A stretch of DNA of 64,000 nucleotides. Origin: Variovorax sp. PAMC26660. Lineage in GTDB: Bacteria; Pseudomonadota; Gammaproteobacteria; Burkholderiales; Burkholderiaceae_C. A program made the translations under genes and the position numbers. A model generated the notes under the pieces. It did no database searches and was not told the origin of the DNA. It saw only the letters and a list, made by a program, of their open reading frames with translations. The DNA is taken from contig NZ_CP060295.1 in the NCBI RefSeq assembly GCF_014302995.1, positions 4,207,501 to 4,271,500 of the forward strand, read 5' to 3'. Positions within the stretch are counted from its first letter, which is position 1. Each line of letters starts with the position of its first letter. This document shows, in pieces, positions 1 through 64,000 of this stretch.

Positions 1-3000
1 GCGTCGTGGGGGCCAACAACGTCAATATCGCGGCCACGGGCGACGGCAAAGACTCGAACATCCACGCCATCGGCTCCACCATCGCGGCGGGCAACACCGC
101 CAACCTGGCAGCCGACAACGACGTGACGCTGGAGGCCAGTAAAAACACCAGCAAGACGGTCGGGCAGAACTCCAGCCGCGGCGCCAACGTAGGCGTCACC
201 TTCGGGGCCGGCGCGCAGACCGGCTTCAGCATCCAGTTGGGTGTGAGCAAGGGCAAGGGCCGCGACAACCAGGACAACATCAGCTACAACGCCACCCAGG
301 TCAGCGGCGGCAAGGCCGTCAACATCAGCTCGGGTGGTGACCTGAATATGCGCGGAGGCATTGTTGAGGCCAACCGTGTCACGGCCGATGTGGGCGGCAA
401 CCTGAACATCGAGAGCCTGCAGGACGTGAGCGTAGGGCAGTCACGCCAGAGCAGCGGTGGCTTCAATGTGAGCCTGTGCATTCCGCCCATCTGCTACGGC
501 ATCAGCACAGCAGGGGGAAATGCAGCGGGGGCCAAGGCCGATGGCGTGTTCGTCAGCCCGGCCGTTCAGTCGGGCATCAAGGCCGGAGATGGTGGCTTCG
601 ACGTCAAGGTCGCGGGCAACACAGACCTGAAGGGTGCGGTGATCGAGAGCACGCAAGCCGCCATCGACAACAAGAAGAACAGCTTCAGCACCGGCGGCGA
701 GCTCACGATGAGCGATTTGCAGAACGTCAGTCAGTCCAGCGGCAGCAGCTTCTCGGTCAGCGGGAGCGTTGGGTTCTTTGCGGGGGACGAAGCGGCCCAT
801 CGACAGGTTCTGCGCGAACGCGGCATGACCGATGCGGACATCGATGCGATGCGTCGACCGGGCGGCGGAGCTGGTGTGGGCAGCCACAGCGGCAACAACC
901 AGACCAGCGTGACCAAGTCCGGCATCTCGGGTGTTGCGGGCGACCAGAACGTGAGGACCGGTGACAACAGCAGCGCCGGCACGTTGGTCAAGGACTGGAA
1001 CACCAAGACCATCATCAAGGATGTGCAGGCGCAGGCGCAGATATCGCAAGAGTTCAAGCAGAAGGCGGCCAAGGCCATTGGAGACTTTGCTGATGGAAAG
1101 CTCAACGACGCCAAGAAATTGCGCGGAGAGGCTGAAGCGGAGCTTGATCTCGACAAGAAGGCCGCGTTGATAGCTCAAGCGCGCGATCTGGAGACCAACT
1201 GGAAAGAAGGCGGGGCCTACCGCGTATTGGCACATGCAGCGTCAGGTGGTCTGAGTGGTGGAGTCGCTGGCGCCTTGGGGGCTGGTGCGAGTTCTGCCTT
1301 GATGCCGCGAATCGGGGAGGCCATCGCTGGCATGGGCTTGCCCTCGCCAGTGGCCCAGGCGGTGGGTGCCGCAACGGCGGCGGCCATCGGCGGCATGGTT
1401 GGGGGAGCGGCCGGGGCATCGGGCGCCTACAGCATTGACATCAACAACAGGCAGCTGCGTTTTACCGAGGCCCAGAAGCTTGCAGCACTTCAAGCGAACA
1501 AGACACAACAGGAAAAAGACCGACTTCAAGCGGCGGCCTGCTTCTTGGTGAAATGTGCAGATGGAATTTCGAAAGATGACAAGGCCTACGGAAAACTACG
1601 TTCTTTACAGGACGATGGGAAAAAATACGAGGCAGAACAAGCAGCTTTGCGCGCGACGGGTGAGTTTGTCTATGAGCCGTACGTTGACGCAGCACGAGAT
1701 GCACTCACGCGAAACGGAGAACTGATCCGCCGCACGGGCGGCGCGGCAAATCTGGCTGGCGGCTCGGTTGGGTTGGTCGGCGGTGGTGCTCTTGCTGCTG
1801 GCGGTGCTCTGAGTTGTCTTGAAACATTCGGGCTAGGGTGTCTTGCTGTGCCATTGGGCACCGGTATTGCAGTCTCTGCGAATGCTCAAGCTCAGGATGG
1901 GAGCAAGACGCTCTTCGGCCCCTACCAGTCAAGCGAAGGTCAGCGCGTGCTGGACTCGTTCAACGTGGCGGGCTATCCGGGTGAGCGCGACCCACTGATG
2001 GACGTGGGGATTGATGCGAGCAAGTTCGGACTTGCTTGGCTCGGGGGCAAATACATTCCCAAGGCGTTGGCGAAGGCTGAGGGAATGGCTCCGATGCCTG
2101 TTGGCGTACCGAGGACAGCAAGCGGCACATGCTCGTTCCGAGGCGACATGTTGGTCAAGACGACCTCGGGCTATACCCAGATCAAGGACATACGTGTTGG
2201 AGATGGCGTCTTCTCGCGCGATGAGCGTGAGGGCGTCGTGGGCTACAAAACCGTTCTCGCGCAATACAGCAACCCGTACCAGGAAACCGTCTATGTGACG
2301 ATAAAGGACGCCGATGGCCGGGTGCAGGTCATTGTTTCAAATGCTGTTCACCCGTTCTTTGCAAAACTACCAGGCATTGAAAGTGAAACGATTTTGCCCA
2401 AGGCGTCTGAGGGGCATAACTACCAAGGGCCAATCCTTCACGCGCAATGGGTAGATGCGGCAAACCTGAAAACGGGATACCGCCTACTGGGCAGCAGTGG
2501 AAATTGGCTTGAGGTCAAAAGAATTCAGCGGACATCGGAGCCACTGAGAGCCTATAACCTGACGGTGGCGGATTTCCATACCTACTTCGTGAAGGGTGAA
2601 GAGGGGGCAGAAGGCGTCTGGGTACACAACAATTGCTGGAGCAATTTGCCCGGAGATGCAATTGCAACCGGCAAGACAACTCCTGATGGACGCCCTTTGT
2701 ATACGTTTAAGGGGGAAGATGGCAGGCAAGTTACCGCATACCAAGGCAAGGCTGGGGATGCCAAATGGTATGACCCCAAAGTATATGCGCCTGATCTGCC
2801 AATACCTCGTGGAGTCAATGTCAAAGCGCCGCCAGAGCCGGTTGTTACATCACCGCTTGTACTCTCAACTTCAGAGCAAGCAGCAATGCTAGGGTACAGA
2901 AAAACAAATGAGAATTCAAAATTTGGAGAGCCTGTTTATTTCAATCCGAGGGCCAAAAAAGAGATGCAATACATAAGTCGAGATGTTGGTAGTGGCAATG

Positions 3001-3119
3001 GAGTGGGGAGTCATAACGGTGGTTTTTGGAAAGCAGCTTCGTCAGTCGCAAATCTCGGAAAAAATACGACCAGAACTGGCACCTTTGATGTAACTCTGGA
3101 TGAAAAAATTGGAAAATAA
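1..3119 (+). CDS. CdiA/BcpA-type contact-dependent inhibition exoprotein, 5' partial
   Basis: The reading frame is open from the window edge, so the N-terminal secretion domain and most of the filamentous repeat region lie upstream. The visible start is filamentous-haemagglutinin-like (Gly/Asn-rich beta-helix repeats, roughly residues 1-330), then a helical and Gly/Ala-rich hydrophobic pretoxin segment (about 340-480). Residues 709-876 form a HINT domain: it opens with Cys709 (CSFRGDMLV) and closes with VHNN, followed by Cys877. The last 160 residues should be the toxin. Its tail has GSHNGGFWK and RTGT, which resemble the Ntox21 group of predicted RNase toxins from memory; treat that assignment as tentative. 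GC content falls sharply after about position 2350, typical of exchangeable toxin tips. In CDI the transporter encoded downstream (5086-6816) exports this protein to the cell surface, where it delivers the toxin to neighbours. Confidence 0.9.
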   Translation, partial: VVGANNVNIAATGDGKDSNIHAIGSTIAAGNTANLAADNDVTLEASKNTSKTVGQNSSRGANVGVTFGAGAQTGFSIQLGVSKGKGRDNQDNISYNATQVSGGKAVNISSGGDLNMRGGIVEANRVTADVGGNLNIESLQDVSVGQSRQSSGGFNVSLCIPPICYGISTAGGNAAGAKADGVFVSPAVQSGIKAGDGGFDVKVAGNTDLKGAVIESTQAAIDNKKNSFSTGGELTMSDLQNVSQSSGSSFSVSGSVGFFAGDEAAHRQVLRERGMTDADIDAMRRPGGGAGVGSHSGNNQTSVTKSGISGVAGDQNVRTGDNSSAGTLVKDWNTKTIIKDVQAQAQISQEFKQKAAKAIGDFADGKLNDAKKLRGEAEAELDLDKKAALIAQARDLETNWKEGGAYRVLAHAASGGLSGGVAGALGAGASSALMPRIGEAIAGMGLPSPVAQAVGAATAAAIGGMVGGAAGASGAYSIDINNRQLRFTEAQKLAALQANKTQQEKDRLQAAACFLVKCADGISKDDKAYGKLRSLQDDGKKYEAEQAALRATGEFVYEPYVDAARDALTRNGELIRRTGGAANLAGGSVGLVGGGALAAGGALSCLETFGLGCLAVPLGTGIAVSANAQAQDGSKTLFGPYQSSEGQRVLDSFNVAGYPGERDPLMDVGIDASKFGLAWLGGKYIPKALAKAEGMAPMPVGVPRTASGTCSFRGDMLVKTTSGYTQIKDIRVGDGVFSRDEREGVVGYKTVLAQYSNPYQETVYVTIKDADGRVQVIVSNAVHPFFAKLPGIESETILPKASEGHNYQGPILHAQWVDAANLKTGYRLLGSSGNWLEVKRIQRTSEPLRAYNLTVADFHTYFVKGEEGAEGVWVHNNCWSNLPGDAIATGKTTPDGRPLYTFKGEDGRQVTAYQGKAGDAKWYDPKVYAPDLPIPRGVNVKAPPEPVVTSPLVLSTSEQAAMLGYRKTNENSKFGEPVYFNPRAKKEMQYISRDVGSGNGVGSHNGGFWKAASSVANLGKNTTRTGTFDVTLDEKIGK

Positions 3120-3120
3120 T

Positions 3121-3606
3121 ATGACGATATTCGAGCTTATTCAAGAATTGATAAAAATTAAAGATGCGAATATTTTGGTTGCAGGGAGGGTTGATGGCCT
3201 AGTTATTCCGGTTTATGGGATTGGTTCTAAAGATGGCTTTATGCTGCTCAACTTGTTGCACAAAGAGCCCTGGGCAAACGCCGAGCATAAAACGAAAAAA
3301 CTGCTTGAATCACTGAACAGTTGTCTGAAAAGGGATGAGATATTTCCTGGTGCTGGAAATACCAAAATCTACTTGGAATTAGATGAATACAATTTCGATT
3401 ACAGTATGACAATTAAATATTATGAGGCTAATGGTATTGAGTACAAGGATGATCGTTTTGTACTGGTCGCCGGAATGGAGATGATCGAAATGAGGCAAGA
3501 GTGCCCGGTTGATCCATATCTTTTGAAGATGCAAGGGGAAAATCCAATGGATAAATTTTATTTTCCTTTCCGCCCTGGAGTTGATGGAGTTGATGGAGTT
3601 GAGTAG
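3121..3606 (+). CDS. Probable CDI immunity protein (CdiI/BcpI position)
   Basis: A small, AT-rich, acidic cytosolic-type protein of about 161 residues starts 1 base after the toxin stop codon. An in-frame ATG at 3100 would overlap the toxin gene; the ATG at 3121 is preferred because it follows the toxin stop and has a GGA about 10 bases upstream. I do not recognise its family. Its role is inferred from position: immunity genes follow the toxin tip directly and protect the producer by binding the toxin. Its codon use matches the toxin end and not the surrounding genome, supporting joint acquisition. The C-terminus is odd: a 9-base unit is repeated in tandem, giving Gly-Val-Asp repeats just before the stop. 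Confidence 0.75.
   Translation: MTIFELIQELIKIKDANILVAGRVDGLVIPVYGIGSKDGFMLLNLLHKEPWANAEHKTKKLLESLNSCLKRDEIFPGAGNTKIYLELDEYNFDYSMTIKYYEANGIEYKDDRFVLVAGMEMIEMRQECPVDPYLLKMQGENPMDKFYFPFRPGVDGVDGVE
3580..3604 (+). repeat. Tandem 9-base repeat at end of immunity gene
   Basis: The unit ggagttgat occurs twice in full, followed by ggagttgag, and encodes Gly-Val-Asp, Gly-Val-Asp, Gly-Val-Glu at the C-terminus before TAG. Such short repeats can expand or contract by slippage in 3-residue steps without breaking the frame. Confidence 0.8.
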
Positions 3607-3737
3607 TTTTTCGGCAGAGGTTCGCGCAGCTTGAAGTTCCATAGTTACCTAGCCAAATGGGCTGCGGCGCGGAGTTACTATGCAAAATGAGGTCCGCACT
3701 AAAGTTGACAGCGTACCCTGTATTTTGAGATGAAGAA

Positions 3738-4185
3738 ATGGCCAAAGTTGTTGAATTTTATATTGAAAAAAATGTGATGAGTTATCCGAATGCCAGTTAC
3801 TCTGACTACTGGCGGTTAGCGCGCTCGAAAGATGAAAGTCTTTCCGTGAAAATAAGTATGACAAATATACTTGCGCGTGGATTCCTATTGTTGGGTCAAA
3901 AATGACTCGGAAACGCTCTCGAGCATTATTCAGTTCATCGAAAAAATAATTCGCCTTCAGAAAGGCGAGCAAGAGGGATTTGTTGAGTATTCCGATGAAA
4001 TGAATGTTGCCTTTGAACGCGCGGGCGTTCAATTTAGTTGTGTGATTGATTCGTGGGAAGAAGTCCCGGAAGGGAATTTTTCTCTCATTGAAGTTATTTT
4101 TTTGGTAGAGGCGTGGCATAGGTTTTTGCAAATACCCGATTCCGAGCAATCGAAAATGGAATTTTCTCTCCCTTGTTTTATTTAA
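3738..4185 (+). pseudogene. Frameshifted second immunity-like gene in the CDI locus
   Basis: An ATG at 3738 opens a 55-codon frame (start MAKVVEFYIEKN) that stops at 3903-3905. The next forward frame is open from 3862 to the stop at 4183-4185 and continues the same style of sequence (DSYCWVKNDSETLSS onward). A +1 shift inside 3862-3902 would join them into one protein of roughly 148 residues. Base composition is AT-rich like the toxin and first immunity gene. Small orphan immunity genes often lie downstream of CDI toxin cassettes, so this is probably an old immunity gene that has decayed. I recognise no family. A sequencing error in the window would give the same picture. Confidence 0.6.
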
Positions 4186-4412
4186 ATATTTTGAGATGGC
4201 TTATGACGCTTTCTTTGAAGGTGCAGGACAGATCCTGTAACGAAGGGTTTTAAAAAATCACACCGCAGGTCTGAGAAATATCGCAGAACTACATCAATAC
4301 GCCACCTCCTGCGCTGGCGGCAGGAATCATGATCATCAAGTGAGTACTTATGGCTGGTGATATCTATTTCAGACTCAAAAAGTCGGATGCCAAATCCCGT
4401 GTTTTTGATTTA

Positions 4413-5024
4413 ATGAAAATGTCTGAAAAAATGAATTGGTGGGCCGTAGTTGTTGCCAGTGGCATGCTATCGGCATGCGCCTATAGCAAGATCAATCCCG
4501 AAGCTGCACTTGCCGATATTCGTGCCAACAATGGCTACAACGAATTGCGCGATGTCGAGCCTGGCACGGCCAAGATCGTGGTGCGGGCTGCAGGCTCAGG
4601 TTTTCCAGCGCATTTCTCTGTCAGCACCTCGCCGCAGGCCTGCCAGGAATTCACCTCCTTGGGCAGCGTGGTCTACACGGGCCGCGGCGTCATCTACCCC
4701 TGGATCGCCAACGCCGTGCAAGGCACCAGCAGGGCGCTCGGCAAGACGGAGCCCTATCGCGTTCACGAAGCAAAGCCTGGAGAGCCAATTCAAGTGAGCG
4801 GCTACGGCTCCTGGGGCAGCGGCACCGGTTCGGGATATCGCTCTGGCAACTGCGGCCCTGTGACGCTCGGATTCACTCCGAAAGAAGGGCATGCCTACAT
4901 TGTTGAGTTCGGCTGGGGTAGCAAACCCGCCTGCAACTTGACTCTGGTGGACGCCACCGATCCAGATGCGTTGGTGCCTGTTCCATCAAAGACCATTGAG
5001 GGATGTCCCGCGCCGGTTCGTTGA
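4413..5024 (+). CDS. Predicted lipoprotein in the BcpO position of the CDI locus
   Basis: The N-terminus has a lysine-containing start, a hydrophobic stretch and the lipobox MLSAC, so the mature protein should be lipidated on that Cys and anchored in a membrane. The mature part (about 180 residues) has Gly/Ser-rich segments, further cysteines and no family I recognise. A longer frame from ATG 4350 would put over 40 residues ahead of the Cys; the ATG at 4413 (or 4419) gives a normal signal peptide but has no strong ribosome binding site, so the start is uncertain. Burkholderia bcpAIOB loci carry a small lipoprotein gene, bcpO, between the immunity and transporter genes, and this gene sits in that slot. 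The link is positional; homology was not tested. Confidence 0.7.
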   Translation: MKMSEKMNWWAVVVASGMLSACAYSKINPEAALADIRANNGYNELRDVEPGTAKIVVRAAGSGFPAHFSVSTSPQACQEFTSLGSVVYTGRGVIYPWIANAVQGTSRALGKTEPYRVHEAKPGEPIQVSGYGSWGSGTGSGYRSGNCGPVTLGFTPKEGHAYIVEFGWGSKPACNLTLVDATDPDALVPVPSKTIEGCPAPVR

Positions 5025-5085
5025 ACTGAGTGCGGTCGACGGGGCCGGTATAGGCCTGCACAAGAATAGAAAGAGGGAGTTTGAT

Positions 5086-6816
5086 TTGAAACGCAACCTG
5101 TGGGCTGCCGCCGTAGCGGCCGGCCCATTGCTGGCTCTGGCTCAGCAATCACCCACTACGCCGAAACCTTTCGTTGAACAGCAGCGTCAGCAAGAGCGTG
5201 AGCGAGCACTGCGCGAGCAGAACGAACGCACTGTTGATCAGCGTCCGCAGGCTGCACCATCGGCGCCAAACCAACGCATTCCCGAGTCCGAGTCCCCGTG
5301 CTTTCGCATCGATCGCGTGCTGCTTGTCGGCGAGCAGTCCGAATCCTTCCAATGGGCCGTCGCTGATCTGTCTGGCCCCGACGGCAACGATTCGCCCATC
5401 GGTCGATGCCTCGGCACCGCCGGCGTCAACGTAGTCCTCGCACGTGCCCAGCAAGCCGCCATCGCCCGCGGCTACGTCACGACCCGCGTTCTCGCCGCAC
5501 CGCAGGATCTGTCGACCGGCACCTTGACGCTGTCGCTCGTACCGGGCCGCATCGCCGCCATCCGCACGACCGCAGACTCCTCATCGACTTTGCTCGGCAG
5601 CTCAGCCCTGCTCGCCACTGCCATCCCCGCACGCCCCGGCGATCTGCTGAACCTGCGCGACATCGAACAAGGCCTGGAAAACCTCAAGCGTTCCCCCACC
5701 GCCGAAGCCGACATCCAGATCGAACCCTCCACAGCCGCAAACGCCAAGCCCGGCGACAGCGACCTCGTCGTCAAGTACGTCCAATCCAAGAAGTGGCGAG
5801 TCACCCTCAGCCTTGACGACAGCGGCACCGAAGCCACAGGCCGCTACCAGGCCGGCGCCACCCTGTCCCTGGACAACCCCTTCGGCCTGAACGACCTGTT
5901 CTACGTCAGCGCCAACCACAACATCAACAACCACGTCTTCGGCGACCCGGCCAAGGGCACCGAAGGCCAGACTGTTCACTACTCGCTGCCCTACGGCTAC
6001 TGGCTCCTGGGCTTCACCGCCTCCAACAGCCAGTACCACCAGAGCGTGGCCGGCCTGAACCAGAACTACGTGTACGCGGGCAAGAGCAACAACGCCGAGG
6101 TCAAGTTCTCGCGCCTGGTCTACCGCGACCAGAGCCGCAAGACCACGGTGGCCATCAAGGGTTGGCGCCGCGAGTCGCGCAACTTCGTGGACGACACCGA
6201 GGTCGAGGTGCAGCACCGCGTGGTCGGGGGCTTGGAATTCAGCCTGAACCACAAGGAGTTCATCGGCGACGCAACGCTTGAAGGCACGCTGGCCTACAAG
6301 CGAGGCACGGGCGGCTTCGGCTCGCGCGCCGCGCCGGAAGAAGAGTTCGGTGAGGGCACCTCGCGTCTGAAGCTGTACACGGCGGACATCAGCCTCAATG
6401 CGCCTTTCAAGCTCGGCGAGCAGAAGATGCGCTACTCGGGCCTGATCCGGGCACAGTGGAACCGCACGCCGCTGACACCGCAAGACCGCTTCGCCATCGG
6501 CGGGCGCTACACAGTGCGTGGCTTCGATGGCGAGACGAGCCTGCTGGGCGAACGCGGATGGCTGCTGCGCAATGACATCGGCTGGGCGGTGGGGCAGAGT
6601 GGCGCGGAGCTTTATGTAGGCATGGACTACGGCCATGTCGGTGGCCGCTCCACGGTCGACCTTCTCGGCCGCAGCCTTGCCGGCGCAGTCATCGGCGTGC
6701 GCGGCCAGTGGACCAAGCTGAGCTACGACTTCTTTGTCGGCGCGCCCATCCGCAAGCCCGAGGGCTATCGCACTGCGAAGGTCACGCTGGGCTTCAATCT
6801 CAACGCAAGCTTCTGA
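5086..6816 (+). CDS. Two-partner secretion outer-membrane transporter (CdiB/BcpB, ShlB/FhaC family)
   Basis: This TpsB transporter exports the CDI exoprotein across the outer membrane. The TTG at 5086 is the likely start: it follows a purine-rich ribosome site (aagaggga) and gives a clean signal peptide (LKRNLWAAAVAAGPLLALAQ); the frame extends further upstream only by overlapping the lipoprotein gene. The mature N-terminus is Gln/Arg-rich and probably forms the plug helix and linker, then a POTRA region (about 60-190), then a beta-barrel to the end. The barrel carries VRGF near residue 478, the conserved L6 motif of Omp85/TpsB proteins, and ends in Phe as expected of a BAM-dependent barrel. 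Length (576 residues) is normal. It closes the exoprotein-immunity-lipoprotein-transporter order. Confidence 0.92.
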   Translation: MKRNLWAAAVAAGPLLALAQQSPTTPKPFVEQQRQQERERALREQNERTVDQRPQAAPSAPNQRIPESESPCFRIDRVLLVGEQSESFQWAVADLSGPDGNDSPIGRCLGTAGVNVVLARAQQAAIARGYVTTRVLAAPQDLSTGTLTLSLVPGRIAAIRTTADSSSTLLGSSALLATAIPARPGDLLNLRDIEQGLENLKRSPTAEADIQIEPSTAANAKPGDSDLVVKYVQSKKWRVTLSLDDSGTEATGRYQAGATLSLDNPFGLNDLFYVSANHNINNHVFGDPAKGTEGQTVHYSLPYGYWLLGFTASNSQYHQSVAGLNQNYVYAGKSNNAEVKFSRLVYRDQSRKTTVAIKGWRRESRNFVDDTEVEVQHRVVGGLEFSLNHKEFIGDATLEGTLAYKRGTGGFGSRAAPEEEFGEGTSRLKLYTADISLNAPFKLGEQKMRYSGLIRAQWNRTPLTPQDRFAIGGRYTVRGFDGETSLLGERGWLLRNDIGWAVGQSGAELYVGMDYGHVGGRSTVDLLGRSLAGAVIGVRGQWTKLSYDFFVGAPIRKPEGYRTAKVTLGFNLNASF

Positions 6817-6905
6817 AAACCTCCTGACTTCTTCCCGGCCGCAATGGCAGCGCAGGAGAGTTTCAGGAAGAGAGCGCAGCGGACCCGAGCAAGAAGAACG
6901 GCGCC

Positions 6906-8345
6906 TCAGCCGTCCTTCCAACCTCCACCCAACGCCTTATAGATCGTCAGCCGATTGGTCTGCTCCGTAAGCTGCAACCCAATCAGCGTCTGCTGCGCCG
7001 CGTAGTAAGCGCGCTGCGCATCGAGCACGTCCAGATAATTGCTGGCACCGCTCTTGAACAGCGACTGCGACAACTCGAAGCTGCGCGAAGTGGCGCCCAG
7101 CAACGAGCGCTGCGCATCCAGCCGTTCGGCCAGCGTGCGGCGTTCGGCCAGCGCGTCGGCCACTTCGCGGAACGCGGTCTGCACGGTCTTCTCATAAGTC
7201 GCGAGCTGGATCTTCTGCTGCGTCTCGGCCACGCGCAGGTTCGCGCGGTTGGCGCCGCCGTCGAAGATCGGCACGCTGATCGAGGGCGCGAAGCTCCATG
7301 CCTTGCTGCCGCCCGCGAACAGGCCCGACAGGTTGCTGCTGGCTGTGCCGGCCGATGCGGTGAGCGCGATGCGTGGGAAGAATGCGGCGCGCGCCGCACC
7401 GATGTCGGCGTTGCTGGCGCGCAGTGCGTGCTCGGCGGCGCGCACGTCGGGGCGCTGCTGGAGCACGTCCGATGACAGGCCGGCCGGCGGCACCAGCAGT
7501 TGCGCGGCGGTGGTCGTGGCCGTTGTCGATGTGGCCGGCACCGGCAGCAGCTCGGCCGGTGGCGTGGCACCGACCAGCAGGGCCAGCGCGTTGCGGGCCT
7601 GCTCGACCTGGCCGTCGAACGCAGCCGCATCCGCGCGCGCAGCATCGACGGTGCTTTGCGATTGCGCCAGCGCCAGACCCGATTGCGAGCCCAGGGCGTG
7701 GCTGCGCTGGATCAGCTCGAAGGACTTGCGCTGGCTGTCGAGCGTGCTGCGCGCAAGCTGCAGTCGCTGCTCGTCGGCGGCCAGTTGAAGCCATGCGGTG
7801 GCCACGGCGGAAATCAAGCTGATCTGCGTGCTGTGCCGTGTCTCCTCGGTCTGGAAGTAGCTCTGCAGCGCGGATTCGCTGAGGTTGCGCACGCGCCCGA
7901 ACAGGTCGAGTTCGTAGCTCGTCAGGCCGAGGTCGGCGCTGTACTGCGTGGCGTAGCGCGCTTCGCCGCTGGTCGACAGGCCGCCCGGCGTGCGCGAGCG
8001 GCTGCCGCCCGCACCGGCCTCGACGGTCGGGAACAGGCCGGCGCGCACTATGCCGTACTGGGCCCGCGCACGCTCGATGTTGAGCGCGGCCACGCGCAGG
8101 TCGCGGTTGTTGGCGAGCGCGAGTTCAACCACGCCCTGCAGGCGCGGATCGACGAAGAAGTCGCGCCATGCAACGTCGAGCGGCGTGGCCGCCTCGACAC
8201 CGGCGGAGGGCAGGGCTTGCGGCACCGGAGCGACGGGTTTCTCATACGCGGGCGCAAGGTTGACGCAACCCGCGAGCGCGGCCGATGCCATGGCCGCACA
8301 GGCGAGTGCGCGCAGAGGGAATCGGGAAAAGGATTGGCGTCGCAT
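6906..8345 (-). CDS. RND efflux outer-membrane channel lipoprotein (NodT/OprM family)
   Basis: This 479-residue protein is the outer-membrane TolC-like channel of the tripartite pump encoded upstream. It has a signal peptide with the lipobox LAGC, so it is lipidated, as OprM is. Two repeated outer-membrane efflux domains follow, visible as Ala/Leu/Arg-rich helical repeats (for example LELARSTLDSQ-like and VAETQQKIQLATYEKTVQTA-like segments) and a conserved YLDVLDAQR stretch near the end. Its start overlaps the stop of the pump gene by 1 base (TGATG), so translation is coupled. It is the last gene of the adaptor-pump-channel operon. Confidence 0.95.
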   Translation of the reverse strand: MRRQSFSRFPLRALACAAMASAALAGCVNLAPAYEKPVAPVPQALPSAGVEAATPLDVAWRDFFVDPRLQGVVELALANNRDLRVAALNIERARAQYGIVRAGLFPTVEAGAGGSRSRTPGGLSTSGEARYATQYSADLGLTSYELDLFGRVRNLSESALQSYFQTEETRHSTQISLISAVATAWLQLAADEQRLQLARSTLDSQRKSFELIQRSHALGSQSGLALAQSQSTVDAARADAAAFDGQVEQARNALALLVGATPPAELLPVPATSTTATTTAAQLLVPPAGLSSDVLQQRPDVRAAEHALRASNADIGAARAAFFPRIALTASAGTASSNLSGLFAGGSKAWSFAPSISVPIFDGGANRANLRVAETQQKIQLATYEKTVQTAFREVADALAERRTLAERLDAQRSLLGATSRSFELSQSLFKSGASNYLDVLDAQRAYYAAQQTLIGLQLTEQTNRLTIYKALGGGWKDG

Positions 8346-11300
8346 CAGTGGCCTCCCTGTTCGGCAGCGGCCGCAGCGGGCTGCGATCCATTCGCCTCGT
8401 CATCAGGCACAACAGGTTTGCGCCGCCCCTGCAACCATCCGCGAATCAACGCAAAGAACAGCGGCACGAAGAAGATGCCGAGCGCAGTACCGACCACCAT
8501 GCCACCCAGCACCGCAGTGCCGATCGACTGGCGGCCACCCGCACCGGCGCCTGTGCCGATGGCCAGCGGCAGTACGCCGAAGCCGAAGGCCAGCGAGGTC
8601 ATCAGGATCGGGCGCAGGCGCAGCCGCACCGCCATCAGCGTGGCCTCGACCACGCTCTTGCCTTGCTCCTGCAACTGCTTGGCGAACTCGACGATCAGAA
8701 TCGCGTTCTTCGACGACAGCCCCACGGTGGTGAGCAGGCCGACCTGAAAGTACACGTCGTTGCTCAGGCCCCGGAAGCTGGTGAACATCAGCGCGCCGAC
8801 GATGCCCAGCGGCACGACCAGAATGACCGAAAACGGCACCGACCAGCTCTCATACAGGGCCGCAAGACACAGGAACACGAACAGGATCGAGATGGCATAC
8901 AGCACCGGCGCCTGCGCACCCGACAGCCGTTCCTGGAACGATGCGCCGGTCCATTCGTAGCCGATGCCGGGTGGCATCTGCTTCATCACTTCGTCCACCG
9001 CAGCCATGGCGTCGCCCGAACTCACGCCCGGCGCGGCATCGCCCACGAACTCGTAGCTCGGGCTGCCGTTGTAGCGCTGCAGTTGCGGCGAGCCATAAGT
9101 CCAGCGCGAGCTGGAGAAGGCCGGGAACGGCACCATCTGGCCGAGGCTGTTGCGCACGCTCCAGCGGTCGATGTCGGCGGGCAGCATCCGAAAGGCGGTG
9201 TCGCCCTGCATGTACACGCGCTTCACGCGCCCGTTGTCCAGAAAGTCGTTGATGTAGGTGCCGCCCATCGCGCTCGACAGCGTGCTGTCGATGTCGGACG
9301 TGGCCAGGCTGGCAGCCCCAGCGCGCGCGTCGTCGATGTCGACCGCAAACTGCGGCGTGTCGTCCAGGTTGTTGCTGCGCACGTTCGCCACCTCGGACCG
9401 TTTGGACAACAGTTCGATGAGTTGGTCGCGTGCCTTCACCAGCGCATCGTGGCCCAGGCCGTTGATGTCCTTCAGGTGGAAGTTGAAGCCCGCGTTGGCG
9501 CCGAGCCCGCGCACTGCCGGCGGCAGCAGCACGAAGATGCGTGCGTCGCGGATGGTCGACAGGTCCTTGTTGGCGCGCCGCGCCAGCGCTGCGGCCGACT
9601 GGCCGTCGCCTTCGCGCTCGGCCCAGTCCTTGAGCTTGACGAAGGCGCGCGCCGAACTCTGGTCGCCGTTCTGTCCGGTGATGACGTTGACGCTCAGCAC
9701 CTCGGGCTGTTGGGTGAAGTAGTCCTGCATCTGCGTGACCACCGGCTGCAGCCGCGCGTCCGACGCGCCGGGCGGCAGCGTCACCTGCACCTGCAAAAAG
9801 GCCTGGTCTTCATCGGGCAGGAACGAGGTCGGCAGTCGCATGAACAAGAGCGCCATCACGGCCGCGATCAGCAGGTACACCACGATGCTGCGCTTGCCGC
9901 GCCGAATGATGCCGCCCACCACGCCCTGGTAGCGATCGGCGCCCTTGTCGAAGTTGCGGTTGAAGCCTGCAAAGAAGCGGTCGGCCGCGCCGAGCACGCC
10001 GCGGCGGGCCACCGCGTGCTGGCCCTTGGCGACGGGCTTGAGCAGCGTCGCGCACAGCGCCGGCGTGAGCGTGAGCGCCACGAACACCGACAGCGCCATG
10101 GCCGAGACGATGGTGATCGAGAACTGCCGGTAGATCACACCGGTCGAGCCGCCGAAGAAGGCCATGGGGATGAACACCGCCGACAGCACCAGCGCAATGC
10201 CGACCAGCGCCGGCGTGATCTCGGCCATCGACTTGCGCGTGGCCTCCTTGGGCGAGAGGCCTTCCTCGTGCATCACGCGCTCGACGTTCTCCACCACCAC
10301 GATGGCGTCGTCCACCAGCAGGCCGATGGCCAGCACCATGCCGAACATGGTGAGTGTGTTGATCGAGTAGCCCGCAATCGACAGCACGCCGAAGGTGCCC
10401 AGCAGCACCACCGGCACTGCAATCGCCGGGATCAGCGTCGCGCGGAAGTTCTGCAGAAAGACGTACATCACCAGCACGACCAGCAGCATGGCCTCGGCCA
10501 GCGCCTTCACCACTTCGTCGATGGATGCACTGACGAAGGGCGTGGTGTCGTAGCTCACGAAGGTTTGCAGCTGGTTGGGAAAGAGCGGTTGCAGCTCGGC
10601 CACCTTGGCCTTCACCGCCTCGGCCACCTGCACCGCGTTGGCACCATCGGCCAGCACCACGCCCAGCCCCGCGCCGGGGCGGCCACCGAGTTGCGAGCGC
10701 ACCGTGAGGTTCTCGGCGCCGAGTTCGACGCGGGCCACGTCCTTCAGCCGCACCACGGCGCCGTCGGGCGTGGCGCGCAGCACCACGTTCTCGAACTGCT
10801 CCGCCGTCTGCAGCTTGCTGCGCGCGGTGATGGTGGCGTTGAGCTGCTGTTGCGCGCTGGCCGGCAGCGCGCCGAGCTGGCCGGCCGACACCTGCGCGTT
10901 CTGCGCGGTGATGGCGGCGCCGACGTCCGAAGGCATCAGCGCGTACTTGCGCAGCTTGTCGGGGTCGAGCCACAGGCGCATGGCATAGCCGGTGCCCAGC
11001 GTCTGCACTTCGCCCACGCCGTCGATGCGGCTGATGACGTCGACCAGGTTGCTGCTGATGTAGTCGCCCACGTCCACGGCCGATGCACTGCCGTCGCCCG
11101 AGTACATCGAGACGATCAGCAGGAAGTCGTTGCCGCCTTTGGTGACGGTGACGCCGCGGCTTTGCACCTGCTGCGGCAGGCGCGACATGGCCTGCTGCAG
11201 CTTGTTCTGCACCTGCATCTGGGCCACGTCGATGTTGGTGCCGGCGTTGAAGGTGAGCGACAGGCGAGCCACGCCCGACGAGTTGCTGGTCGACTGCATG

Positions 11301-11530
11301 TAGAGCAGGTTGTCCAGTCCCTTCATCTGCTGCTCGATGACCTGCGTGACGGAGTCTTCGACCGTCTTGGCCGAGGCGCCGGTGTAGGTGGCATTGATGG
11401 ACACGCGTGACGGCGCGATGTCGGGGTACTGCTCCAGCGGCAGCGTGCGGATGGCCATCAGGCCGGCGAGCATGACGACGATGGAGAGCACCCACGCGAA
11501 GATGGGGCGGTCGATGAAGAACTGGGCCAT
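8345..11530 (-). CDS. RND multidrug efflux pump, inner-membrane subunit (AcrB/MexB, HAE-1 family)
   Basis: This 1061-residue protein is the proton-driven transporter that captures hydrophobic compounds from the periplasm or inner membrane. It begins MAQFFIDRPIFAWVLSIV, the standard HAE-1 N-terminus, and shows two sets of transmembrane helices around large periplasmic loops. GLLVDDAIVVVENVERV in helix 4 carries the Asp pair of the proton relay, and GLSSKNAILIVEFAK marks the second half. Length is normal for AcrB. It lies 9 bases after the adaptor gene and overlaps the channel gene by 1 base. No regulator gene is adjacent, so control must come from elsewhere or from the promoter upstream of 12751. 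Confidence 0.97.
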   Translation of the reverse strand: MAQFFIDRPIFAWVLSIVVMLAGLMAIRTLPLEQYPDIAPSRVSINATYTGASAKTVEDSVTQVIEQQMKGLDNLLYMQSTSNSSGVARLSLTFNAGTNIDVAQMQVQNKLQQAMSRLPQQVQSRGVTVTKGGNDFLLIVSMYSGDGSASAVDVGDYISSNLVDVISRIDGVGEVQTLGTGYAMRLWLDPDKLRKYALMPSDVGAAITAQNAQVSAGQLGALPASAQQQLNATITARSKLQTAEQFENVVLRATPDGAVVRLKDVARVELGAENLTVRSQLGGRPGAGLGVVLADGANAVQVAEAVKAKVAELQPLFPNQLQTFVSYDTTPFVSASIDEVVKALAEAMLLVVLVMYVFLQNFRATLIPAIAVPVVLLGTFGVLSIAGYSINTLTMFGMVLAIGLLVDDAIVVVENVERVMHEEGLSPKEATRKSMAEITPALVGIALVLSAVFIPMAFFGGSTGVIYRQFSITIVSAMALSVFVALTLTPALCATLLKPVAKGQHAVARRGVLGAADRFFAGFNRNFDKGADRYQGVVGGIIRRGKRSIVVYLLIAAVMALLFMRLPTSFLPDEDQAFLQVQVTLPPGASDARLQPVVTQMQDYFTQQPEVLSVNVITGQNGDQSSARAFVKLKDWAEREGDGQSAAALARRANKDLSTIRDARIFVLLPPAVRGLGANAGFNFHLKDINGLGHDALVKARDQLIELLSKRSEVANVRSNNLDDTPQFAVDIDDARAGAASLATSDIDSTLSSAMGGTYINDFLDNGRVKRVYMQGDTAFRMLPADIDRWSVRNSLGQMVPFPAFSSSRWTYGSPQLQRYNGSPSYEFVGDAAPGVSSGDAMAAVDEVMKQMPPGIGYEWTGASFQERLSGAQAPVLYAISILFVFLCLAALYESWSVPFSVILVVPLGIVGALMFTSFRGLSNDVYFQVGLLTTVGLSSKNAILIVEFAKQLQEQGKSVVEATLMAVRLRLRPILMTSLAFGFGVLPLAIGTGAGAGGRQSIGTAVLGGMVVGTALGIFFVPLFFALIRGWLQGRRKPVVPDDEANGSQPAAAAAEQGGH

Positions 11531-11539
11531 GGGCGAGCC

Positions 11540-12751
11540 TCAGCGTGCGATGGTGGTGGAGGCTGCGTCGGGCTCGACGCTCGCCAACGGCTCCGCGCCG
11601 AGGTCGACCACCTTCACCTTGTCACCCACCTTCACGCGCTGCGAGCCTTCCATCATCACGCGGTCGCCCGCGGCCAGCCCGTCGATCACCTGCCAGCGCG
11701 TGCCGACCGCGCGGCCTATGTTGATCGGGCGCTTGGCGACCTTGTTGTCTGTGCCGATCACCAGCGCCGAGGCGCTGCCGTCGGGCGCACGCGTCACGGC
11801 CTGCTGCGGCACCAGCAGCGCCGCGGTGTTCACGCCTTCCTGCAGCACGGCGCGCACGTACATGCCGGGCATCAGCAGCTTGTCGGGGTTGGGTACCACT
11901 GCGCGCAGTGTCACGCTGCCAGTGCCGGCATCGACCGTCACGTCACTGAAGGTGAGGCGGCCGGCATGCGGGTAGGCGCTGCCGTCCTCCAGCAGCAACT
12001 GGATGCGCGCCTCGGCATCGTTCGCGCGCTGCAGCCGTCCGCTGGCCAATTCGCGCTTCAGGCGCAGCAGTTCGCTGCTCGACTGCGTGACGTGCACATG
12101 GATCGGGTCGAGCTGCTGCACGGTGGTGAGCGCCGCGGCCTGGTTGGCCGTGACCAGCGCGCCGGGCGTCACGGTCGACAGTGCGGCCCAGCCGGTGATC
12201 GGCGAGGTGATGCGCGTGTAGCCGAGCTGGATGCGTGTGGTCTGCTCGGCGGCCCGCGCCACGCCGAGGTCGGCCTCGGTCTGCTGCTCGGCGGCCTGGG
12301 TTTCGTCGAACACCTGGCGGCTGATGGCGTCGATCTTCACCAGTTCGGCGTTGCGCTTGGCCACGGTGCGCGCTGTGGTCAGGGCCGACTCGGCCTTGCG
12401 CACGCTGGCTTGCGCGCTGGCGTGCGCCGCCTGCAACGAGGCTGGATCGAGCTGGTAGAGCACCTGGCCGGCCTTGACTTGCGAGCCTTCGATGAAGAGC
12501 CGCTCTTTCAGGATGCCGCCGACCTGCGGGCGGATCTCGGCGATGACCGGCGCCGCGGTGCGGCCGGGCAACTCGGTGCTCAGGGCCAGGGTCTCCTGCT
12601 TCAGGGTGACGGCGCCGACTTCCTTTTCTGGTGCGGCTGCTGCCTTCGACGGACCGGGCGCCTCCACGCTGGTGCGTGAACAACCTGCGAGCGCGGTGAT
12701 GGCCAGGGCCGTGAAGATCAGGGCGAAGCGGGATGGGGTTTGGTCAGGCAT
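11540..12751 (-). CDS. RND efflux periplasmic adaptor subunit (AcrA/MexA family)
   Basis: This 403-residue membrane-fusion protein links the inner-membrane pump to the outer-membrane channel. It has a signal peptide with lipobox LAGC, so it is a lipoprotein. The lipoyl-like segment begins near residue 65 (IRPQVGGIL), is followed by an alpha-hairpin of Ala/Arg/Glu-rich coiled coil (about 100-165), returns with GYTRITSPITGW and ends with the beta-barrel and membrane-proximal domains (PDKLLMPGMYVRAVL). It is first in the three-gene operon; the 138-base gap upstream to the stop of the next gene must hold the promoter. Confidence 0.96.
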   Translation of the reverse strand: MPDQTPSRFALIFTALAITALAGCSRTSVEAPGPSKAAAAPEKEVGAVTLKQETLALSTELPGRTAAPVIAEIRPQVGGILKERLFIEGSQVKAGQVLYQLDPASLQAAHASAQASVRKAESALTTARTVAKRNAELVKIDAISRQVFDETQAAEQQTEADLGVARAAEQTTRIQLGYTRITSPITGWAALSTVTPGALVTANQAAALTTVQQLDPIHVHVTQSSSELLRLKRELASGRLQRANDAEARIQLLLEDGSAYPHAGRLTFSDVTVDAGTGSVTLRAVVPNPDKLLMPGMYVRAVLQEGVNTAALLVPQQAVTRAPDGSASALVIGTDNKVAKRPINIGRAVGTRWQVIDGLAAGDRVMMEGSQRVKVGDKVKVVDLGAEPLASVEPDAASTTIAR

Positions 12752-12889
12752 CAGACAGGAAATTGAAGTAGCGAAAGCCCCAGATGGAGCGAACGCGTGC
12801 CCTCAAGTTCAACGATGCACGAGCGACGCGGCCGGCTTTACATGCGCGTTACCGCAAGCGCAGTGCCACCGGCGGCGCGAAGGACCGGT

Positions 12890-13558
12890 CTAAACCACGA
12901 AGGGAATCAGCCGCTTGGGCACCCGGCTCATGTACGCACGGTATTCGGCGGACTGCATCAGCACCTTTTCTTCGTTCACCATTCTTGCGAACTGGAAGAG
13001 ATAGAGCAGCGTCAGCACCATCAGATTCCACAGCGAAAAGACGTTGAGCAGGAATCCGAGGTGCGTGATGAGGTAGCCAAGGTAGATCGGATGGCGCACC
13101 AGGCCGTAGGGGCCGCCGGTCACCACCCCGCGAATGGCCGGCAGCAGGCCGAAGTTGCGCCCCAGATAGATCTTGGCGCAGATCTGCAGCAGCATCCCCG
13201 CGACCATCACTGTCTCGGAGATCCACACCGGCACCAGTTTTTCGCCGTCGTCGAGCTGGATGAACAGGAAGTAGAAGGTGGCGACGGTGGTCGAGACCAC
13301 TGTCGAAAATGAGAAGACGCGCGTTTTCGTCATCTTGGCGAAGATGACGAGCGCAACGATCAGGGTCTCCGAAATCAGCAGCGTGGTCAGGACGATGCTC
13401 GGCTGCCGCAACTCGATCTGGACCACCCGATATACGAAGATGGACAGCGCCAGTGCAGCCAGGACGCGCATGAGCAGATCCAGGGCCACGTCCTTTGCGC
13501 TCATTCCTGTGCCTTGCTCCGGCGTTTGTGCGCCCTTGTCTTCCTCTTTTTCCCGCAT
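12890..13558 (-). CDS. Isoprenylcysteine carboxyl methyltransferase-family membrane protein
   Basis: A 222-residue multi-pass membrane protein with about five or six hydrophobic segments. The C-terminal half has the pattern of the ICMT/PEMT family: GPYGLVRHPIYLGYLI followed by a Glu-containing cytosolic tail (MVNEEKVL). Those R-H-P and Glu residues bind S-adenosylmethionine in known members. The substrate of bacterial members is generally unknown. The start at 13558 is supported by a strong AGGAGG ribosome site 8 bases upstream; the alternative ATG at 13504 lacks one at normal distance. It is on the same strand as, and downstream of, the rhomboid gene, but a 143-base gap with hairpins separates them. 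Confidence 0.8.
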   Translation of the reverse strand: MREKEEDKGAQTPEQGTGMSAKDVALDLLMRVLAALALSIFVYRVVQIELRQPSIVLTTLLISETLIVALVIFAKMTKTRVFSFSTVVSTTVATFYFLFIQLDDGEKLVPVWISETVMVAGMLLQICAKIYLGRNFGLLPAIRGVVTGGPYGLVRHPIYLGYLITHLGFLLNVFSLWNLMVLTLLYLFQFARMVNEEKVLMQSAEYRAYMSRVPKRLIPFVV

Positions 13559-13636
13559 GGGGTCATCCTCCTGCGACGTTGGTCGGACTGCTTCTTGTAG
13601 TGACTGGTTTACACCCAGATCTGCGTCTTCTAGGTC

Positions 13637-13695
13637 ACGCCCCTATTGTGGGCGTTATCAAAGGGGCGCTTCGGGACATTCGGATCCTGAAGCGC
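13637..13695 (-). terminator. Paired hairpins after the rhomboid gene, possible terminator
   Basis: Two inverted repeats lie downstream of the rhomboid stop codon on the minus strand. The arms GCGCTTC/GAAGCGC (13666-13695, 16-base loop) are followed by CCCCTTT, then ACGCCC/GGGCGT (13637-13655, 7-base loop). The T tract is short, so termination is possible rather than shown. Confidence 0.35.
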
Positions 13696-13701
13696 GAACT
13701 G

Positions 13702-15180
13702 TCAGGCGCGCTGCAGCGCGCGCGTCACCATGTCGTTGGGCGCAAGCCGCAGCAGATGCGGCAGCAGGCCGATGGCCTTGTCGCGTTCGCCCGCGTGCAG
13801 CAGCCCGTTGGCACACACCGAGAGCGTGTTCGCCAGCTCGGGATGCTCGGGCGCGGTTTTCAGCAGGATGCGGCACAGCTTGTCCGCATCCCCGAACTGG
13901 CGGATGCGCGCGAAGCGGCGCGCCAGGCGGGCCATGTCGTCGGGCTTGAGGCGAACACCGGGCCTGGCCTGGTCGAGGTAGGTCGTGAAGCTGGCGTGCT
14001 GCAGCGCCAGGGTATCGGCGTCGGTGGCGGACAGGCGGAAGATGCGGCGCGCGGCCTGGTGGAAGTCGTCGCTCGCGGGCTGCAGGCGCGCGGTGTTGAA
14101 CCAGGCACGCAGCGTGTCGGTGTCGCCGGGGCGCAGGGCGGCGGCGGCGCGCCATTCGGCGCAGGCGGCCTCGAATTTCATCGCGGCGGCCAGCTTGCGC
14201 GCGGCGGCCACGTGCTGCTCGAAGCGATCGTCGTCGTTCACCATTTCCGACTTGACGGTCTCGGGCGTCTTCACGCGGTGCAGCAGCGTGGCGCCAGCCA
14301 TCAGCGCGGCGCCTGTGAGCAGGCCGCCGAGATGGGCCATGTAGGCGATGCCCTGGCCGCCCAGCCAGTGCTGCATCAGCTCGTTGACGATCCAGGCCGG
14401 CAGCAGCAGCAGCGCCGGCGCGGTGACGTAGTTGAAATAGAAGAACAGCTGGTAGAAAAATCGGATGCGTCGCAGCCGATACATCACCGCGTACATGCCC
14501 ATCAGCGCCGAGATCGCGCCCGAGGCGCCCAGGCCGTAGCTGCCCTTGCCCGCATAGGCCCAGCCGGCCAGCGCGGAGGCGCCGATGGCGCCGAGCAGAT
14601 AGAACGTCAGGTAAGTGCCGCGGCCCAGCGCCAGTTCGACCGAGAAGCCGAACAGGAACAGGAACAGCATGTTGCCCAGCAGGTGCCCCGTGCTGCCGTG
14701 CAGGAAGGCGGCGGTGATCCAGGTCCAGGGCTTGAACTCGGCGTCCCTGCCGTAGTCCTGTGCCCAGCGCTCGGTGAAGGGCGCGGGCAGCATGGCGTCG
14801 TACTTCTGGCGGTCATGCTTCCACTCGGCGTACTGCGGGTTCGCCGGCGTGATGACTTCGTCAGCCTGCAGTTTCTGCAGGAACTTCTTTTCGTGCTGAA
14901 GGCCTTCGAGCAACTGTGGATAGGCCTCCTCGTCCGCCAGCATGCGCCGCGCCAGCTTGCCGCGCTTGGGGTCCGTTTTCTCGATCCACTCCACGAACGG
15001 CGGCAACTCTAGCCGGGGCAGCACGCTCTTCGTGTAGTAGCTGGCGGCGCGCTCGCGCCCGTGCTCTTCGCTGCGCTGCGGCCCCCAGAACACGAGCATG
15101 TTCACGAGGATCAGCAGCACCGTCATCCACGGCGGGTTGCGCCAGCTCGGTCTGTTTTCGAGCGGGATGGCGTAGAACAC
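13702..15180 (-). CDS. Rhomboid-family intramembrane serine protease with C-terminal repeat domain
   Basis: This 492-residue inner-membrane protein has an N-terminal helix, a soluble stretch, a six-helix rhomboid core (about 165-310) and a long soluble C-terminus. The core carries the catalytic serine motif GASG near residue 222 and the catalytic histidine in AHLGG near residue 283. An HGSTGHLLGNMLFLFLFG stretch matches the conserved helix 2 region. The C-terminal 170 residues are Ala/Arg/Leu-rich and helical, with TPR-like units, suggesting protein binding in the cytosol. It follows argH by 22 bases and is probably cotranscribed. The substrate cannot be predicted. Confidence 0.88.
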   Translation of the reverse strand: MFYAIPLENRPSWRNPPWMTVLLILVNMLVFWGPQRSEEHGRERAASYYTKSVLPRLELPPFVEWIEKTDPKRGKLARRMLADEEAYPQLLEGLQHEKKFLQKLQADEVITPANPQYAEWKHDRQKYDAMLPAPFTERWAQDYGRDAEFKPWTWITAAFLHGSTGHLLGNMLFLFLFGFSVELALGRGTYLTFYLLGAIGASALAGWAYAGKGSYGLGASGAISALMGMYAVMYRLRRIRFFYQLFFYFNYVTAPALLLLPAWIVNELMQHWLGGQGIAYMAHLGGLLTGAALMAGATLLHRVKTPETVKSEMVNDDDRFEQHVAAARKLAAAMKFEAACAEWRAAAALRPGDTDTLRAWFNTARLQPASDDFHQAARRIFRLSATDADTLALQHASFTTYLDQARPGVRLKPDDMARLARRFARIRQFGDADKLCRILLKTAPEHPELANTLSVCANGLLHAGERDKAIGLLPHLLRLAPNDMVTRALQRA

Positions 15181-15202
15181 GGCGCGGTGGCTGTCGGGCT
15201 GC

Positions 15203-16600
<1,398 letters not shown>

Positions 16601-16647
16601 GGGAGCCGTCCAGGAGGCAATAATGGGTTGGTCACCCGATGTAACTG

Positions 16648-17730
16648 ATGTCTGTGATGCGCAACCCGGCGATTTTATCGGCCAGCTCTACAACCACGTC
16701 CCCGGCATCGTCGGAAAGGGCCCGTTCGCCCGCGCGCGGCGAGCCTTCGCTGTTCGACGCCTGCCGCATCGGCGTGGTGCTGCGCACCGTGGTGTTCGTC
16801 GAGGCGGTGGTGGCCATCGCCACGCTGTTCGTGGTGACGACGCCCGCCGAATGGCTGGTGCAGACGGCCACCGTCACGGGTGGCGCCTTGCCGGCAACGC
16901 TGCTGTGGCTGGTGGCGACCTGCGGGCTCAAGAAGCCGCTGCGGCGCCTGCCGCGCCAGTGGCAGTACGCGGCAGGCGCCACGCTGGGTGCCATCGCCTC
17001 TCTCTATGGATGCGGTTTGCTGCGGCTGACGGGCGTGCTTTCCAATGCGCCGTGGCTGGCCAGTGCGCTGGCCGGGGCTCTTTTCTCGGGGTTGGTGATG
17101 GCGGCGATGGTGCTGCGCGCGCGCGGCCAGACGCCCGCCGCGACCACGGCCCGGCTCGAGGAGCTGCAATCGCGCATCCGCCCGCACTTTCTGTTCAACA
17201 CGCTCAACAGCGCCATTGCGCTGGTGCGCGAGGAGCCGGCCAAGGCCGAGACCATGCTCGAAGACCTGGCCGAGCTGTTTCGCCAGGCGCTGGCCGACCC
17301 GGGCGAATCGGGCACGCTGGCCGACGAGATCGCGCTGGCCGAGCGCTACCTGGCCATCGAGCAGGTGCGCTTCGGCGACCGCCTGCGCATCCGCTGGGAC
17401 CTCGACGCCGCTGCCAGCAACGCGCGCCTGCCGCCGTTGCTGCTGCAGCCGCTGGTCGAAAACGCCATCAAGCACGGCGTGGAGCCCAGCCCCGAGGGCG
17501 CCAAGCTGCGCATCCGCACCGAGCGGCGCGGTTCCATGGTGGTGATCGAAGTGGTCAACAGCCTGCCGCCGCTGCGTTGGGCCGACCAGCCGCTGCCGCG
17601 CGGCCACGGCATCGCGCTGGCCAATGTGCGCGACCGCCTGCGCCTCTTGCACGACATGCAGATGCAGTTCAGCGCCGGCATGGACCAGAAGAACTACCGG
17701 GTGCGCATTGCCATCCCCGCTGAATCATGA
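16648..17730 (+). CDS. LytS/AlgZ-type sensor histidine kinase
   Basis: This 360-residue inner-membrane kinase has an N-terminal block of four hydrophobic helices (about 35-155) and a C-terminal kinase of the HisKA_7TM/His_kinase type. The phosphoacceptor His180 lies in [11 protein letters not shown], the hallmark of the LytS/YehU group. [14 protein letters not shown] is the N box of the ATPase domain and [13 protein letters not shown] the G box. Its stop overlaps the response regulator start by 4 bases (ATGA), so the pair is translationally coupled. The position beside argH recalls algZ (fimS) of Pseudomonas, but equal function is not shown. Confidence 0.93.
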
Positions 17731-18473
17731 GCCTCAAGACCCTGATCGTTGACGACGAAGCCCTGGCGCGCTCCCGCATGCGCACCTTGCTGCGTGACTG
17801 CACCTCGCCCGCCGCCGAGGTGGTGGCCGAGGCCTCGCAGGGTGCGGAGGCGCAGCAGCACTTGGCCACGATGGCGCTCGACCTCGTGCTGCTCGACGTG
17901 CACATGCCGGGTGTCGATGGCATCGAGGTGGCGCGTGCGCTGCGCAGCCGGACAGACGCGCCGGCCGTGGTGTTCGTGACGGCGCATGCCGCCCATGCGG
18001 TGACGGCCTTCGAGCTGGATGCGGTCGACTACCTGACCAAACCGGTGCGGGCCGAACGCCTGCAGCAGGCCTTGCAGAAAGCCGAGCGATTCCTCAAGGA
18101 GCGCCGCGCGATGCAGGCCGAGGCCGCGCCCGAAAGCGTGCTGATCCAAGACCGGGGCCGGGCCGAGCGGGTGCCGCTGTCCGAGGTGCTCTACCTGAAG
18201 TCCGAATACAAATACCTCACCGTGCGCACCGCCACGCGCAGCCACATCCTCGACGGCTCGCTCAACGAGTTCGAGGAGCGCTATCCGAACCGCTTTTTGC
18301 GGGTGCACCGCAATGCGCTGGTGGCACGTTCGGCGATCCGCGCGCTCGAAAAGTACGACGACGGCGAGGACGCCGAAGGCTGGGCCTTGCGGCTCGATGC
18401 GATTCCCGAACCCGTGGCGGTGTCGCGGCGCCAACTGGCGGCCGTGCGCGAAGTGCTGAAGGAAGCGCGATGA
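17727..18473 (+). CDS. LytTR-family response regulator (AlgR-like)
   Basis: This 248-residue DNA-binding regulator is the partner of the kinase just upstream. The receiver domain has the acidic pair in LIVDDEALARS, the phosphoacceptor Asp57 in LVLLDVHMPGVDG and the conserved lysine in YLTKPV. The C-terminal LytTR domain is visible in LYLKSEYKYLTVRT, LNEFEERYPNRFLRVHRNALV and the closing VAVSRRQL. These regulators bind direct repeats as dimers. Both ends overlap neighbouring genes by 4 bases, so kinase, regulator and the AI-2E-type transporter form one coupled operon. Confidence 0.95.
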   Translation: MSLKTLIVDDEALARSRMRTLLRDCTSPAAEVVAEASQGAEAQQHLATMALDLVLLDVHMPGVDGIEVARALRSRTDAPAVVFVTAHAAHAVTAFELDAVDYLTKPVRAERLQQALQKAERFLKERRAMQAEAAPESVLIQDRGRAERVPLSEVLYLKSEYKYLTVRTATRSHILDGSLNEFEERYPNRFLRVHRNALVARSAIRALEKYDDGEDAEGWALRLDAIPEPVAVSRRQLAAVREVLKEAR

Positions 18474-19747
18474 CCGAAGAAACCAACGCGCCTTCCGGCA
18501 AGCCTCCGACCGAGGAAGCGCCGCAGCCCGCGCCTGAGCCACAGCCTGCGGAGCCTCCGCAGCCGGTCGCTGACGAGCCCGTTTCCGCTTCCGAATCAAA
18601 GCCCGACGCGCCGGCGAAGGATGCGCCTGCGCGGGCCCGCCAACGCCTGCTGCTGCACATGCCGGTCGACGTGCGCAGCGCCTCGCTGGTGGTGCTCGCC
18701 GTGCTCGCCAGCGTCTTCGCGCTGCAGTGGGGCCAGGCCGTGTTCATTCCGCTGATGCTGAGCCTGCTGCTCACCTACGCGCTGTCACCGCTGGTCGACA
18801 TGCTCCATCGCTGGAAGCTGCCGCGCTGGATTGCCGCGGCGGTGATCCTGCTGGGCCTGTTCGGCGGCCTGGGCTGGACCGGCTATTCGCTGTCGGGCAG
18901 CGCCTCGCAACTGCTCGATTCGCTGCCGGTGGCCGCACAGAAGCTGGGCCAGGCCATGCGCCGCGACAAGAGCGCCAGCGCCACGCCGCTCGAAAGCGTG
19001 CAGCAGGCGGCTGCGCAACTCGAGAAGGCCGCCGAGGAAAACTCCGCGCGCGTCGCGGCGCGCAAGGGCGTGGCACGTGTCGTCATCGAGCGGCCGGGCT
19101 TCAATGTGCGCGACTACCTCCTCAGCGGCACCGTCGGCCTGCTGAGCGCGATGGGGCAGCTCACGCTGGTGGCCTTCCTGACCTACTTCGCGCTGTGCTC
19201 GGGCGACACTTTCCGCCGCAAGCTCATCAAGATCACCGGGTCGAGCCTGCAGAAGAAAAAGGTCACGGTGCATGTGCTGGACGACATCACCCGCAACATC
19301 GAGCGCTACCTGCTGGTGCAGATCCTGGTGAGCGCGGTGGTGGGCGTGACGACCGGCCTGGCGTTCTGGGTCATCGGGGTCGAGAACGCGGCGGTCTGGG
19401 GAATCATCGCGGGCGTGACCAACCTCATTCCCTACATCGGCTCGGTGATCGTGCTGGTGGCGGCGGGGCTGGTGGCCTTCCTGCAGTTCAACAGCCTGCA
19501 GATGGGCGTCGTGGTCGGCGGCGTATCGCTGGCCATCCACACCCTTATCGGCAACCTGCTGATGCCCTGGCTCACGAGCCGCACCAGCCGCATGAACCCG
19601 GTGGCGGTGTTCGTGGGCGTGATCTTCTGGGGCTGGCTCTGGGGCATCTGGGGCCTGCTGCTGGGCATTCCGATCACGATGGTGATCAAGTCGATCTGCG
19701 ACCGGGTGGAAGACCTGCAGCCGATTGGCGAGCTGCTGGGGGAGTAG
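18470..19747 (+). CDS. AI-2E family transporter (PerM/YdiK-like membrane protein)
   Basis: This 425-residue integral membrane protein has a Pro/Glu-rich, probably disordered N-terminus of about 65 residues, then eight or so hydrophobic helices. The C-terminal region contains GIIAGVTNLIPYIGS and GLLLGIPITMV, typical of the AI-2E/PerM family. Members have been linked to autoinducer-2 export, Na+/H+ exchange or are uncharacterised, so the family name does not establish a substrate. Its start overlaps the regulator stop by 4 bases. A strict kinase-regulator-transporter coupling suggests the two-component pair and this protein act together. It ends 3 bases from the convergent tetR-type gene. Confidence 0.88.
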   Translation: MTEETNAPSGKPPTEEAPQPAPEPQPAEPPQPVADEPVSASESKPDAPAKDAPARARQRLLLHMPVDVRSASLVVLAVLASVFALQWGQAVFIPLMLSLLLTYALSPLVDMLHRWKLPRWIAAAVILLGLFGGLGWTGYSLSGSASQLLDSLPVAAQKLGQAMRRDKSASATPLESVQQAAAQLEKAAEENSARVAARKGVARVVIERPGFNVRDYLLSGTVGLLSAMGQLTLVAFLTYFALCSGDTFRRKLIKITGSSLQKKKVTVHVLDDITRNIERYLLVQILVSAVVGVTTGLAFWVIGVENAAVWGIIAGVTNLIPYIGSVIVLVAAGLVAFLQFNSLQMGVVVGGVSLAIHTLIGNLLMPWLTSRTSRMNPVAVFVGVIFWGWLWGIWGLLLGIPITMVIKSICDRVEDLQPIGELLGE

Positions 19748-19750
19748 GGC

Positions 19751-20332
19751 TCAGCCGAGCAGCGCCTTCAGCTCGTCGGCTGCGGCCTTGAGTATTTCCT
19801 GCGAGAGCGCTTCGTCGTTGACCGCGCGCGACAGCGACACCGCACCCACCAATGAAGACAGCGCCGCGATGGCCTTCGCGCGCTTTTCCTTCGACTTCTC
19901 CGCCGCCGCCAGGTTGGCCAGGAGGTCGAGATAGGTGTTCACCTGCTGCGTGTAGGCCGTGCGCGTGCGCTCGTTGCTGCGGGCCACGTCGCCGGCCAGC
20001 GTGGTCACGGCGCAGCTCGTGGCCAGTGCGTCCCGGTGCGCGGTGCTCAGGTAGGCGTCGACCAGCCTGGCTGCCACCACCGGGCGACTCGCCTTGGACG
20101 CGGCCACGGCCTCGACAGCGCGGCCTCCGTCGCTCAGCGCGCATTCGACCGCCTCGGCCACCAGCTCGTCGCGCGAGGCGAAGTGACGGTAGAAGCCGCC
20201 ATGCGTCAGGCCCGCGTCCTTCATGAGTTCGGCCACGCCCACGCCATCGACGCCGGCCTCGCGGAAACGCGCGGCCGCTGTTTGCACGATGCGCGTGTGG
20301 CTTTCTTCCTTGTTCGCTTTTGAATGGCCCAT
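19751..20332 (-). CDS. TetR/AcrR family transcriptional repressor
   Basis: This protein of about 193 residues has an N-terminal helix-turn-helix (RIVQTAAARFREAGVDGVGV, then DAGLTHGGFYRHFASRDEL), typical of the TetR family, and a helical ligand-binding domain with a Cys in SCAVTTLAGDVAR, as in the LmrA/YxaF subgroup. The ATG at 20332 is preferred; an upstream frame from 20389 would run through the inverted repeat at 20384-20406. It is divergent from a tautomerase gene and probably represses that gene and itself through the repeat. Confidence 0.88.
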   Translation of the reverse strand: MGHSKANKEESHTRIVQTAAARFREAGVDGVGVAELMKDAGLTHGGFYRHFASRDELVAEAVECALSDGGRAVEAVAASKASRPVVAARLVDAYLSTAHRDALATSCAVTTLAGDVARSNERTRTAYTQQVNTYLDLLANLAAAEKSKEKRAKAIAALSSLVGAVSLSRAVNDEALSQEILKAAADELKALLG

Positions 20333-20383
20333 GGGCGTGAAAAGTCCTCGGTCGTGGTGCTTGACGATCAGGATTATGTTCAT

Positions 20384-20406
20384 CATCATCCTCGATGTGG
20401 ATGATG
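20384..20406. promoter_or_regulatory. Perfect inverted repeat, likely TetR-type operator
   Basis: The arms CATCATCC and GGATGATG are perfect inverted repeats of 8 bases with a 7-base spacer (TCGATGT), between the divergent tetR-type and tautomerase genes. Size, symmetry and position are what a TetR-family dimer binds. Confidence 0.6.
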
Positions 20407-20446
20407 GTCGTCATTCAGAATCAACAATCCCTTGCAGGAGCCTCCC

Positions 20447-20893
20447 ATGCCGATGATCGATGTTTACGCTGCCGCAGACCTGTTTCCGGCCGGTGCAGAG
20501 ACCGACCGCCAACTTGGCGAAGCGCTCACGCTGGCGGTGCTTCGCGCCGAAGGCGTGGCAAAGCCCGGCCCCTTTCACCTGGACAACACCGCTGCGTACA
20601 TCCATCGCATGCCGGCGTCGGCGGTGCAGACCGCCACGAGTGCGCAGGCGCGCACGGTGCGCGTGCAGATCATCACGCCGCCGGGTTCGCTGAACCGCGA
20701 AGGGCAAAAGCAGATCACGAAGGAAGCCACCGAGATCGTCGCGAAGCTGTCGGGCGACCCGAGCCAGGCCGCGCGCACCTGGGTGATCCTGACCGAGGCG
20801 GCCGAAGGAGGCTGGGGCCTGTTCGGCACCGCCTTCGGCAAGGAAGAGTTCGCCGCGCTCGCCGCCAAGGCGAAGGCCGCTGCGGCCACATAG
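20447..20893 (+). CDS. Tautomerase-superfamily (4-OT/MIF-like) protein
   Basis: A 148-residue protein beginning Met-Pro; removal of Met would leave the N-terminal proline that serves as catalytic base in 4-oxalocrotonate tautomerase relatives. The frame can start earlier at 20432, but the ATG at 20447 follows AGGAG at normal spacing and is the only one that gives Pro1. The second half (VQIITPPGSLNREGQKQITKE) looks like a second beta-alpha-beta unit, consistent with the duplicated tautomerase fold. The substrate is unknown. It is divergent from the tetR-type gene, probably its target. Confidence 0.7.
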   Translation: MPMIDVYAAADLFPAGAETDRQLGEALTLAVLRAEGVAKPGPFHLDNTAAYIHRMPASAVQTATSAQARTVRVQIITPPGSLNREGQKQITKEATEIVAKLSGDPSQAARTWVILTEAAEGGWGLFGTAFGKEEFAALAAKAKAAAAT

Positions 20894-20907
20894 AACGCGC
20901 CTGAAAT

Positions 20908-21405
20908 TCAGCGAGCGCCTGCCTTGGCCGCAGGCGCCTTCGCGCGCGTCGCTGTCTTGACGGGCAGCTTCTTCACGAAGGTGGCGGCTGCATCCAGCGG
21001 CTGGCCGTCGCGCGTGCGCAAGTCGATCTTCTGCACCGGCTTGCCGCTGTCCCGTTCGACCAGCACGGAGTGCGGCTCGCCCTTGGCATACAGGTGCGCC
21101 TCGCCCCAATGGCGCAGGCCGACCACCACGGGGAACAGCCCCTTGCCCTTCGGCGTGAGCACGTATTCCTGGTAGAGCGTGCCGTCCGATGCGGGCACGA
21201 GGTCGAGCACGCCTTCCTGCACCAGCCACTTGAGCCGGTCCGCCAGGATGTTCTTGGCCACGCCCAGGCTTTGCTGGAATTCGCCAAAACGCTTCATGCC
21301 ATCGAAGGCGTCACGAATGACGAGCAGCGACCACTGGTCTCCCACGATCTCGAGCGACCGTGCCATCGGGCAGGGGTCGTCTTTCAGGCTTTTTCTCTGG
21401 GCCAT
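20908..21405 (-). CDS. HxlR/MarR-like winged-helix transcriptional regulator
   Basis: A DNA-binding protein of about 165 residues. CPMARSLEIVGDQWSLLVIR is the diagnostic HxlR N-terminal region with its conserved Cys and Trp. The recognition region follows (FGEFQQSLGVAKNILADRLK) and then the wing (YVLTPKGKGLFPVVVGLRHW). A further 60 residues end in a Lys/Ala-rich tail resembling histone H1-like tails, which may add nonspecific DNA binding. The start at 21405 fits family length; a start at 21441 adds 12 residues. It is divergent from the nitrilase gene and likely controls it. Confidence 0.88.
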   Translation of the reverse strand: MAQRKSLKDDPCPMARSLEIVGDQWSLLVIRDAFDGMKRFGEFQQSLGVAKNILADRLKWLVQEGVLDLVPASDGTLYQEYVLTPKGKGLFPVVVGLRHWGEAHLYAKGEPHSVLVERDSGKPVQKIDLRTRDGQPLDAAATFVKKLPVKTATRAKAPAAKAGAR

Positions 21406-21443
21406 CTTTTCTCTGCTTTCCTTGCAAGGCGCATGCGCCAACT

Positions 21444-21480
21444 GGTTGCAGGATTAGACCGTAATGGCAGATCGGTTGCA
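21444..21480. promoter_or_regulatory. Direct repeats GGTTGCA, 30 bases apart, in the HxlR/nitrilase gap
   Basis: GGTTGCA occurs at 21444-21450 and again at 21474-21480, so the copies lie on the same face of the helix (about three turns apart). They sit between the divergent hxlR-type and nitrilase genes and may be regulator half-sites. Confidence 0.4.
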
Positions 21481-21510
21481 AAGTAAAACTTAAATGACTA
21501 GGATCATCAT

Positions 21511-21527
21511 GGTTTTAATTTGAAACC
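21511..21527. promoter_or_regulatory. Inverted repeat just upstream of the nitrilase gene
   Basis: Arms GGTTT and AAACC flank a 7-base AT-rich centre, giving an almost complete 17-base palindrome whose last base is 8 bases before the nitrilase ATG. It could be an operator or overlap the ribosome site. Confidence 0.4.
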
Positions 21528-21535
21528 TGAAGCCA

Positions 21536-22477
21536 ATGAATCCATCAACCATTCCTGCCTCCGATATCGCCACCAGCGCGGATGCCATCCCCGGCCTGCG
21601 CGCCAGTCCTGTGCGGGTGGCCGTCGTGCAGTTCGATCCGCAGGTCGGCATCGAAAACCTCGAGCGCAACGCGAAAGCCGTGCATGAACGCCTCACCGCC
21701 GCCGTCGAAAACAAAGCCCGGCTGATCGTGCTGCCCGAACTCGCGACCACGGGCTACTGCTTCAGCGGCCGTGAAGAGGCCTACGCCCATGCAGAGCCCG
21801 TGCCCACCGGGCCGACCGTGCAGGGCTGGGTCGCGTTCGCGGCGAAGCACGACGTCTACATCGTCGGCTGCCTTGTCGAACAAGACGGTCCTCGGTTGTT
21901 CGACACGGCCGTGCTTGTCGGCCCCGACGGCTACATCGGCCGCTACCGCAAGACCCATCTCTGGAACAACGAGAAGCTCTGGTTCACGCCCGGCGACGAG
22001 GGCTACCCGGTGTTCGAGACGAAGATCGGCCGCATCGGCCTGCTCGTGTGCTGGGACATCTGGTTTCCCGAGGCGCCGCGCATCCTCGCGCAACTGGGCG
22101 CGGACATCATCTGCACGCCCACCAACTGGGTGTGGACGCCGCCGCCGCTCTACGACGCGAGCGGCACCTGCATGGCCGCCTACCTGACCATGACGGCAGC
22201 GCATGCCAACAACGTGTTCATCACCGCCGCCGACCGCGTGGGCCAGGAGCGCGGCTCGGGCTTCATGGGCAACTCGCTGATCGCCGGCACCAACGGCTGG
22301 CCCGTGGGCCGCATCGCCGGGCCGGACGAGGACACGATCCTGTATGCCGACGTCGACCTCACGGCCGCGCGCTCCGCGCCGATCTGGACGCCGCTGAACG
22401 ACCTGCACCGCGACAGGCGCACCGATCTGTACGATCCGCTGCTCGGCTACCGCGGCGGCAAGGCGCTCGCACGCTAA
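21536..22477 (+). CDS. Nitrilase-superfamily carbon-nitrogen hydrolase
   Basis: This 313-residue cytosolic enzyme should hydrolyse an amide or nitrile. The Glu-Lys-Cys triad of the superfamily is visible: Glu in LIVLPELATTGYCF, Lys in YRKTHLWNNE and Cys in GLLVCWDIWFPE. The tryptophan after the Cys and the ensuing ILAQLGADIICTPTNW are typical of amidases of the carbamoylase and aliphatic amidase branches rather than plant-type nitrilases. The exact substrate cannot be read from the sequence. A tautomerase gene follows 35 bases later and the hxlR-type gene is divergent, suggesting an inducible catabolic unit. Confidence 0.9.
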   Translation: MNPSTIPASDIATSADAIPGLRASPVRVAVVQFDPQVGIENLERNAKAVHERLTAAVENKARLIVLPELATTGYCFSGREEAYAHAEPVPTGPTVQGWVAFAAKHDVYIVGCLVEQDGPRLFDTAVLVGPDGYIGRYRKTHLWNNEKLWFTPGDEGYPVFETKIGRIGLLVCWDIWFPEAPRILAQLGADIICTPTNWVWTPPPLYDASGTCMAAYLTMTAAHANNVFITAADRVGQERGSGFMGNSLIAGTNGWPVGRIAGPDEDTILYADVDLTAARSAPIWTPLNDLHRDRRTDLYDPLLGYRGGKALAR

Positions 22478-22512
22478 GCCATTGCCGAACCTTTTCGACG
22501 GAGCCCTTCGAC

Positions 22513-22905
22513 ATGCCCTATCTCCAGCTCGACGTGAACGGCACGCATCTCGTGGCCGACAAGAAGCGCCTCGCGAAAAAACTCAGCGAGACCTACGCGC
22601 AGATGATGAGCGTCGACATCCGCCGCATCAGCATCGCGATCCGCGAAGTGGGCGAGGGCGGTGTCTGGCGCATGGTGGACGGCGAGCCGGTCGAGGTGTC
22701 GGTGCTGATGTGCGACATCCGGCGCGGGCGCTCCGCCGAGTTGCGGCTCGAAGTGGCCAAGGCCCTGTGCCGCGACTGCATCGAGATCCTGGGTCTGCGC
22801 GAAGACCGGCTCAATGTCGAGTTCACCCAGCACACCGGCGACGAGATGTACCACCCGACGCTCGGCGGCTACAGCCCCGAGTGGTCGGAAGACGAAGCTC
22901 GGTGA
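22513..22905 (+). CDS. Second tautomerase-family protein (4-OT-like)
   Basis: A 130-residue protein beginning MPYLQLDVN, so mature Pro1 is present. The N-terminal half resembles one 4-oxalocrotonate tautomerase unit (KKLAKKLSE-like helix, then a strand with Arg residues). The C-terminal half is related and ends in an acidic tail (YSPEWSEDEAR). It follows the nitrilase gene in the same operon. Its last 37 bases overlap the convergent MFS gene, an unusual tail-to-tail overlap. Confidence 0.75.
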   Translation: MPYLQLDVNGTHLVADKKRLAKKLSETYAQMMSVDIRRISIAIREVGEGGVWRMVDGEPVEVSVLMCDIRRGRSAELRLEVAKALCRDCIEILGLREDRLNVEFTQHTGDEMYHPTLGGYSPEWSEDEAR

Positions 22906-24149
22906 GCGGGGCGCGCGCGATGCAGCCGTGAGAAGCGCGCGATCATCCACGGCCCCAGCAGAGCGCCCAGCCCGACCGAACTCCAGGCCGCCACCCAGCT
23001 GTGCGTGCTGCCCAGGCCGAAGCGCGTCTGGCCCCAGTCCAGCGCCAGGCCGAACACCCACGGGCTGAGCGCGCCCGCGCCGAAGCCCATCACCGAGCGC
23101 ACCGAATACGCCACGCCCAGCCGGTGCGGCGCCACCACGTCGGCCAGCGCGGTCGAGTAGACCGACGAATCGGCAATGGCCAGCAGGTTGTAGACGGCGG
23201 CTGCCGCGGCCAGCAGCCACAGCGGCCAGGTCCACATCCAGCCGAACGCGAAGGACATGCAGAGGCTGGCGACGGTCGCGATCATCATGACCCGCGCACG
23301 GCCCAGCCGGTCCGAGGCCGCGCCGCCCGCGATGCTGCCGAACACGCTCACCAGGTGCGCGAAGGCTGCGAGCGCGATGCCCGCGCCCTGCCACGCGGCC
23401 GTGCCGCCCGACGAGGCGACAAGGTAGGCCGGCAGCCAGGCCCACAGCGCCATCAGCTCCCAGCAATGGAAGGCGTAGGCCCAGTTGCCGGCCATCGCGG
23501 GCTTGTCGCGCACTGTCGCGGCCAGTGCATTCCAGGTGCCTTCGCGGGCTGCGTGGGCTGCAGGCGATGGCGGGCGCATCCGCCGCATGGCCTGCACCGT
23601 CAGCAATGCACCCGCCACTGAACAAGCCGCCGCCACCAGCAGGCCGTGCCGCCATTGCTGCGCGTGGCTGAAGGCCGCGACCACCGCGAGCGACAGCGCA
23701 TAGCCCATCGACGACGCGCCGATGAAGAGCCCCATCGCGCGGCCACGCACGGCGGGCTCGGCATTGCGCGCCAGCAGTTGCAGGCCCGGCGTGTACGACG
23801 CACCCGCACACAACCCCGCCAGCCCGTACAGCAGCATCGCGGAACGGTGGTCGTGCGCAAAGAGCGCGAAGGCCAGCGCCGCCATCGCACTGACGAGGCT
23901 GCCGCCGAAGAAAATGCGGTGCGGCCCGTAGCGGTCCGCCAGCAGGCCCACCGCGAACAGCGAGACCATGTAGCCCACATGCCATGCGCTCTGGATCGAT
24001 CCGGCCTGTGCGGCCGACATCTGCCAGTCGGCCATCACGAAGGGCAGCACGCCGGAGTAGGCCGTGACGATCATGGCCTGCAGCAGCCGGCTCGCGCACA
24101 GCAGCGCGAGCCATCCGCGCACTGGCGCGGCGGCGGGGTCGTTCGACAT
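22869..24149 (-). CDS. Major facilitator superfamily transporter
   Basis: A 426-residue inner-membrane protein with about 12 hydrophobic helices. LLADRYGPHRIFFGG between helices 2 and 3 matches the conserved MFS loop (G-x-x-x-D-R-x-G-R-R type), and ASDRLGRARVMM repeats it in the second half. The length is normal. The substrate is unknown. It lies 3' of a GNAT gene (7-base gap) and is probably cotranscribed with it. Its end overlaps the tautomerase gene by 37 bases on the opposite strand. Confidence 0.88.
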   Translation of the reverse strand: MSNDPAAAPVRGWLALLCASRLLQAMIVTAYSGVLPFVMADWQMSAAQAGSIQSAWHVGYMVSLFAVGLLADRYGPHRIFFGGSLVSAMAALAFALFAHDHRSAMLLYGLAGLCAGASYTPGLQLLARNAEPAVRGRAMGLFIGASSMGYALSLAVVAAFSHAQQWRHGLLVAAACSVAGALLTVQAMRRMRPPSPAAHAAREGTWNALAATVRDKPAMAGNWAYAFHCWELMALWAWLPAYLVASSGGTAAWQGAGIALAAFAHLVSVFGSIAGGAASDRLGRARVMMIATVASLCMSFAFGWMWTWPLWLLAAAAAVYNLLAIADSSVYSTALADVVAPHRLGVAYSVRSVMGFGAGALSPWVFGLALDWGQTRFGLGSTHSWVAAWSSVGLGALLGPWMIARFSRLHRARPAHRASSSDHSGL

Positions 24150-24156
24150 GGCGGGT

Positions 24157-24690
24157 TTAGCGCAGCGCGCGCTGCATCAGCACCGTGTCCACCCACTGCC
24201 CGAACTTGAAGCCCACATCGCGCAGCACGCCCACCCGCTCGAAACCCAGGCTTTCGTGCAGCCCTTGCGAACCGGCATTGGCACTGTTGCCGACCACCGC
24301 CACCATCTGCGTGAAGCCGCCGTCGGTGCAGCGCCGGATCACCTCGGCGAGCAGCGCCTTGCCGATGCCGTGGCCGTGCATGCCCTGCGCGACGTAGATC
24401 GAGTCTTCCACCGTGTGGCGGTAGGCGGAGCGGGCACGGTAGGCGCTCGCATAGGCATAGCCGACCACCTCGCCGTTCTTCAGCGCGACGAGGTAGGGCA
24501 GGCCGCGCCGCAGCGTGTCGGTGCGGCGCGACTGCATCTGGTCCACGGTGGGCACTTCTTCCTCGAAGGAGCACAAGTCGTGCAGCACGTAGTGGCTGTA
24601 GATGGCCTGCACCAAGGGCATTTGATGCGGTTCGGCATCGAGGACTTCGACGGCGGTGAGGGCGGAGGCAGCGAGGGATGGCGATGACAT
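24157..24690 (-). CDS. GNAT N-acetyltransferase (phosphinothricin acetyltransferase-like)
   Basis: A 177-residue acetyl-CoA-dependent acetyltransferase. The acetyl-CoA loop appears as GHGIGKALL, preceded by SIYVAQGMHG and followed by VVGNSANAGSQGLHESLGFERVG-type sequence, the conserved order of PAT/YncA/MnaT-like enzymes that acylate small amines or amino-acid analogues. The frame runs far upstream, but the ATG at 24690 gives family length and faces the divergent LysR gene. With the MFS gene downstream this is an acetylate-and-export style pair, though no substrate is indicated. Confidence 0.85.
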   Translation of the reverse strand: MSSPSLAASALTAVEVLDAEPHQMPLVQAIYSHYVLHDLCSFEEEVPTVDQMQSRRTDTLRRGLPYLVALKNGEVVGYAYASAYRARSAYRHTVEDSIYVAQGMHGHGIGKALLAEVIRRCTDGGFTQMVAVVGNSANAGSQGLHESLGFERVGVLRDVGFKFGQWVDTVLMQRALR

Positions 24691-24737
24691 GCCCCGATCT
24701 TGACGAGCCACCATCGATAAGTGAAGCTTCGCCAAGC

Positions 24738-24750
24738 TATGCAAGGCATA
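24738..24750. promoter_or_regulatory. Inverted repeat TATGC-N3-GCATA before the LysR gene
   Basis: The short palindrome TATGC AAG GCATA lies between the divergent GNAT and lysR genes. Its position fits a LysR-type recognition site. It overlaps the in-frame ATG at 24739, favouring the TTG at 24760 as the regulator's start. Confidence 0.45.
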
Positions 24751-24759
24751 AGGAATACT

Positions 24760-25662
24760 TTGGAAAAGACACTGAACCTCGACCAGCTCAAGTCCTTCGG
24801 GCTGGTGATCGAAACAGGCAGCTTCTCTGCCGCAGCCGACCGGCTCGGCGTTTCCCAGCCCGCCGTGAGCCTGCAGATTCGCCAGCTGGAGCGAAGGTTG
24901 GCGGTGCGGCTGGTCGAGCGCGTCGGCAAGCGCGCCAGGGCCACGCCCGCGGGCATGGAACTGCTGCGCCACGCGCACCACATCGAAACCGCGGTGGACA
25001 ACGCCATCGACGCACTGGCCGACCATGCAAGCGGCGTCACGGGCCGCGTGCGGCTGGGCACGGGCGCGACGGCCTGCCTGTACTTTTTGCCAGGCGTGCT
25101 GCGCGCATTGCGCGAGCAGTTCCCGGCGCTCAGCATCGTGGTCAGCACCGGCAACACCGACGACCATGTGCGCAAGGTGGAAGAAAACAGCATCGACCTC
25201 GCGCTGGTCACGCTGCCGGCGGCGGGGCGTTCACTGACGGTGATGCCGGTGCTCGACGACGCGTTTGTCGCCATCGGCCGGCGCGACCTTGCGCCCTTGA
25301 AGGCGCGCGTGACGCCGGCCGACCTGGGTGCCTTGCCACTGGTGCTGTTCGAGCCTGCAGCCAACACGCGCAAGCTGGTCGACCGCTGGTTTGCCGCCGA
25401 GGGCCTGCAGCCGCAACCCGTGATGGAGCTGGGCAGCGTCGAGGCGATGAAGGAGATGGTGGCTGCGGGGCTTGGCTACGGTATCGTGCCCGGCATGTCG
25501 ATGGTGGGGCGCGGTGCCCACCCCGAGCTGAAGAGCAGCCACCTGAACCCTCGCATGCACCGCACGCTGGCGGTGGTGATCCGGCGGGACAAGCCGGTCA
25601 ACAAGGCCCTGCGCGTGGTGCTCGATGCGATCGTGGCGGCAGGAAAGACAGGCCGTCGTTAG
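24760..25662 (+). CDS. LysR-family transcriptional regulator
   Basis: A protein of about 300 residues with the LysR N-terminal helix-turn-helix (LDQLKSFGLVIETGSFSAAA, then LGVSQPAVSLQIRQLERRL) and a periplasmic-binding-like effector domain. Starts are possible at GTG 24721, ATG 24739 and TTG 24760; the last gives the usual LysR spacing to the helix-turn-helix and leaves an inverted repeat upstream. It is divergent from the GNAT-MFS pair and is likely its activator, responding to an unknown small molecule. Confidence 0.92.
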   Translation: MEKTLNLDQLKSFGLVIETGSFSAAADRLGVSQPAVSLQIRQLERRLAVRLVERVGKRARATPAGMELLRHAHHIETAVDNAIDALADHASGVTGRVRLGTGATACLYFLPGVLRALREQFPALSIVVSTGNTDDHVRKVEENSIDLALVTLPAAGRSLTVMPVLDDAFVAIGRRDLAPLKARVTPADLGALPLVLFEPAANTRKLVDRWFAAEGLQPQPVMELGSVEAMKEMVAAGLGYGIVPGMSMVGRGAHPELKSSHLNPRMHRTLAVVIRRDKPVNKALRVVLDAIVAAGKTGRR

Positions 25663-25688
25663 CTAAAGTGCAGTGCGGCGGCTGGGTG

Positions 25689-26927
25689 TCATTCCGGAAT
25701 GGCGGCCAGCGGCGCACCGCCGCGCGCACGGCCCAGCGTGGCGACGATCAGCGCGGCAATCAGCACCAGCACGCCGCTGAGCACCATCGTGCTGGAGATG
25801 CCGTAGCTGTCGACCGTCAGGCCGCCGATCAGCGCGCCGGAGGCAATCGCCACCTGGAAGCCGGTCACGAGCAGGGCCTGGCCGGCTTCCTGCGCATCGG
25901 GCACGGCCTCCATCATCCAGCCGGTGAGCGCCACCGGGATCAGGCCGAAAGCCACGCCCCAGATCACGACCACGATCGCGCCAGCCACCATGCCGGTGCC
26001 GATCAGTGTCGACAGCAGCAGCGCCGTCGCGAGCATCAGTGCCGCCAGCAGGGTGGTACCGCGCACGCTGCGCGCCACCAGGCTGCCGCCCAGGAAGGTG
26101 CCGACGAAACCTACCGCGCCATAGACCAGCAACAGCGTCGAGACCGCATTGGCCTGCAGGCCGAACACCTGCTGCAGCAGCGGCTTCAGGTAGGTGTAGG
26201 CCGCAAAGTGGCCGGCAATGAAGAACAGCACCGCGAGCAGGCCGACCTGCGCCATGCGGCGCGTGAGCGGCGTCAGCAGGTCACGCGCACCGATGGCGCG
26301 CAGCGGCGGAATCGCCGGCAGCAGCCACAGTTGCATCAGCAGCACGGCGGTGGCCAGCGCGCCGGTCACCGCGAACGAGGCGCGCCAGCCGAACAGCGTG
26401 CCAAGGAGCGAACCCGCCGGCACGCCGAGTACGGTGGCGGCGGACACGCCCGCCAGCACCAGCGACATGGCGCGGGCTTGCGAGGCAGGCGGCACCAGTT
26501 GCGTGGCAGCGGCCGGCGCAAAAGTCCAGAAGCCGCCCACGGCCAGGCCGAGCATCAGGCGTGCGACCAGCATGGTGCCGAAGTTGGGGGCAAAGGCCGC
26601 GAGCAGGTTCGAGGCGATCAGCAGCAGGGTGAGCGTGATCAGCACCGTGCGCCGGTCGAGCCGGCCCGAAGCAACGATCAGCGCCGGGCCCGCGAAGGCC
26701 GCCAGCACACCGGGCATCGTGACCATCAGGCCGGCTGTGCCGTCGGACACGTTGAGCCCGCGGGCGATGTCGGTCAGAAGGCCGATGGGCATGAACTCGG
26801 TAGACACCATGGCGAAGGTGCCGACGGCAATGGAACTGACGGCAAGCCATGCGGAGCGCGACGTGTGGGCCGGTGCGGCCGCCGCCACGTCGTCGATGCA
26901 TGGGTTGCTGCTGGGTGAATTCATCAT
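25689..26927 (-). CDS. MFS efflux transporter (DHA1/AraJ-like)
   Basis: A 412-residue inner-membrane protein with about 12 helices. FAMVSTEFMPIGLLTDIA and the GRLDRRTVLI loop match the DHA1 drug-efflux and sugar-efflux group (AraJ, SotB, YdhP). The frame extends upstream to 27083, but that extension is not family-like, and the adjacent ATG codons at 26927/26924 give normal length. The substrate is unknown. No regulator is adjacent; the 213-base gap upstream holds a hairpin (27089-27107) but no gene. Confidence 0.85.
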   Translation of the reverse strand: MMNSPSSNPCIDDVAAAAPAHTSRSAWLAVSSIAVGTFAMVSTEFMPIGLLTDIARGLNVSDGTAGLMVTMPGVLAAFAGPALIVASGRLDRRTVLITLTLLLIASNLLAAFAPNFGTMLVARLMLGLAVGGFWTFAPAAATQLVPPASQARAMSLVLAGVSAATVLGVPAGSLLGTLFGWRASFAVTGALATAVLLMQLWLLPAIPPLRAIGARDLLTPLTRRMAQVGLLAVLFFIAGHFAAYTYLKPLLQQVFGLQANAVSTLLLVYGAVGFVGTFLGGSLVARSVRGTTLLAALMLATALLLSTLIGTGMVAGAIVVVIWGVAFGLIPVALTGWMMEAVPDAQEAGQALLVTGFQVAIASGALIGGLTVDSYGISSTMVLSGVLVLIAALIVATLGRARGGAPLAAIPE

Positions 26928-27088
26928 GGAGATGCTTTCGTGAAGGGCATCGGCGACGCATGCGCCAATGCTTGTGAAGGGCATTGGAGTGTGCGAGCTG
27001 ACGCCTTTGCGACAAAGAGGCTGGCCAGCAGTAGTCAGTTTCCTGACGGCTAACAATCGACCCTTTTTTGTGTTCCGGCACACCCCCG

Positions 27089-27107
27089 GACCACCGCCTG
27101 GGTGGTC
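27089..27107. repeat. Intergenic hairpin GACCACC/GGTGGTC
   Basis: A perfect 7-base stem with a 5-base loop lies in the 213-base gap between two minus-strand genes (stop of the 27141-27680 gene and start of the MFS gene). There is no T tract on the transcribed strand, so it is not a convincing terminator. Confidence 0.4.
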
Positions 27108-27140
27108 ATCGCCATCACGCTCCGCGCGAGGTGAGGGGGG

Positions 27141-27680
27141 TCAAGTGATGACCGGGCGCGACTGCAGCACCCGGCCGTCGGCGATGAACGAATCGCCGAT
27201 CAGCACGCGAAAGACCGCGCCGTGCGGAAACTTCGGCCGGGCCACGGCCGGCGAGAGGAATTCGACCTCCAGCGCCTCGGGCATCGCGCGCTCGAGCACC
27301 TCGCCCTGCGGCACGAACCAGCGCGCCGAAAAGCCTTCGTTGTCGATCACCAGCGCGCAGCGGTACTCGCCCGCGCCGATCGGCACATCCTGCGAAGGCA
27401 GTGCCGGCTTGCGGAACTTGAGTTCGACCAGCAGGTGCGGCGTGAACGCGCCCACCCCGTCGAAGCTCGGCGGTGCGGCCGGCGGCGCCCGGCGCGGCCG
27501 CTTGCTGATGAGCCATGCAATGACGTTGCCGATGATCGGCACCCACAGCACCATCAGCAGCGTGCCGATGTCGCGCGCGGTCGATCCCCGTTCTGCGTAG
27601 TGCCGCAGGAAGGCACCTCCCACGGCCACGCACAGGAGGATGATGACGATGAGTCGTCGGCGGACTTGGATGGTGGTCAT
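27141..27680 (-). CDS. Hypothetical membrane-anchored protein
   Basis: A 179-residue protein with two N-terminal hydrophobic helices (about 10-25 and 38-58), a basic loop and a soluble beta-rich domain of about 120 residues. The soluble part (EYRCALVIDNEGFSARWFV, then VFRVLIGDSFIADG) resembles small beta-barrel binding domains of the EF-Tu-like domain-2 type in hydropathy, but I recognise no family. It lies 30 bases after the beta-glucan synthase gene stop on the same strand but upstream in transcription order, so it may be cotranscribed ahead of the MFS gene rather than with ndvB. Confidence 0.7.
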   Translation of the reverse strand: MTTIQVRRRLIVIILLCVAVGGAFLRHYAERGSTARDIGTLLMVLWVPIIGNVIAWLISKRPRRAPPAAPPSFDGVGAFTPHLLVELKFRKPALPSQDVPIGAGEYRCALVIDNEGFSARWFVPQGEVLERAMPEALEVEFLSPAVARPKFPHGAVFRVLIGDSFIADGRVLQSRPVIT

Positions 27681-27710
27681 GAAAGCGCGGGGTGAAAGCG
27701 GCCCCGGACC

Positions 27711-30700
27711 TTAACCCACCCGCACCACCGCATTCGCCGGCAGCGCCTGCCAGTCGATCCACTCGCCCACCGCCAGTTGGTGCGTGGGCGCGACGGCGCC
27801 TTCGACCGTGCCCCACTGCAGCGTGAGGCTGCGCTTGCCGAGCCGCAGCGCGATCTCGAAACCCGGCCAGTGCGCGGGCAGGTGCGGCGTCAGCGAAAGC
27901 TGGCGTCCCTTCACGTTCAGGCCCAGCAGGGTTTCGACAGCGGCGCGGTGCAGCCATGCGGCCGAGCCGGTGTACCAGCTCCAGCCGCCACGGCCCACAT
28001 AGGGTGCGGCGCCGTAGACATCGCCCGCCATCACATAAGGCTCCAGCTCGTAGGCCGGGCCGCGTTCGGGGTGTTGCGTGCGGTGGGCCGGGCTCAAACC
28101 CTCGAAGCTCTGCCAGGCCGCTTCATGGTCGCCCTGCAACGCCTGCGCCATCAGCGCCCACACGGCGCCGTGCGAATACTGGCCGCCGTTCTCGCGCACG
28201 CCCGGCGGGTAGGCCTGGATGTAGCCGGGGTTGTTGGTCGAGTTGGCAAAGGGCGGTGCCAGCAGGCGCAGCAGGCCGGCCGGCTCGTCGTGCAGATGCT
28301 CCTTGACGGCGGCCATCGCCGGGCCGGTGTGGGCTGCGTCCGAAGCGCCGGAGAGCACCGACCACGCCTGCGCGATCAGGTCGATGCGGCATTCGTCGTT
28401 GGCCGACGAGCCCAGCGGCGCGCCGTTGTCGAAGAAGGCGCGGCGGAACCAGGCGCCGTCCCAGCCTGCGTCGTGCAGCGCAGCGATCCAGCCGCGTCGC
28501 GCCTCGGTCCAGCGCGCGGCGCGTTCATGCTCGCCGCGTGATTCGGCGATGGGCGCGAAGTGCTCGACCACGCTGCACAGGAACCAGCCGAGCCATACCG
28601 ATTCGCCACGGCCTTCGTTGCCGACGCGGTTCATGCCGTCGTTCCAGTCGCCGGTGCCCATCAGTGGCAGGCCGTGCGCGCCGGTCTTCAGGCTGCGGTC
28701 GATGGCGCGTGCGCCGTGGTCGAACACGGTGGCCATGCGACCGCTGTTCTGCGGCGCGTAGTAGGCGTCTTCCGCGCCCTCGGGAATGCCGGGGCCTTCG
28801 ATGAAGCCGACCATCTCGTCGAGCAGCGACGCATCGCCGGTTACCTCGACGTAGTGCGCCGATGCATAGGGCAGCCACAGCAGGTCGTCCGAGAAATGCG
28901 TGCGCACGCCAGCACCACCGGGCATGTGCCACCAGTGCTGCACATCGCCTTCGGGGAACTGGCGCGCCGCGTTGACCAGGATCTGCTCGCGCAGGCGCGG
29001 CGGATCGGTGAGGGCGAAGGCCATCGCGTCCTGCAACTGGTCGCGAAAGCCGAAGGCGCCGCCGGCCTGGTAGAAGCCGGCCTTCGACCAGAGCCGGCAC
29101 GCCAGCGTCTGGTACACGAGCCAGCGGTTGACCAGTGCATCGAACAACGGATCGGGCGTGCGCACCTGCAGCCGGTCGAGCAGTTCGTCCCAGAAGCCGC
29201 GCACCTGCTCGAGTGCTTCGGGCACGTCGCGCTGCCGCCAGCGGCGGGCGAGTTCGAGCGCCGCGTCGGCGCTGCCGGCATGGCCCAGCACGAAGCTGAA
29301 GCTCGCGGTTTCGCCAGAGGCAACGACGAATTCGCCGCCGATGGCCGCGCAGGCATCGAGCCCGCTGCCAGCGCGCCGCGCCAGCGTGTCGGGCACTTCG
29401 ACGACGCCGCGCCCGGCGAAGAACTCGCTGCGGTCGCAGGTCCATTGCGTGGCCCCGGTCGTCGCGCCTTGCAGGCCTGCAAGCAACAGAAAAGCCGTGC
29501 TGCCGCCGAAGCCTGCGCTCGATTCGCGCTGCTGGCCGAACACGGCCGCCTGGTCTTCGGGCTTCCAGCAATGCACGGTGCGCCGTTCGCCGCGCGCGGC
29601 GCCCAGTTGCCACTCGACCATCGCGAGCGTGCGCAGGCGGCGCTGGCCGGCGCCTTCGTTGCGCACGCGCACATGCACCAGCTTGACGGCCTCGTCGCGG
29701 TCCGCGAAGAAGGTGGTCTCCAGCACCAGGGAATCCTGATGGCACTCGAAGACCGTGTAGCCCTGCCCATGCCGCACGCGGTGGCGGGTGCTGCCGTTGC
29801 CACCGCCAGCAGGCGTGAGCGGCAGCATCTCGCGCGAGCTCACGTCCTGCAGCAGGTAGTGCTCGAAGGCCGGGTCCTGCACCGGGTCGTTCGACCATGG
29901 CGTGACCTGGTGCATGCGGCTGTTGCCGGCCCAGGTGTAGCCGGTGCCCCATTCGGACACCTGGAAGCCGAAGGATGCATTGGCGATCACGTTGACCCAG
30001 GGGCGCGGCGTGCGGTGGTCGAGATCGACCTCGAAGCTGAACTCGCCGCTCTCGGCATCGAAGTCGCCGATGGGCGTCACCACTTCAGGCGCGGCCTGCG
30101 TTGCCACGCGCCGTGTCAGCAGGGGCACGCGCGACGGCGCCGGCGTGCTGTTGTCGCCCGCTGGCGGCGTGCCGCGCGCTTCGTGCAATGCAGCCACCTG
30201 CACTTCGAGCGCCCGACCGTCGGCCGTGAACACCACGCGCGCCAGGCTTGACAGCGCGGCCTTTTCCGAAGGCACCACGTCCTGGTCGCGCAGCAGGTAG
30301 AAGCCGGCGGTGTCGTTGCGTGGAAAGCTGTTCTGCGTCTGTTGCGCGACGCGCGAGCGCAGCGTCTCTATTTCGCGCTGCAGGGGCATCAGGTACGAGT
30401 TCGGCTCGCTGTTGAGCACCACCAGGTCGCAGGCCACGCCGCCGAAGCCCCACCACGGCTGCGCGCGCAGCAGCGTGTTGATCAGGCCCATGCCGTTCAT
30501 CGAATGGATGTAGACCAGCACGATGGGCTTGTCGCCCGAGATGCCGAAGCGCCAGATCTGGCGCAGGTCGATCAGGCCCCGGTCGCTCATCACGCGGGGC
30601 GTGGTGTAGGTGAGGATGGTCGTGAGGTCCTGCAGCGCGAGGTTCTGCGCGGGCGCGATGCTCAGGTCGCGCAGCCGCACCTGCGCCAGCGTGGCGGCCA

Positions 30701-33700
30701 TGCGGGTGGCGCGCTCCACGTGCATGGGCTGCAGGTAGCGGTCGATGCTGGGCATCAGCGCCTCGATGCTTTCGTCGGCGGCGGTCGCGAAGCTCAGGCG
30801 CGCGGTGGCACCCGGCGCGATCGACAGGCGCACGCGCAGGCAGGCGATGGGGTCGAGGCCGTTCACCGGCGTGCCGTTGATCGCCTGCGGCTGTGCATCG
30901 AGCGCGGGCGTGGCGAGCGTGCGGTTGCGGCCGATGAAGGCGCGCCGGTCGGTCATGCAGTCGATCGACAGCACGTTGGCATCGACCGAGGCCACGAAGT
31001 GCACCGCGGCCACCACCGGGTCGCCGTGCAGGCGGGGCTTGCGCGACAGCAGCAACGCGCGCCACGCGGGCTCCCAGCGCGATTCGACGAACAGGTTGGC
31101 AAAGGCCGGATGCGCCTCGTCGGCCTTGGGGTTCGACAGCACCGGCTCGAAGTAGGAGACGAGTTCGAGCGTGCGCGTTTCGTCGCCGCTGTTGTGCAGC
31201 GTGATGTTGCGCAGCTCGGTGTCGTCCTCGGGGCTGATCAGCACTGTGGTGCGTATCTGCAGGCCGGGCCCGGCTGCGTCGAACTGCACCTGGTCGGCCA
31301 GGAAGCGGGTGCGATAGCTCCAGTCGGCGCCGGGTGCGGGCAGGGCGGTGAGCGAGGTCAGCTCGCGCTGCCCTTCGTCGCGGACATAGAAGAAGGTGCC
31401 GTAGCTGTCGCGCAGCGGATCGTCGCGCCAGCGGGTCACGTTGAACGAGCGCCAGCGGCTCACGCCCGCGCCATTGGCACGCAGTGCCACCGTGTAGCGG
31501 CCGTTCGACAGCAGGTGCGTGGGCTGGAAGCCCGGCACCATCGGGTCGACCACGCGCGGCTGGAACAGCGGCGCCAGCTCGGTCTGGCTGGGCTCGGGCG
31601 GCGTGCGCGGGTCGGCACTGCCGATGATCTGCCGCGGCGTGCGTTCGTGCAGCAGCGACTCGTGCGCCTGCACCAGCGCGGCACTGCCGAACCAGCGGCG
31701 CGGTGCTTCGTCGCGCAGCACATTGCACAGCGCCACCAGTGACATGCCCTGGTGGTGCGCCATGAAGTTGCGCACCACGGTGAAGTCCTGGCCCTCGGCC
31801 TGGCGCGAGGCGGTGAAGTCGATCGCGTCGTGAAAACCGAACTCGCCGCGCGCGCCGAGCGATTCGAGCAGTTCGAGGTTGATCACTGCCGCCTCGGGCG
31901 CGAAGGGCGCGGCCATCGCGCTGGCGTAAGGCGCCACCACGCGGTCGGTTGGCGGCGTGCGCCGCAGCGCCAGGCGCGGCACGCCGAAGGGCGAGTACTG
32001 GTAGGCCAGCGAATGGTCCTGCGCGAAGTAGGCCGACTCGGAAACGCCCCACGGAATGTTGTGGGCGCGGCCGAAGGCCTGCTGTTCGGCGACAGCTGCG
32101 GCATTGGCCACCTGCAGCAGGCCGTCGGCGGGCTCGGTCATCACGAGCGCGGGCATCAGGTACTCGAACATCGAGCCCGACCACGACTTGAGGCTGGGCT
32201 GGAAGCCCACCAGCAGGAACGGCCGGCCCAGCGCCAGCCAGTGGCGGCGTGGCACGTCGCCCTTGGCGATCGCCAGAAAACTCAGCAGCCGCGATTCGGA
32301 GGCCAGCAGGTCGTAGTAGCTCGCGTCGAGCACGTTCTCTTCGACACGCAGGCCGATGTGGAACAGGTGGCGCTTGGCGTCGTAGAGGCCGCTGAAATCC
32401 ATGCCGTCGTGCAGCGTGTCGCAGCGTTGCGCCAGCGCTTCGAGCGCGGGTTCTTCATGGCTCTGGCAGCCTTCTTCCGCCGCAAAGGCCCGGCAGGCCT
32501 GCGCCACGGCCACGAGGTGGCCGGCGAAGTTGCCGCTGTCCACGCTGGACACATAGTCCGGCGGCAGCGGCTTGAGCGTTTGCGTGTCGTACCAGTTGAA
32601 CAGGTGGCCTTGGTGCTTCTGCATGCGGTCGACGGTGTCGAGCGTGGCGGTGACGCGTGCCAGCAAGGCCGCCGTGTCGATCCAGCCGAATTCGCGTGCG
32701 CAGCAGGTGGCGAGCAGGTACATGCCGATGTTGGTCGGCGAGGTGCGGTGCGCAATGGTCGGCTGCGGTTCGAGCTGCAGGTTGTCGGGCGGCAGGTGGT
32801 TGTCGTCCGGGCCCACCACGTGTTCGAAGAAGCGCCAGGTGTCGTGCGCCAGTTTTTCCAGGTAGGCGCGCTGCTCGGGTTGGAGCGGGTCTTCCACTTG
32901 CGCATTGACGCGGCTGCTCCACCACGAGGCGATCGGCGCCAGCGCCCAGACCACGAAGAGCAGCGGACCGAGCACCGGGTAGGCGCTCCAGTTCGCAAGC
33001 ACGGCGAGCACAAGGCAGAGCGCGCTGCTGCTGGCCGCGCTGCGCACGAAGGGCTTCAGTTGCTGGCTGGATTGCGCCTGCGCCTGGTCTGCCGTCGTCC
33101 ACTGCAGCAAGTGCCTGCGGCTGACGACGATTCGCCAGGTGGCGAGAAAGGCCGCATCGAGCAGCAGGCGCGTCTGCGCCGCCAACTGAACGAACTGCCA
33201 GGCCGCGCCGGCCATGGCGCGAAGCAGTTCCACTGCGCCCACATCGAAGAAGTGGCGCAGCTCGATGGAGCGTCGTGTCGGCACCAGCCCGGCCAGCGCG
33301 CCGAGCAGCGGTCCGAGCGTGAGCGCCGATGCAACTGCAGCCAGCGCCCATCCGAGCGGCATGGCCTGCGTGAAGATCACTAGCACCAGCAGCGCGAAAG
33401 ACGCGGGCACCACCAGTGAGCGGCGCAGGTTGTCGCACATCTTCCAGAGGCCCAGCGCGTCGATGCCGAAGCGGCGAGCACGCCACATCAGCGGCAGCAA
33501 CTGCCAGTCGCCGCGCACCCAGCGGTGCACGCGCGAGGCGGCCACACCGGCATGGTGCGGATGGTCTTCGACCAAGACCACATCGCTGACCATCGCGCAG
33601 CGCGCGACCGTGCCTTCGAGCAGGTCATGGCTCAGCACCGCGCTGTCGGGCAGGCGCTGGTCGAGCGTGGCGTGGACCGCGCGCACGTTCAGCAAACCCT

Positions 33701-35900
33701 TGCCGGTGAAGGAACCGCTGCCGAACACGTCCTGGTAGATGTCGGACGCACCGCTGCCATAGGGGTCGAGGCCGCACTGGCCGGCGAACATCCAGTGGAA
33801 GAAGGAGCGCTCGTTCTGCATCGGGAACGGCGTGACGATGCGCGGCTGCAGGATGCCGAAGCCCGCGACCACGCGCCGGCTTTGCACGTCGATCTCGGGC
33901 GCGTTCAGCGGATGCGCGGCGATGGACACGAGATCGCGCAGCGCGCCGGGCGGCAGGCCGGTGTCGCTGTCGAGCGTCAGCACATAGGGCGTGCGGCCGG
34001 GCGCGATCTGCTGGCCGGGCGCGAGCGGAAGAAAGCCGCTGGCATCGCCGCTCGCGAGCAGGCGCACCAGCATTTCGAGCTTGCCGCGCTTGCGCTCCCA
34101 GCCCATCCAGCGCTGTTCGGTGTCGCTCCAGCTGCGCGGGCGATGCAGCAGCAGGAAGCGCGGTGCGGCGCCTTCCGCCACAGGGTACTTGGCGTTGAGC
34201 GCGGCGATGCGTTGCAGGGCATCGTCTAGCAGCACCGCGTCGTCGGGCATCGAGGCCTGAAGCGCATCGGCCCAGTCGGTCAGCAGTGCGAACTGCGCAT
34301 GCGCCTCGCGGTTGGCGAGCCAATGCAGTTCGAGCCGGTGGGCCAGTTGTGTGTTGTTCGCGGTCGAACCCAGCAGCGTGGGAATGACGACCAGCGCGCG
34401 GTGCCGCTCGGGAATGCCGCCCGCAAAATCCAGGCGTGGCAATGCCTGCACCCGCACCGACTCCGCCATGATGCGTTGCGCCAGCGCAATCAATGCCTCG
34501 GACACCGGCCACGCCAGAAGGATCAGCGCCACCACCGTGGTCCAGTCTTCGCGGTGCGGCAGGCCGTGCACGACGGCTGCCAGCAGCAGCGCGGTGCCGA
34601 TGGTCACGGCGCCGACATACACGGGCAGGCGCCAGCCGCGATGGTCGCGTGCGGGCCGGATGTTCGTCGTGCGGTCGACGCGGCCTGCGGGGCCGTCCGG
34701 CTGCAACGACGCGATCAGCGCGGGCCGGCCCTGGCCGAAGAGGTAATAGCCGGCGGTGCCGTCGGCGCGATCGGTCTCCGCGCCGGCTTCGTCGGCCGGC
34801 GCGCTCGACGCCAGCTTGACGACGGCCTGCGCCACCTCGCGCTCGGGTCGTTCGCTGCTGCGTGCCACCTGCTCCATCGCATGCGTGATCTGCTGGCGCG
34901 TGAGTTCGCTTTCGTTGGCAAAGCTCGGCAGCTCGCGCAGCACGCGCAGCGAGCGGCTCACGGGTTCGATCAGGTCGCTCCACTCGACCTGGCCGATCAT
35001 GCGCAGCGTGGTGATGATGTTGCCGACCGTGAGGTTGGCGGCGGCTTGCGCGTTCTGCGCATCGCCGATCAGCGCCGGGCCGTTGGGGCAGTGCTGCTCG
35101 GTCCAGCGCACCAGCGCGGGCATGTCGTCGCCGTGCTCCACGGGCAGGCGTTGCCAGAGCTGCGTGAGGTAGTTGTCCTGCAGGCCGTGGCTCTGCAGCG
35201 CGCGGTAGAGCACGTCGAGGTCTTGCGCCGAGAGGTTGGGTGCCGCATCCCAGGCTGCGTGCGCGATCTCGCGTGCGACCTTGTTCTCGGCAATGCTCTC
35301 TGCCACGCGGCGCAGGTTCTCCAGCAGCACCACGCGCAGGGTGGTGGGCAGCGCCCACAGCTCGCCGAGCGTCAGCTCGTCGATGTCTTGATACGCGTTG
35401 AGGAAGGCGGTGAACAGCGTCGCATTGAGCACGCTGTCGGTGTGCGCGACATAGGCCCACGCAATGCCGTACACGCGCGGCAATCCCGCCAGCGGCGGTG
35501 TGGTGAGCTTGGGCAGGCGCGCGTAATAACTGCGCGGCACGCCGTCATGGATCTGCTGGAGCTGTGCCTCGACCAGATGGAAGTTGTCGAGCAGCCACTC
35601 GGCGGCGGGCGACACATAGCGCCCGCTCTGCGAGATCAGCGCGATGTAATCGAAGGCTGCGCGCAGCGACTCGAGGTTTTCGTCGACACGCGGAAAAAAA
35701 GGCGCACCTTCGCGCGCACGGTGGTGGTCGTCTTCCACCACTTGGGCACGGGCCAGGCTGTGGCCGTGCTGTTCGAAACGTTGGGCACCGAAGAGTTCGG
35801 CACGGATCGGAAGTGCAACCGGGTCGTGAGGACCCAGAAGAAGGGTCCGGGCGTAGTGACTGAGCCCCTGGAGGCGGTCGACGACGGCTGCTGCGCTCAA
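27711..35900 (-). CDS. ndvB: Cyclic beta-1,2-glucan synthase (NdvB/ChvB family)
   Basis: A very large inner-membrane enzyme (about 2,729 residues) that makes osmoregulated periplasmic cyclic beta-1,2-glucans from UDP-glucose. It has a helical N-terminus, two helices near 430-480, a GT84-type glycosyltransferase segment with LTLDSDTGLPPG (about 643) and HRWVRGDWQLLPLMW (about 790), more helices at 827-870 and 960-997, a glycoamylase-like domain (about 1060-1470), then a GH94 phosphorylase-type half with the catalytic Asp in GTGDWNDGMN (about 2418). In known synthases the last part sets ring size. The TTG at 35900 overlaps the stop of a 72-codon ORF (TTGA), so it is the likely coupled start; the frame itself extends to 36011. 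Size matches ChvB and NdvB of rhizobia. Confidence 0.93.
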   Translation of the reverse strand: MSAAAVVDRLQGLSHYARTLLLGPHDPVALPIRAELFGAQRFEQHGHSLARAQVVEDDHHRAREGAPFFPRVDENLESLRAAFDYIALISQSGRYVSPAAEWLLDNFHLVEAQLQQIHDGVPRSYYARLPKLTTPPLAGLPRVYGIAWAYVAHTDSVLNATLFTAFLNAYQDIDELTLGELWALPTTLRVVLLENLRRVAESIAENKVAREIAHAAWDAAPNLSAQDLDVLYRALQSHGLQDNYLTQLWQRLPVEHGDDMPALVRWTEQHCPNGPALIGDAQNAQAAANLTVGNIITTLRMIGQVEWSDLIEPVSRSLRVLRELPSFANESELTRQQITHAMEQVARSSERPEREVAQAVVKLASSAPADEAGAETDRADGTAGYYLFGQGRPALIASLQPDGPAGRVDRTTNIRPARDHRGWRLPVYVGAVTIGTALLLAAVVHGLPHREDWTTVVALILLAWPVSEALIALAQRIMAESVRVQALPRLDFAGGIPERHRALVVIPTLLGSTANNTQLAHRLELHWLANREAHAQFALLTDWADALQASMPDDAVLLDDALQRIAALNAKYPVAEGAAPRFLLLHRPRSWSDTEQRWMGWERKRGKLEMLVRLLASGDASGFLPLAPGQQIAPGRTPYVLTLDSDTGLPPGALRDLVSIAAHPLNAPEIDVQSRRVVAGFGILQPRIVTPFPMQNERSFFHWMFAGQCGLDPYGSGASDIYQDVFGSGSFTGKGLLNVRAVHATLDQRLPDSAVLSHDLLEGTVARCAMVSDVVLVEDHPHHAGVAASRVHRWVRGDWQLLPLMWRARRFGIDALGLWKMCDNLRRSLVVPASFALLVLVIFTQAMPLGWALAAVASALTLGPLLGALAGLVPTRRSIELRHFFDVGAVELLRAMAGAAWQFVQLAAQTRLLLDAAFLATWRIVVSRRHLLQWTTADQAQAQSSQQLKPFVRSAASSSALCLVLAVLANWSAYPVLGPLLFVVWALAPIASWWSSRVNAQVEDPLQPEQRAYLEKLAHDTWRFFEHVVGPDDNHLPPDNLQLEPQPTIAHRTSPTNIGMYLLATCCAREFGWIDTAALLARVTATLDTVDRMQKHQGHLFNWYDTQTLKPLPPDYVSSVDSGNFAGHLVAVAQACRAFAAEEGCQSHEEPALEALAQRCDTLHDGMDFSGLYDAKRHLFHIGLRVEENVLDASYYDLLASESRLLSFLAIAKGDVPRRHWLALGRPFLLVGFQPSLKSWSGSMFEYLMPALVMTEPADGLLQVANAAAVAEQQAFGRAHNIPWGVSESAYFAQDHSLAYQYSPFGVPRLALRRTPPTDRVVAPYASAMAAPFAPEAAVINLELLESLGARGEFGFHDAIDFTASRQAEGQDFTVVRNFMAHHQGMSLVALCNVLRDEAPRRWFGSAALVQAHESLLHERTPRQIIGSADPRTPPEPSQTELAPLFQPRVVDPMVPGFQPTHLLSNGRYTVALRANGAGVSRWRSFNVTRWRDDPLRDSYGTFFYVRDEGQRELTSLTALPAPGADWSYRTRFLADQVQFDAAGPGLQIRTTVLISPEDDTELRNITLHNSGDETRTLELVSYFEPVLSNPKADEAHPAFANLFVESRWEPAWRALLLSRKPRLHGDPVVAAVHFVASVDANVLSIDCMTDRRAFIGRNRTLATPALDAQPQAINGTPVNGLDPIACLRVRLSIAPGATARLSFATAADESIEALMPSIDRYLQPMHVERATRMAATLAQVRLRDLSIAPAQNLALQDLTTILTYTTPRVMSDRGLIDLRQIWRFGISGDKPIVLVYIHSMNGMGLINTLLRAQPWWGFGGVACDLVVLNSEPNSYLMPLQREIETLRSRVAQQTQNSFPRNDTAGFYLLRDQDVVPSEKAALSSLARVVFTADGRALEVQVAALHEARGTPPAGDNSTPAPSRVPLLTRRVATQAAPEVVTPIGDFDAESGEFSFEVDLDHRTPRPWVNVIANASFGFQVSEWGTGYTWAGNSRMHQVTPWSNDPVQDPAFEHYLLQDVSSREMLPLTPAGGGNGSTRHRVRHGQGYTVFECHQDSLVLETTFFADRDEAVKLVHVRVRNEGAGQRRLRTLAMVEWQLGAARGERRTVHCWKPEDQAAVFGQQRESSAGFGGSTAFLLLAGLQGATTGATQWTCDRSEFFAGRGVVEVPDTLARRAGSGLDACAAIGGEFVVASGETASFSFVLGHAGSADAALELARRWRQRDVPEALEQVRGFWDELLDRLQVRTPDPLFDALVNRWLVYQTLACRLWSKAGFYQAGGAFGFRDQLQDAMAFALTDPPRLREQILVNAARQFPEGDVQHWWHMPGGAGVRTHFSDDLLWLPYASAHYVEVTGDASLLDEMVGFIEGPGIPEGAEDAYYAPQNSGRMATVFDHGARAIDRSLKTGAHGLPLMGTGDWNDGMNRVGNEGRGESVWLGWFLCSVVEHFAPIAESRGEHERAARWTEARRGWIAALHDAGWDGAWFRRAFFDNGAPLGSSANDECRIDLIAQAWSVLSGASDAAHTGPAMAAVKEHLHDEPAGLLRLLAPPFANSTNNPGYIQAYPPGVRENGGQYSHGAVWALMAQALQGDHEAAWQSFEGLSPAHRTQHPERGPAYELEPYVMAGDVYGAAPYVGRGGWSWYTGSAAWLHRAAVETLLGLNVKGRQLSLTPHLPAHWPGFEIALRLGKRSLTLQWGTVEGAVAPTHQLAVGEWIDWQALPANAVVRVG

Positions 35901-36115
35901 GCGATTGCGACGAGGCCGATGCCCAGGACTACGGCCACGCAGGCCATCGTGACGATGCGGCCGGCAGCGAGTGCACGCACCCGTTGCATGTGGCTTCGCA
36001 CGGAGAACCATCGCCCGTGAGCGCGCGCGCAGTGGCGCATGTGGGAAGCCAACGCTTCGAAGTCGCTGCTGACGAAATCGACTTGCGAATGGGATAGGGA
36101 CTGCGGGACTGACAT
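35897..36115 (-). CDS. 72-residue membrane protein coupled to the glucan synthase gene
   Basis: A short ORF with a strong ribosome site (AGGAG, 9 bases upstream of ATG 36115). Residues 1-50 are polar with several His and Arg; residues 53-72 are one hydrophobic helix (MACVAVVLGIGLVAIA). Its TGA overlaps the TTG start of the glucan synthase frame (TTGA), which implies translational coupling. I recognise no family. It could be a leader that sets synthase expression, or a small single-pass partner of the synthase. The good start signal and overlap argue that it is translated. Confidence 0.7.
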   Translation of the reverse strand: MSVPQSLSHSQVDFVSSDFEALASHMRHCARAHGRWFSVRSHMQRVRALAAGRIVTMACVAVVLGIGLVAIA

Positions 36116-36160
36116 TGCAACGGGCTCCTGTTTGACGACTTCGAGCTGCCGCGCGATTGC

Positions 36161-36216
36161 GAGAACTGTGAACGTTCTCCGACCGTACTCTTTTAATTGA
36201 CCTTACAGGTTCCTGT
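36161..36216. promoter_or_regulatory. Two inverted repeats upstream of the ndvB operon
   Basis: GAGAAC-N7-GTTCTC (36161-36179) and ACAGG-N2-CCTGT (36205-36216) lie in the leader of the 72-codon ORF. They could be operator sites controlling glucan synthesis. No -10/-35 pair is convincing. Confidence 0.35.
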
Positions 36217-36236
36217 TTGCCGACTGTTCACGTAGG

Positions 36237-36259
36237 AAAGGGCGCACAAGGCGCCCTTT
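36237..36259. terminator. Hairpin after ppc, likely transcription terminator
   Basis: A perfect 9-base stem AAAGGGCGC/GCGCCCTTT with a 5-base loop lies 23 bases beyond the ppc stop codon (minus strand). The arm supplies AAA...TTT ends; the following bases are not T-rich, so efficiency is uncertain. Confidence 0.55.
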
Positions 36260-36281
36260 GTCTTTGGTAGCCTGCACCTAA

Positions 36282-39125
36282 TCAACCGGTGTTGCGCAAG
36301 CCCGCGGCCACTCCGTTGATCGAGATGTGAATGCCGCGCTGCAGCCGCTCGCCGCCATCACCCGCGCGATAACGCCGCATCAGCTCGACCTGCAGGTGAT
36401 GCAGCGGATCGATGTACGGAAAGCGATGCCGCACCGAGCGTTGCATCTCGGCGTTGCCTTCGAGCCGCTGCTTCGCGCCGGTGATGAGCGTGAGCGCGTC
36501 CGACGTGCGGTGCCATTCGGCCTCGATCATCGAGAACACCTTCTGGCGCAGCTTGCGATCGGTCACCAGCTCGGCATAGCGCGAGGCCAGCGCGAGGTCG
36601 CTCTTGGCCAGCACCATGTCCATGTTCGACAGCAGCGTGCGAAAGAAAGGCCATTGCTCATACATGCGTTGCAGCAGTGCCTGGCGTTCCTTCTTGCCCG
36701 CGGCATTGCCTGCAGCGGCGAGGAACTGTTCCACGCCCGAGCCGAAGCCGAACCAGCCCGGAATCGTGAGCCGGCACTGGCCCCAGCTGAAGCTCCACGG
36801 CACTGCGCGCAGGTCGTCGATCTTGTGGCTCGGGTTGCGCGATGCGGGGCGTGAGCCGATGTTGAGTTCGGCGATCTCGCGGATCGGCGTGGCGCTGAAG
36901 AAGTACTCGCCGAAGCCGGGTGTCTCGTAGACCAGCTTGCGGTATGTGGCCATGCTGGCGCTGGAGAGTTCGCCCGCGGCCGAGACGAAGGTGGCGGGCG
37001 CCGGCTTGCCCTGCGGCAGCAGCGTGGCTTCGAGCGTGGCGGCCACCAGCGTTTCGAGGTTGCGCCGGCCGATCTCGCGGTTGGCGTACTTGGAGCCGAT
37101 CACCTCGCCTTGTTCGGTCAGGCGGATCTGGCCGCGCACCGTGCCGGGTGGCTGCGCCAGGATGGCCTGGTAGCTCGGGCCGCCGCCGCGTCCCACCGTG
37201 CCGCCACGGCCGTGGAACATGCGCAGGCGGATCGGGTTGGCCTTCTTCTTGTTGAGTTCGTCGAACAGCGACACCAGCGCGATGCCCGCGCGGTACAGCT
37301 CCCAGTTGCTGGTGAAGATGCCGCCGTCCTTGTTGCTGTCGCTGTAGCCGAGCATCACGTCCTGTTCAGCGCCGGAGCGTTCGATCAGTGCCTGGATGTT
37401 CGGCAGCGCATAGAAGGCGCGCACGATGGGTGCGGCGTTGCGCAGGTCTTCGATGGTCTCGAACAGCGGCACCACGATCAGGTCGCAGGTGGCGTTGCCA
37501 TTCATCGCGCCACGCAGCAGGCCCACTTCCTTTTGCAGCAGCAGGGCTTCGAGCAGGTCGCTCACCGTTTCGGTGTGGCTGATGATGTAGTGGCGAATCG
37601 CGGCGGCGCCGTAGCGTGCGCGCGAGGCGCGGGCGGCCGCGAAGATCGCGAGTTCGCTTTTCGCGAGCGGCGAGTAGTCGGCATCGGGCACGCGCAGCGG
37701 ACGGGCGTCGTCGAGCAGCTTCAGCAGCAGCGTCTGCTTGGCTTCTTCGGCCAGCGAGGCGTACGAAGGCTCGATGCGCGCGATGGCCAGCAGCTCGGCG
37801 ATCACGGCCTCGTGCTTGTCGGAACTCTGGCGCAGGTCGACTGTGGCGAGGTGGAAGCCGAAGACTTCGACCGCACGGATCAGCGGGCGCAGGCGCGGTG
37901 CTGCGAGCACGCTGCCGTGCTTCTCGTCGAGCGACTCTTCCACGGTGCGCAGGTCGACAAGGAATTCCTCGGCGTTGGCATACGGGTTCTGCGGCGCGAC
38001 CGCATGGCGCGCGGCCTCGCCGCCGGTGAGTTCGCGCAGCGTGGCTGCCAGTCGCGCATACACGCCGGTGAGGGCGCGGCGGTAGGGCTCGTCCTTGCGG
38101 TGCTCGTTGGTGTCGGGCGAGCGCTCGGCCAGCGCCTGCATCTCGACCGACACATCGACCAGCGTGGCCGAGAGCGACAGCTCGCCGCCCAGGTAGTGCA
38201 CTTCGGTGAGGTAGTGGCGCAGCGCGAGTTCGGATTGGCGGCTGAGCGCGTATTCGAGCGTTTCAGCGGTGACGTTGGGGTTGCCGTCGCGATCGCCGCC
38301 GATCCACTGGCCCATGCGCAGGAAGGGCGCGACCGACGGCGTGACGCCGCCCTGGGTCAGCGCGCTTTCGAGGTCGGCATAGACGCGCGGAATCTCGCGC
38401 AGGAAGGTGGCTTCGTAGTAGCTCAGCGCGTTTTCGATCTCGTCGGCCACCGTGAGCTTGGAAAAGCGCAAGAGGCGCGTCTGCCAGATCTGCGTGACGC
38501 GCGTGCGCATCTGCGTTTCGTTCTCGGCGAACTCGATGGGCGTGAGCGCGTCCTTGCCGCTTGCGTAGGCGCTCTGGCGCAGCTTGATCTCGTCGCGCGT
38601 GGTCAGCAGCAGCGCGATGGCGCGCTCGGCATCGAGGATGCTCTTGCGCTGCACTTCGGTCGGGTGCGCGGTGAGCACGGGCGACACGTAGCTGTGGGCC
38701 AGCGAGGCCACGATCTCGTCGGGCTTGACGCCGGCCTTGCGGATGCGGGCCAGGGCGGTCTGCAGGTCGCCGTCGGCATGAACGCCTTCGCGCTCGGCCT
38801 CGGTGCGGCGGCGGATCTGGTGGCGGTCTTCCGCCAGATTGGCCAGGTGGCTGAAGTAGGTGAAGGCGCGGATCACGCGCACCGTTTCGGCGGCGCTCAG
38901 GCCCTTGAGCAGGTTCTTGAGCGCGCGGTCGGCCGCGTGGTCGGCGTCGCGCCGGAACGCCACCGACAGGGTCCGGATCTTTTCAACCAACGCATAGGTC
39001 TCGTCTCCTTCCTGTTCCCGGATCACGTCGCCGAGGATCCGGCCCAATAGCCGGATGTCGTCGATCAGCGGCTGGTCTTCGGCCTGGCGGCGCTTGGGAG
39101 GAGCAGGGGTCTTGCTGGCTTTCAT
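36282..39125 (-). CDS. ppc: Phosphoenolpyruvate carboxylase
   Basis: This cytosolic anaplerotic enzyme adds bicarbonate to phosphoenolpyruvate to give oxaloacetate. The 947-residue frame from ATG 39125 (AGGAA ribosome site upstream) has the catalytic histidine region [12 protein letters not shown] near residue 153, the [10 protein letters not shown] motif, [14 protein letters not shown] with its essential Arg residues, and closes in RNTG, where most homologues have QNTG. The ORF is open further upstream to 39191, but that part is not conserved-looking. It is divergent from hemC with about 100 bases between the starts. Confidence 0.97.
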
Positions 39126-39229
39126 TCGATGTTGTTCCTGGGACTTGAATGGATGCGCCGACTGCGTTGCTGCGGCGCAACATGCTAGCATTCCGGCGGT
39201 CTGGAAACATGTACTTTTTGGGAACGGTC

Positions 39230-40135
39230 TTGAGCAATATCGTCATCGCCACGCGCGAAAGTCGCCTGGCCTTGTGGCAAGCCGAACACGTGCAGGCACT
39301 TCTGCAAGAACGGGGCCACACGGTCAGCCTGCTGGGCCTCACGACCACCGGCGACCAGATCCTCGACCGCTCGCTCAGCAAGGTCGGCGGCAAGGGCCTC
39401 TTCGTCAAGGAACTCGAACTCGCACTGGAAGAAGGGCGCGCCGACATCGCGGTCCATTCGCTCAAGGACGTGCCGATGGACCTGCCCGAGGGCTTTGCGC
39501 TGGCCTGCGTGCTGGAGCGCGAAGACCCGCGCGATGCGCTGGTGTCGCCGCGCTATGCCTCGCTCGACGAATTGCCGCAGGGCGCGGTGGTCGGCACTTC
39601 CAGCCTGCGCCGCGTGGTGCTGCTGCGCGCGCTGCGGCCCGACCTGCGCATCGAACCACTGCGCGGCAACCTCGACACCCGCCTGCGCAAGCTCGACGAA
39701 GGGCAGTACGACGCGATCGTGCTCGCCGCAGCCGGGCTCAAGCGCCTGGGCCTTGAAAGCCGCATCCGCGTGGCCTTCGATCCCGACACCATGCTGCCGG
39801 CCGCAGGGCAGGGCGCATTGGGCATCGAGGTGCGCGCGGACCGCGACGAGCTGATCGAGCTGCTGGGCTCGCTCACCCACCGGGGCGACTGGCTGTCGAC
39901 CGCCGCTGAACGCGCCGTGAGCCGCGCGATGGGTGGCAGTTGCTCGATGCCGCTGGCGGCGCATGCGCGTTGGCAGGCCGATGGCGCACTGCGCGTCGAT
40001 GCGGCGTGGGGCGATCCGGAGGGCAATGCGCCGCTGGTGAAGGTCCACGTGCTTGCTTCGGCCGACGACTTCGTCCAGGCCGATGCACTCGGCGGCCGGG
40101 CCGCTGCCCTGCTGCGTGACGCGGGCGCCCACTGA
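39230..40135 (+). CDS. hemC: Hydroxymethylbilane synthase (porphobilinogen deaminase)
   Basis: This cytosolic enzyme joins four porphobilinogens into hydroxymethylbilane for haem synthesis. [16 protein letters not shown] at the N-terminus, the [11 protein letters not shown] region and the dipyrromethane-binding cysteine in [11 protein letters not shown] (residue 238) identify it. The TTG at 39230 (GGGAA about 8 bases upstream) gives the usual HemC N-terminus; ATG 39209 and ATG 39149 are possible but add atypical residues. It starts the hemC-hemD-hemX-hemY operon, with a short gap to hemD. Confidence 0.97.
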
Positions 40136-40151
40136 AATCCGTGGTCATCGT

Positions 40152-40934
40152 ATGACCGCGCGCCCCGTCATCGTCACGCGCCCGGCGCGCGAGGCGGTGC
40201 AATGGGTCGACGAATTTCGCGCCGCCGGCATCGATGCGGTGGCGTTGCCGCTGATCGTGATTGCGCCGGTGGCCGATGTCGAGCCCCTGCACACGGCGTG
40301 GCAACAGCTCGCAAGCTATGCGGCGCTGATGTTCGTGAGCGCCACGGCCGTCGAGAATTTCTTCCTGCACCAAGGGCCCGATGCGGCGACCGAGATGATC
40401 GCGGGCCGCCGCTTCTGGGCCACCGGCCCGGGCACCACGCGCGCCTTGCTGCGTGCCGGTGTGCCACCGCAAGCCATCGACGCACCGCCGCCCGAGGCCA
40501 CGCGCTTCGACTCCGAGGCGCTGTGGGAGCGGGCACAGACCCAGGTGTCGACGGGCACGCGCGTGCTGATCGTGCGCGGCGGTGACGAAGCGGGCCAGCC
40601 GACCGGCCGCGATTGGCTCGCCCATGAAATCGATACCGCTGGTGGCCTGCGTGACACCGTGGTGGCCTACCGTCGCCTGCCACCGTCGTTCGACAGCAAG
40701 GCACGGCAACTCGCCATCGACGGCGCCGAGGGCCGTGCGATCTGGCTCTTCAGCAGCTCGGAAGCGATCGGCAATCTTCAGCGCGCGATGCCCGATGCCG
40801 ACTGGCATGCCGCAAGCGCGGTGGTCACCCATGCACGCATCGGCGAAGCCGCGCGCGCCGCGGGTTTCGGGGCGTTGCGTGTATGCACACCCTTGCGGGA
40901 AGCGCTGATCGCGTCGATAGAATCCCTCGCATGA
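40152..40934 (+). CDS. hemD: Uroporphyrinogen-III synthase
   Basis: This 260-residue cytosolic enzyme closes hydroxymethylbilane with inversion of ring D. HemD is poorly conserved in sequence; visible family signs are VIVTRPAREAVQW at the start, the LMFVSATAVENFF and AIWLFSSSEAIGNL segments, and VLIVRGGDEAGQPTGRDWLA across the middle. It starts 16 bases after hemC and its stop overlaps the hemX start by 4 bases (ATGA). Confidence 0.93.
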   Translation: MTARPVIVTRPAREAVQWVDEFRAAGIDAVALPLIVIAPVADVEPLHTAWQQLASYAALMFVSATAVENFFLHQGPDAATEMIAGRRFWATGPGTTRALLRAGVPPQAIDAPPPEATRFDSEALWERAQTQVSTGTRVLIVRGGDEAGQPTGRDWLAHEIDTAGGLRDTVVAYRRLPPSFDSKARQLAIDGAEGRAIWLFSSSEAIGNLQRAMPDADWHAASAVVTHARIGEAARAAGFGALRVCTPLREALIASIESLA

Positions 40935-42025
40935 GCGCCGCGTCCCCGTCCGACGACCTTTCTTCCCCATCCGCCGTTGCGGCACCGGTGCCTGCCCCGC
41001 TGGCGCCGCACCAGACGCCTGCCGCGCAAGCCGCTGCTGCGGTCCTGTTGTCACGCATCGGATTCGGCCTGCTGGCTCTTGTGACCGTGTTCACCCTGAT
41101 CGCAACCATCGCGCTGTGGCAGAAGGTCAGCGGCATGAAGGAACAGCTGGCACGGCAAAGCGCCGATGCCATCGCCCAATCGATGGAAGCGCGCGCGCTG
41201 GCACGCCAGGCCAGCGACACCGTGCGCGATTCGGCGGCCCGCGTGGCCCTGATCGAAACCCGCGTGGCCGAAGTCGCGCTGCAGCGTTCGCAGCTCGAAG
41301 AACTGATCCAGAGCCTCTCGCGCTCGCGGGATGAAAACCTCGTCATCGATATCGAGTCGGCTGTGCGCCTTGCCTTGCAACAGGCACAAGTCACCGGCAG
41401 CGTCGAGCCCTTGCTCGCAGCGCTCAAGGCGGGCGACCTGCGCATCTCGCGTGCCGCGCAGCCGCGGCTTGCGCCACTGCAGCGCGCCATGCAGCGCGAC
41501 GCCGACCGGCTGCGCAGCAGTGCCAGCACCGACAACGCCGAAGCCCTGCAAAGGCTCGACGAACTGATGCGCAGCGTGGACGACCTGCCCACGCTCAACG
41601 CCGTGGCCGTGCGCGGCACCGGCCTCAATGCCTGGCAGGCCGAGCCAATTCCTGCCGATGCGCCGTGGTGGCGCCGCGTGCTGCTGACGGTGCGCGGCGA
41701 GGCCCGCTCGCTGGTCCGCGTCGGCCGCATCCAGAGCCCCGAAGCCGTGCTGCTGGCGCCCGAACAGTCTTACTTCTTGCGCGAGAACCTCAAGCTCAAG
41801 CTGCTCAATGCGCGCCTGTCGCTGCTGTCGCGCCAGGTGGATGCCACGCGCACCGAACTGGCCCAGGTGGCCGCGTCGCTCAACCGCTATTTCGATCCCG
41901 CGTCGCGTCGCACGCAAGCCGCCGCCACGCTGCTGCAGCAGTTGCAGCAGCAGGTGAAGACCACCGAGCCTGCGCGCATCGACGACACGATCGCTGCATT
42001 GGCCACCGCCGCAGCAGGACGTTGA
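40931..42025 (+). CDS. hemX: HemX-like membrane protein (uroporphyrinogen-III C-methyltransferase homologue by name)
   Basis: A protein of about 364 residues from ATG 40931, which overlaps the hemD stop. It has a Pro/Ala-rich N-terminus, one transmembrane helix (about 37-60: GFGLLALVTVFTLIATIALW), then a long periplasmic alpha-helical, coiled-coil region. Despite its frequent database name it lacks the CysG methyltransferase domain. HemX proteins are thought to assist haem-pathway enzymes at the membrane, but the function is not settled. Order hemC-hemD-hemX-hemY is conserved in proteobacteria. Confidence 0.9.
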   Translation: MSAASPSDDLSSPSAVAAPVPAPLAPHQTPAAQAAAAVLLSRIGFGLLALVTVFTLIATIALWQKVSGMKEQLARQSADAIAQSMEARALARQASDTVRDSAARVALIETRVAEVALQRSQLEELIQSLSRSRDENLVIDIESAVRLALQQAQVTGSVEPLLAALKAGDLRISRAAQPRLAPLQRAMQRDADRLRSSASTDNAEALQRLDELMRSVDDLPTLNAVAVRGTGLNAWQAEPIPADAPWWRRVLLTVRGEARSLVRVGRIQSPEAVLLAPEQSYFLRENLKLKLLNARLSLLSRQVDATRTELAQVAASLNRYFDPASRRTQAAATLLQQLQQQVKTTEPARIDDTIAALATAAAGR

Positions 42026-42032
42026 TCCGCCC

Positions 42033-43316
42033 ATGCGCGCTGCAATCTGGCTCCTAGCGCTCTTCGCCGTCGCCGCGGCCGTCGCCCTGTTCGCGGGCAA
42101 CAACCAGGGCACGATCACCGTGTTTTGGCCGCCGTGGCGCGTCGACCTGTCGCTGAACCTCGTGCTCGTGATCCTGCTGGCGACCTTCGTGTTGCTGCAC
42201 GTCGCGTTGCGCGCCCTGGCCGCGCTCTTCTCGCTGCCGACGCAGGCGCGCCACTGGCGGCTTCAGCAGAAAGAACGCACGCTGCATGCCGCCTTGCTCG
42301 ACGCGATGGTGCAACTGATTTCGGGGCGCTTCTCGCGGGCACGCAAGGCTGCACAGGCCGCGCTGACGCAAGAAAAGACGTTGTCTGCACTCGGCGCGAG
42401 CCTGCCGCAGGCGCAACAGGTGCGCGTGCTGGCGCATCTGCTGGCGGCCGAGAGCGCGCAGGCCCTGCAGGACAAGCCGGCACGCGACGCCCATCTGCAG
42501 CAAGCCCTGAACGAGAGCGCCGACCGCACCGTGCTGTCGAGCCCCGAGACGCGCGAAGGCGTGCAACTGCGCGCCGCGCGCTGGGCGCTCGAAGATCGCG
42601 ACGCGCCCGCCGCGCTCGCACGGCTCGAAGAATTGCCGCAGGGCGTGCAGCGGCGAACGCTGGCCTTGCGCCTGCGTCTGAAGGCCGCCCGCCTGGACCG
42701 ACGCACCGTCGAAGCCCTTGAAACCGCGCGCCTGCTGGCCAAGCACCGCGCGTTCTCCGAAGCGGCGGCGCAGAGCATCGTGCGCGGTCTGGCGACCGAG
42801 CTGCTGTCGGGCGCGCACGATCCGGCGCAACTGCTGCGCGCCTGGTCCGAACTGGATGCCAACGAACGCGGCATGCCGGAAGTGGCAATCCATGCGGCGC
42901 AGCGCATGGTCGCGTTGCGCGGCGACCTGGCGCTGGCGCGCGGCTGGCTGCTGCCGGCATGGGAGCGCATGGTCGCGAACCCGCGGGCTCTGGGCGATGC
43001 GCTGCGCGTCAAGCTGGCGCGTGCGCTCGAAGCAGGGCTCGACTCGGTCGATGCCGACTGGCTGGCCCGCATCGAAAGCGCGCAACGCAACAACCCGCGC
43101 GACCCGAACCTGCAGTACCTCGCGGGCATGGCCTGCATGAAGCGGCAGTTGTGGGGCAAGGCCCAGCAACTGCTCACGCAGGCCGGACTGGGGTTGCAGG
43201 ACACCGATCTTTATCGGCGCGCCTGGCTCGCCCTGGCGCAACTGGCCGAAGCCCGCGAAGACGCGGAGCAGGCTGCCGAGGCGTGGAAGCGCGCGGCGCA
43301 GATCGAAAACACCTGA
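42033..43316 (+). CDS. hemY: HemY-family haem biosynthesis membrane protein (TPR)
   Basis: A 427-residue inner-membrane protein with two N-terminal helices (about 1-20 and 40-62) and a C-terminal series of Ala/Arg/Leu-rich helical repeats of the TPR type (for example LARLEELPQGVQRRTLALR and LQYLAGMACMKRQLWGKAQQ). The N-terminus MRAAIWLLALFAVAAAVALF and the GNNQGTITVFWPPWRVDLSLN strand are typical of HemY. It is not protoporphyrinogen oxidase, which shares the name in Bacillus. It lies 7 bases after hemX and ends the operon; a convergent MFS gene follows. Confidence 0.92.
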   Translation: MRAAIWLLALFAVAAAVALFAGNNQGTITVFWPPWRVDLSLNLVLVILLATFVLLHVALRALAALFSLPTQARHWRLQQKERTLHAALLDAMVQLISGRFSRARKAAQAALTQEKTLSALGASLPQAQQVRVLAHLLAAESAQALQDKPARDAHLQQALNESADRTVLSSPETREGVQLRAARWALEDRDAPAALARLEELPQGVQRRTLALRLRLKAARLDRRTVEALETARLLAKHRAFSEAAAQSIVRGLATELLSGAHDPAQLLRAWSELDANERGMPEVAIHAAQRMVALRGDLALARGWLLPAWERMVANPRALGDALRVKLARALEAGLDSVDADWLARIESAQRNNPRDPNLQYLAGMACMKRQLWGKAQQLLTQAGLGLQDTDLYRRAWLALAQLAEAREDAEQAAEAWKRAAQIENT

Positions 43317-43344
43317 GCGTTTTCTGTCTGTGTGCCTCCTGGGG

Positions 43345-44910
43345 TCAGGAGCACATGGACTCTTCGGTCTTCAAGCCCGATGCTCGCGCCGAGGGCTTGC
43401 CATTGCCGAAGATCAGCAGGCTGATGCCGGCCAACACCCACACGCCGATGCCGCCGTAGAGCATCACCAGCCCGAAGCTCTGCACGAGCGCCGCGTGAAC
43501 CGCAGTGCCCGATGGGTCGGCTTGCGACAGCGCCGGAAAGTCCTGCGTGAGCGCGTTGAAACTGCCGGCCGCGATCTTCTCTGCCACGGCGCGCAACTGC
43601 GGCGCATCGAGGGATGCGGACAAAGTGTTCCGCAGGTACGAATGGATGCCTTCCAGCAGGATGAATCCCATCAGCGCGATGTTGATGGCCAGCGTGATCA
43701 GCCGTGCGCTCATGTCCATGCCCGAGGCCATGCCCGCGCGGGCGCTCGACACCGAGCCAGTTGTGGTGTTGGTGACGGGCGTGTTGGTCAGGCCCAGCCC
43801 GATGCCGGCCAGCAGGCAGCCGGGCAGCAGCGTGAGCCAGCTCGCGTGTTCGACGCCGCTGCCGTAGCGCATCGCCATGAAGCCCAGCCCGATCACGAAC
43901 AGGCCCGAGGGAATGACCAGGCCGGGCCGGTAGCGCAGCGACAGGCGCTCGGCCAGCGGCGGCAGGACGAGCGTCGGCAGTGTGTACGCCAGCAGGGCCG
44001 AACCGGCGGTGACCGCGTCGTAGCCCAGGCCGCTCTGGAAGTAGATCGGCAGGTAGATCATGAACGGCCAGAAGCTGAAGTTCATGCCGATGGAGCCGAT
44101 GATCGATCCCGAGAAATTGCGGATGCGGAACACGGAGAAATCGAACATCGGGTGCGGGTTGATCTTCTCGACCCACAGGAACACGGCAAAGCTGGCCACT
44201 GTGGCGACAAGGATGCCGATGGCCGCGGGGCTCGCGAAGCCCAGGCCCGGCCCCTGCGTGATGAAGTACGTCAGGCCGAACACAGCGAGCGACAGCGTGA
44301 CGATGCCCGGCAGGTCCAGCTTTTTCGCGTCAGGGTCGCTCGACTCTTCCACGCTGCCCAGCACGAGCGCCAGCGCCACGACGGCCAGCGGCACGTGAAC
44401 CAGGAAGACCCATTGCCAGCTTGACAGCGCGACGATCGCGCCGCCGATGATCGGCCCGAACCCCAGGCCCATGCCGAAGACCACGCCCCAGATGGCGAAG
44501 GCCTTGCTGCGCTCCTTGCCTTCCTGGAACTGGTGCGACAGCACCGCGAGCTGGCAGATCAGCATGGCGCCGCCGGCCAGGCCCTGCAGGAAGCGGCTGA
44601 CGATCAGCACGGGCGCGCTTTGCGCGAGGCCGCACACCAGCGAGGTGAGGCCGAACAGCACCACGCCGACGATCAGCACGCGCTTGCGGCCGTAGCGGTC
44701 GGCCACGGTGCCGGCGGCCATCAGCACCGTGGTGCAGGCCAGGGTGTAGGCGTTCATGATCCACTGCATGTCGCTGAAGTTGCCGTGCAGTGCTTTTTCG
44801 AGCGTGGGAAGAATGACCGGCACGCTGGAGATTTCCAGGCCGAACATCAGGGCAATCAGGCAGATCGCGGACAGTGCGATCCGGTTCTTGCCGGCGTGAG
44901 AGAGAGACAT
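43345..44910 (-). CDS. DHA2-type MFS drug efflux transporter (EmrB/QacA family)
   Basis: A 521-residue inner-membrane antiporter with 14 predicted helices. LEISSVPVILPTLEKAL, MQWIMNAYTLACTTVLMAAG and GTVADRYGRKRVLI are characteristic of DHA2 pumps. ATG 44910 gives a typical N-terminus with GGAAAG upstream; the frame runs to 44961. It is divergent from a LysR gene across about 107 bases that contain an inverted repeat, so it is probably under that regulator. Substrate unknown. Confidence 0.92.
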   Translation of the reverse strand: MSLSHAGKNRIALSAICLIALMFGLEISSVPVILPTLEKALHGNFSDMQWIMNAYTLACTTVLMAAGTVADRYGRKRVLIVGVVLFGLTSLVCGLAQSAPVLIVSRFLQGLAGGAMLICQLAVLSHQFQEGKERSKAFAIWGVVFGMGLGFGPIIGGAIVALSSWQWVFLVHVPLAVVALALVLGSVEESSDPDAKKLDLPGIVTLSLAVFGLTYFITQGPGLGFASPAAIGILVATVASFAVFLWVEKINPHPMFDFSVFRIRNFSGSIIGSIGMNFSFWPFMIYLPIYFQSGLGYDAVTAGSALLAYTLPTLVLPPLAERLSLRYRPGLVIPSGLFVIGLGFMAMRYGSGVEHASWLTLLPGCLLAGIGLGLTNTPVTNTTTGSVSSARAGMASGMDMSARLITLAINIALMGFILLEGIHSYLRNTLSASLDAPQLRAVAEKIAAGSFNALTQDFPALSQADPSGTAVHAALVQSFGLVMLYGGIGVWVLAGISLLIFGNGKPSARASGLKTEESMCS

Positions 44911-44964
44911 CGAGCAGCTTTCCGAAAGAGATGCGGCTGATTCTGGTGAAACCCTCTTCATGAT

Positions 44965-44982
44965 GGAAATGATTTAATTTCC
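44965..44982. promoter_or_regulatory. Inverted repeat in the MFS/LysR divergent region
   Basis: GGAAAT and ATTTCC flank a 6-base centre (GATTTA) between the divergent efflux pump and LysR genes. This AT-rich 18-base palindrome is a plausible LysR-type binding site. Confidence 0.5.
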
Positions 44983-45017
44983 TAGAATTCATTAAGAACC
45001 ATCATTTATCTATCGCC

Positions 45018-45896
45018 ATGGATTTCGACCCCACGCTGTTGCGCGCCTTCGTGGCCGTCAAGGAAACCGGCGGCTTCACGCGTGCAGCAGAGCGCCTGCA
45101 CCTGACCCAGTCCGCCATCAGCCACCAGATCCGCAAGCTCGAAGAGCAGGTGGGCCGGCCGCTGCTGCATCGCACGACGCGCCGCCTCACGGTGACGGAA
45201 GACGGCGAAGACTTCCTGCGCTACGCGCAGCAGATCCTCGACGCGCTCGACGCCATGACCCGGCGCTTCCAGCCGTCGCCGATCTCGGGTTCGGTGCGTT
45301 TCGGCGTGCCGGACAACTTCATGGGTGACCGCCTTCCGCCGCTGCTCTCGCAGTTCGCGCGCGGATTCCCGGCGGTGCGGATGGAGGTCTGCGTGAGCAT
45401 GCACATCGACCTGCGCGCGGCGATCCGGGCCGGCGACCTCGACCTTGCGGTGGTGATGTCGCCACCCGATTGCGTGGAGGGCACGCGCCTGCGGCGCACG
45501 CAACTGGTCTGGGCCGCAGCCGAGACCTTCGAGGCGCCGAAGGGCGCGTCGTTGCCGTTGGCCTTCTTTCCGAAGCCTTGCGTCAATCGGGAGGTGGCCG
45601 GTTCGGCGCTGGACGCCGCGTCGGTCGACTGGCACGTGGTCTTCACTTCGGCCAGCACGCAGGGCATTCGCGCGGCGGTGCTCGCGGGGCTTGCCGTGAC
45701 GGTGCTCACGCGCGAGGAAGTGGAGCCGGGCATGAAGATCGTCGATGGGCGCTACGGCCTGCCGCCCTTGCCCAGTGTCGACTTCTCGCTGATCTGGAGC
45801 GAGGGCGGCAGGACGCCCTGTGCCTGCCGGTTCGGGCAACTGATCCTGGAGATGCCGGATCTGCCCTCGCCTGACGCTCGGCCTGTTCCGGCGTGA
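45018..45896 (+). CDS. LysR-family transcriptional regulator
   Basis: A 292-residue LysR protein. The start is clear: MDFDPTLLRAFVAVKETGG opens the helix-turn-helix (FTRAAERLHLTQSAISHQIR). The effector-binding domain follows (FGVPDNFMGDRLPPLLSQFA). It is divergent from the DHA2 efflux pump and is the likely regulator of it. The stop lies 18 bases before a strong hairpin terminator shared with rne. Confidence 0.94.
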   Translation: MDFDPTLLRAFVAVKETGGFTRAAERLHLTQSAISHQIRKLEEQVGRPLLHRTTRRLTVTEDGEDFLRYAQQILDALDAMTRRFQPSPISGSVRFGVPDNFMGDRLPPLLSQFARGFPAVRMEVCVSMHIDLRAAIRAGDLDLAVVMSPPDCVEGTRLRRTQLVWAAAETFEAPKGASLPLAFFPKPCVNREVAGSALDAASVDWHVVFTSASTQGIRAAVLAGLAVTVLTREEVEPGMKIVDGRYGLPPLPSVDFSLIWSEGGRTPCACRFGQLILEMPDLPSPDARPVPA

Positions 45897-45914
45897 CAAC
45901 GCCGACCCCATAAA

Positions 45915-45939
45915 AAAACGGCGCCAGAGGCGCCGTTTT
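45915..45939. terminator. Bidirectional rho-independent terminator between lysR and rne
   Basis: Arms AAAACGGCGCC and GGCGCCGTTTT form a perfect 11-base stem with a 3-base loop, with A-rich and T-rich flanks on the two sides. It sits between the convergent ends of the LysR gene and rne and should terminate both transcripts. Confidence 0.85.
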
Positions 45940-45961
45940 CATTTGCGGTTGAGCAGGGGGC

Positions 45962-48900
45962 TCAGAGCGTGCGCTGTGGCTGCGCGTCGCCGGCAGTCTG
46001 CTCGAACGGCAGCGACATCGAGGCGAGGTCACGGCGGGTTTCGACCAGCACCAGCGGGCCTTCGTCGAGCGTGATCACCGGTGGGCGTTCGCGCGGCACG
46101 TGGACCGGCTTCGGCTCGGCGGCGATCGCGGCACGTGCTTGCGCGATGCGATCGGCATCCGAGTTGACCCACTGCAGGCCCGAGCTTTCGGCGATCTGTG
46201 CGAGTTCGCTCAGCGGCAGTTCGAAGGACTGCACCTTGGGCAGTGCGCGACCGTTGGCGGCAGGCGCTGCAGCTTGGGCCACGACGGGTACTGCGACAGC
46301 CGACACCGGCGCGGGGCGCTGCTCGGCGCGGGCCTGCTGGGGAGCGGGCTCGCGAACTTCCGGTGCTGCAGCAACGGCAGTCGCTTCGGCGCGTTCCGAC
46401 ACCAGTGGCAGTTGCTGCTGCTGGCGGGACACCGGGGCTTCTTGCACATCGCTGGCTGCGACGGCTTCTGCTGCCGAGCCTTCTGCAACCTGAGCAGCGG
46501 CCGTGTTGGCTTCGCTTTCGTCGCGCGGGCCACGTTCGCGGCGGTCGCGGCCGTAGCGGTCACGCGAACGACCACGGCGCTCGTCGCCGTCGCGGCGCGG
46601 TGCCTGCTCGTTGTTGCCGGTGGCGGCATCGCTGCCTTGGTCGGCATCGCTTGCTGCTGCTTCTGCCACGCGGGTGTTGTCGGCTTCGCCGGCGACCTGC
46701 GGGGCGTCGTTGCGGCGCTCGCGGCGGCCGTCGTTGCGGTCATTGCGATCACCGCGCGGTGCGCGTTGCTCGTCGCGGCCGTTGCGGGGTTGGCGCTCGC
46801 CTTGGGCTGCGTCGTCGCCGGCGGTGGCTTCGCTGCGGGGCTGCTGTGCGTCGGTATTGCGGTCGCCGCGTTCGTTGCGGTCACCGCCACGTTCGCCACG
46901 ATCACTGCGCTCGCCACGTTCACGGCGTTCGCCGCGGGCGCGCGGTGCGCGTTCCGCTGCATTGCCTTCTTCGCCTGCGACGGCGCCCGGCGCCAGTTGC
47001 TGGGCTTCGAGGTTGACGTTGCCGTCGAGTGCCTCGGCCGGTGCATTGCGACCTTCGCCTTCGCGACGCTCACCACGACCGCCACGGCGTTGTTCGCCGT
47101 CGCGCGGTGCGCGTGCTTCACGGGGCTCACGGGGTTCACGCTGCTCGCGCGGTTCGCGTTGTTCACGCGCCGGGTTGGCGGCGTCGTTACGCACTTCGGT
47201 GCTGCGACCTTCACGGCCTTCGCCACCGCGACCTTCACGGCGCTCGCCGCCACGGCCACCACGGCGTTCGCCGTCGCGACCGCCGGAGCGGCCGCCTTCG
47301 CCACGGCCTTCGCCGCGACCTTCACCACCGCGGCCGCCACGGCGTTGTTCGCCGTCACGTGCGCCGCCGCGTGCTTCGCCATCGCGGCCAGGACGGCCAT
47401 CGCGACGGGGCTTCGGTGCCTCGACCGGAATCACGGCCGGTGCCGGCGCCGGAGCGGGGGCCGACGTACCGCCGAACAGGTTCTTGATCCAGCCGAAGAA
47501 GCCGCTCTGCGCCGGGACGGGCGCGCTCACCACGGGCGGAGCGACCGGTGCCGGTGCTGCAGCGACAGGCGCGCGCACGGCTTCGGGCTTGGGCTGCACC
47601 ACGGGTGCGGGTGCATCGGGCAGCACGCCCTTGATGACCGGCGTCTGCTTGTTGGTGGGCTCTTGCGAACGGCGCGTGACGGCGGTCGGATCTTCGATCT
47701 CGTCGGCCATCTTGTAGCTGGCTTCGATGTGGTCGAGGCGCGGATCGTCGTGCTTGAGGCGTTCGAGCTTGTAGTTCGGCGTTTCGAGCGTCTTGTTGGG
47801 CACCATCAGCACGGTGACGCGCTGCTTGAGCTCGATCTTGGCGATTTCAGGGCGCTTTTCGTTCAGCAGGAACGAGGCCACTTCGACCGGCACCTGGACG
47901 TGCACGGCGGCCGTGTTGTCCTTGAGGCACTCTTCCTGAATGATGCGCAGGATCTGCAGCGCGCTGGATTCGGTGTCGCGGATGTGGCCCGAGCCGCCGC
48001 AACGGGGGCAGGGGATCGACGAGCCTTCCGACAGCGCGGGCTTCAGGCGCTGGCGGCTCATTTCCATCAGGCCGAACTTGCTGATCGAGCCGAACTGCAC
48101 GCGGGCGCGGTCCTGGCGCAGTGCGTCGCGCAGGCGGCTTTCGACTTCGCGGCGGTTCTTCGACTCGTCCATGTCGATGAAGTCGATGACGATCAGGCCG
48201 CCCAGGTCGCGCAGGCGCATCTGGCGGGCCACTTCGTCGGCGGCTTCGAGGTTGGTGCGGGTGGCGGTCTCTTCGATGTCGCCGCCCTTGATGGCGCGGG
48301 CCGAGTTCACGTCGACCGACACCAGTGCTTCGGTGTGGTCGATCACGATGGCGCCGCCCGAGGGCAGCTGCACGGTGCGGGCGTAGGCCGATTCGATCTG
48401 GTGCTCGATCTGGAAGCGGCTGAACAGCGCCGCGTCGTCGCGGTAGCGCTTCACGCGGGCGGCATGCTCGGGCATGACGTGCGCCATGAACTGCTGCGCC
48501 TGGTCGTAGATGTCGTCGGTGTCGATCAGGATGTCGCCGATGTCGTGATTGAAGTAATCACGGATGGCGCGAATGACGAGCGACGATTCTTGATAGATCA
48601 GGAAGGCGCCCTTGCCGCCCTTGCCCGCGCCGTCGATGGCGGTCCAGAGCTTGAGCAGGTAGTTCAGGTCCCACTGGAGTTCGGGCGCGGTGCGGCCGAT
48701 GCCGGCGGTGCGCGCGATGATGCTCATGCCCTTCGGGTACTCGAGCTGGTCCATCGCCTCCTTGAGTTCGGCGCGGTCGTCGCCCTCGATGCGGCGCGAA
48801 ACGCCACCGCCACGGGGGTTGTTCGGCATCAGCACGACATAGCGGCCGGCCAGCGAGATGAAGGTGGTGAGGGCCGCGCCCTTGTTGCCGCGTTCTTCTT

Positions 48901-49213
48901 TTTCGACCTGAACGGTCAGTTCCTGGCCTTCGCGGATCGCGTCCTGGATGCGGGCCTGGCTGGCCGACACGCCTTCGGCGAAATACTGCTTGGAGATTTC
49001 CTTGAACGGCAGGAAGCCGTGGCGGTCTTCGCCGTAGTCGACGAAACAGGCTTCGAGGCTGGGCTCGACGCGGGTCACGACCGCTTTGTAGATGTTGCCC
49101 TTGCGCTGTTCGCGCCCTTCGATCTCGATTTCGTAGTCGAGGAGCTTTTGCCCGTCGACGATGGCCAGGCGCCGCTCTTCTGGCTGCGTGGCATTGATCA
49201 GCATCCGCTTCAT
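45962..49213 (-). CDS. rne: Ribonuclease E
   Basis: The endoribonuclease that starts mRNA decay and processes rRNA and tRNA precursors, and scaffolds the degradosome on the inner membrane. The N-terminal half has an S1 domain (about 37-120), the catalytic Asp region with SVDVNSARA (about 300) and VIDFIDMD (about 343), and the Zn-link CPRCGGSG (about 401), all in E. coli register. A short amphipathic segment [12 protein letters not shown] (about 571) matches the membrane-targeting position of E. coli. Residues roughly 600-850 are an Arg/Gly/Asp/Glu-rich disordered arm with many RGG-like repeats, followed by a conserved hydrophobic C-terminus. Length 1,083. The leader is long and structured, as expected for its autoregulation. 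Confidence 0.97.
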
Positions 49214-49751
49214 GATGCGTTGTCCTTATATGTATCGTTCTGCAGCCCGTGAAGGGCCAACGATGCACGGACGACGCCCGCGAAACCAGGGGAATTGCCG
49301 CTTGGCCCCGGATGCTGTGACTGCCGCGCCAGGCGCGGACAGGCCTCTTGAGCGTCAGCTCAAGAAGACAGCCGGGGTGGGGGCGCGTGGATGGGCGCGA
49401 GCCAGATTCGGTGTTGAGTAGCTATCTTTTTGATAGCCGGTTGCGCAAGGGTGGCGCGCGCTACGGACGATTCAATGCCTGAGGCCACCGGCATCAGCCA
49501 GCGCAAGCACATTTGAATCAGCAGCATCAACACAACAAGGGACTCGCTTCGATCCGCCGGCAGCTTGGAAGCTGCAGGCTGGGTATTCCGTATCGGTGTT
49601 TCGTGGGTGTCGGCTTGACTCGGGTGCCTGGCCTGCCACTTTGCGCAATTGCGCGGGGTTTGCAGCTCGGCGCCAAAGCGGCATCGACCTCACAGCGTTG
49701 TCGTCAGTGCTCTAAACTTCTGTCTAATCAAGCACTTACACGACCGCGCTG
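49214..49751. promoter_or_regulatory. 538-base rne-rluC divergent region with structured leader
   Basis: No convincing gene is present. On the minus strand this is the rne leader and, as in E. coli, may fold to control rne through RNase E itself. Hairpins seen: an 8-base stem TCTTGAGC/GCTCAAGA (49346-49365) with loop GTCA, a CG-rich one near 49324-49338 (CCGCG...CGCGG), and GCTATC-TTTTT-GATAGC (49421-49437). The last resembles a palindromic motif I recall as common between genes in Comamonadaceae. I could not fix promoter boxes for either gene. Confidence 0.5.
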
Positions 49752-50855
49752 GTGAAAAACATTATAGGTGCGAAGCAAAGCCCCGAGACCGCTCCAAATC
49801 CCTCAGGCCAAAAAGCTTCAGGTGAAACCGGGGCGCCGCATTCGGCCATCAAATTCCTCACGGTCGATGCCGAATCCGCCGGACAGCGGCTGGACAATTT
49901 TCTGTTCCGCCATCTGAAAGGCGTCCCGAAGACGCACGTCTACCGGATCATCCGGTCGGGCGAGGTGCGCATCAACAAGGGGCGAGCCCAGGCCGAAACC
50001 CGCATCGAGGTCGGCGACGTGCTGCGATTGCCGCCGGTGCGGATTTCGCCGCGCGCGGAAGAGGGCGCCACCCCGCCCGCGCCGGCACGCGAATTTCCCG
50101 TGCTGCTGGAAGACGACGCGGTGCTCGCCATCGACAAGCCTGCCGGCGTGGCGGTGCATGGCGGCAGCGGCGTCAGCTTCGGCGTGATCGAGCAGCTGCG
50201 CACGGCGCGGCCGGGCGCCAAGTTCCTGGAGCTGGTGCATCGGCTGGATCGCGAAACCTCGGGCATCCTGCTGGTCGCCAAGAAACGAAGCGCGCTGCTG
50301 GCGTTGCAAGACCAGTTTCGCGAGCGCGAGACCGGCAAGACCTACTTGGCGCTGGTCGAAGGCAACTGGCCAGCCAACAAGAAGGTGCTCGACGCGCCGC
50401 TGGCCAAGTACCTGTTGCCGGGCCCCGATGGCACGGCCGGCGCCGGCGAGCGCCGCGTGCGCGTGGTTGCCAAGGACCATCCGGATGCGATGCGCGCCGT
50501 GACGCTGGTGCGTGTGCTGGCGCGGCTTGCGCTGCCCGGCGACGCCACACCGCTGTCATTGCTGGCGGTGACCATCAAGACCGGTCGCACCCATCAGATT
50601 CGTGTTCACCTGGCATCGGCCGGCCATGCGATTGCCGGCGACGACAAATACGGTGACTTCGAGCGCCAGCGCGCATTGCAGAAGCTCGGCCTCAAGCGCA
50701 TGTTCCTGCACGCCTGGCGGCTCCAGTTCAACCACCCGGCCAGCGGCGAGCGTGTCGCGCTGCAGACCGACCTGCCGCCCGAGCTGCACGCGCTGATGTC
50801 GCCCGCCGCGCTCGACGCGCTGGCCCAACACCCCACTCCCACGTCCCATGACTGA
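49752..50855 (+). CDS. rluC: 23S rRNA pseudouridine synthase RluC
   Basis: This enzyme isomerises specific uridines in 23S rRNA to pseudouridine. It has an N-terminal S4 RNA-binding domain (ESAGQRLDNFLFRHLKG to VYRIIRSGEVRINKGRA) and the RluA-type catalytic domain with Asp166 in HRLDRETSGILL. TGRTHQIRVHL and GDDKYGD are also present. The start is a GTG at 49752 and length is 367 residues. Divergent to rne, the same arrangement as in E. coli. Its last 8 bases overlap the next gene. Confidence 0.96.
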   Translation: MKNIIGAKQSPETAPNPSGQKASGETGAPHSAIKFLTVDAESAGQRLDNFLFRHLKGVPKTHVYRIIRSGEVRINKGRAQAETRIEVGDVLRLPPVRISPRAEEGATPPAPAREFPVLLEDDAVLAIDKPAGVAVHGGSGVSFGVIEQLRTARPGAKFLELVHRLDRETSGILLVAKKRSALLALQDQFRERETGKTYLALVEGNWPANKKVLDAPLAKYLLPGPDGTAGAGERRVRVVAKDHPDAMRAVTLVRVLARLALPGDATPLSLLAVTIKTGRTHQIRVHLASAGHAIAGDDKYGDFERQRALQKLGLKRMFLHAWRLQFNHPASGERVALQTDLPPELHALMSPAALDALAQHPTPTSHD

Positions 50856-51519
50856 TTCCTCCAGACCTCTTCGCTTCGACCTGATCGCCTTCGATTGGGA
50901 CGGCACGCTCTACGACTCCACGCAACTGATCGTGCGCTGCATCCAGGCCGCGGTGATCGACGTCGGCGGTGCCAAGCCGACCGAAAACGACGCCGCCTGG
51001 GTGATCGGCCTGGGCCTGGCCGAGGCGCTGGCGCGCGCGGCGCCCGATGTGCCCAAGGAAAAATACCCCGAACTCGGTGCCCGCTACCGCTACCACTACC
51101 TGCAGCACCAGGACGACCTCGTGCTGTTCGACGGCGTTCTGCAGATGATCGACGCGCTGCGCGCGCGCGGCCACAAGCTGGCGGTTGCCACCGGCAAGTC
51201 GCGCCGTGGGCTGAACGAAGCGCTGAAGTCGGTCGCCTTGCGCGACCGCTTCGATGCCTCGCGCACCGCCGACGAGACCTTCGGCAAGCCGCATCCGCGC
51301 ATGCTGCTGGAGCTGATGGAAGAGCTCGACGTGACGCCCGAACGCACCCTGATGATCGGCGACACCACGCACGACCTGCAACTGGCGCAGAACGCCGGCT
51401 GCCCCAGCGTGGGTGTGAGCTACGGCGCGCACGAGCCTGCCAGCTTCGACGAATTCAAGCCCTTGTTCGTCGCCCACACGGTCGCCAGCCTGGAAACGTG
51501 GCTCCTCGACAACGCCTGA
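50848..51519 (+). CDS. HAD-superfamily hydrolase, phosphoglycolate phosphatase-like
   Basis: A 223-residue cytosolic phosphatase of HAD subfamily IA. Motif I is FDWDGTLYDS with the nucleophile Asp, motif II the ATGKSRRGL loop, motif III/IV LMIGDTTHDLQLAQNAG. A cap domain lies between. Substrate could be phosphoglycolate or another sugar phosphate. It overlaps rluC by 8 bases and is followed at 10 bases by a Rieske protein, so rluC, this gene, the Rieske gene and sppA appear to be one operon. Confidence 0.92.
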   Translation: MTDSSRPLRFDLIAFDWDGTLYDSTQLIVRCIQAAVIDVGGAKPTENDAAWVIGLGLAEALARAAPDVPKEKYPELGARYRYHYLQHQDDLVLFDGVLQMIDALRARGHKLAVATGKSRRGLNEALKSVALRDRFDASRTADETFGKPHPRMLLELMEELDVTPERTLMIGDTTHDLQLAQNAGCPSVGVSYGAHEPASFDEFKPLFVAHTVASLETWLLDNA

Positions 51520-51529
51520 GAATTTCGTC

Positions 51530-51898
51530 ATGAGCGAAGAACGCATCCCGCTGTGCAATGCCGCGGACCTGGTCGAAGGCGGCCATGCCGTGCCGTTCGA
51601 CGTGGTTCACGGCGGGGAAACCTGCCGCGCCTTCGCGGTGCGTTTCGAGGGGCTGCCCCATGCGTACCTCAACCGTTGCAGCCATGTCGCGATGGAGATG
51701 GATTTTCAGCCCGACCGCTTCTTCGACGACACGGGCCAGTGGCTGTTGTGCGCGACGCATGGCGCGGTCTACAGGCCCGATACCGGCGAATGCGCGGGTG
51801 GCCCTTGCCGCGGCGGCCTTGTGAAGATCGCGCTGAGCGAGCATGACGGGGTGGTGCACTGGCATACTGACTGGAACCTCCACCCCCTCATCTTCTGA
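51530..51898 (+). CDS. Rieske [2Fe-2S] protein
   Basis: A small 122-residue soluble protein consisting of one Rieske domain. The iron-sulfur ligands are Cys50 and His52 (RCSH) and Cys74 and His77 (CATH), with the usual spacing. No oxygenase partner or membrane anchor is present. It probably carries electrons or serves in an assembly or quality-control role; similar small Rieske genes lie next to rluC and sppA in other Burkholderiales by recollection. Confidence 0.93.
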   Translation: MSEERIPLCNAADLVEGGHAVPFDVVHGGETCRAFAVRFEGLPHAYLNRCSHVAMEMDFQPDRFFDDTGQWLLCATHGAVYRPDTGECAGGPCRGGLVKIALSEHDGVVHWHTDWNLHPLIF

Positions 51899-51901
51899 CA
51901 C

Positions 51902-52945
51902 ATGACCGACCCGAATCGCAGAGAACCTGAAGGTTTCGATCCGTTTGAGCCGGTAGCTCCCATCACGCCTTCGCAGGACACCTCCAAGAACATGGCTCAA
52001 GACCCCACACAGCGCCCCGGCTGGGAGCGCGCAACGCTTGAAAAGCTCGCCTTCGCCGCGCTGGGCGAGCAGAAGGCCACGCGCCGCTGGAAGACCTTTG
52101 TGCGGCTGTCCTGGCTCGCCTTCTTCATTTTTCTGGCGTGGTTCGCGCTTTCGCGCAGTACGCCGAGCACCGCCAAGACCACCGCCCACACGGCCGTTGT
52201 CGAGATCAAGGGCGAGATTGCTGCCGGTGGAGATGCGAGCGCGGAGTTCGTGGTCGCGGCCATGAAGACGGCCTTCGAGGACGACGGCGCCAAGGGCGTG
52301 ATCCTGCTGATCAACTCGCCCGGCGGCAGTCCGGTGCAGGCCGGCATCATCAACGACGAGATCAAGCGGCTGAAGGCCAAGCACAAGAAGCCGGTCTACG
52401 CCGTGGTCGAGGAAACCTGCGCCTCGGCCGCCTATTACATTGCCGCCGCCACCGACAAGATCTATGTCGACAAGGCCAGCATCGTCGGCAGCATCGGCGT
52501 GCTGATGGACGGCTTCGGCTTCACCGGCGTGATGGAAAAGGTCGGCGTCGAGCGCCGCCTGCTGACCGCTGGCGAGAACAAGGGTTTTCTCGATCCGTTC
52601 AGCCCAATGAGCGACGCGCAACGCGCCCACGCCCAGACCATGCTGAACCAGATCCACGCGCAGTTCATCAATGTGGTGAAGACCGGTCGCGGCGACCGCC
52701 TGAAGCTCGACACCCCGGGCCTCTTCAGCGGCCTGTTCTGGAGTGGCGAGCAAGCCGTCGAGTACGGCCTGGCCGACCAGTTGGGCAATGTCGACTACGT
52801 GGCACGCGAAGTCATCAAGGCCGACGAGGTGATCGACTACACGCGCCGCGACAACGTGGCCGAGAAGCTGGCGAAGAAGTTCGGCGCCTCCATGGCTGAA
52901 ACCACGGTGCGCCTGATGCAGAACAACGTACCGGCGCTGCGCTGA
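51902..52945 (+). CDS. sppA: Signal peptide peptidase SppA, S49 family
   Basis: A 347-residue inner-membrane serine protease that degrades cleaved signal peptides. After a Pro/Asp-rich N-terminus it has one transmembrane helix (about 78-95: LSWLAFFIFLAWFALS) and a ClpP-like fold. Catalytic Ser175 is in EETCASAAYY and the likely general base is Lys227 in AGENKGF. The 52-residue gap equals that of the Ser147/Lys199 dyad in B. subtilis SppA. It has only one S49 domain, so is the short form. It starts 3 bases after the Rieske gene stop. Confidence 0.93.
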   Translation: MTDPNRREPEGFDPFEPVAPITPSQDTSKNMAQDPTQRPGWERATLEKLAFAALGEQKATRRWKTFVRLSWLAFFIFLAWFALSRSTPSTAKTTAHTAVVEIKGEIAAGGDASAEFVVAAMKTAFEDDGAKGVILLINSPGGSPVQAGIINDEIKRLKAKHKKPVYAVVEETCASAAYYIAAATDKIYVDKASIVGSIGVLMDGFGFTGVMEKVGVERRLLTAGENKGFLDPFSPMSDAQRAHAQTMLNQIHAQFINVVKTGRGDRLKLDTPGLFSGLFWSGEQAVEYGLADQLGNVDYVAREVIKADEVIDYTRRDNVAEKLAKKFGASMAETTVRLMQNNVPALR

Positions 52946-52955
52946 TTCGCTGCTG

Positions 52956-54110
52956 TTATCGGTTTTCGCCGCTGGCGGTGTAGCGCGCCGAAGCCGCCAG
53001 CGCGACGGCGAAAACCACGACCACATAGAGCGCGGCGGTCAGCGAGGTCGCCCGCGCCAGCAGGCCGATCACCGCGGGGCCTGCCATGAACCCCAGATAC
53101 GCCACGGCCGACACCGCTGCAATGCCGCGTGCCGGCTCGATGCCCGGCACCTTCGCCGAGGCAGAGAACAGGATCGGCACCACATTGGCAAAGCCGACGC
53201 CCACGCCTGCGAAGCCGATCAAGGCGAGCCAGGGCTGGTCGGTGAGCAGCACCAGTGTCATGGCCGCTGCTGCGAGCAGACCACTGCCGAGCAGCAGCGC
53301 AGCAGGCTGGAAGCGGGCCCGCATTGCATCGCCACCGAAACGTGCTGCCGCCATGGCCGCCGAGAAACTCGCGTAGGCCAGCGCGGCTTGCTGCTGCGGC
53401 GCCCCGATTTCCTGCTGCATATAGAGAACGCTCCAGTCGTAGATCGCGCCTTCGGCGATCAGGCCCAGTGCGGCGAGCGTGCCCAGCACTGCGAGCGCAC
53501 CGCGCGGCAGGCGAAAGCTGTGATCGGCGGCGGCCCCGTCGCCTGCAGCGGCGGGCTTGGGCAGCATGCGTGTGGAGGCCGCAGCGACAGCCAGCACCAT
53601 GACCGTGGCCACCAGCAGCAGGTGGGCCTGTGCGCCGAGTCCGGCCGCAAGCGCCGCGCTGCCGCTGGCGGCGCCGGCCATGCCGCCGAGGCTGAACATG
53701 CCGTGCATGCCGCTCATCAAAGGCGTTCCACCGTGCAGTTCGAGCTGCGCCGCCTCGGTGTTGATCGACACGTCGAACACGCTGGTGACAAGGCCGAAGG
53801 CCGCCAGCAACCCCAGCAGCGCGACATAGCCCGGCATGGCGATCAGGCCGGCGAGCAGCAGCGCGTAAATGCAACCGCAGATGCTGGCCACGCGGCGCGG
53901 GCCGTAGCGCCCGATCCAGCGCCCCGCGCTGGTCAGCCCGAACATCGCGCCGGCGCCGGCCGCGAGCATGGCCAGTCCGAGCTGGGCTTCGTCGATGCCG
54001 TAGTGCGCCTTCACTGTGGGCACGTGGACGCCCCAGGTCGCAAAGATGAAGCCGGCGGAAAAGAACTGTGCACGCGAAGCCCAGCGCGTGCCTGCGGTCA
54101 CGGCCACCAT
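52956..54110 (-). CDS. MFS transporter (YbjJ-like)
   Basis: A 384-residue inner-membrane protein with about 12 helices. FSAGFIFATWGVHVPTVKA and GRWIGRYGPRRVASI mark an MFS group resembling E. coli YbjJ and fucose-permease relatives. Substrate is unknown. It is convergent with sppA (10-base gap) and probably cotranscribed with the upstream methyltransferase and maf genes, 2 bases away from the former. Confidence 0.88.
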   Translation of the reverse strand: MVAVTAGTRWASRAQFFSAGFIFATWGVHVPTVKAHYGIDEAQLGLAMLAAGAGAMFGLTSAGRWIGRYGPRRVASICGCIYALLLAGLIAMPGYVALLGLLAAFGLVTSVFDVSINTEAAQLELHGGTPLMSGMHGMFSLGGMAGAASGSAALAAGLGAQAHLLLVATVMVLAVAAASTRMLPKPAAAGDGAAADHSFRLPRGALAVLGTLAALGLIAEGAIYDWSVLYMQQEIGAPQQQAALAYASFSAAMAAARFGGDAMRARFQPAALLLGSGLLAAAAMTLVLLTDQPWLALIGFAGVGVGFANVVPILFSASAKVPGIEPARGIAAVSAVAYLGFMAGPAVIGLLARATSLTAALYVVVVFAVALAASARYTASGENR

Positions 54111-54112
54111 CG

Positions 54113-54874
54113 TCAGCGACCGATCGCGAACACGGCGGGCAGGCGTTCGTCCACGCCAGTCTGCGGCTTGGCGCGCCAGCCCTTGACCGTTTCGCTGCGC
54201 ACATGGGCGGTGGCAAGCGTGAGGCCGCGCGCCACGGCGAGGCGGGTGTTGTGCTGCAGCGTTTGCACCAGGGCCTGCAGCAGCACGGTGTTGCGGTAGG
54301 GCGTTTCAATGAACAGCTGTGTCTGGCCGGTCTTGAGCGCGAGCGCTTCGAGCTCGCGAATGCGGATCTGGCGCTCGCTCGCGTCCTGCGGCAGGTAGCC
54401 GACGAAGGCGAAGTTCTGGCCGTTGAGGCCGCTCGCGGCCAGCGCCAGCAGCAACGAGACCGGGCCGGTCAGCGGCACCACGGCAATGCCCAGGTCGTGC
54501 GCGGCGCGAGCCACCGAAGAGCCGGGGTCGGCCACCGCCGGCATGCCGGCCTCGCTGAGCAAGCCGATGTCATGGCCTTCGAGCGCGGCAGCCAGCAAGG
54601 GGCGGGCGTCGAACTGACCAGCGTGGTCGCCTTTCTTGTGCACTTCGCGTGGCAGTTCCTGGATGTTCTGCGCCTGCAGGGGGGCGGCCAGTGGCGCGAC
54701 AGCGTCGATGCGTTTCAGATAGGCGCGCGCGGACTTGGCGTTCTCGCAGATCCAGTGGGTGATGCCGGCGGCCGCTTGCAGCGTGCCCAGCGGCAGCGCG
54801 TCTTGCAGCGGGGCCTGGACGTCGCAGCCGAAATCGAGCGGTGCGGGGACGAGGTAGAGCTTTCCGTGTGTCAC
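54113..54874 (-). CDS. Tetrapyrrole-methylase-fold methyltransferase, short RsmI-like
   Basis: A 253-residue SAM-dependent methyltransferase. KLYLVPAPL at the start, LLSEAGMPAVADPGS in the middle and VPLTGPVSLLLALAASGL resemble RsmI (16S rRNA 2'-O-C1402 methyltransferase), whose P-T-P-I-G-N region is here PAPLDFG, so the SAM/RNA region is altered. It is likely an RsmI paralogue with a related RNA substrate; the canonical RsmI gene would be elsewhere. Its start overlaps the maf stop (ATGA), so they are coupled. Confidence 0.82.
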   Translation of the reverse strand: MTHGKLYLVPAPLDFGCDVQAPLQDALPLGTLQAAAGITHWICENAKSARAYLKRIDAVAPLAAPLQAQNIQELPREVHKKGDHAGQFDARPLLAAALEGHDIGLLSEAGMPAVADPGSSVARAAHDLGIAVVPLTGPVSLLLALAASGLNGQNFAFVGYLPQDASERQIRIRELEALALKTGQTQLFIETPYRNTVLLQALVQTLQHNTRLAVARGLTLATAHVRSETVKGWRAKPQTGVDERLPAVFAIGR

Positions 54875-55452
54875 AGGAGTTCAACTCCCGCGGCGCGCAG
54901 CATCCGGCAGGTGCGGATCAGTGGCAAGCCGACCAGCGCAGTCGGGTCGTCGCTGTCGATGGCGCTCAGCAAGGCAATGCCCAGGCCTTCGCTCTTGGCG
55001 CTGCCTGCGCAGTCGTAAGGCTGTTCGGCCAGGAGGTATTGCTCGATCGCGGCGTCGCTGAGGTCGCGAAATACCACGCGCACGGGTGCGATGTCGCGCT
55101 GGACGAAGCCCGTTGCGTGGCAGACGACGGCCACGGCGGTCTGGAATATCAGTGTCTGGCCGCGCATGCGGCGCAACTGGGCGGTGGCGCGGACGTGGTC
55201 GCCGGGCTTGCCGAGTGCCTCGCCAGCCAAGTCGGCCACCTGATCGGAGCCGATGACCACAGCTTCGGGGAAGCGGGCGGCCACGGCATTGGCCTTTTCA
55301 AGTGCCAGGCGCACGGCCAGGTCGTGTGGCGTTTCGCCGGCCAGCGGCGTTTCGTCGACTTCGGGGGACTGCACGTCGAAGGGCAGTCGCAGGCGGGTGA
55401 GCAGTTCGCGGCGGTAGCGCGAGGTCGAGGCGAGGATCACAGAGCGTTGCAT
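54871..55452 (-). CDS. Maf-family nucleoside triphosphate pyrophosphatase
   Basis: A 193-residue cytosolic enzyme of the Maf/Ham1 fold that removes modified nucleotides (for example m7GTP or methylated UTP) and can affect division. ILASTSRYRRELL, DETPLAGETPHDLAVRLA, VVIGSDQVADL and the Gln/Arg-rich C-terminal part fit. The ATG at 55452 begins the conserved MQRSVILAS; the frame is open to 55566. By its position before yceD-rpmF-plsX it corresponds to E. coli yceF. It is divergent from the yceD gene. Confidence 0.93.
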   Translation of the reverse strand: MQRSVILASTSRYRRELLTRLRLPFDVQSPEVDETPLAGETPHDLAVRLALEKANAVAARFPEAVVIGSDQVADLAGEALGKPGDHVRATAQLRRMRGQTLIFQTAVAVVCHATGFVQRDIAPVRVVFRDLSDAAIEQYLLAEQPYDCAGSAKSEGLGIALLSAIDSDDPTALVGLPLIRTCRMLRAAGVELL

Positions 55453-55534
55453 GGGGACGATTGTGCGTGAGCCGTTCAAAACCCTCAGGCACGCCCGATG
55501 TCGGGAAAACGGCCGGCGCGATAGACTGGCGCGG

Positions 55535-56092
55535 ATGAACAGAGAATTTGCCCCCGAACGGCTCAACGTGCCTGCTTTTGCAGCCGCCGCCGCATCCCTT
55601 GAGGCTGCTGACCCGGTTCCTGATTACCTGCGCCTGGTCGCTGAACTGGCGGCTCCGGCGCCTGACGCCGTGGTCCATTGGGAGGCGACCGCCGAGGAGC
55701 GCCCCGGCGCAGACGGCAAGTCGACGCCCTGGCTGCACCTGGAGGCGGAAACCACCGTGCCACTGGTTTGCCAGCGTTGCCTGTCGCCCGTCGACACCTT
55801 GCTGACGGTCGACCGCTGGTTCCGTTTCGTGGCCGACGAGGCCACGGCAGAAGCTGAAGACGAGGAATCCGAAGAAGACCTGCTGGTCATCAGCCGGGAT
55901 TTCGACCTCCAGACCCTGATCGAGGACGAGCTTTTGATGGAAATTCCCGTCACGCCCATTCACGATGTTTGCCCGATACCGGTCCAGCTCTCGTCCAGCG
56001 ACGAGGACTTCCAGGCGGCCGAAGAAGCCAAGCCGAACCCCTTTGCGGTGCTCGGAGCGTTGCGTTCACGCAAGCCGGGAGAGGGCAAGTAG
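55535..56092 (+). CDS. yceD: YceD/DUF177 family 23S rRNA accumulation protein
   Basis: A 185-residue protein from ATG 55535. It has the DUF177 Cys pair in VCQRCLSPVDT, acidic stretches (AEAEDEESEEDLLV) and ends in the region NPFAVLGALRSRK. YceD homologues adjoin rpmF throughout bacteria and affect 23S rRNA levels in bacteria and plastids. An earlier in-frame start at 55451 lacks conserved residues. The rpmF ATG is about 146 bases after its stop. Confidence 0.92.
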   Translation: MNREFAPERLNVPAFAAAAASLEAADPVPDYLRLVAELAAPAPDAVVHWEATAEERPGADGKSTPWLHLEAETTVPLVCQRCLSPVDTLLTVDRWFRFVADEATAEAEDEESEEDLLVISRDFDLQTLIEDELLMEIPVTPIHDVCPIPVQLSSSDEDFQAAEEAKPNPFAVLGALRSRKPGEGK

Positions 56093-56112
56093 CCCTTTTC
56101 CCCAGGCTGGGC

Positions 56113-56118
56113 TATACT
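56113..56118 (+). promoter_or_regulatory. Possible -10 box (TATACT) before rpmF
   Basis: TATACT at 56113-56118 fits a sigma-70 -10 element and lies about 120 bases upstream of the rpmF ATG. I see no good -35 box, so this is weak support for an internal promoter. Confidence 0.3.
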
Positions 56119-56238
56119 CATGGGCTTCGCGCGCGCCGCCGTGAGCAGCGATGCAGATAAAGGCATTCCATACATGCCGCTGCATTGCCACCGCAAAAGA
56201 GCGCATCCAATCACTCACCTAACAGTCCAGGAGCCATC

Positions 56239-56421
56239 ATGGCCGTCCAGCAAAACAAGAAGTCGCCTTCCAAGCGCGGCATGCACCGTTCCCACAATGC
56301 GCTGGTCGTGCCCGGCATCGCCGTGGAACCGACCACCGGCGAAACGCATCTGCGTCACCACATCAGCCCCAACGGTTTCTACCGTGGCCGTCAGGTGCTC
56401 AAGAACAAGTCTGAAGCCTGA
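56239..56421 (+). CDS. rpmF: 50S ribosomal protein L32
   Basis: A 60-residue basic protein starting [20 protein letters not shown], the standard L32 N-terminus; [18 protein letters not shown] follows. It lacks the usual Zn-binding Cys pairs, as in many proteobacteria. GGAG 5 bases upstream of ATG supports the start. It lies before plsX and the fab genes, as in E. coli, and is separated from them by a strong hairpin. Confidence 0.97.
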
Positions 56422-56439
56422 TCTCGCATCCCAAGGCCG

Positions 56440-56481
56440 AGGCCCGAAGCTACTTCTGCTGTAGCGTCGGGCCTTTGTTTT
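56440..56481 (+). terminator. Terminator-like hairpin between rpmF and plsX
   Basis: AGGCCCGA-A-GCTAC pairs with GTAGC-G-TCGGGCCT (13 pairs and one mismatch, 7-base loop), then TTTGTTTT. It lies just before the plsX start (56483), so it should end most rpmF transcripts and lower read-through into the fatty-acid genes. Confidence 0.75.
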
Positions 56482-56482
56482 G

Positions 56483-57580
56483 ATGGCTACGTCTTCTCTT
56501 CCCGAATTCGCTGCTGCGCCTTCTGCAATCACGCTCGCCGTGGATTGCATGGGAGGCGACCATGGGCCGCGCGTCACGCTTGCGGCCTGCCGTGCGTTTC
56601 TCGAGCGGCACAGCGAAGCCTCGTTGTTGCTGGTCGGTGCGCCGGCCGCACTGGCGGGCTTTGCCGCGCATCCACGCGCCCGCATCGTCGCTGCCAGCGA
56701 GGTGGTGGGCATGGACGACCCTGTCGAAATCGCATTGCGCAAGAAGAAGGACTCTTCGATGCGTGTTGCGATCCAGCAGGTCAAGGATGGCACTGCGCAA
56801 GCCGCCATCTCGGCCGGGAACACCGGCGCGCTGATGGCCATTGCGCGTTACCTGCTCAAGACGCTCGACGGCATTGATCGTCCGGCCATTGCGCCGCAAC
56901 TGCCGAACGCCAAGGGCGGGGCAACGACCGTGCTCGACCTGGGTGCGAACGTCGATTGCGACGCTGAGGATCTGCTTCAGTTCGCCGTGCTTGGCTCGGC
57001 GCTCGTCTCGGCGTTGACCGGCAACGAGTCGCCTTCGGTCGGCTTGCTCAATATTGGCGAAGAAGCCATCAAGGGCAGCGAAACGATCAAAAAAGCGAGT
57101 CAACTGCTGCGTACGGCTGCTAACTCCAAAGATTTGAACTTCTACGGTAACGTGGAAGGCAACGATATTTTCAAGGGCACAACCGACATCATCGTCTGCG
57201 ATGGATTTGTCGGGAATGTGGCGTTGAAGGCCAGCGAAGGCGTTGCTTCAATGATCCAGGAGTTCATTCGGGCCGAGTTTTCGCGAAACGTCTTCACCAA
57301 AATTGCGGCAATTGTTGCCTACCCGGTCTTAAAAGCCTTTAAAGGTCGTGTTGATCATCGCCGCTACAACGGCGCCGCACTTTTGGGCCTGCGTGGCCTG
57401 GTTTTCAAGAGTCATGGCTCGGCCGACGAAGTGGCTTTCGGCTACGCGCTGGATCGCGCTTATGATGCCGCTCGCAACAACCTGCTCGATCGCGTGCGGG
57501 CCCGCATCGCCCACGCCGCGCCATTGCTCGCGCGGCAGGAACCGGCGGCGCCGGTCGACGCGACGGCCCTTCACGTTTGA
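56483..57580 (+). CDS. plsX: Phosphate acyltransferase PlsX
   Basis: A 365-residue protein that converts acyl-ACP to acyl-phosphate for phospholipid synthesis, working at the inner membrane surface. [11 protein letters not shown] at the N-terminus and [17 protein letters not shown] are characteristic. ATG 56483 follows a TTG that also reads in frame. Its stop overlaps the fabH start (TGATG). Confidence 0.96.
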
Positions 57581-58557
57581 TGACCCCTTTTTCACGCATT
57601 ACCGGCACCGGCAGTTACCTGCCCCCACGCCGCGTGACCAATGACGACCTTGCCAAGGAACTGGCAACACGCGGCATAGAAACCTCCGACCAGTGGATCA
57701 TTGAACGCACTGGCATCCACGCGCGTCACTTTGCCGCGCCGGAAGTCAGCAGCAGCGATCTCGGTCTTGAGGCCGCCAGGCACGCCCTGGAGGCCGCGGG
57801 CCGCAAGGCCAGCGATGTCGACCTGATCATCGTCGCGACCTCGACGCCCGACATGGTGTTCCCATCGTCGGCCGCCATCCTCCAGCACAAGCTCGGCATT
57901 GCCGGCTGCCCGGCCTTCGACGTCCAGGCCGTCTGCAGCGGTTTCGTCTACGCGCTGACCATTGCCGACGCGATGATCCGCACCGGCACGGCGCGTTGTG
58001 CACTGGTGATTGGCGCCGAAGTGTTCTCCCGCATCCTCGACTTCAACGACCGAACCACGTGCGTGCTGTTCGGCGACGGTGCGGGTGCGGTGGTGCTTGA
58101 AGCCAGCGAAGAGCCGGGCATTCTTGCCAGCGATCTGCATGCCGATGGCAAACACGTCGGCATTCTGTGTGTGCCAGGCCATGTCTCGGGCGGCAACGTG
58201 CTGGGCACGCCGCTGTTGCACATGGACGGGCAGGCCGTGTTCAAGCTCGCGGTCCGCGTGCTCGAAGAGGCTGCGCGCGCCACGCTGGTCAAGGCCGGCA
58301 AGACCGAGGCCGACATCGACTGGCTGATTCCGCACCAGGCCAACATCCGCATCATGGAAGGCACAGCGAAAAAGCTGAAGCTGCCGCGCGAGAAGCTGAT
58401 CGTCACGGTCAACGAGCACGGCAATACGTCGGCTGCCTCGATTCCGTTGGCACTCGATGAAGCTGTGCGCTCCGGCAAGGTGAAGAAGGGTGAGACCCTC
58501 ATGCTCGAAGGCGTGGGCGGTGGCTTCACCTGGGGCGCGGTGCTATTGAATCTGTAG
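57580..58557 (+). CDS. fabH: Beta-ketoacyl-ACP synthase III
   Basis: This 325-residue enzyme condenses acetyl-CoA with malonyl-ACP to start fatty-acid synthesis. The catalytic triad is Cys119 ([11 protein letters not shown]), His252 ([11 protein letters not shown]) and Asn282 ([10 protein letters not shown]), in normal spacing. The ATG overlaps the plsX stop by 1 base (TGATG). Next gene fabD is 36 bases away. Confidence 0.97.
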
Positions 58558-58593
58558 CGTGTTGCGGCCTCTCGACGAGGGCTGCAATGCGAT

Positions 58594-59562
58594 ATGACGC
58601 ATAAAACAATGAAATCCTTTGCTTTTGTCTTTCCGGGTCAAGGCTCGCAGGCGGTCGGCATGCTCGACGCCTGGGGCGACCATCCGGCTGTGGCCGAAAC
58701 CCTGCGCGAAGCCTCCGATGCGCTGGGCGAAGACGTTGGCGCGCTGATCAAGGCCGGCCCCAAGGAAGAACTGGCGCTCACCACCAACACCCAGCCCGTG
58801 ATGCTCGTGGCAGGCGTTGCCGCGTGGCGCGCCTGGCTGGCCGAAGGCGGTGCAACGCCTTCCGTGGTGGCTGGTCATTCGCTGGGCGAGTACTCGGCGC
58901 TGGTCGCCTCCGGCGTGCTGACGCTCGCACAGGCAGCGCCGCTCGTGCGCTTTCGTGCACAAGCGATGCAGCAGGCTGTGCCCGTAGGTGTCGGCGCGAT
59001 GGCGGCCATCCTCGGCATGGAATCCAGCAAGGTCATGGCGGGTTGTGTGGAAGCTACGGCGACTTTCGGTGCCGACAGTGCCGAGATCGTCGAGGCCGTG
59101 AATTTCAATGATCCGATGCAGACGGTGATCGCCGGCAGCAAGGCGGCGGTCGACAAGGCCTGTGAACTGCTGAAGGCCAATGGCGCCAAGCGCGCGCTGC
59201 TGTTGCCCGTGTCGGCGCCGTTCCATTCGAGCCTCATGAAGCCCGCAGCCGAAGCGCTGCGCGAAAAGCTCGCCGGCATCACGCTGGCGACGCCTCAGAT
59301 TCCGGTGCTGAACAACATCGACGTGGCCATCGAAACTGACGCGGACCGCATTCGCGACGCGCTGGTGCGCCAGGCCGCAGGTCCAGTTCGCTGGGTCGAA
59401 AGCATCCAGGCCTTGAAACTGCGCGGTGTAGCCGCCATCATCGAGTGCGGCCCTGGCAAGGTGCTGGCCGGCATGGTGAAGCGCATTACCCCCGATCTGG
59501 AAGCCGCGTCGGTGTACGACCCGGCCACGCTCGCGGAAACCCGACAATCGCTCGCCGGCTGA
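58594..59562 (+). CDS. fabD: Malonyl CoA-acyl carrier protein transacylase
   Basis: A 322-residue enzyme that loads malonyl groups onto ACP. The catalytic serine is Ser96 in GHSLGEYSAL and the histidine is His211 in SAPFHSSLM. FVFPGQGSQAVGM marks the N-terminus. The ATG at 58594 has GAGGG about 13 bases upstream; an ATG at 58609 is also possible. Confidence 0.97.
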   Translation: MTHKTMKSFAFVFPGQGSQAVGMLDAWGDHPAVAETLREASDALGEDVGALIKAGPKEELALTTNTQPVMLVAGVAAWRAWLAEGGATPSVVAGHSLGEYSALVASGVLTLAQAAPLVRFRAQAMQQAVPVGVGAMAAILGMESSKVMAGCVEATATFGADSAEIVEAVNFNDPMQTVIAGSKAAVDKACELLKANGAKRALLLPVSAPFHSSLMKPAAEALREKLAGITLATPQIPVLNNIDVAIETDADRIRDALVRQAAGPVRWVESIQALKLRGVAAIIECGPGKVLAGMVKRITPDLEAASVYDPATLAETRQSLAG

Positions 59563-59593
59563 ACGGCGCAAGCAAGGCCCGATACTTTTTCTT

Positions 59594-60677
<1,084 letters not shown>

Positions 60678-60776
60678 TCGGCCAGCTGACAACATCGCGT
60701 CTGCGGCCGGCGGTTCTCCTTTGAACCGCATGCGCCGACAGGCTGTTGTACAGCGCTTCCAGAAAGGTTTGCCGGC

Positions 60777-62021
60777 ATGACCAAACGCCGCGTCGTCGTG
60801 ACCGGACTCGGTTGCATCGCTCCTGTCGGAAACACCGCAACCGAATCCTGGGCCAACTTGTTGGCCGGGAAGTCGGGCATTGCGAACATCACCGCGTTCG
60901 ATGCAAGCGCCTTCGCCTGCAAGTTCGCCGGTGAGGTCAAGGGTTTCGACATCACCCAATTCATCTCGGAGAAAGAAGCGCGTCACATGGACCGCTTCAT
61001 TCATCTGGGGCTCGCCGCCGCCATTCAGGCGGTGCAGGACAGCGGACTGCCGACCGGCGAAGCGCTGTCCTATGAGGAAGCCGTGCGCATCGGCTGCAAC
61101 ATCGGCTCGGGCATCGGCGGTTTGCCGATGATCGAGCAGACGCACGGCGAATATGCGAGTCGCGGCCCACGCCGCATTTCGCCGTTCTTCGTGCCGGCAT
61201 CGATCATCAACATGATCTCGGGCCACGTGTCGATCAAGTACGGCTTCAAGGGCCCGAACATCGCCGTCGTGACCGCCTGCACCACCGGCCTGCATGCCAT
61301 CGGCACGTCGGCACGCATGATCGAGTACGGCGATGCCGACGTAATGATCGCGGGCGGCGCCGAATCCACCATTTCTCCGCTTGGCATTGGCGGCTTCACT
61401 GCGCCTCGCGCGCTGAGCACCCGCAATGACGATCCCGCGACGGCTTCGCGCCCGTGGGACAAGGATCGCGACGGCTTCGTGCTGGGCGAGGGTGCTGGCG
61501 TGCTGGTGCTCGAAGAATACGAACATGCCAAGGCGCGTGGAGCCAAGATCTATGCGGAAGTCTCGGGCTTCGGCCTGACCGGTGACGCGTATCACATGAC
61601 CGCGCCCGACGTCGACGGCCCGCGCCGTTCGATGGTCATGGCGCTAGCCAATGCGGGTGTCAATGCCGACGAGGTTCAGTACCTGAACGCGCACGGCACT
61701 TCGACGCAGATCGGTGACCTCAATGAGACCAACGCGGTCAAGCTCGCCTTCGGCGATCATGCGAAGAAGCTCGTCGTCAATTCGACCAAGTCCATGACCG
61801 GTCACTTGCTGGGCGGCGCGGGCGGCATCGAATCGGTGTTCACTGTGCTCGCGCTGCATCACCAGAAGAGCCCGCCGACCATCAACATCTTCAACCAGGA
61901 TCCGGAGTGCGATCTCGACTACTGCGCCAACGAGGCGCGCGATCTGAAGATCGATGTCGCGGTCAAGAACAACTTCGGCTTCGGGGGCACCAACGGCACG
62001 CTGGTGTTCAAGCGCGCTTGA
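60777..62021 (+). CDS. fabF: Beta-ketoacyl-ACP synthase II
   Basis: A 414-residue condensing enzyme that elongates fatty acids. The active site has Cys168 (VTACTTGLHA), His306 (NAHGTSTQIGD) and His343 (TGHLLGGAGG), in normal spacing. It starts MTKRRVVVTGLGCIAP with an AAAGG upstream. It ends the fatty-acid cluster. Confidence 0.97.
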   Translation: MTKRRVVVTGLGCIAPVGNTATESWANLLAGKSGIANITAFDASAFACKFAGEVKGFDITQFISEKEARHMDRFIHLGLAAAIQAVQDSGLPTGEALSYEEAVRIGCNIGSGIGGLPMIEQTHGEYASRGPRRISPFFVPASIINMISGHVSIKYGFKGPNIAVVTACTTGLHAIGTSARMIEYGDADVMIAGGAESTISPLGIGGFTAPRALSTRNDDPATASRPWDKDRDGFVLGEGAGVLVLEEYEHAKARGAKIYAEVSGFGLTGDAYHMTAPDVDGPRRSMVMALANAGVNADEVQYLNAHGTSTQIGDLNETNAVKLAFGDHAKKLVVNSTKSMTGHLLGGAGGIESVFTVLALHHQKSPPTINIFNQDPECDLDYCANEARDLKIDVAVKNNFGFGGTNGTLVFKRA

Positions 62022-62034
62022 GCATTGCTCTTTC

Positions 62035-62517
62035 ATGCACAGCGCACCGTCGGTGACCTATCCGGTGGGGCGCTCGCGTGGCGCAACCCGGATCTTGATT
62101 GTCCTTTGGGCCCTGGGCGCTTGTTGTGCGGGCGCATCCTGCTATCTGTTGGATAGCGCCGGATGGCGCCAGCTCCTGCTGGTTCTCAGTGTCGCGTTTT
62201 CCGGCGTTGCCGCCGGCTTCGGCTTGCGGCGCGATGGCGCGGCGGTTCTGCACTTCGATGGACTTTGCTGGTCTTTGACGGGCGCCGACACCACTCGCAG
62301 CGTTCGTGCGGCCCAAGCCTCGGTCGCCCTCGATTTCCAGTCGCTGATGCTGGTCAGGCTTGCCGAGCCCGGCCGCGCCCGGCGCTGGATCTGGATCGAG
62401 CACCGGACCATGCCGGAACGCTGGCGCGATGTGCGTCGCGCGGTATATTCGCGCGCTCCCTCCGCAGCACCTGCTGGCGACCCCTGGCGCGCGACGGCAC
62501 CGGCCGACGCGCCCTGA
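62035..62517 (+). CDS. Hypothetical small membrane protein between fabF and rpoE
   Basis: A 160-residue protein with two hydrophobic helices (about 20-40 and 47-66) and a soluble C-terminal region with a Trp-rich strand (RRWIWIEHRTMPERW). I recognise no family; the two-helix plus Trp-rich pattern is reminiscent of YcxB/toxin-CptA-like membrane proteins. It follows fabF by 13 bases and precedes rpoE by 10 bases, so it is probably transcribed with both neighbours. Confidence 0.75.
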   Translation: MHSAPSVTYPVGRSRGATRILIVLWALGACCAGASCYLLDSAGWRQLLLVLSVAFSGVAAGFGLRRDGAAVLHFDGLCWSLTGADTTRSVRAAQASVALDFQSLMLVRLAEPGRARRWIWIEHRTMPERWRDVRRAVYSRAPSAAPAGDPWRATAPADAP

Positions 62518-62527
62518 ACCTCCCTCG

Positions 62528-63202
62528 ATGACCACTTCTGTGCCGCCTGTGCCACCGGACTCCGGCCTGACCGACGCGTCCGCCGAGGCGCCGCGCCCGG
62601 GCGAGGTCGATTTCCAGCTGGTCCAACGCACGGTTGCGGGCGATCAGAAGGCTTTCGAGCTGCTGGTCATCAAGTACCAGCGCCGTATCGAACGCCTGAT
62701 CGGCCGGATGGTGCGCGATGTCGACCTGATCGAGGACATTGCGCAGGAAACCTTCATTCGGGCCTACCGCGCATTGCACCAGTTCCGGGGGGAGGCGCAG
62801 TTCTACACCTGGCTTTACCGGATCGCCGTCAACACCGCCAAGAAGGCGCTGGTGGACATGAAGCGCGATCCGACTGTCTCCGAAAGCGCTCTGCGGCCGT
62901 CTTCTGATGACGACGATGAAACTTACCGTCCCGGAAACGAACCAATCAGCGACGAAACCCCTGAATCGATCATGGCGGCGAAGGAAATCGCCACCGCCGT
63001 CGAGGTAGCCATGGATGCGCTCCCGGCCGAGTTGCGCCAGGCGGTCACGCTGCGCGAAATCGAGGGCATGAGTTACGAAGAGATCGCCGAGGTCATGAAT
63101 TGCCCTATCGGCACGGTGCGTTCGCGTATTTTCCGGGCGCGTGAGGCCATTTCGGCCAAGGTCAAACCACTGCTGGACAACCAGTCCGGCAAGCGTTGGT
63201 AA
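62528..63202 (+). CDS. rpoE: RNA polymerase sigma factor RpoE (sigma-E/AlgU type)
   Basis: A 224-residue extracytoplasmic-function sigma factor for envelope stress. The -10 binding region (LIEDIAQETFIRAYRAL), the region-4 helix-turn-helix (GMSYEEIAEVMNCPIGTV) and the end (RSRIFRAREAI) are clear. The ATG at 62528 gives a Pro/Ser-rich N-terminal extension of about 30 residues. The anti-sigma gene follows at once. Confidence 0.95.
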   Translation: MTTSVPPVPPDSGLTDASAEAPRPGEVDFQLVQRTVAGDQKAFELLVIKYQRRIERLIGRMVRDVDLIEDIAQETFIRAYRALHQFRGEAQFYTWLYRIAVNTAKKALVDMKRDPTVSESALRPSSDDDDETYRPGNEPISDETPESIMAAKEIATAVEVAMDALPAELRQAVTLREIEGMSYEEIAEVMNCPIGTVRSRIFRAREAISAKVKPLLDNQSGKRW

Positions 63203-63219
63203 GCAAGCAGGTGAATGAA

Positions 63220-63894
63220 ATGAATCAGTCGATGACAGTTCGGGAACAGGTGTCCGCACTTGCGGATGGTCATTTGCAGGGCGAGGCGTTCGCGCAGGCG
63301 ATCGTCGCGGTCTGCAACGAGGACGAATCGCGCGCGGCCTGGCAGGAATACCACGCGGTGGGCGATGTCCTGCGTTCGGGGGGCCATGCGCCGTGCAGCG
63401 ACACCTTGGCGTTCCTGGCTCGTTTCCAGCAGCGACTGGCTGCTGAACCCGTTGTCGCCGCGCCTGTGCTGGCGCCTGTCGCCGTAGCGGCGGCTTTGCC
63501 TGTACAGCGCAGGGCAGACGCGGCCAATGAGCCGGTGTTCCGCTGGAAGCTGGTGGCCGGTGCTGCGTCGCTGGTCGCCGTGGTGGCCGTCAGCTGGACG
63601 CTGGTCGGTAACGGCGCGGCGGTTCCGCAGGCCGGCGCGCAGATCGCGTCGACCCAACAGCAACAACAGCCGGCGGTGAATTCTGTCCTCGCAGCGGCTG
63701 CCATCAATGGCCAGCAGCCGGCCAGCGCCACATTGACCCCGACCCGCGTGATCGTCGGTAACGGCAATCCGCAAGTCATGCTGCGCGATCCGCGGCTCGA
63801 TCAATTGCTCGAAGCGCACCAGCAAGCTGGTGGCGCTTCGCAAATGCCTTCCGGATTCTTGCGCAACGCCACCTTCGAGGGGCCCACGCGCTGA
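63220..63894 (+). CDS. rseA: Anti-sigma-E factor RseA
   Basis: A 224-residue inner-membrane protein. The N-terminal 80 residues (REQVSALADGHLQGE, then AWQEYHAVGDVLRS) are the RseA domain that binds sigma-E in the cytosol. One transmembrane helix (about 114-134) follows, then a Gln-rich periplasmic domain. ATG 63220 has AGGTGA about 5 bases upstream. It starts 17 bases after rpoE and is released on stress by cleavage in the family. Confidence 0.93.
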   Translation: MNQSMTVREQVSALADGHLQGEAFAQAIVAVCNEDESRAAWQEYHAVGDVLRSGGHAPCSDTLAFLARFQQRLAAEPVVAAPVLAPVAVAAALPVQRRADAANEPVFRWKLVAGAASLVAVVAVSWTLVGNGAAVPQAGAQIASTQQQQQPAVNSVLAAAAINGQQPASATLTPTRVIVGNGNPQVMLRDPRLDQLLEAHQQAGGASQMPSGFLRNATFEGPTR

Positions 63895-63917
63895 GTGCGC
63901 GCCCTCAGCTGCCTGTA

Positions 63918-64000
63918 ATGACCGTTCAGATGCCGATCTCCGCCCGCGCCTGCGTGCTTGTGTTTGCAGCTTTTTGCCTGGCGCAGATTGCCACCGCGCA
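63918..64000 (+). CDS. Secreted protein, 3' truncated by window end; probably RseB (MucB)
   Basis: Only the start is present: MTVQMPISARACVLVFAAF and a hydrophobic core ending in ATA is a typical signal peptide. In the conserved order rpoE-rseA-rseB this position belongs to the periplasmic regulator RseB that protects RseA from cleavage. The identity is positional. The start could also be the second ATG at 63930. Confidence 0.55.
   Translation, partial: MTVQMPISARACVLVFAAFCLAQIATA

Follow-up and report, generated by a model that had tools for sequence, protein, structure and literature searches.

In Burkholderia thailandensis, the bcpAIOB locus encodes BcpO, a predicted outer-membrane lipoprotein whose gene lies between the immunity gene and the gene specifying the TpsB transporter (PMC3415462). 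Deletion of bcpO reduces CDI and abolishes autoaggregation, as described in the same source (PMC3415462). The discoverers of BcpO asked whether it serves the conserved part of BcpA or, rather, BcpB (PMC3990724), and a review of the field gives its specific activity as unknown (PMC9086364). The trimeric autotransporters likewise have dedicated helpers in the periplasm, TpgA and SadB, whose genes adjoin that of the type V surface protein (PMC8151025); the type V subclass in question is not that of the locus considered here. A further point of comparison is BamE (PF04355), an outer-membrane lipoprotein that works beside an Omp85 protein.

Variovorax sp. PAMC26660 is a soil bacterium. The window we analyzed, a stretch of 64,000 nucleotides of its genome (contig NZ_CP060295.1, positions 4,207,501 to 4,271,500), begins with what is probably the 3′ end of a Variovorax CDI-type two-partner locus (Table 1). 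Specifically, genes for an exoprotein, a presumed immunity protein, a lipoprotein, and TpsB lie on one strand in that order, exactly as the preliminary description had it. This is the A-I-O-B order, and the exoprotein also precedes tpsB in the 46 Variovorax loci that we counted. The locus had also been called complete, which is not the case within the window: the exoprotein crosses the left edge, and 1038 of its 3635 residues (genome coordinates 4199712–4210619) fall inside. The large exoprotein carries haemagglutinin repeats and an exchangeable toxin end, the combination that marks the CDI type. The presumed immunity protein matched no known family in domain-model searches. The broken gene downstream of it is perhaps an orphan immunity gene; among the loci compared, it has no relative beyond its own locus. 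A second locus with identical layout resides in the same genome, its lipoprotein and TpsB agreeing with those in the window at 72% and 95%, respectively.

Table 1. Features of the CDI-type locus at the start of the window (positions count from the first nucleotide of the window)
Feature	Position	Strand	Remarks
Exoprotein (CdiA/BcpA-like), C-terminal 1038 aa	3..3119	+	N-terminal part falls outside, beyond the left edge
Fil_haemagg_2 (PF13332) repeat region	12..455	+	E 1.7e-31; in exoprotein C-terminal half
NNRQLRFTE constant/variable junction of exoprotein	1443..1469	+	at the position of VENN or Nx(E/Q)LYN
PT-HINT (PF07591) domain	2130..2633	+	E 2.7e-43; WVHNN end at 2619–2633
Ntox21 (PF15526) toxin domain	2880..3113	+	E 8.7e-19; 68.1 bits, cut-off 25
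Presumed immunity protein, 168 aa	3100..3606	+	second in-frame ATG at 3121; function presumed from position alone
Overlapping short frames resembling one broken gene	3738..4185	+	frames 3738–3905 and 3871–4185
Family A lipoprotein, 203-aa precursor with signal (182 aa when mature)	4413..5024	+	lipobox LSAC at 4467–4478
TpsB (CdiB/BcpB-like) outer-membrane transporter	5086..6816	+	presumed TTG start; domain search: ShlB-type barrel (1.6e-105), POTRA_2, POTRA_3

The exoprotein departs from the Burkholderia type at its junction. The Burkholderia motif Nx(E/Q)LYN is absent from the window exoprotein, which has NNRQLRFTE instead; thus, we call the gene order Burkholderia-like and do not file the locus as bcp. 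The preliminary description took a HINT domain closed by VHNN to be the junction. The domain is present and VHNN does stand at its end, but the junction itself lies 392 residues upstream. A known pretoxin motif of Pseudomonas CdiA is WVHN, which closes an intein-like domain ahead of the toxin (PMC9086364). The Variovorax exoprotein resembles that arrangement and differs from it in possessing the separate NNRQLRFTE junction upstream of the HINT domain. An intein C-terminal model scored 14.3 bits on the HINT region, below its cut-off of 15.6. Across the 48 exoproteins listed, a motif of the NN type, such as NNRQL or NNYL, precedes the variable tail in 26; two further matches (L073 and L145) do not resemble junctions, and the simple pattern has no match in the other 20. 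The toxin end of the window exoprotein is assigned, above the curated cut-off, to Ntox21, and is a predicted toxin.

The lipoprotein in the BcpO slot had been said to belong to no nameable family, and family searches bear this out: no Pfam or NCBIfam model reaches its cut-off. Together with the gene order, those searches confirm a Burkholderia-type arrangement that harbors a lipoprotein of an undescribed family, here called family A. In the window protein, alanine directly follows the lipobox cysteine. The cysteine is conserved in 36 of 36 aligned members, and the next residue is threonine (19) or alanine (17), never aspartate, so family A is predicted to be anchored in the outer membrane, facing the periplasm. 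In its lipobox, its sorting residue, and the location of its gene between the immunity gene and tpsB, family A is BcpO-like. Size and description set the two apart: BcpO proteins are described as precursors of 73–74 residues with near-identical mature parts (PMC3415462), compared to 203 residues (182 mature) for family A, and we rejected the identification of family A as BcpO on that ground. The structural model (pLDDT 85) is a transthyretin-like sandwich for which Foldseek gave no match at E ≤ 0.001, and neither TpgA nor SadB is among the matches listed. This fold is a common one, seen in AlgF and other proteins; family A has no shown sequence relation to these, and we draw no functional conclusion from the likeness.

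Family A is almost confined to the genus Variovorax. Relatives with an organism name were all from Variovorax in one search and from five Variovorax records and one Xenophilus (sp. L33) in another. A search of the genus yielded 11 near full-length copies, nine of them 12–76 bp upstream of tpsB; among the nine, one precedes a truncated tpsB (L101) and one a tpsB whose match is split in two (L100). The KBW07 copy (L010) also lies at such a distance upstream of tpsB (67 bp). Where tpsB comes first, in two loci (L011, and L103 with a broken copy), family A follows the exoprotein and the immunity gene or genes; in L120, an exoprotein end is followed by two distant copies. Purifying selection acts on the family: dN/dS is 0.06–0.31 in the 25 of 28 pairs for which it was computable, the other three being saturated, with dS high.

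The slot before tpsB is not the exclusive property of family A. Of 46 Variovorax loci with the same order, eight carry family A, 18 carry one of four other lipoprotein families, and 20 have no recognized slot lipoprotein. A TpsB and exoprotein of this kind therefore do not, as a rule, need a slot lipoprotein. The preliminary description held that absence of the lipoprotein from other loci of this order would refute an accessory role. Family A is indeed missing from 38 of the 46, yet 18 of those 38 hold a lipoprotein of another family in its place.

What does family A follow? It does not follow the toxin: the eight family A loci possess eight unlike toxin ends that give no mutual match at E ≤ 1e-3. 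This finding, along with the presence of a different open frame immediately after the exoprotein in all eight, makes it very unlikely that family A is a lipoprotein immunity protein or an orphan immunity protein, even though lipoprotein immunity genes seem to exist (in two loci with 86% identical toxin ends, L083 and L142, a family G gene directly follows the exoprotein). By contrast, clustering by the exoprotein pre-toxin region places all eight loci in a single group of 13, and the remaining 33 loci are without family A. In the pre-toxin tree, which bears a long-branch warning, the eight lie within a nine-row clade with 99% support. Over 44 loci, the family A label changes twice on the pre-toxin tree, compared to six times on the TpsB tree and five times each on the trees of the TpsB N-terminal part and the TPS domain. 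Shuffled labels change 6.7 times on average, with minima of 5, 4, 5, and 5, respectively. A second set of trees gave two, five, and five changes for pre-toxin, TpsB, and TPS. In windows along the exoprotein, the association beats every shuffle only at residues 2088–2731 (2 and 3 changes; shuffle minimum 4), and in the two windows nearest the toxin, family A changes four times, inside the shuffle range (minimum 3). These comparisons suggest that it is the C-terminal part of the exoprotein, not the toxin or the export pore, that family A accompanies. One A-type exoprotein (L067) is paired with a family B lipoprotein.

Could family A nonetheless be to TpsB itself what BamE is to BamA, an accessory that helps to fold or gate the transporter? 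TpsB is an Omp85 protein (PMC9086364), family A is encoded immediately upstream of it, and a BamE domain occurs in family B, the commonest of the slot lipoproteins. Specifically, PF04355 matches 11 of 28 family B members at E ≤ 0.001 (best 1.5e-7; the L074 member is not among these), and three relatives carry precomputed PF04355. Slot family D shows a hint of the same domain (3 of 13 members, best 4.9e-4). Family B, moreover, does not track the pre-toxin tree (eight changes); of the trees compared, that of the TpsB N-terminal part suits it best, at five changes against eight. When all slot labels are placed on that tree, their 19 changes equal the lowest of 200 shuffles; TpsB and the slot are thus not entirely independent. 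For family A, however, the six changes on the TpsB tree are close to the shuffle mean, a sister TpsB lacks family A (L064 beside L062), tpsB lies on the far side of the exoprotein in L011 and L103, the modeled fold is different from that of BamE, and at E ≤ 0.1 none of 36 family A members matches BamE. We consider a role for family A on TpsB improbable. Among the matches to the family B model is 9vnj, a structure of AtaA with the N-terminal domain of a partner, which we take to be TpgA (PMC13082670).

A more serious contender, although still unlikely in our estimation, is that the lipoprotein gene simply travels with a recombining 3′ cassette composed of the exoprotein C-terminal half, toxin, immunity gene, and lipoprotein gene, and either does something of its own or plays no part in CDI. 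These genes are adjacent, so transfer as one cassette could yield the same association. Slot genes are both gained and lost: family B fragments adjoin family A in L096 and L101, L010 carries both A and B, L074 and L150 carry both D and B, L144 retains a family C remnant, and L102 has a solo copy of family A. The 20 loci with no recognized slot lipoprotein fit the same picture. Against it, dN/dS is low over high dS, family A is retained while the toxin ends differ among all eight of its loci, and it directly precedes tpsB but does not follow the TpsB tree.

We keep, with confidence just short of even, the proposal that family A is a dedicated outer-membrane accessory fitted to the part of the exoprotein that waits in the periplasm. 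The preliminary description raised a new CDI accessory factor as a possibility; position, selection, and the link to the exoprotein C-terminal part argue for it, and the 20 loci with no recognized slot lipoprotein argue against. The C-terminus of CdiA stays in the periplasm and is released from it only on receptor binding (PMC9086364). The notion is that the C-terminal half of the Variovorax exoprotein would wait likewise, and that family A, acting in a BcpO-like manner as a dedicated exoprotein accessory, may bind, shield, or orient this haemagglutinin-repeat and pretoxin part, thereby aiding its export upon contact. We speculate further, and with considerable doubt, that the Variovorax pre-tpsB position could serve as a general plug-in site, open to periplasmic outer-membrane lipoproteins whose folds are unrelated (transthyretin-like sandwich, BamE-like domain, and others), each solving in its own way the handling of a CDI exoprotein's arrested C-terminal half. 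If so, the helper would be matched to, and exchanged with, that half, independent of transporter and toxin.

The natural swaps among Variovorax loci point, for family A only, to the C-terminal half of the exoprotein as the part that is served. They also supply matched and mismatched pairs of lipoprotein and exoprotein with which the relationship can be tested directly. Finally, BamE-domain lipoproteins in the slot would link two-partner secretion with the outer-membrane assembly toolkit.

The stretch (G000:C1:4207501-4271500 in coordinates of its own 7.39 Mb genome) opens inside a two-partner locus whose genes are listed below. In full, the exoprotein is 3635 aa, and its end comprises haemagglutinin repeats, a PT-HINT domain, and an Ntox21 domain. 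The broken gene behind the immunity position had no relative outside its own locus among the loci compared and may be an orphan immunity gene. The genome has another locus of this layout at ~6.73-6.75 Mb, with an exoprotein frame of 3504 aa, a lipoprotein 72% identical to that of the window, and a TpsB 95% identical. Lipoprotein relatives with an organism name were Variovorax in one search, and five Variovorax and one Xenophilus (sp. L33) in another. Convergent with tpsB, on the minus strand, is an RND efflux set (outer-membrane factor, pump, and adaptor; 6906-12751), named by sequence appearance.

Genes of the two-partner locus in the window
Feature	Position	Strand	Remark
Exoprotein	3-3119	+	last 1038 aa
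Immunity-position gene	3100-3606	+	
Broken pair of short frames	3738-4185	+	between immunity gene and lipoprotein
Lipoprotein, family A	4413-5024	+	
TpsB	5086-6816	+	

The preliminary description took VHNN as the junction between the constant and variable parts of the exoprotein. This was not borne out: WVHNN (2619-2633) closes the HINT domain, and there the intein C-terminal model scores 14.3 bits, just below the cut-off of 15.6. According to one review, WVHN counts as a pretoxin motif of Pseudomonas CdiA and is tied to intein-like domains (PMC9086364). The junction common to the window exoprotein and its relatives is NNRQLRFTE (1443-1469). Of 48 exoproteins, 26 have an NN-type motif (NNRQL, NNYL etc.) ahead of the variable tail; a simple-pattern search of the other 22 gave no match in 20 and an unrelated match in 2.

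By size, family A, the lipoprotein family of the window, is not BcpO, the lipoprotein of Burkholderia bcpAIOB, yet it occupies BcpO's place. Lipoprotein-type BcpO is made as a precursor of 73-74 aa whose mature parts are almost the same (PMC3415462), whereas family A has 182 aa counted from the cysteine. In B. thailandensis, deletion of BcpO lowered CDI and abolished autoaggregation, and other bcpO genes encode signal-less proteins of 57-172 aa (PMC3415462). Deletion of the signal-less type is described as not significantly affecting inhibition (review, PMC7662968), and a 2023 paper calls BcpO present only sometimes and of unknown function (PMC10449530). The papers listed for BcpO and CDI, Variovorax CDI, WXXGXW/BcpO, lipoproteins and BamE in two-partner secretion, and TpgA include none that treats these Variovorax lipoproteins, though one may exist.

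Of 101 genomes of the genus, 64 have TpsB matches at E ≤ 1e-60; at E ≤ 1e-100 the numbers are 34 of 399 in the family and 29 of 399 in the order, from which only some loci entered the comparison. The main set of 55 loci holds all 53 genus places with TpsB identity of at least 80% over at least 450 residues, plus the named record L010 and the partial locus L101. The exoprotein TPS domain lies downstream of tpsB in none of these 55. Among 45 fetched loci with TpsB below 80%, it lies downstream (tpsB first) in 32, upstream in 5 (L109, L121, and L138-L140, the last three from another family with TpsB identity of 38-39%), and on neither side in 8. In 46 of the 55 (30 genomes plus one named record), tpsB is preceded within 5 kb by the end of an exoprotein frame of 1000 aa or more. 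The slot directly before tpsB holds family A in 8 of these, B in 9 (in pieces in L085), C in 3 (a fragment in L144), D in 5, and F in 1; no slot lipoprotein was recognised in 20. Slot genes substitute for one another, and traces of turnover are visible: L010 holds B then A in tandem, L074 and L150 hold D then B, and in L096 and L101 B fragments adjoin a full-length A, one fragment in L096 being inverted.

The toxin ends of the 8 A loci are all different, with no cross-match at E ≤ 1e-3; therefore, neither specificity for a toxin nor an immunity role is likely for family A. When loci are grouped by the exoprotein region that precedes the toxin, all 8 fall in one group of 13 (the remainder being 4 B and 1 without lipoprotein), and family A is found in 0 of the 33 loci outside it. 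We counted label changes on pre-toxin, TpsB, TpsB N-terminal (230 aa), and TPS-domain trees, in that order below, for the 44 loci having all parts (L010 and L145 omitted) and for 200 shuffles; related loci are not independent of one another. Family A requires 2, 6, 5, and 5 changes (shuffle mean 6.7; minima 5, 4, 5, and 5). All labels together require 15, 22, 19, and 20 (mean ~22.9, minimum 19 per tree); the TpsB N-terminal count equals the minimum, and thus this part, which directly follows the slot, is to some extent linked as well. Restricted to loci with a slot family, the counts are 7, 11, 10, and 12 (means 13.7-13.9; minima 9, 11, 10, and 10). Family B does not track the pre-toxin tree (8, 8, 5, and 8), and family D gives 3, 5, 5, and 3.

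A window scan of 38 full-length exoproteins, 6 from A loci, locates the association (residues numbered on the window's exoprotein). Across residues 2088-2731, family A requires 2 and 3 changes against a shuffle minimum of 4. Before residue 2088 it requires 4-6, inside the shuffle range; the first window and that at 1830-2087 give 4, equal to the minimum. The count is also 4, inside the range (minimum 3), in both windows closest to the toxin. Thus, family A, though encoded 12-76 bp before tpsB, is associated with a segment of the exoprotein gene ~2-6 kb away. The genes for the exoprotein end, toxin, immunity protein, and lipoprotein adjoin one another and could move as a cassette without functional fit; the tree counts are compatible with such transfer too.

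The C-terminal part of CdiA is described as remaining in the periplasm of the producing cell until receptor binding, with export afterwards (PMC9086364), and a lipoprotein at the inner face of the outer membrane would encounter such a waiting part. From these two points we think, by analogy with CdiA, that family A acts on the arrested C-terminal half of the exoprotein, and could shield it, hold it near the transporter, or guide it onward. The 20 of 46 loci without a recognised slot lipoprotein, together with L067, where an A-type exoprotein is paired with a B lipoprotein, set limits on this reading of family A.

Family A also occurs outside the usual order. In the tpsB-first loci L011 and L103 (a broken copy), it follows the exoprotein and immunity genes, with tpsB at the opposite end of the locus. 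Behind an exoprotein end, L120:5997-8281 carries two distant copies (35%) and a row of small genes, perhaps orphan immunity genes; no TpsB was found in the region fetched. A solo copy (L102:11650-12219) had neither exoprotein nor TpsB match in the 19.9 kb fetched. By eye, a frame in its vicinity is similar to the gene immediately preceding the exoprotein of the window (L006:2101-3414). In L104:1790-2051 and L105:8874-9536, an exoprotein (TPS-domain) fragment directly adjoins a family A fragment; these are apparent deletion remnants.

Among the other lipoproteins, family B has a predicted BamE domain: at E ≤ 0.001, PF04355 hits 11 of 28 members (best 1.5e-7), the match is precomputed for 3 relatives, and the first 8 rows of a fold search with the family B model are BamE chains (E 0.019 or worse). 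One more row, 9vnj, shows AtaA, a trimeric autotransporter, together with a domain of its partner. This partner is TpgA according to PMC13082670, and is described as a known type V secretion accessory (PMC8151025). Family B sits beside tpsB in the slot of L067, L073, L074, L083, L098, L106, L141, and L150. Matches in 3 of 13 family D members hint at the same domain. Family C is the slot lipoprotein in L063 and L071, the latter with a weak LptE match (E 0.046, below the cut-off).

In some loci a further lipoprotein family or a small protein lies directly behind the exoprotein. Family G does so in L083 and L142, whose toxin ends are 86% identical, and is a candidate immunity protein for one toxin type; as an immunity lipoprotein, it would suggest a periplasm-acting toxin. 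An 83-aa protein with two membrane segments holds this position in L081, L086, and L099 (toxin ends 92-94% identical) and is likely their immunity protein. A displaced copy lies in L088, whose toxin end is common to L150.

A BamE-type accessory of a two-partner transporter, as family B may be, merits separate study. For BcpO, its discoverers asked whether it serves the conserved part of BcpA or instead BcpB, and describe one swap experiment that left the matter undecided (PMC3990724). The slot swaps in Variovorax point to the first option for family A: we favour the conserved part of the exoprotein as what it serves.
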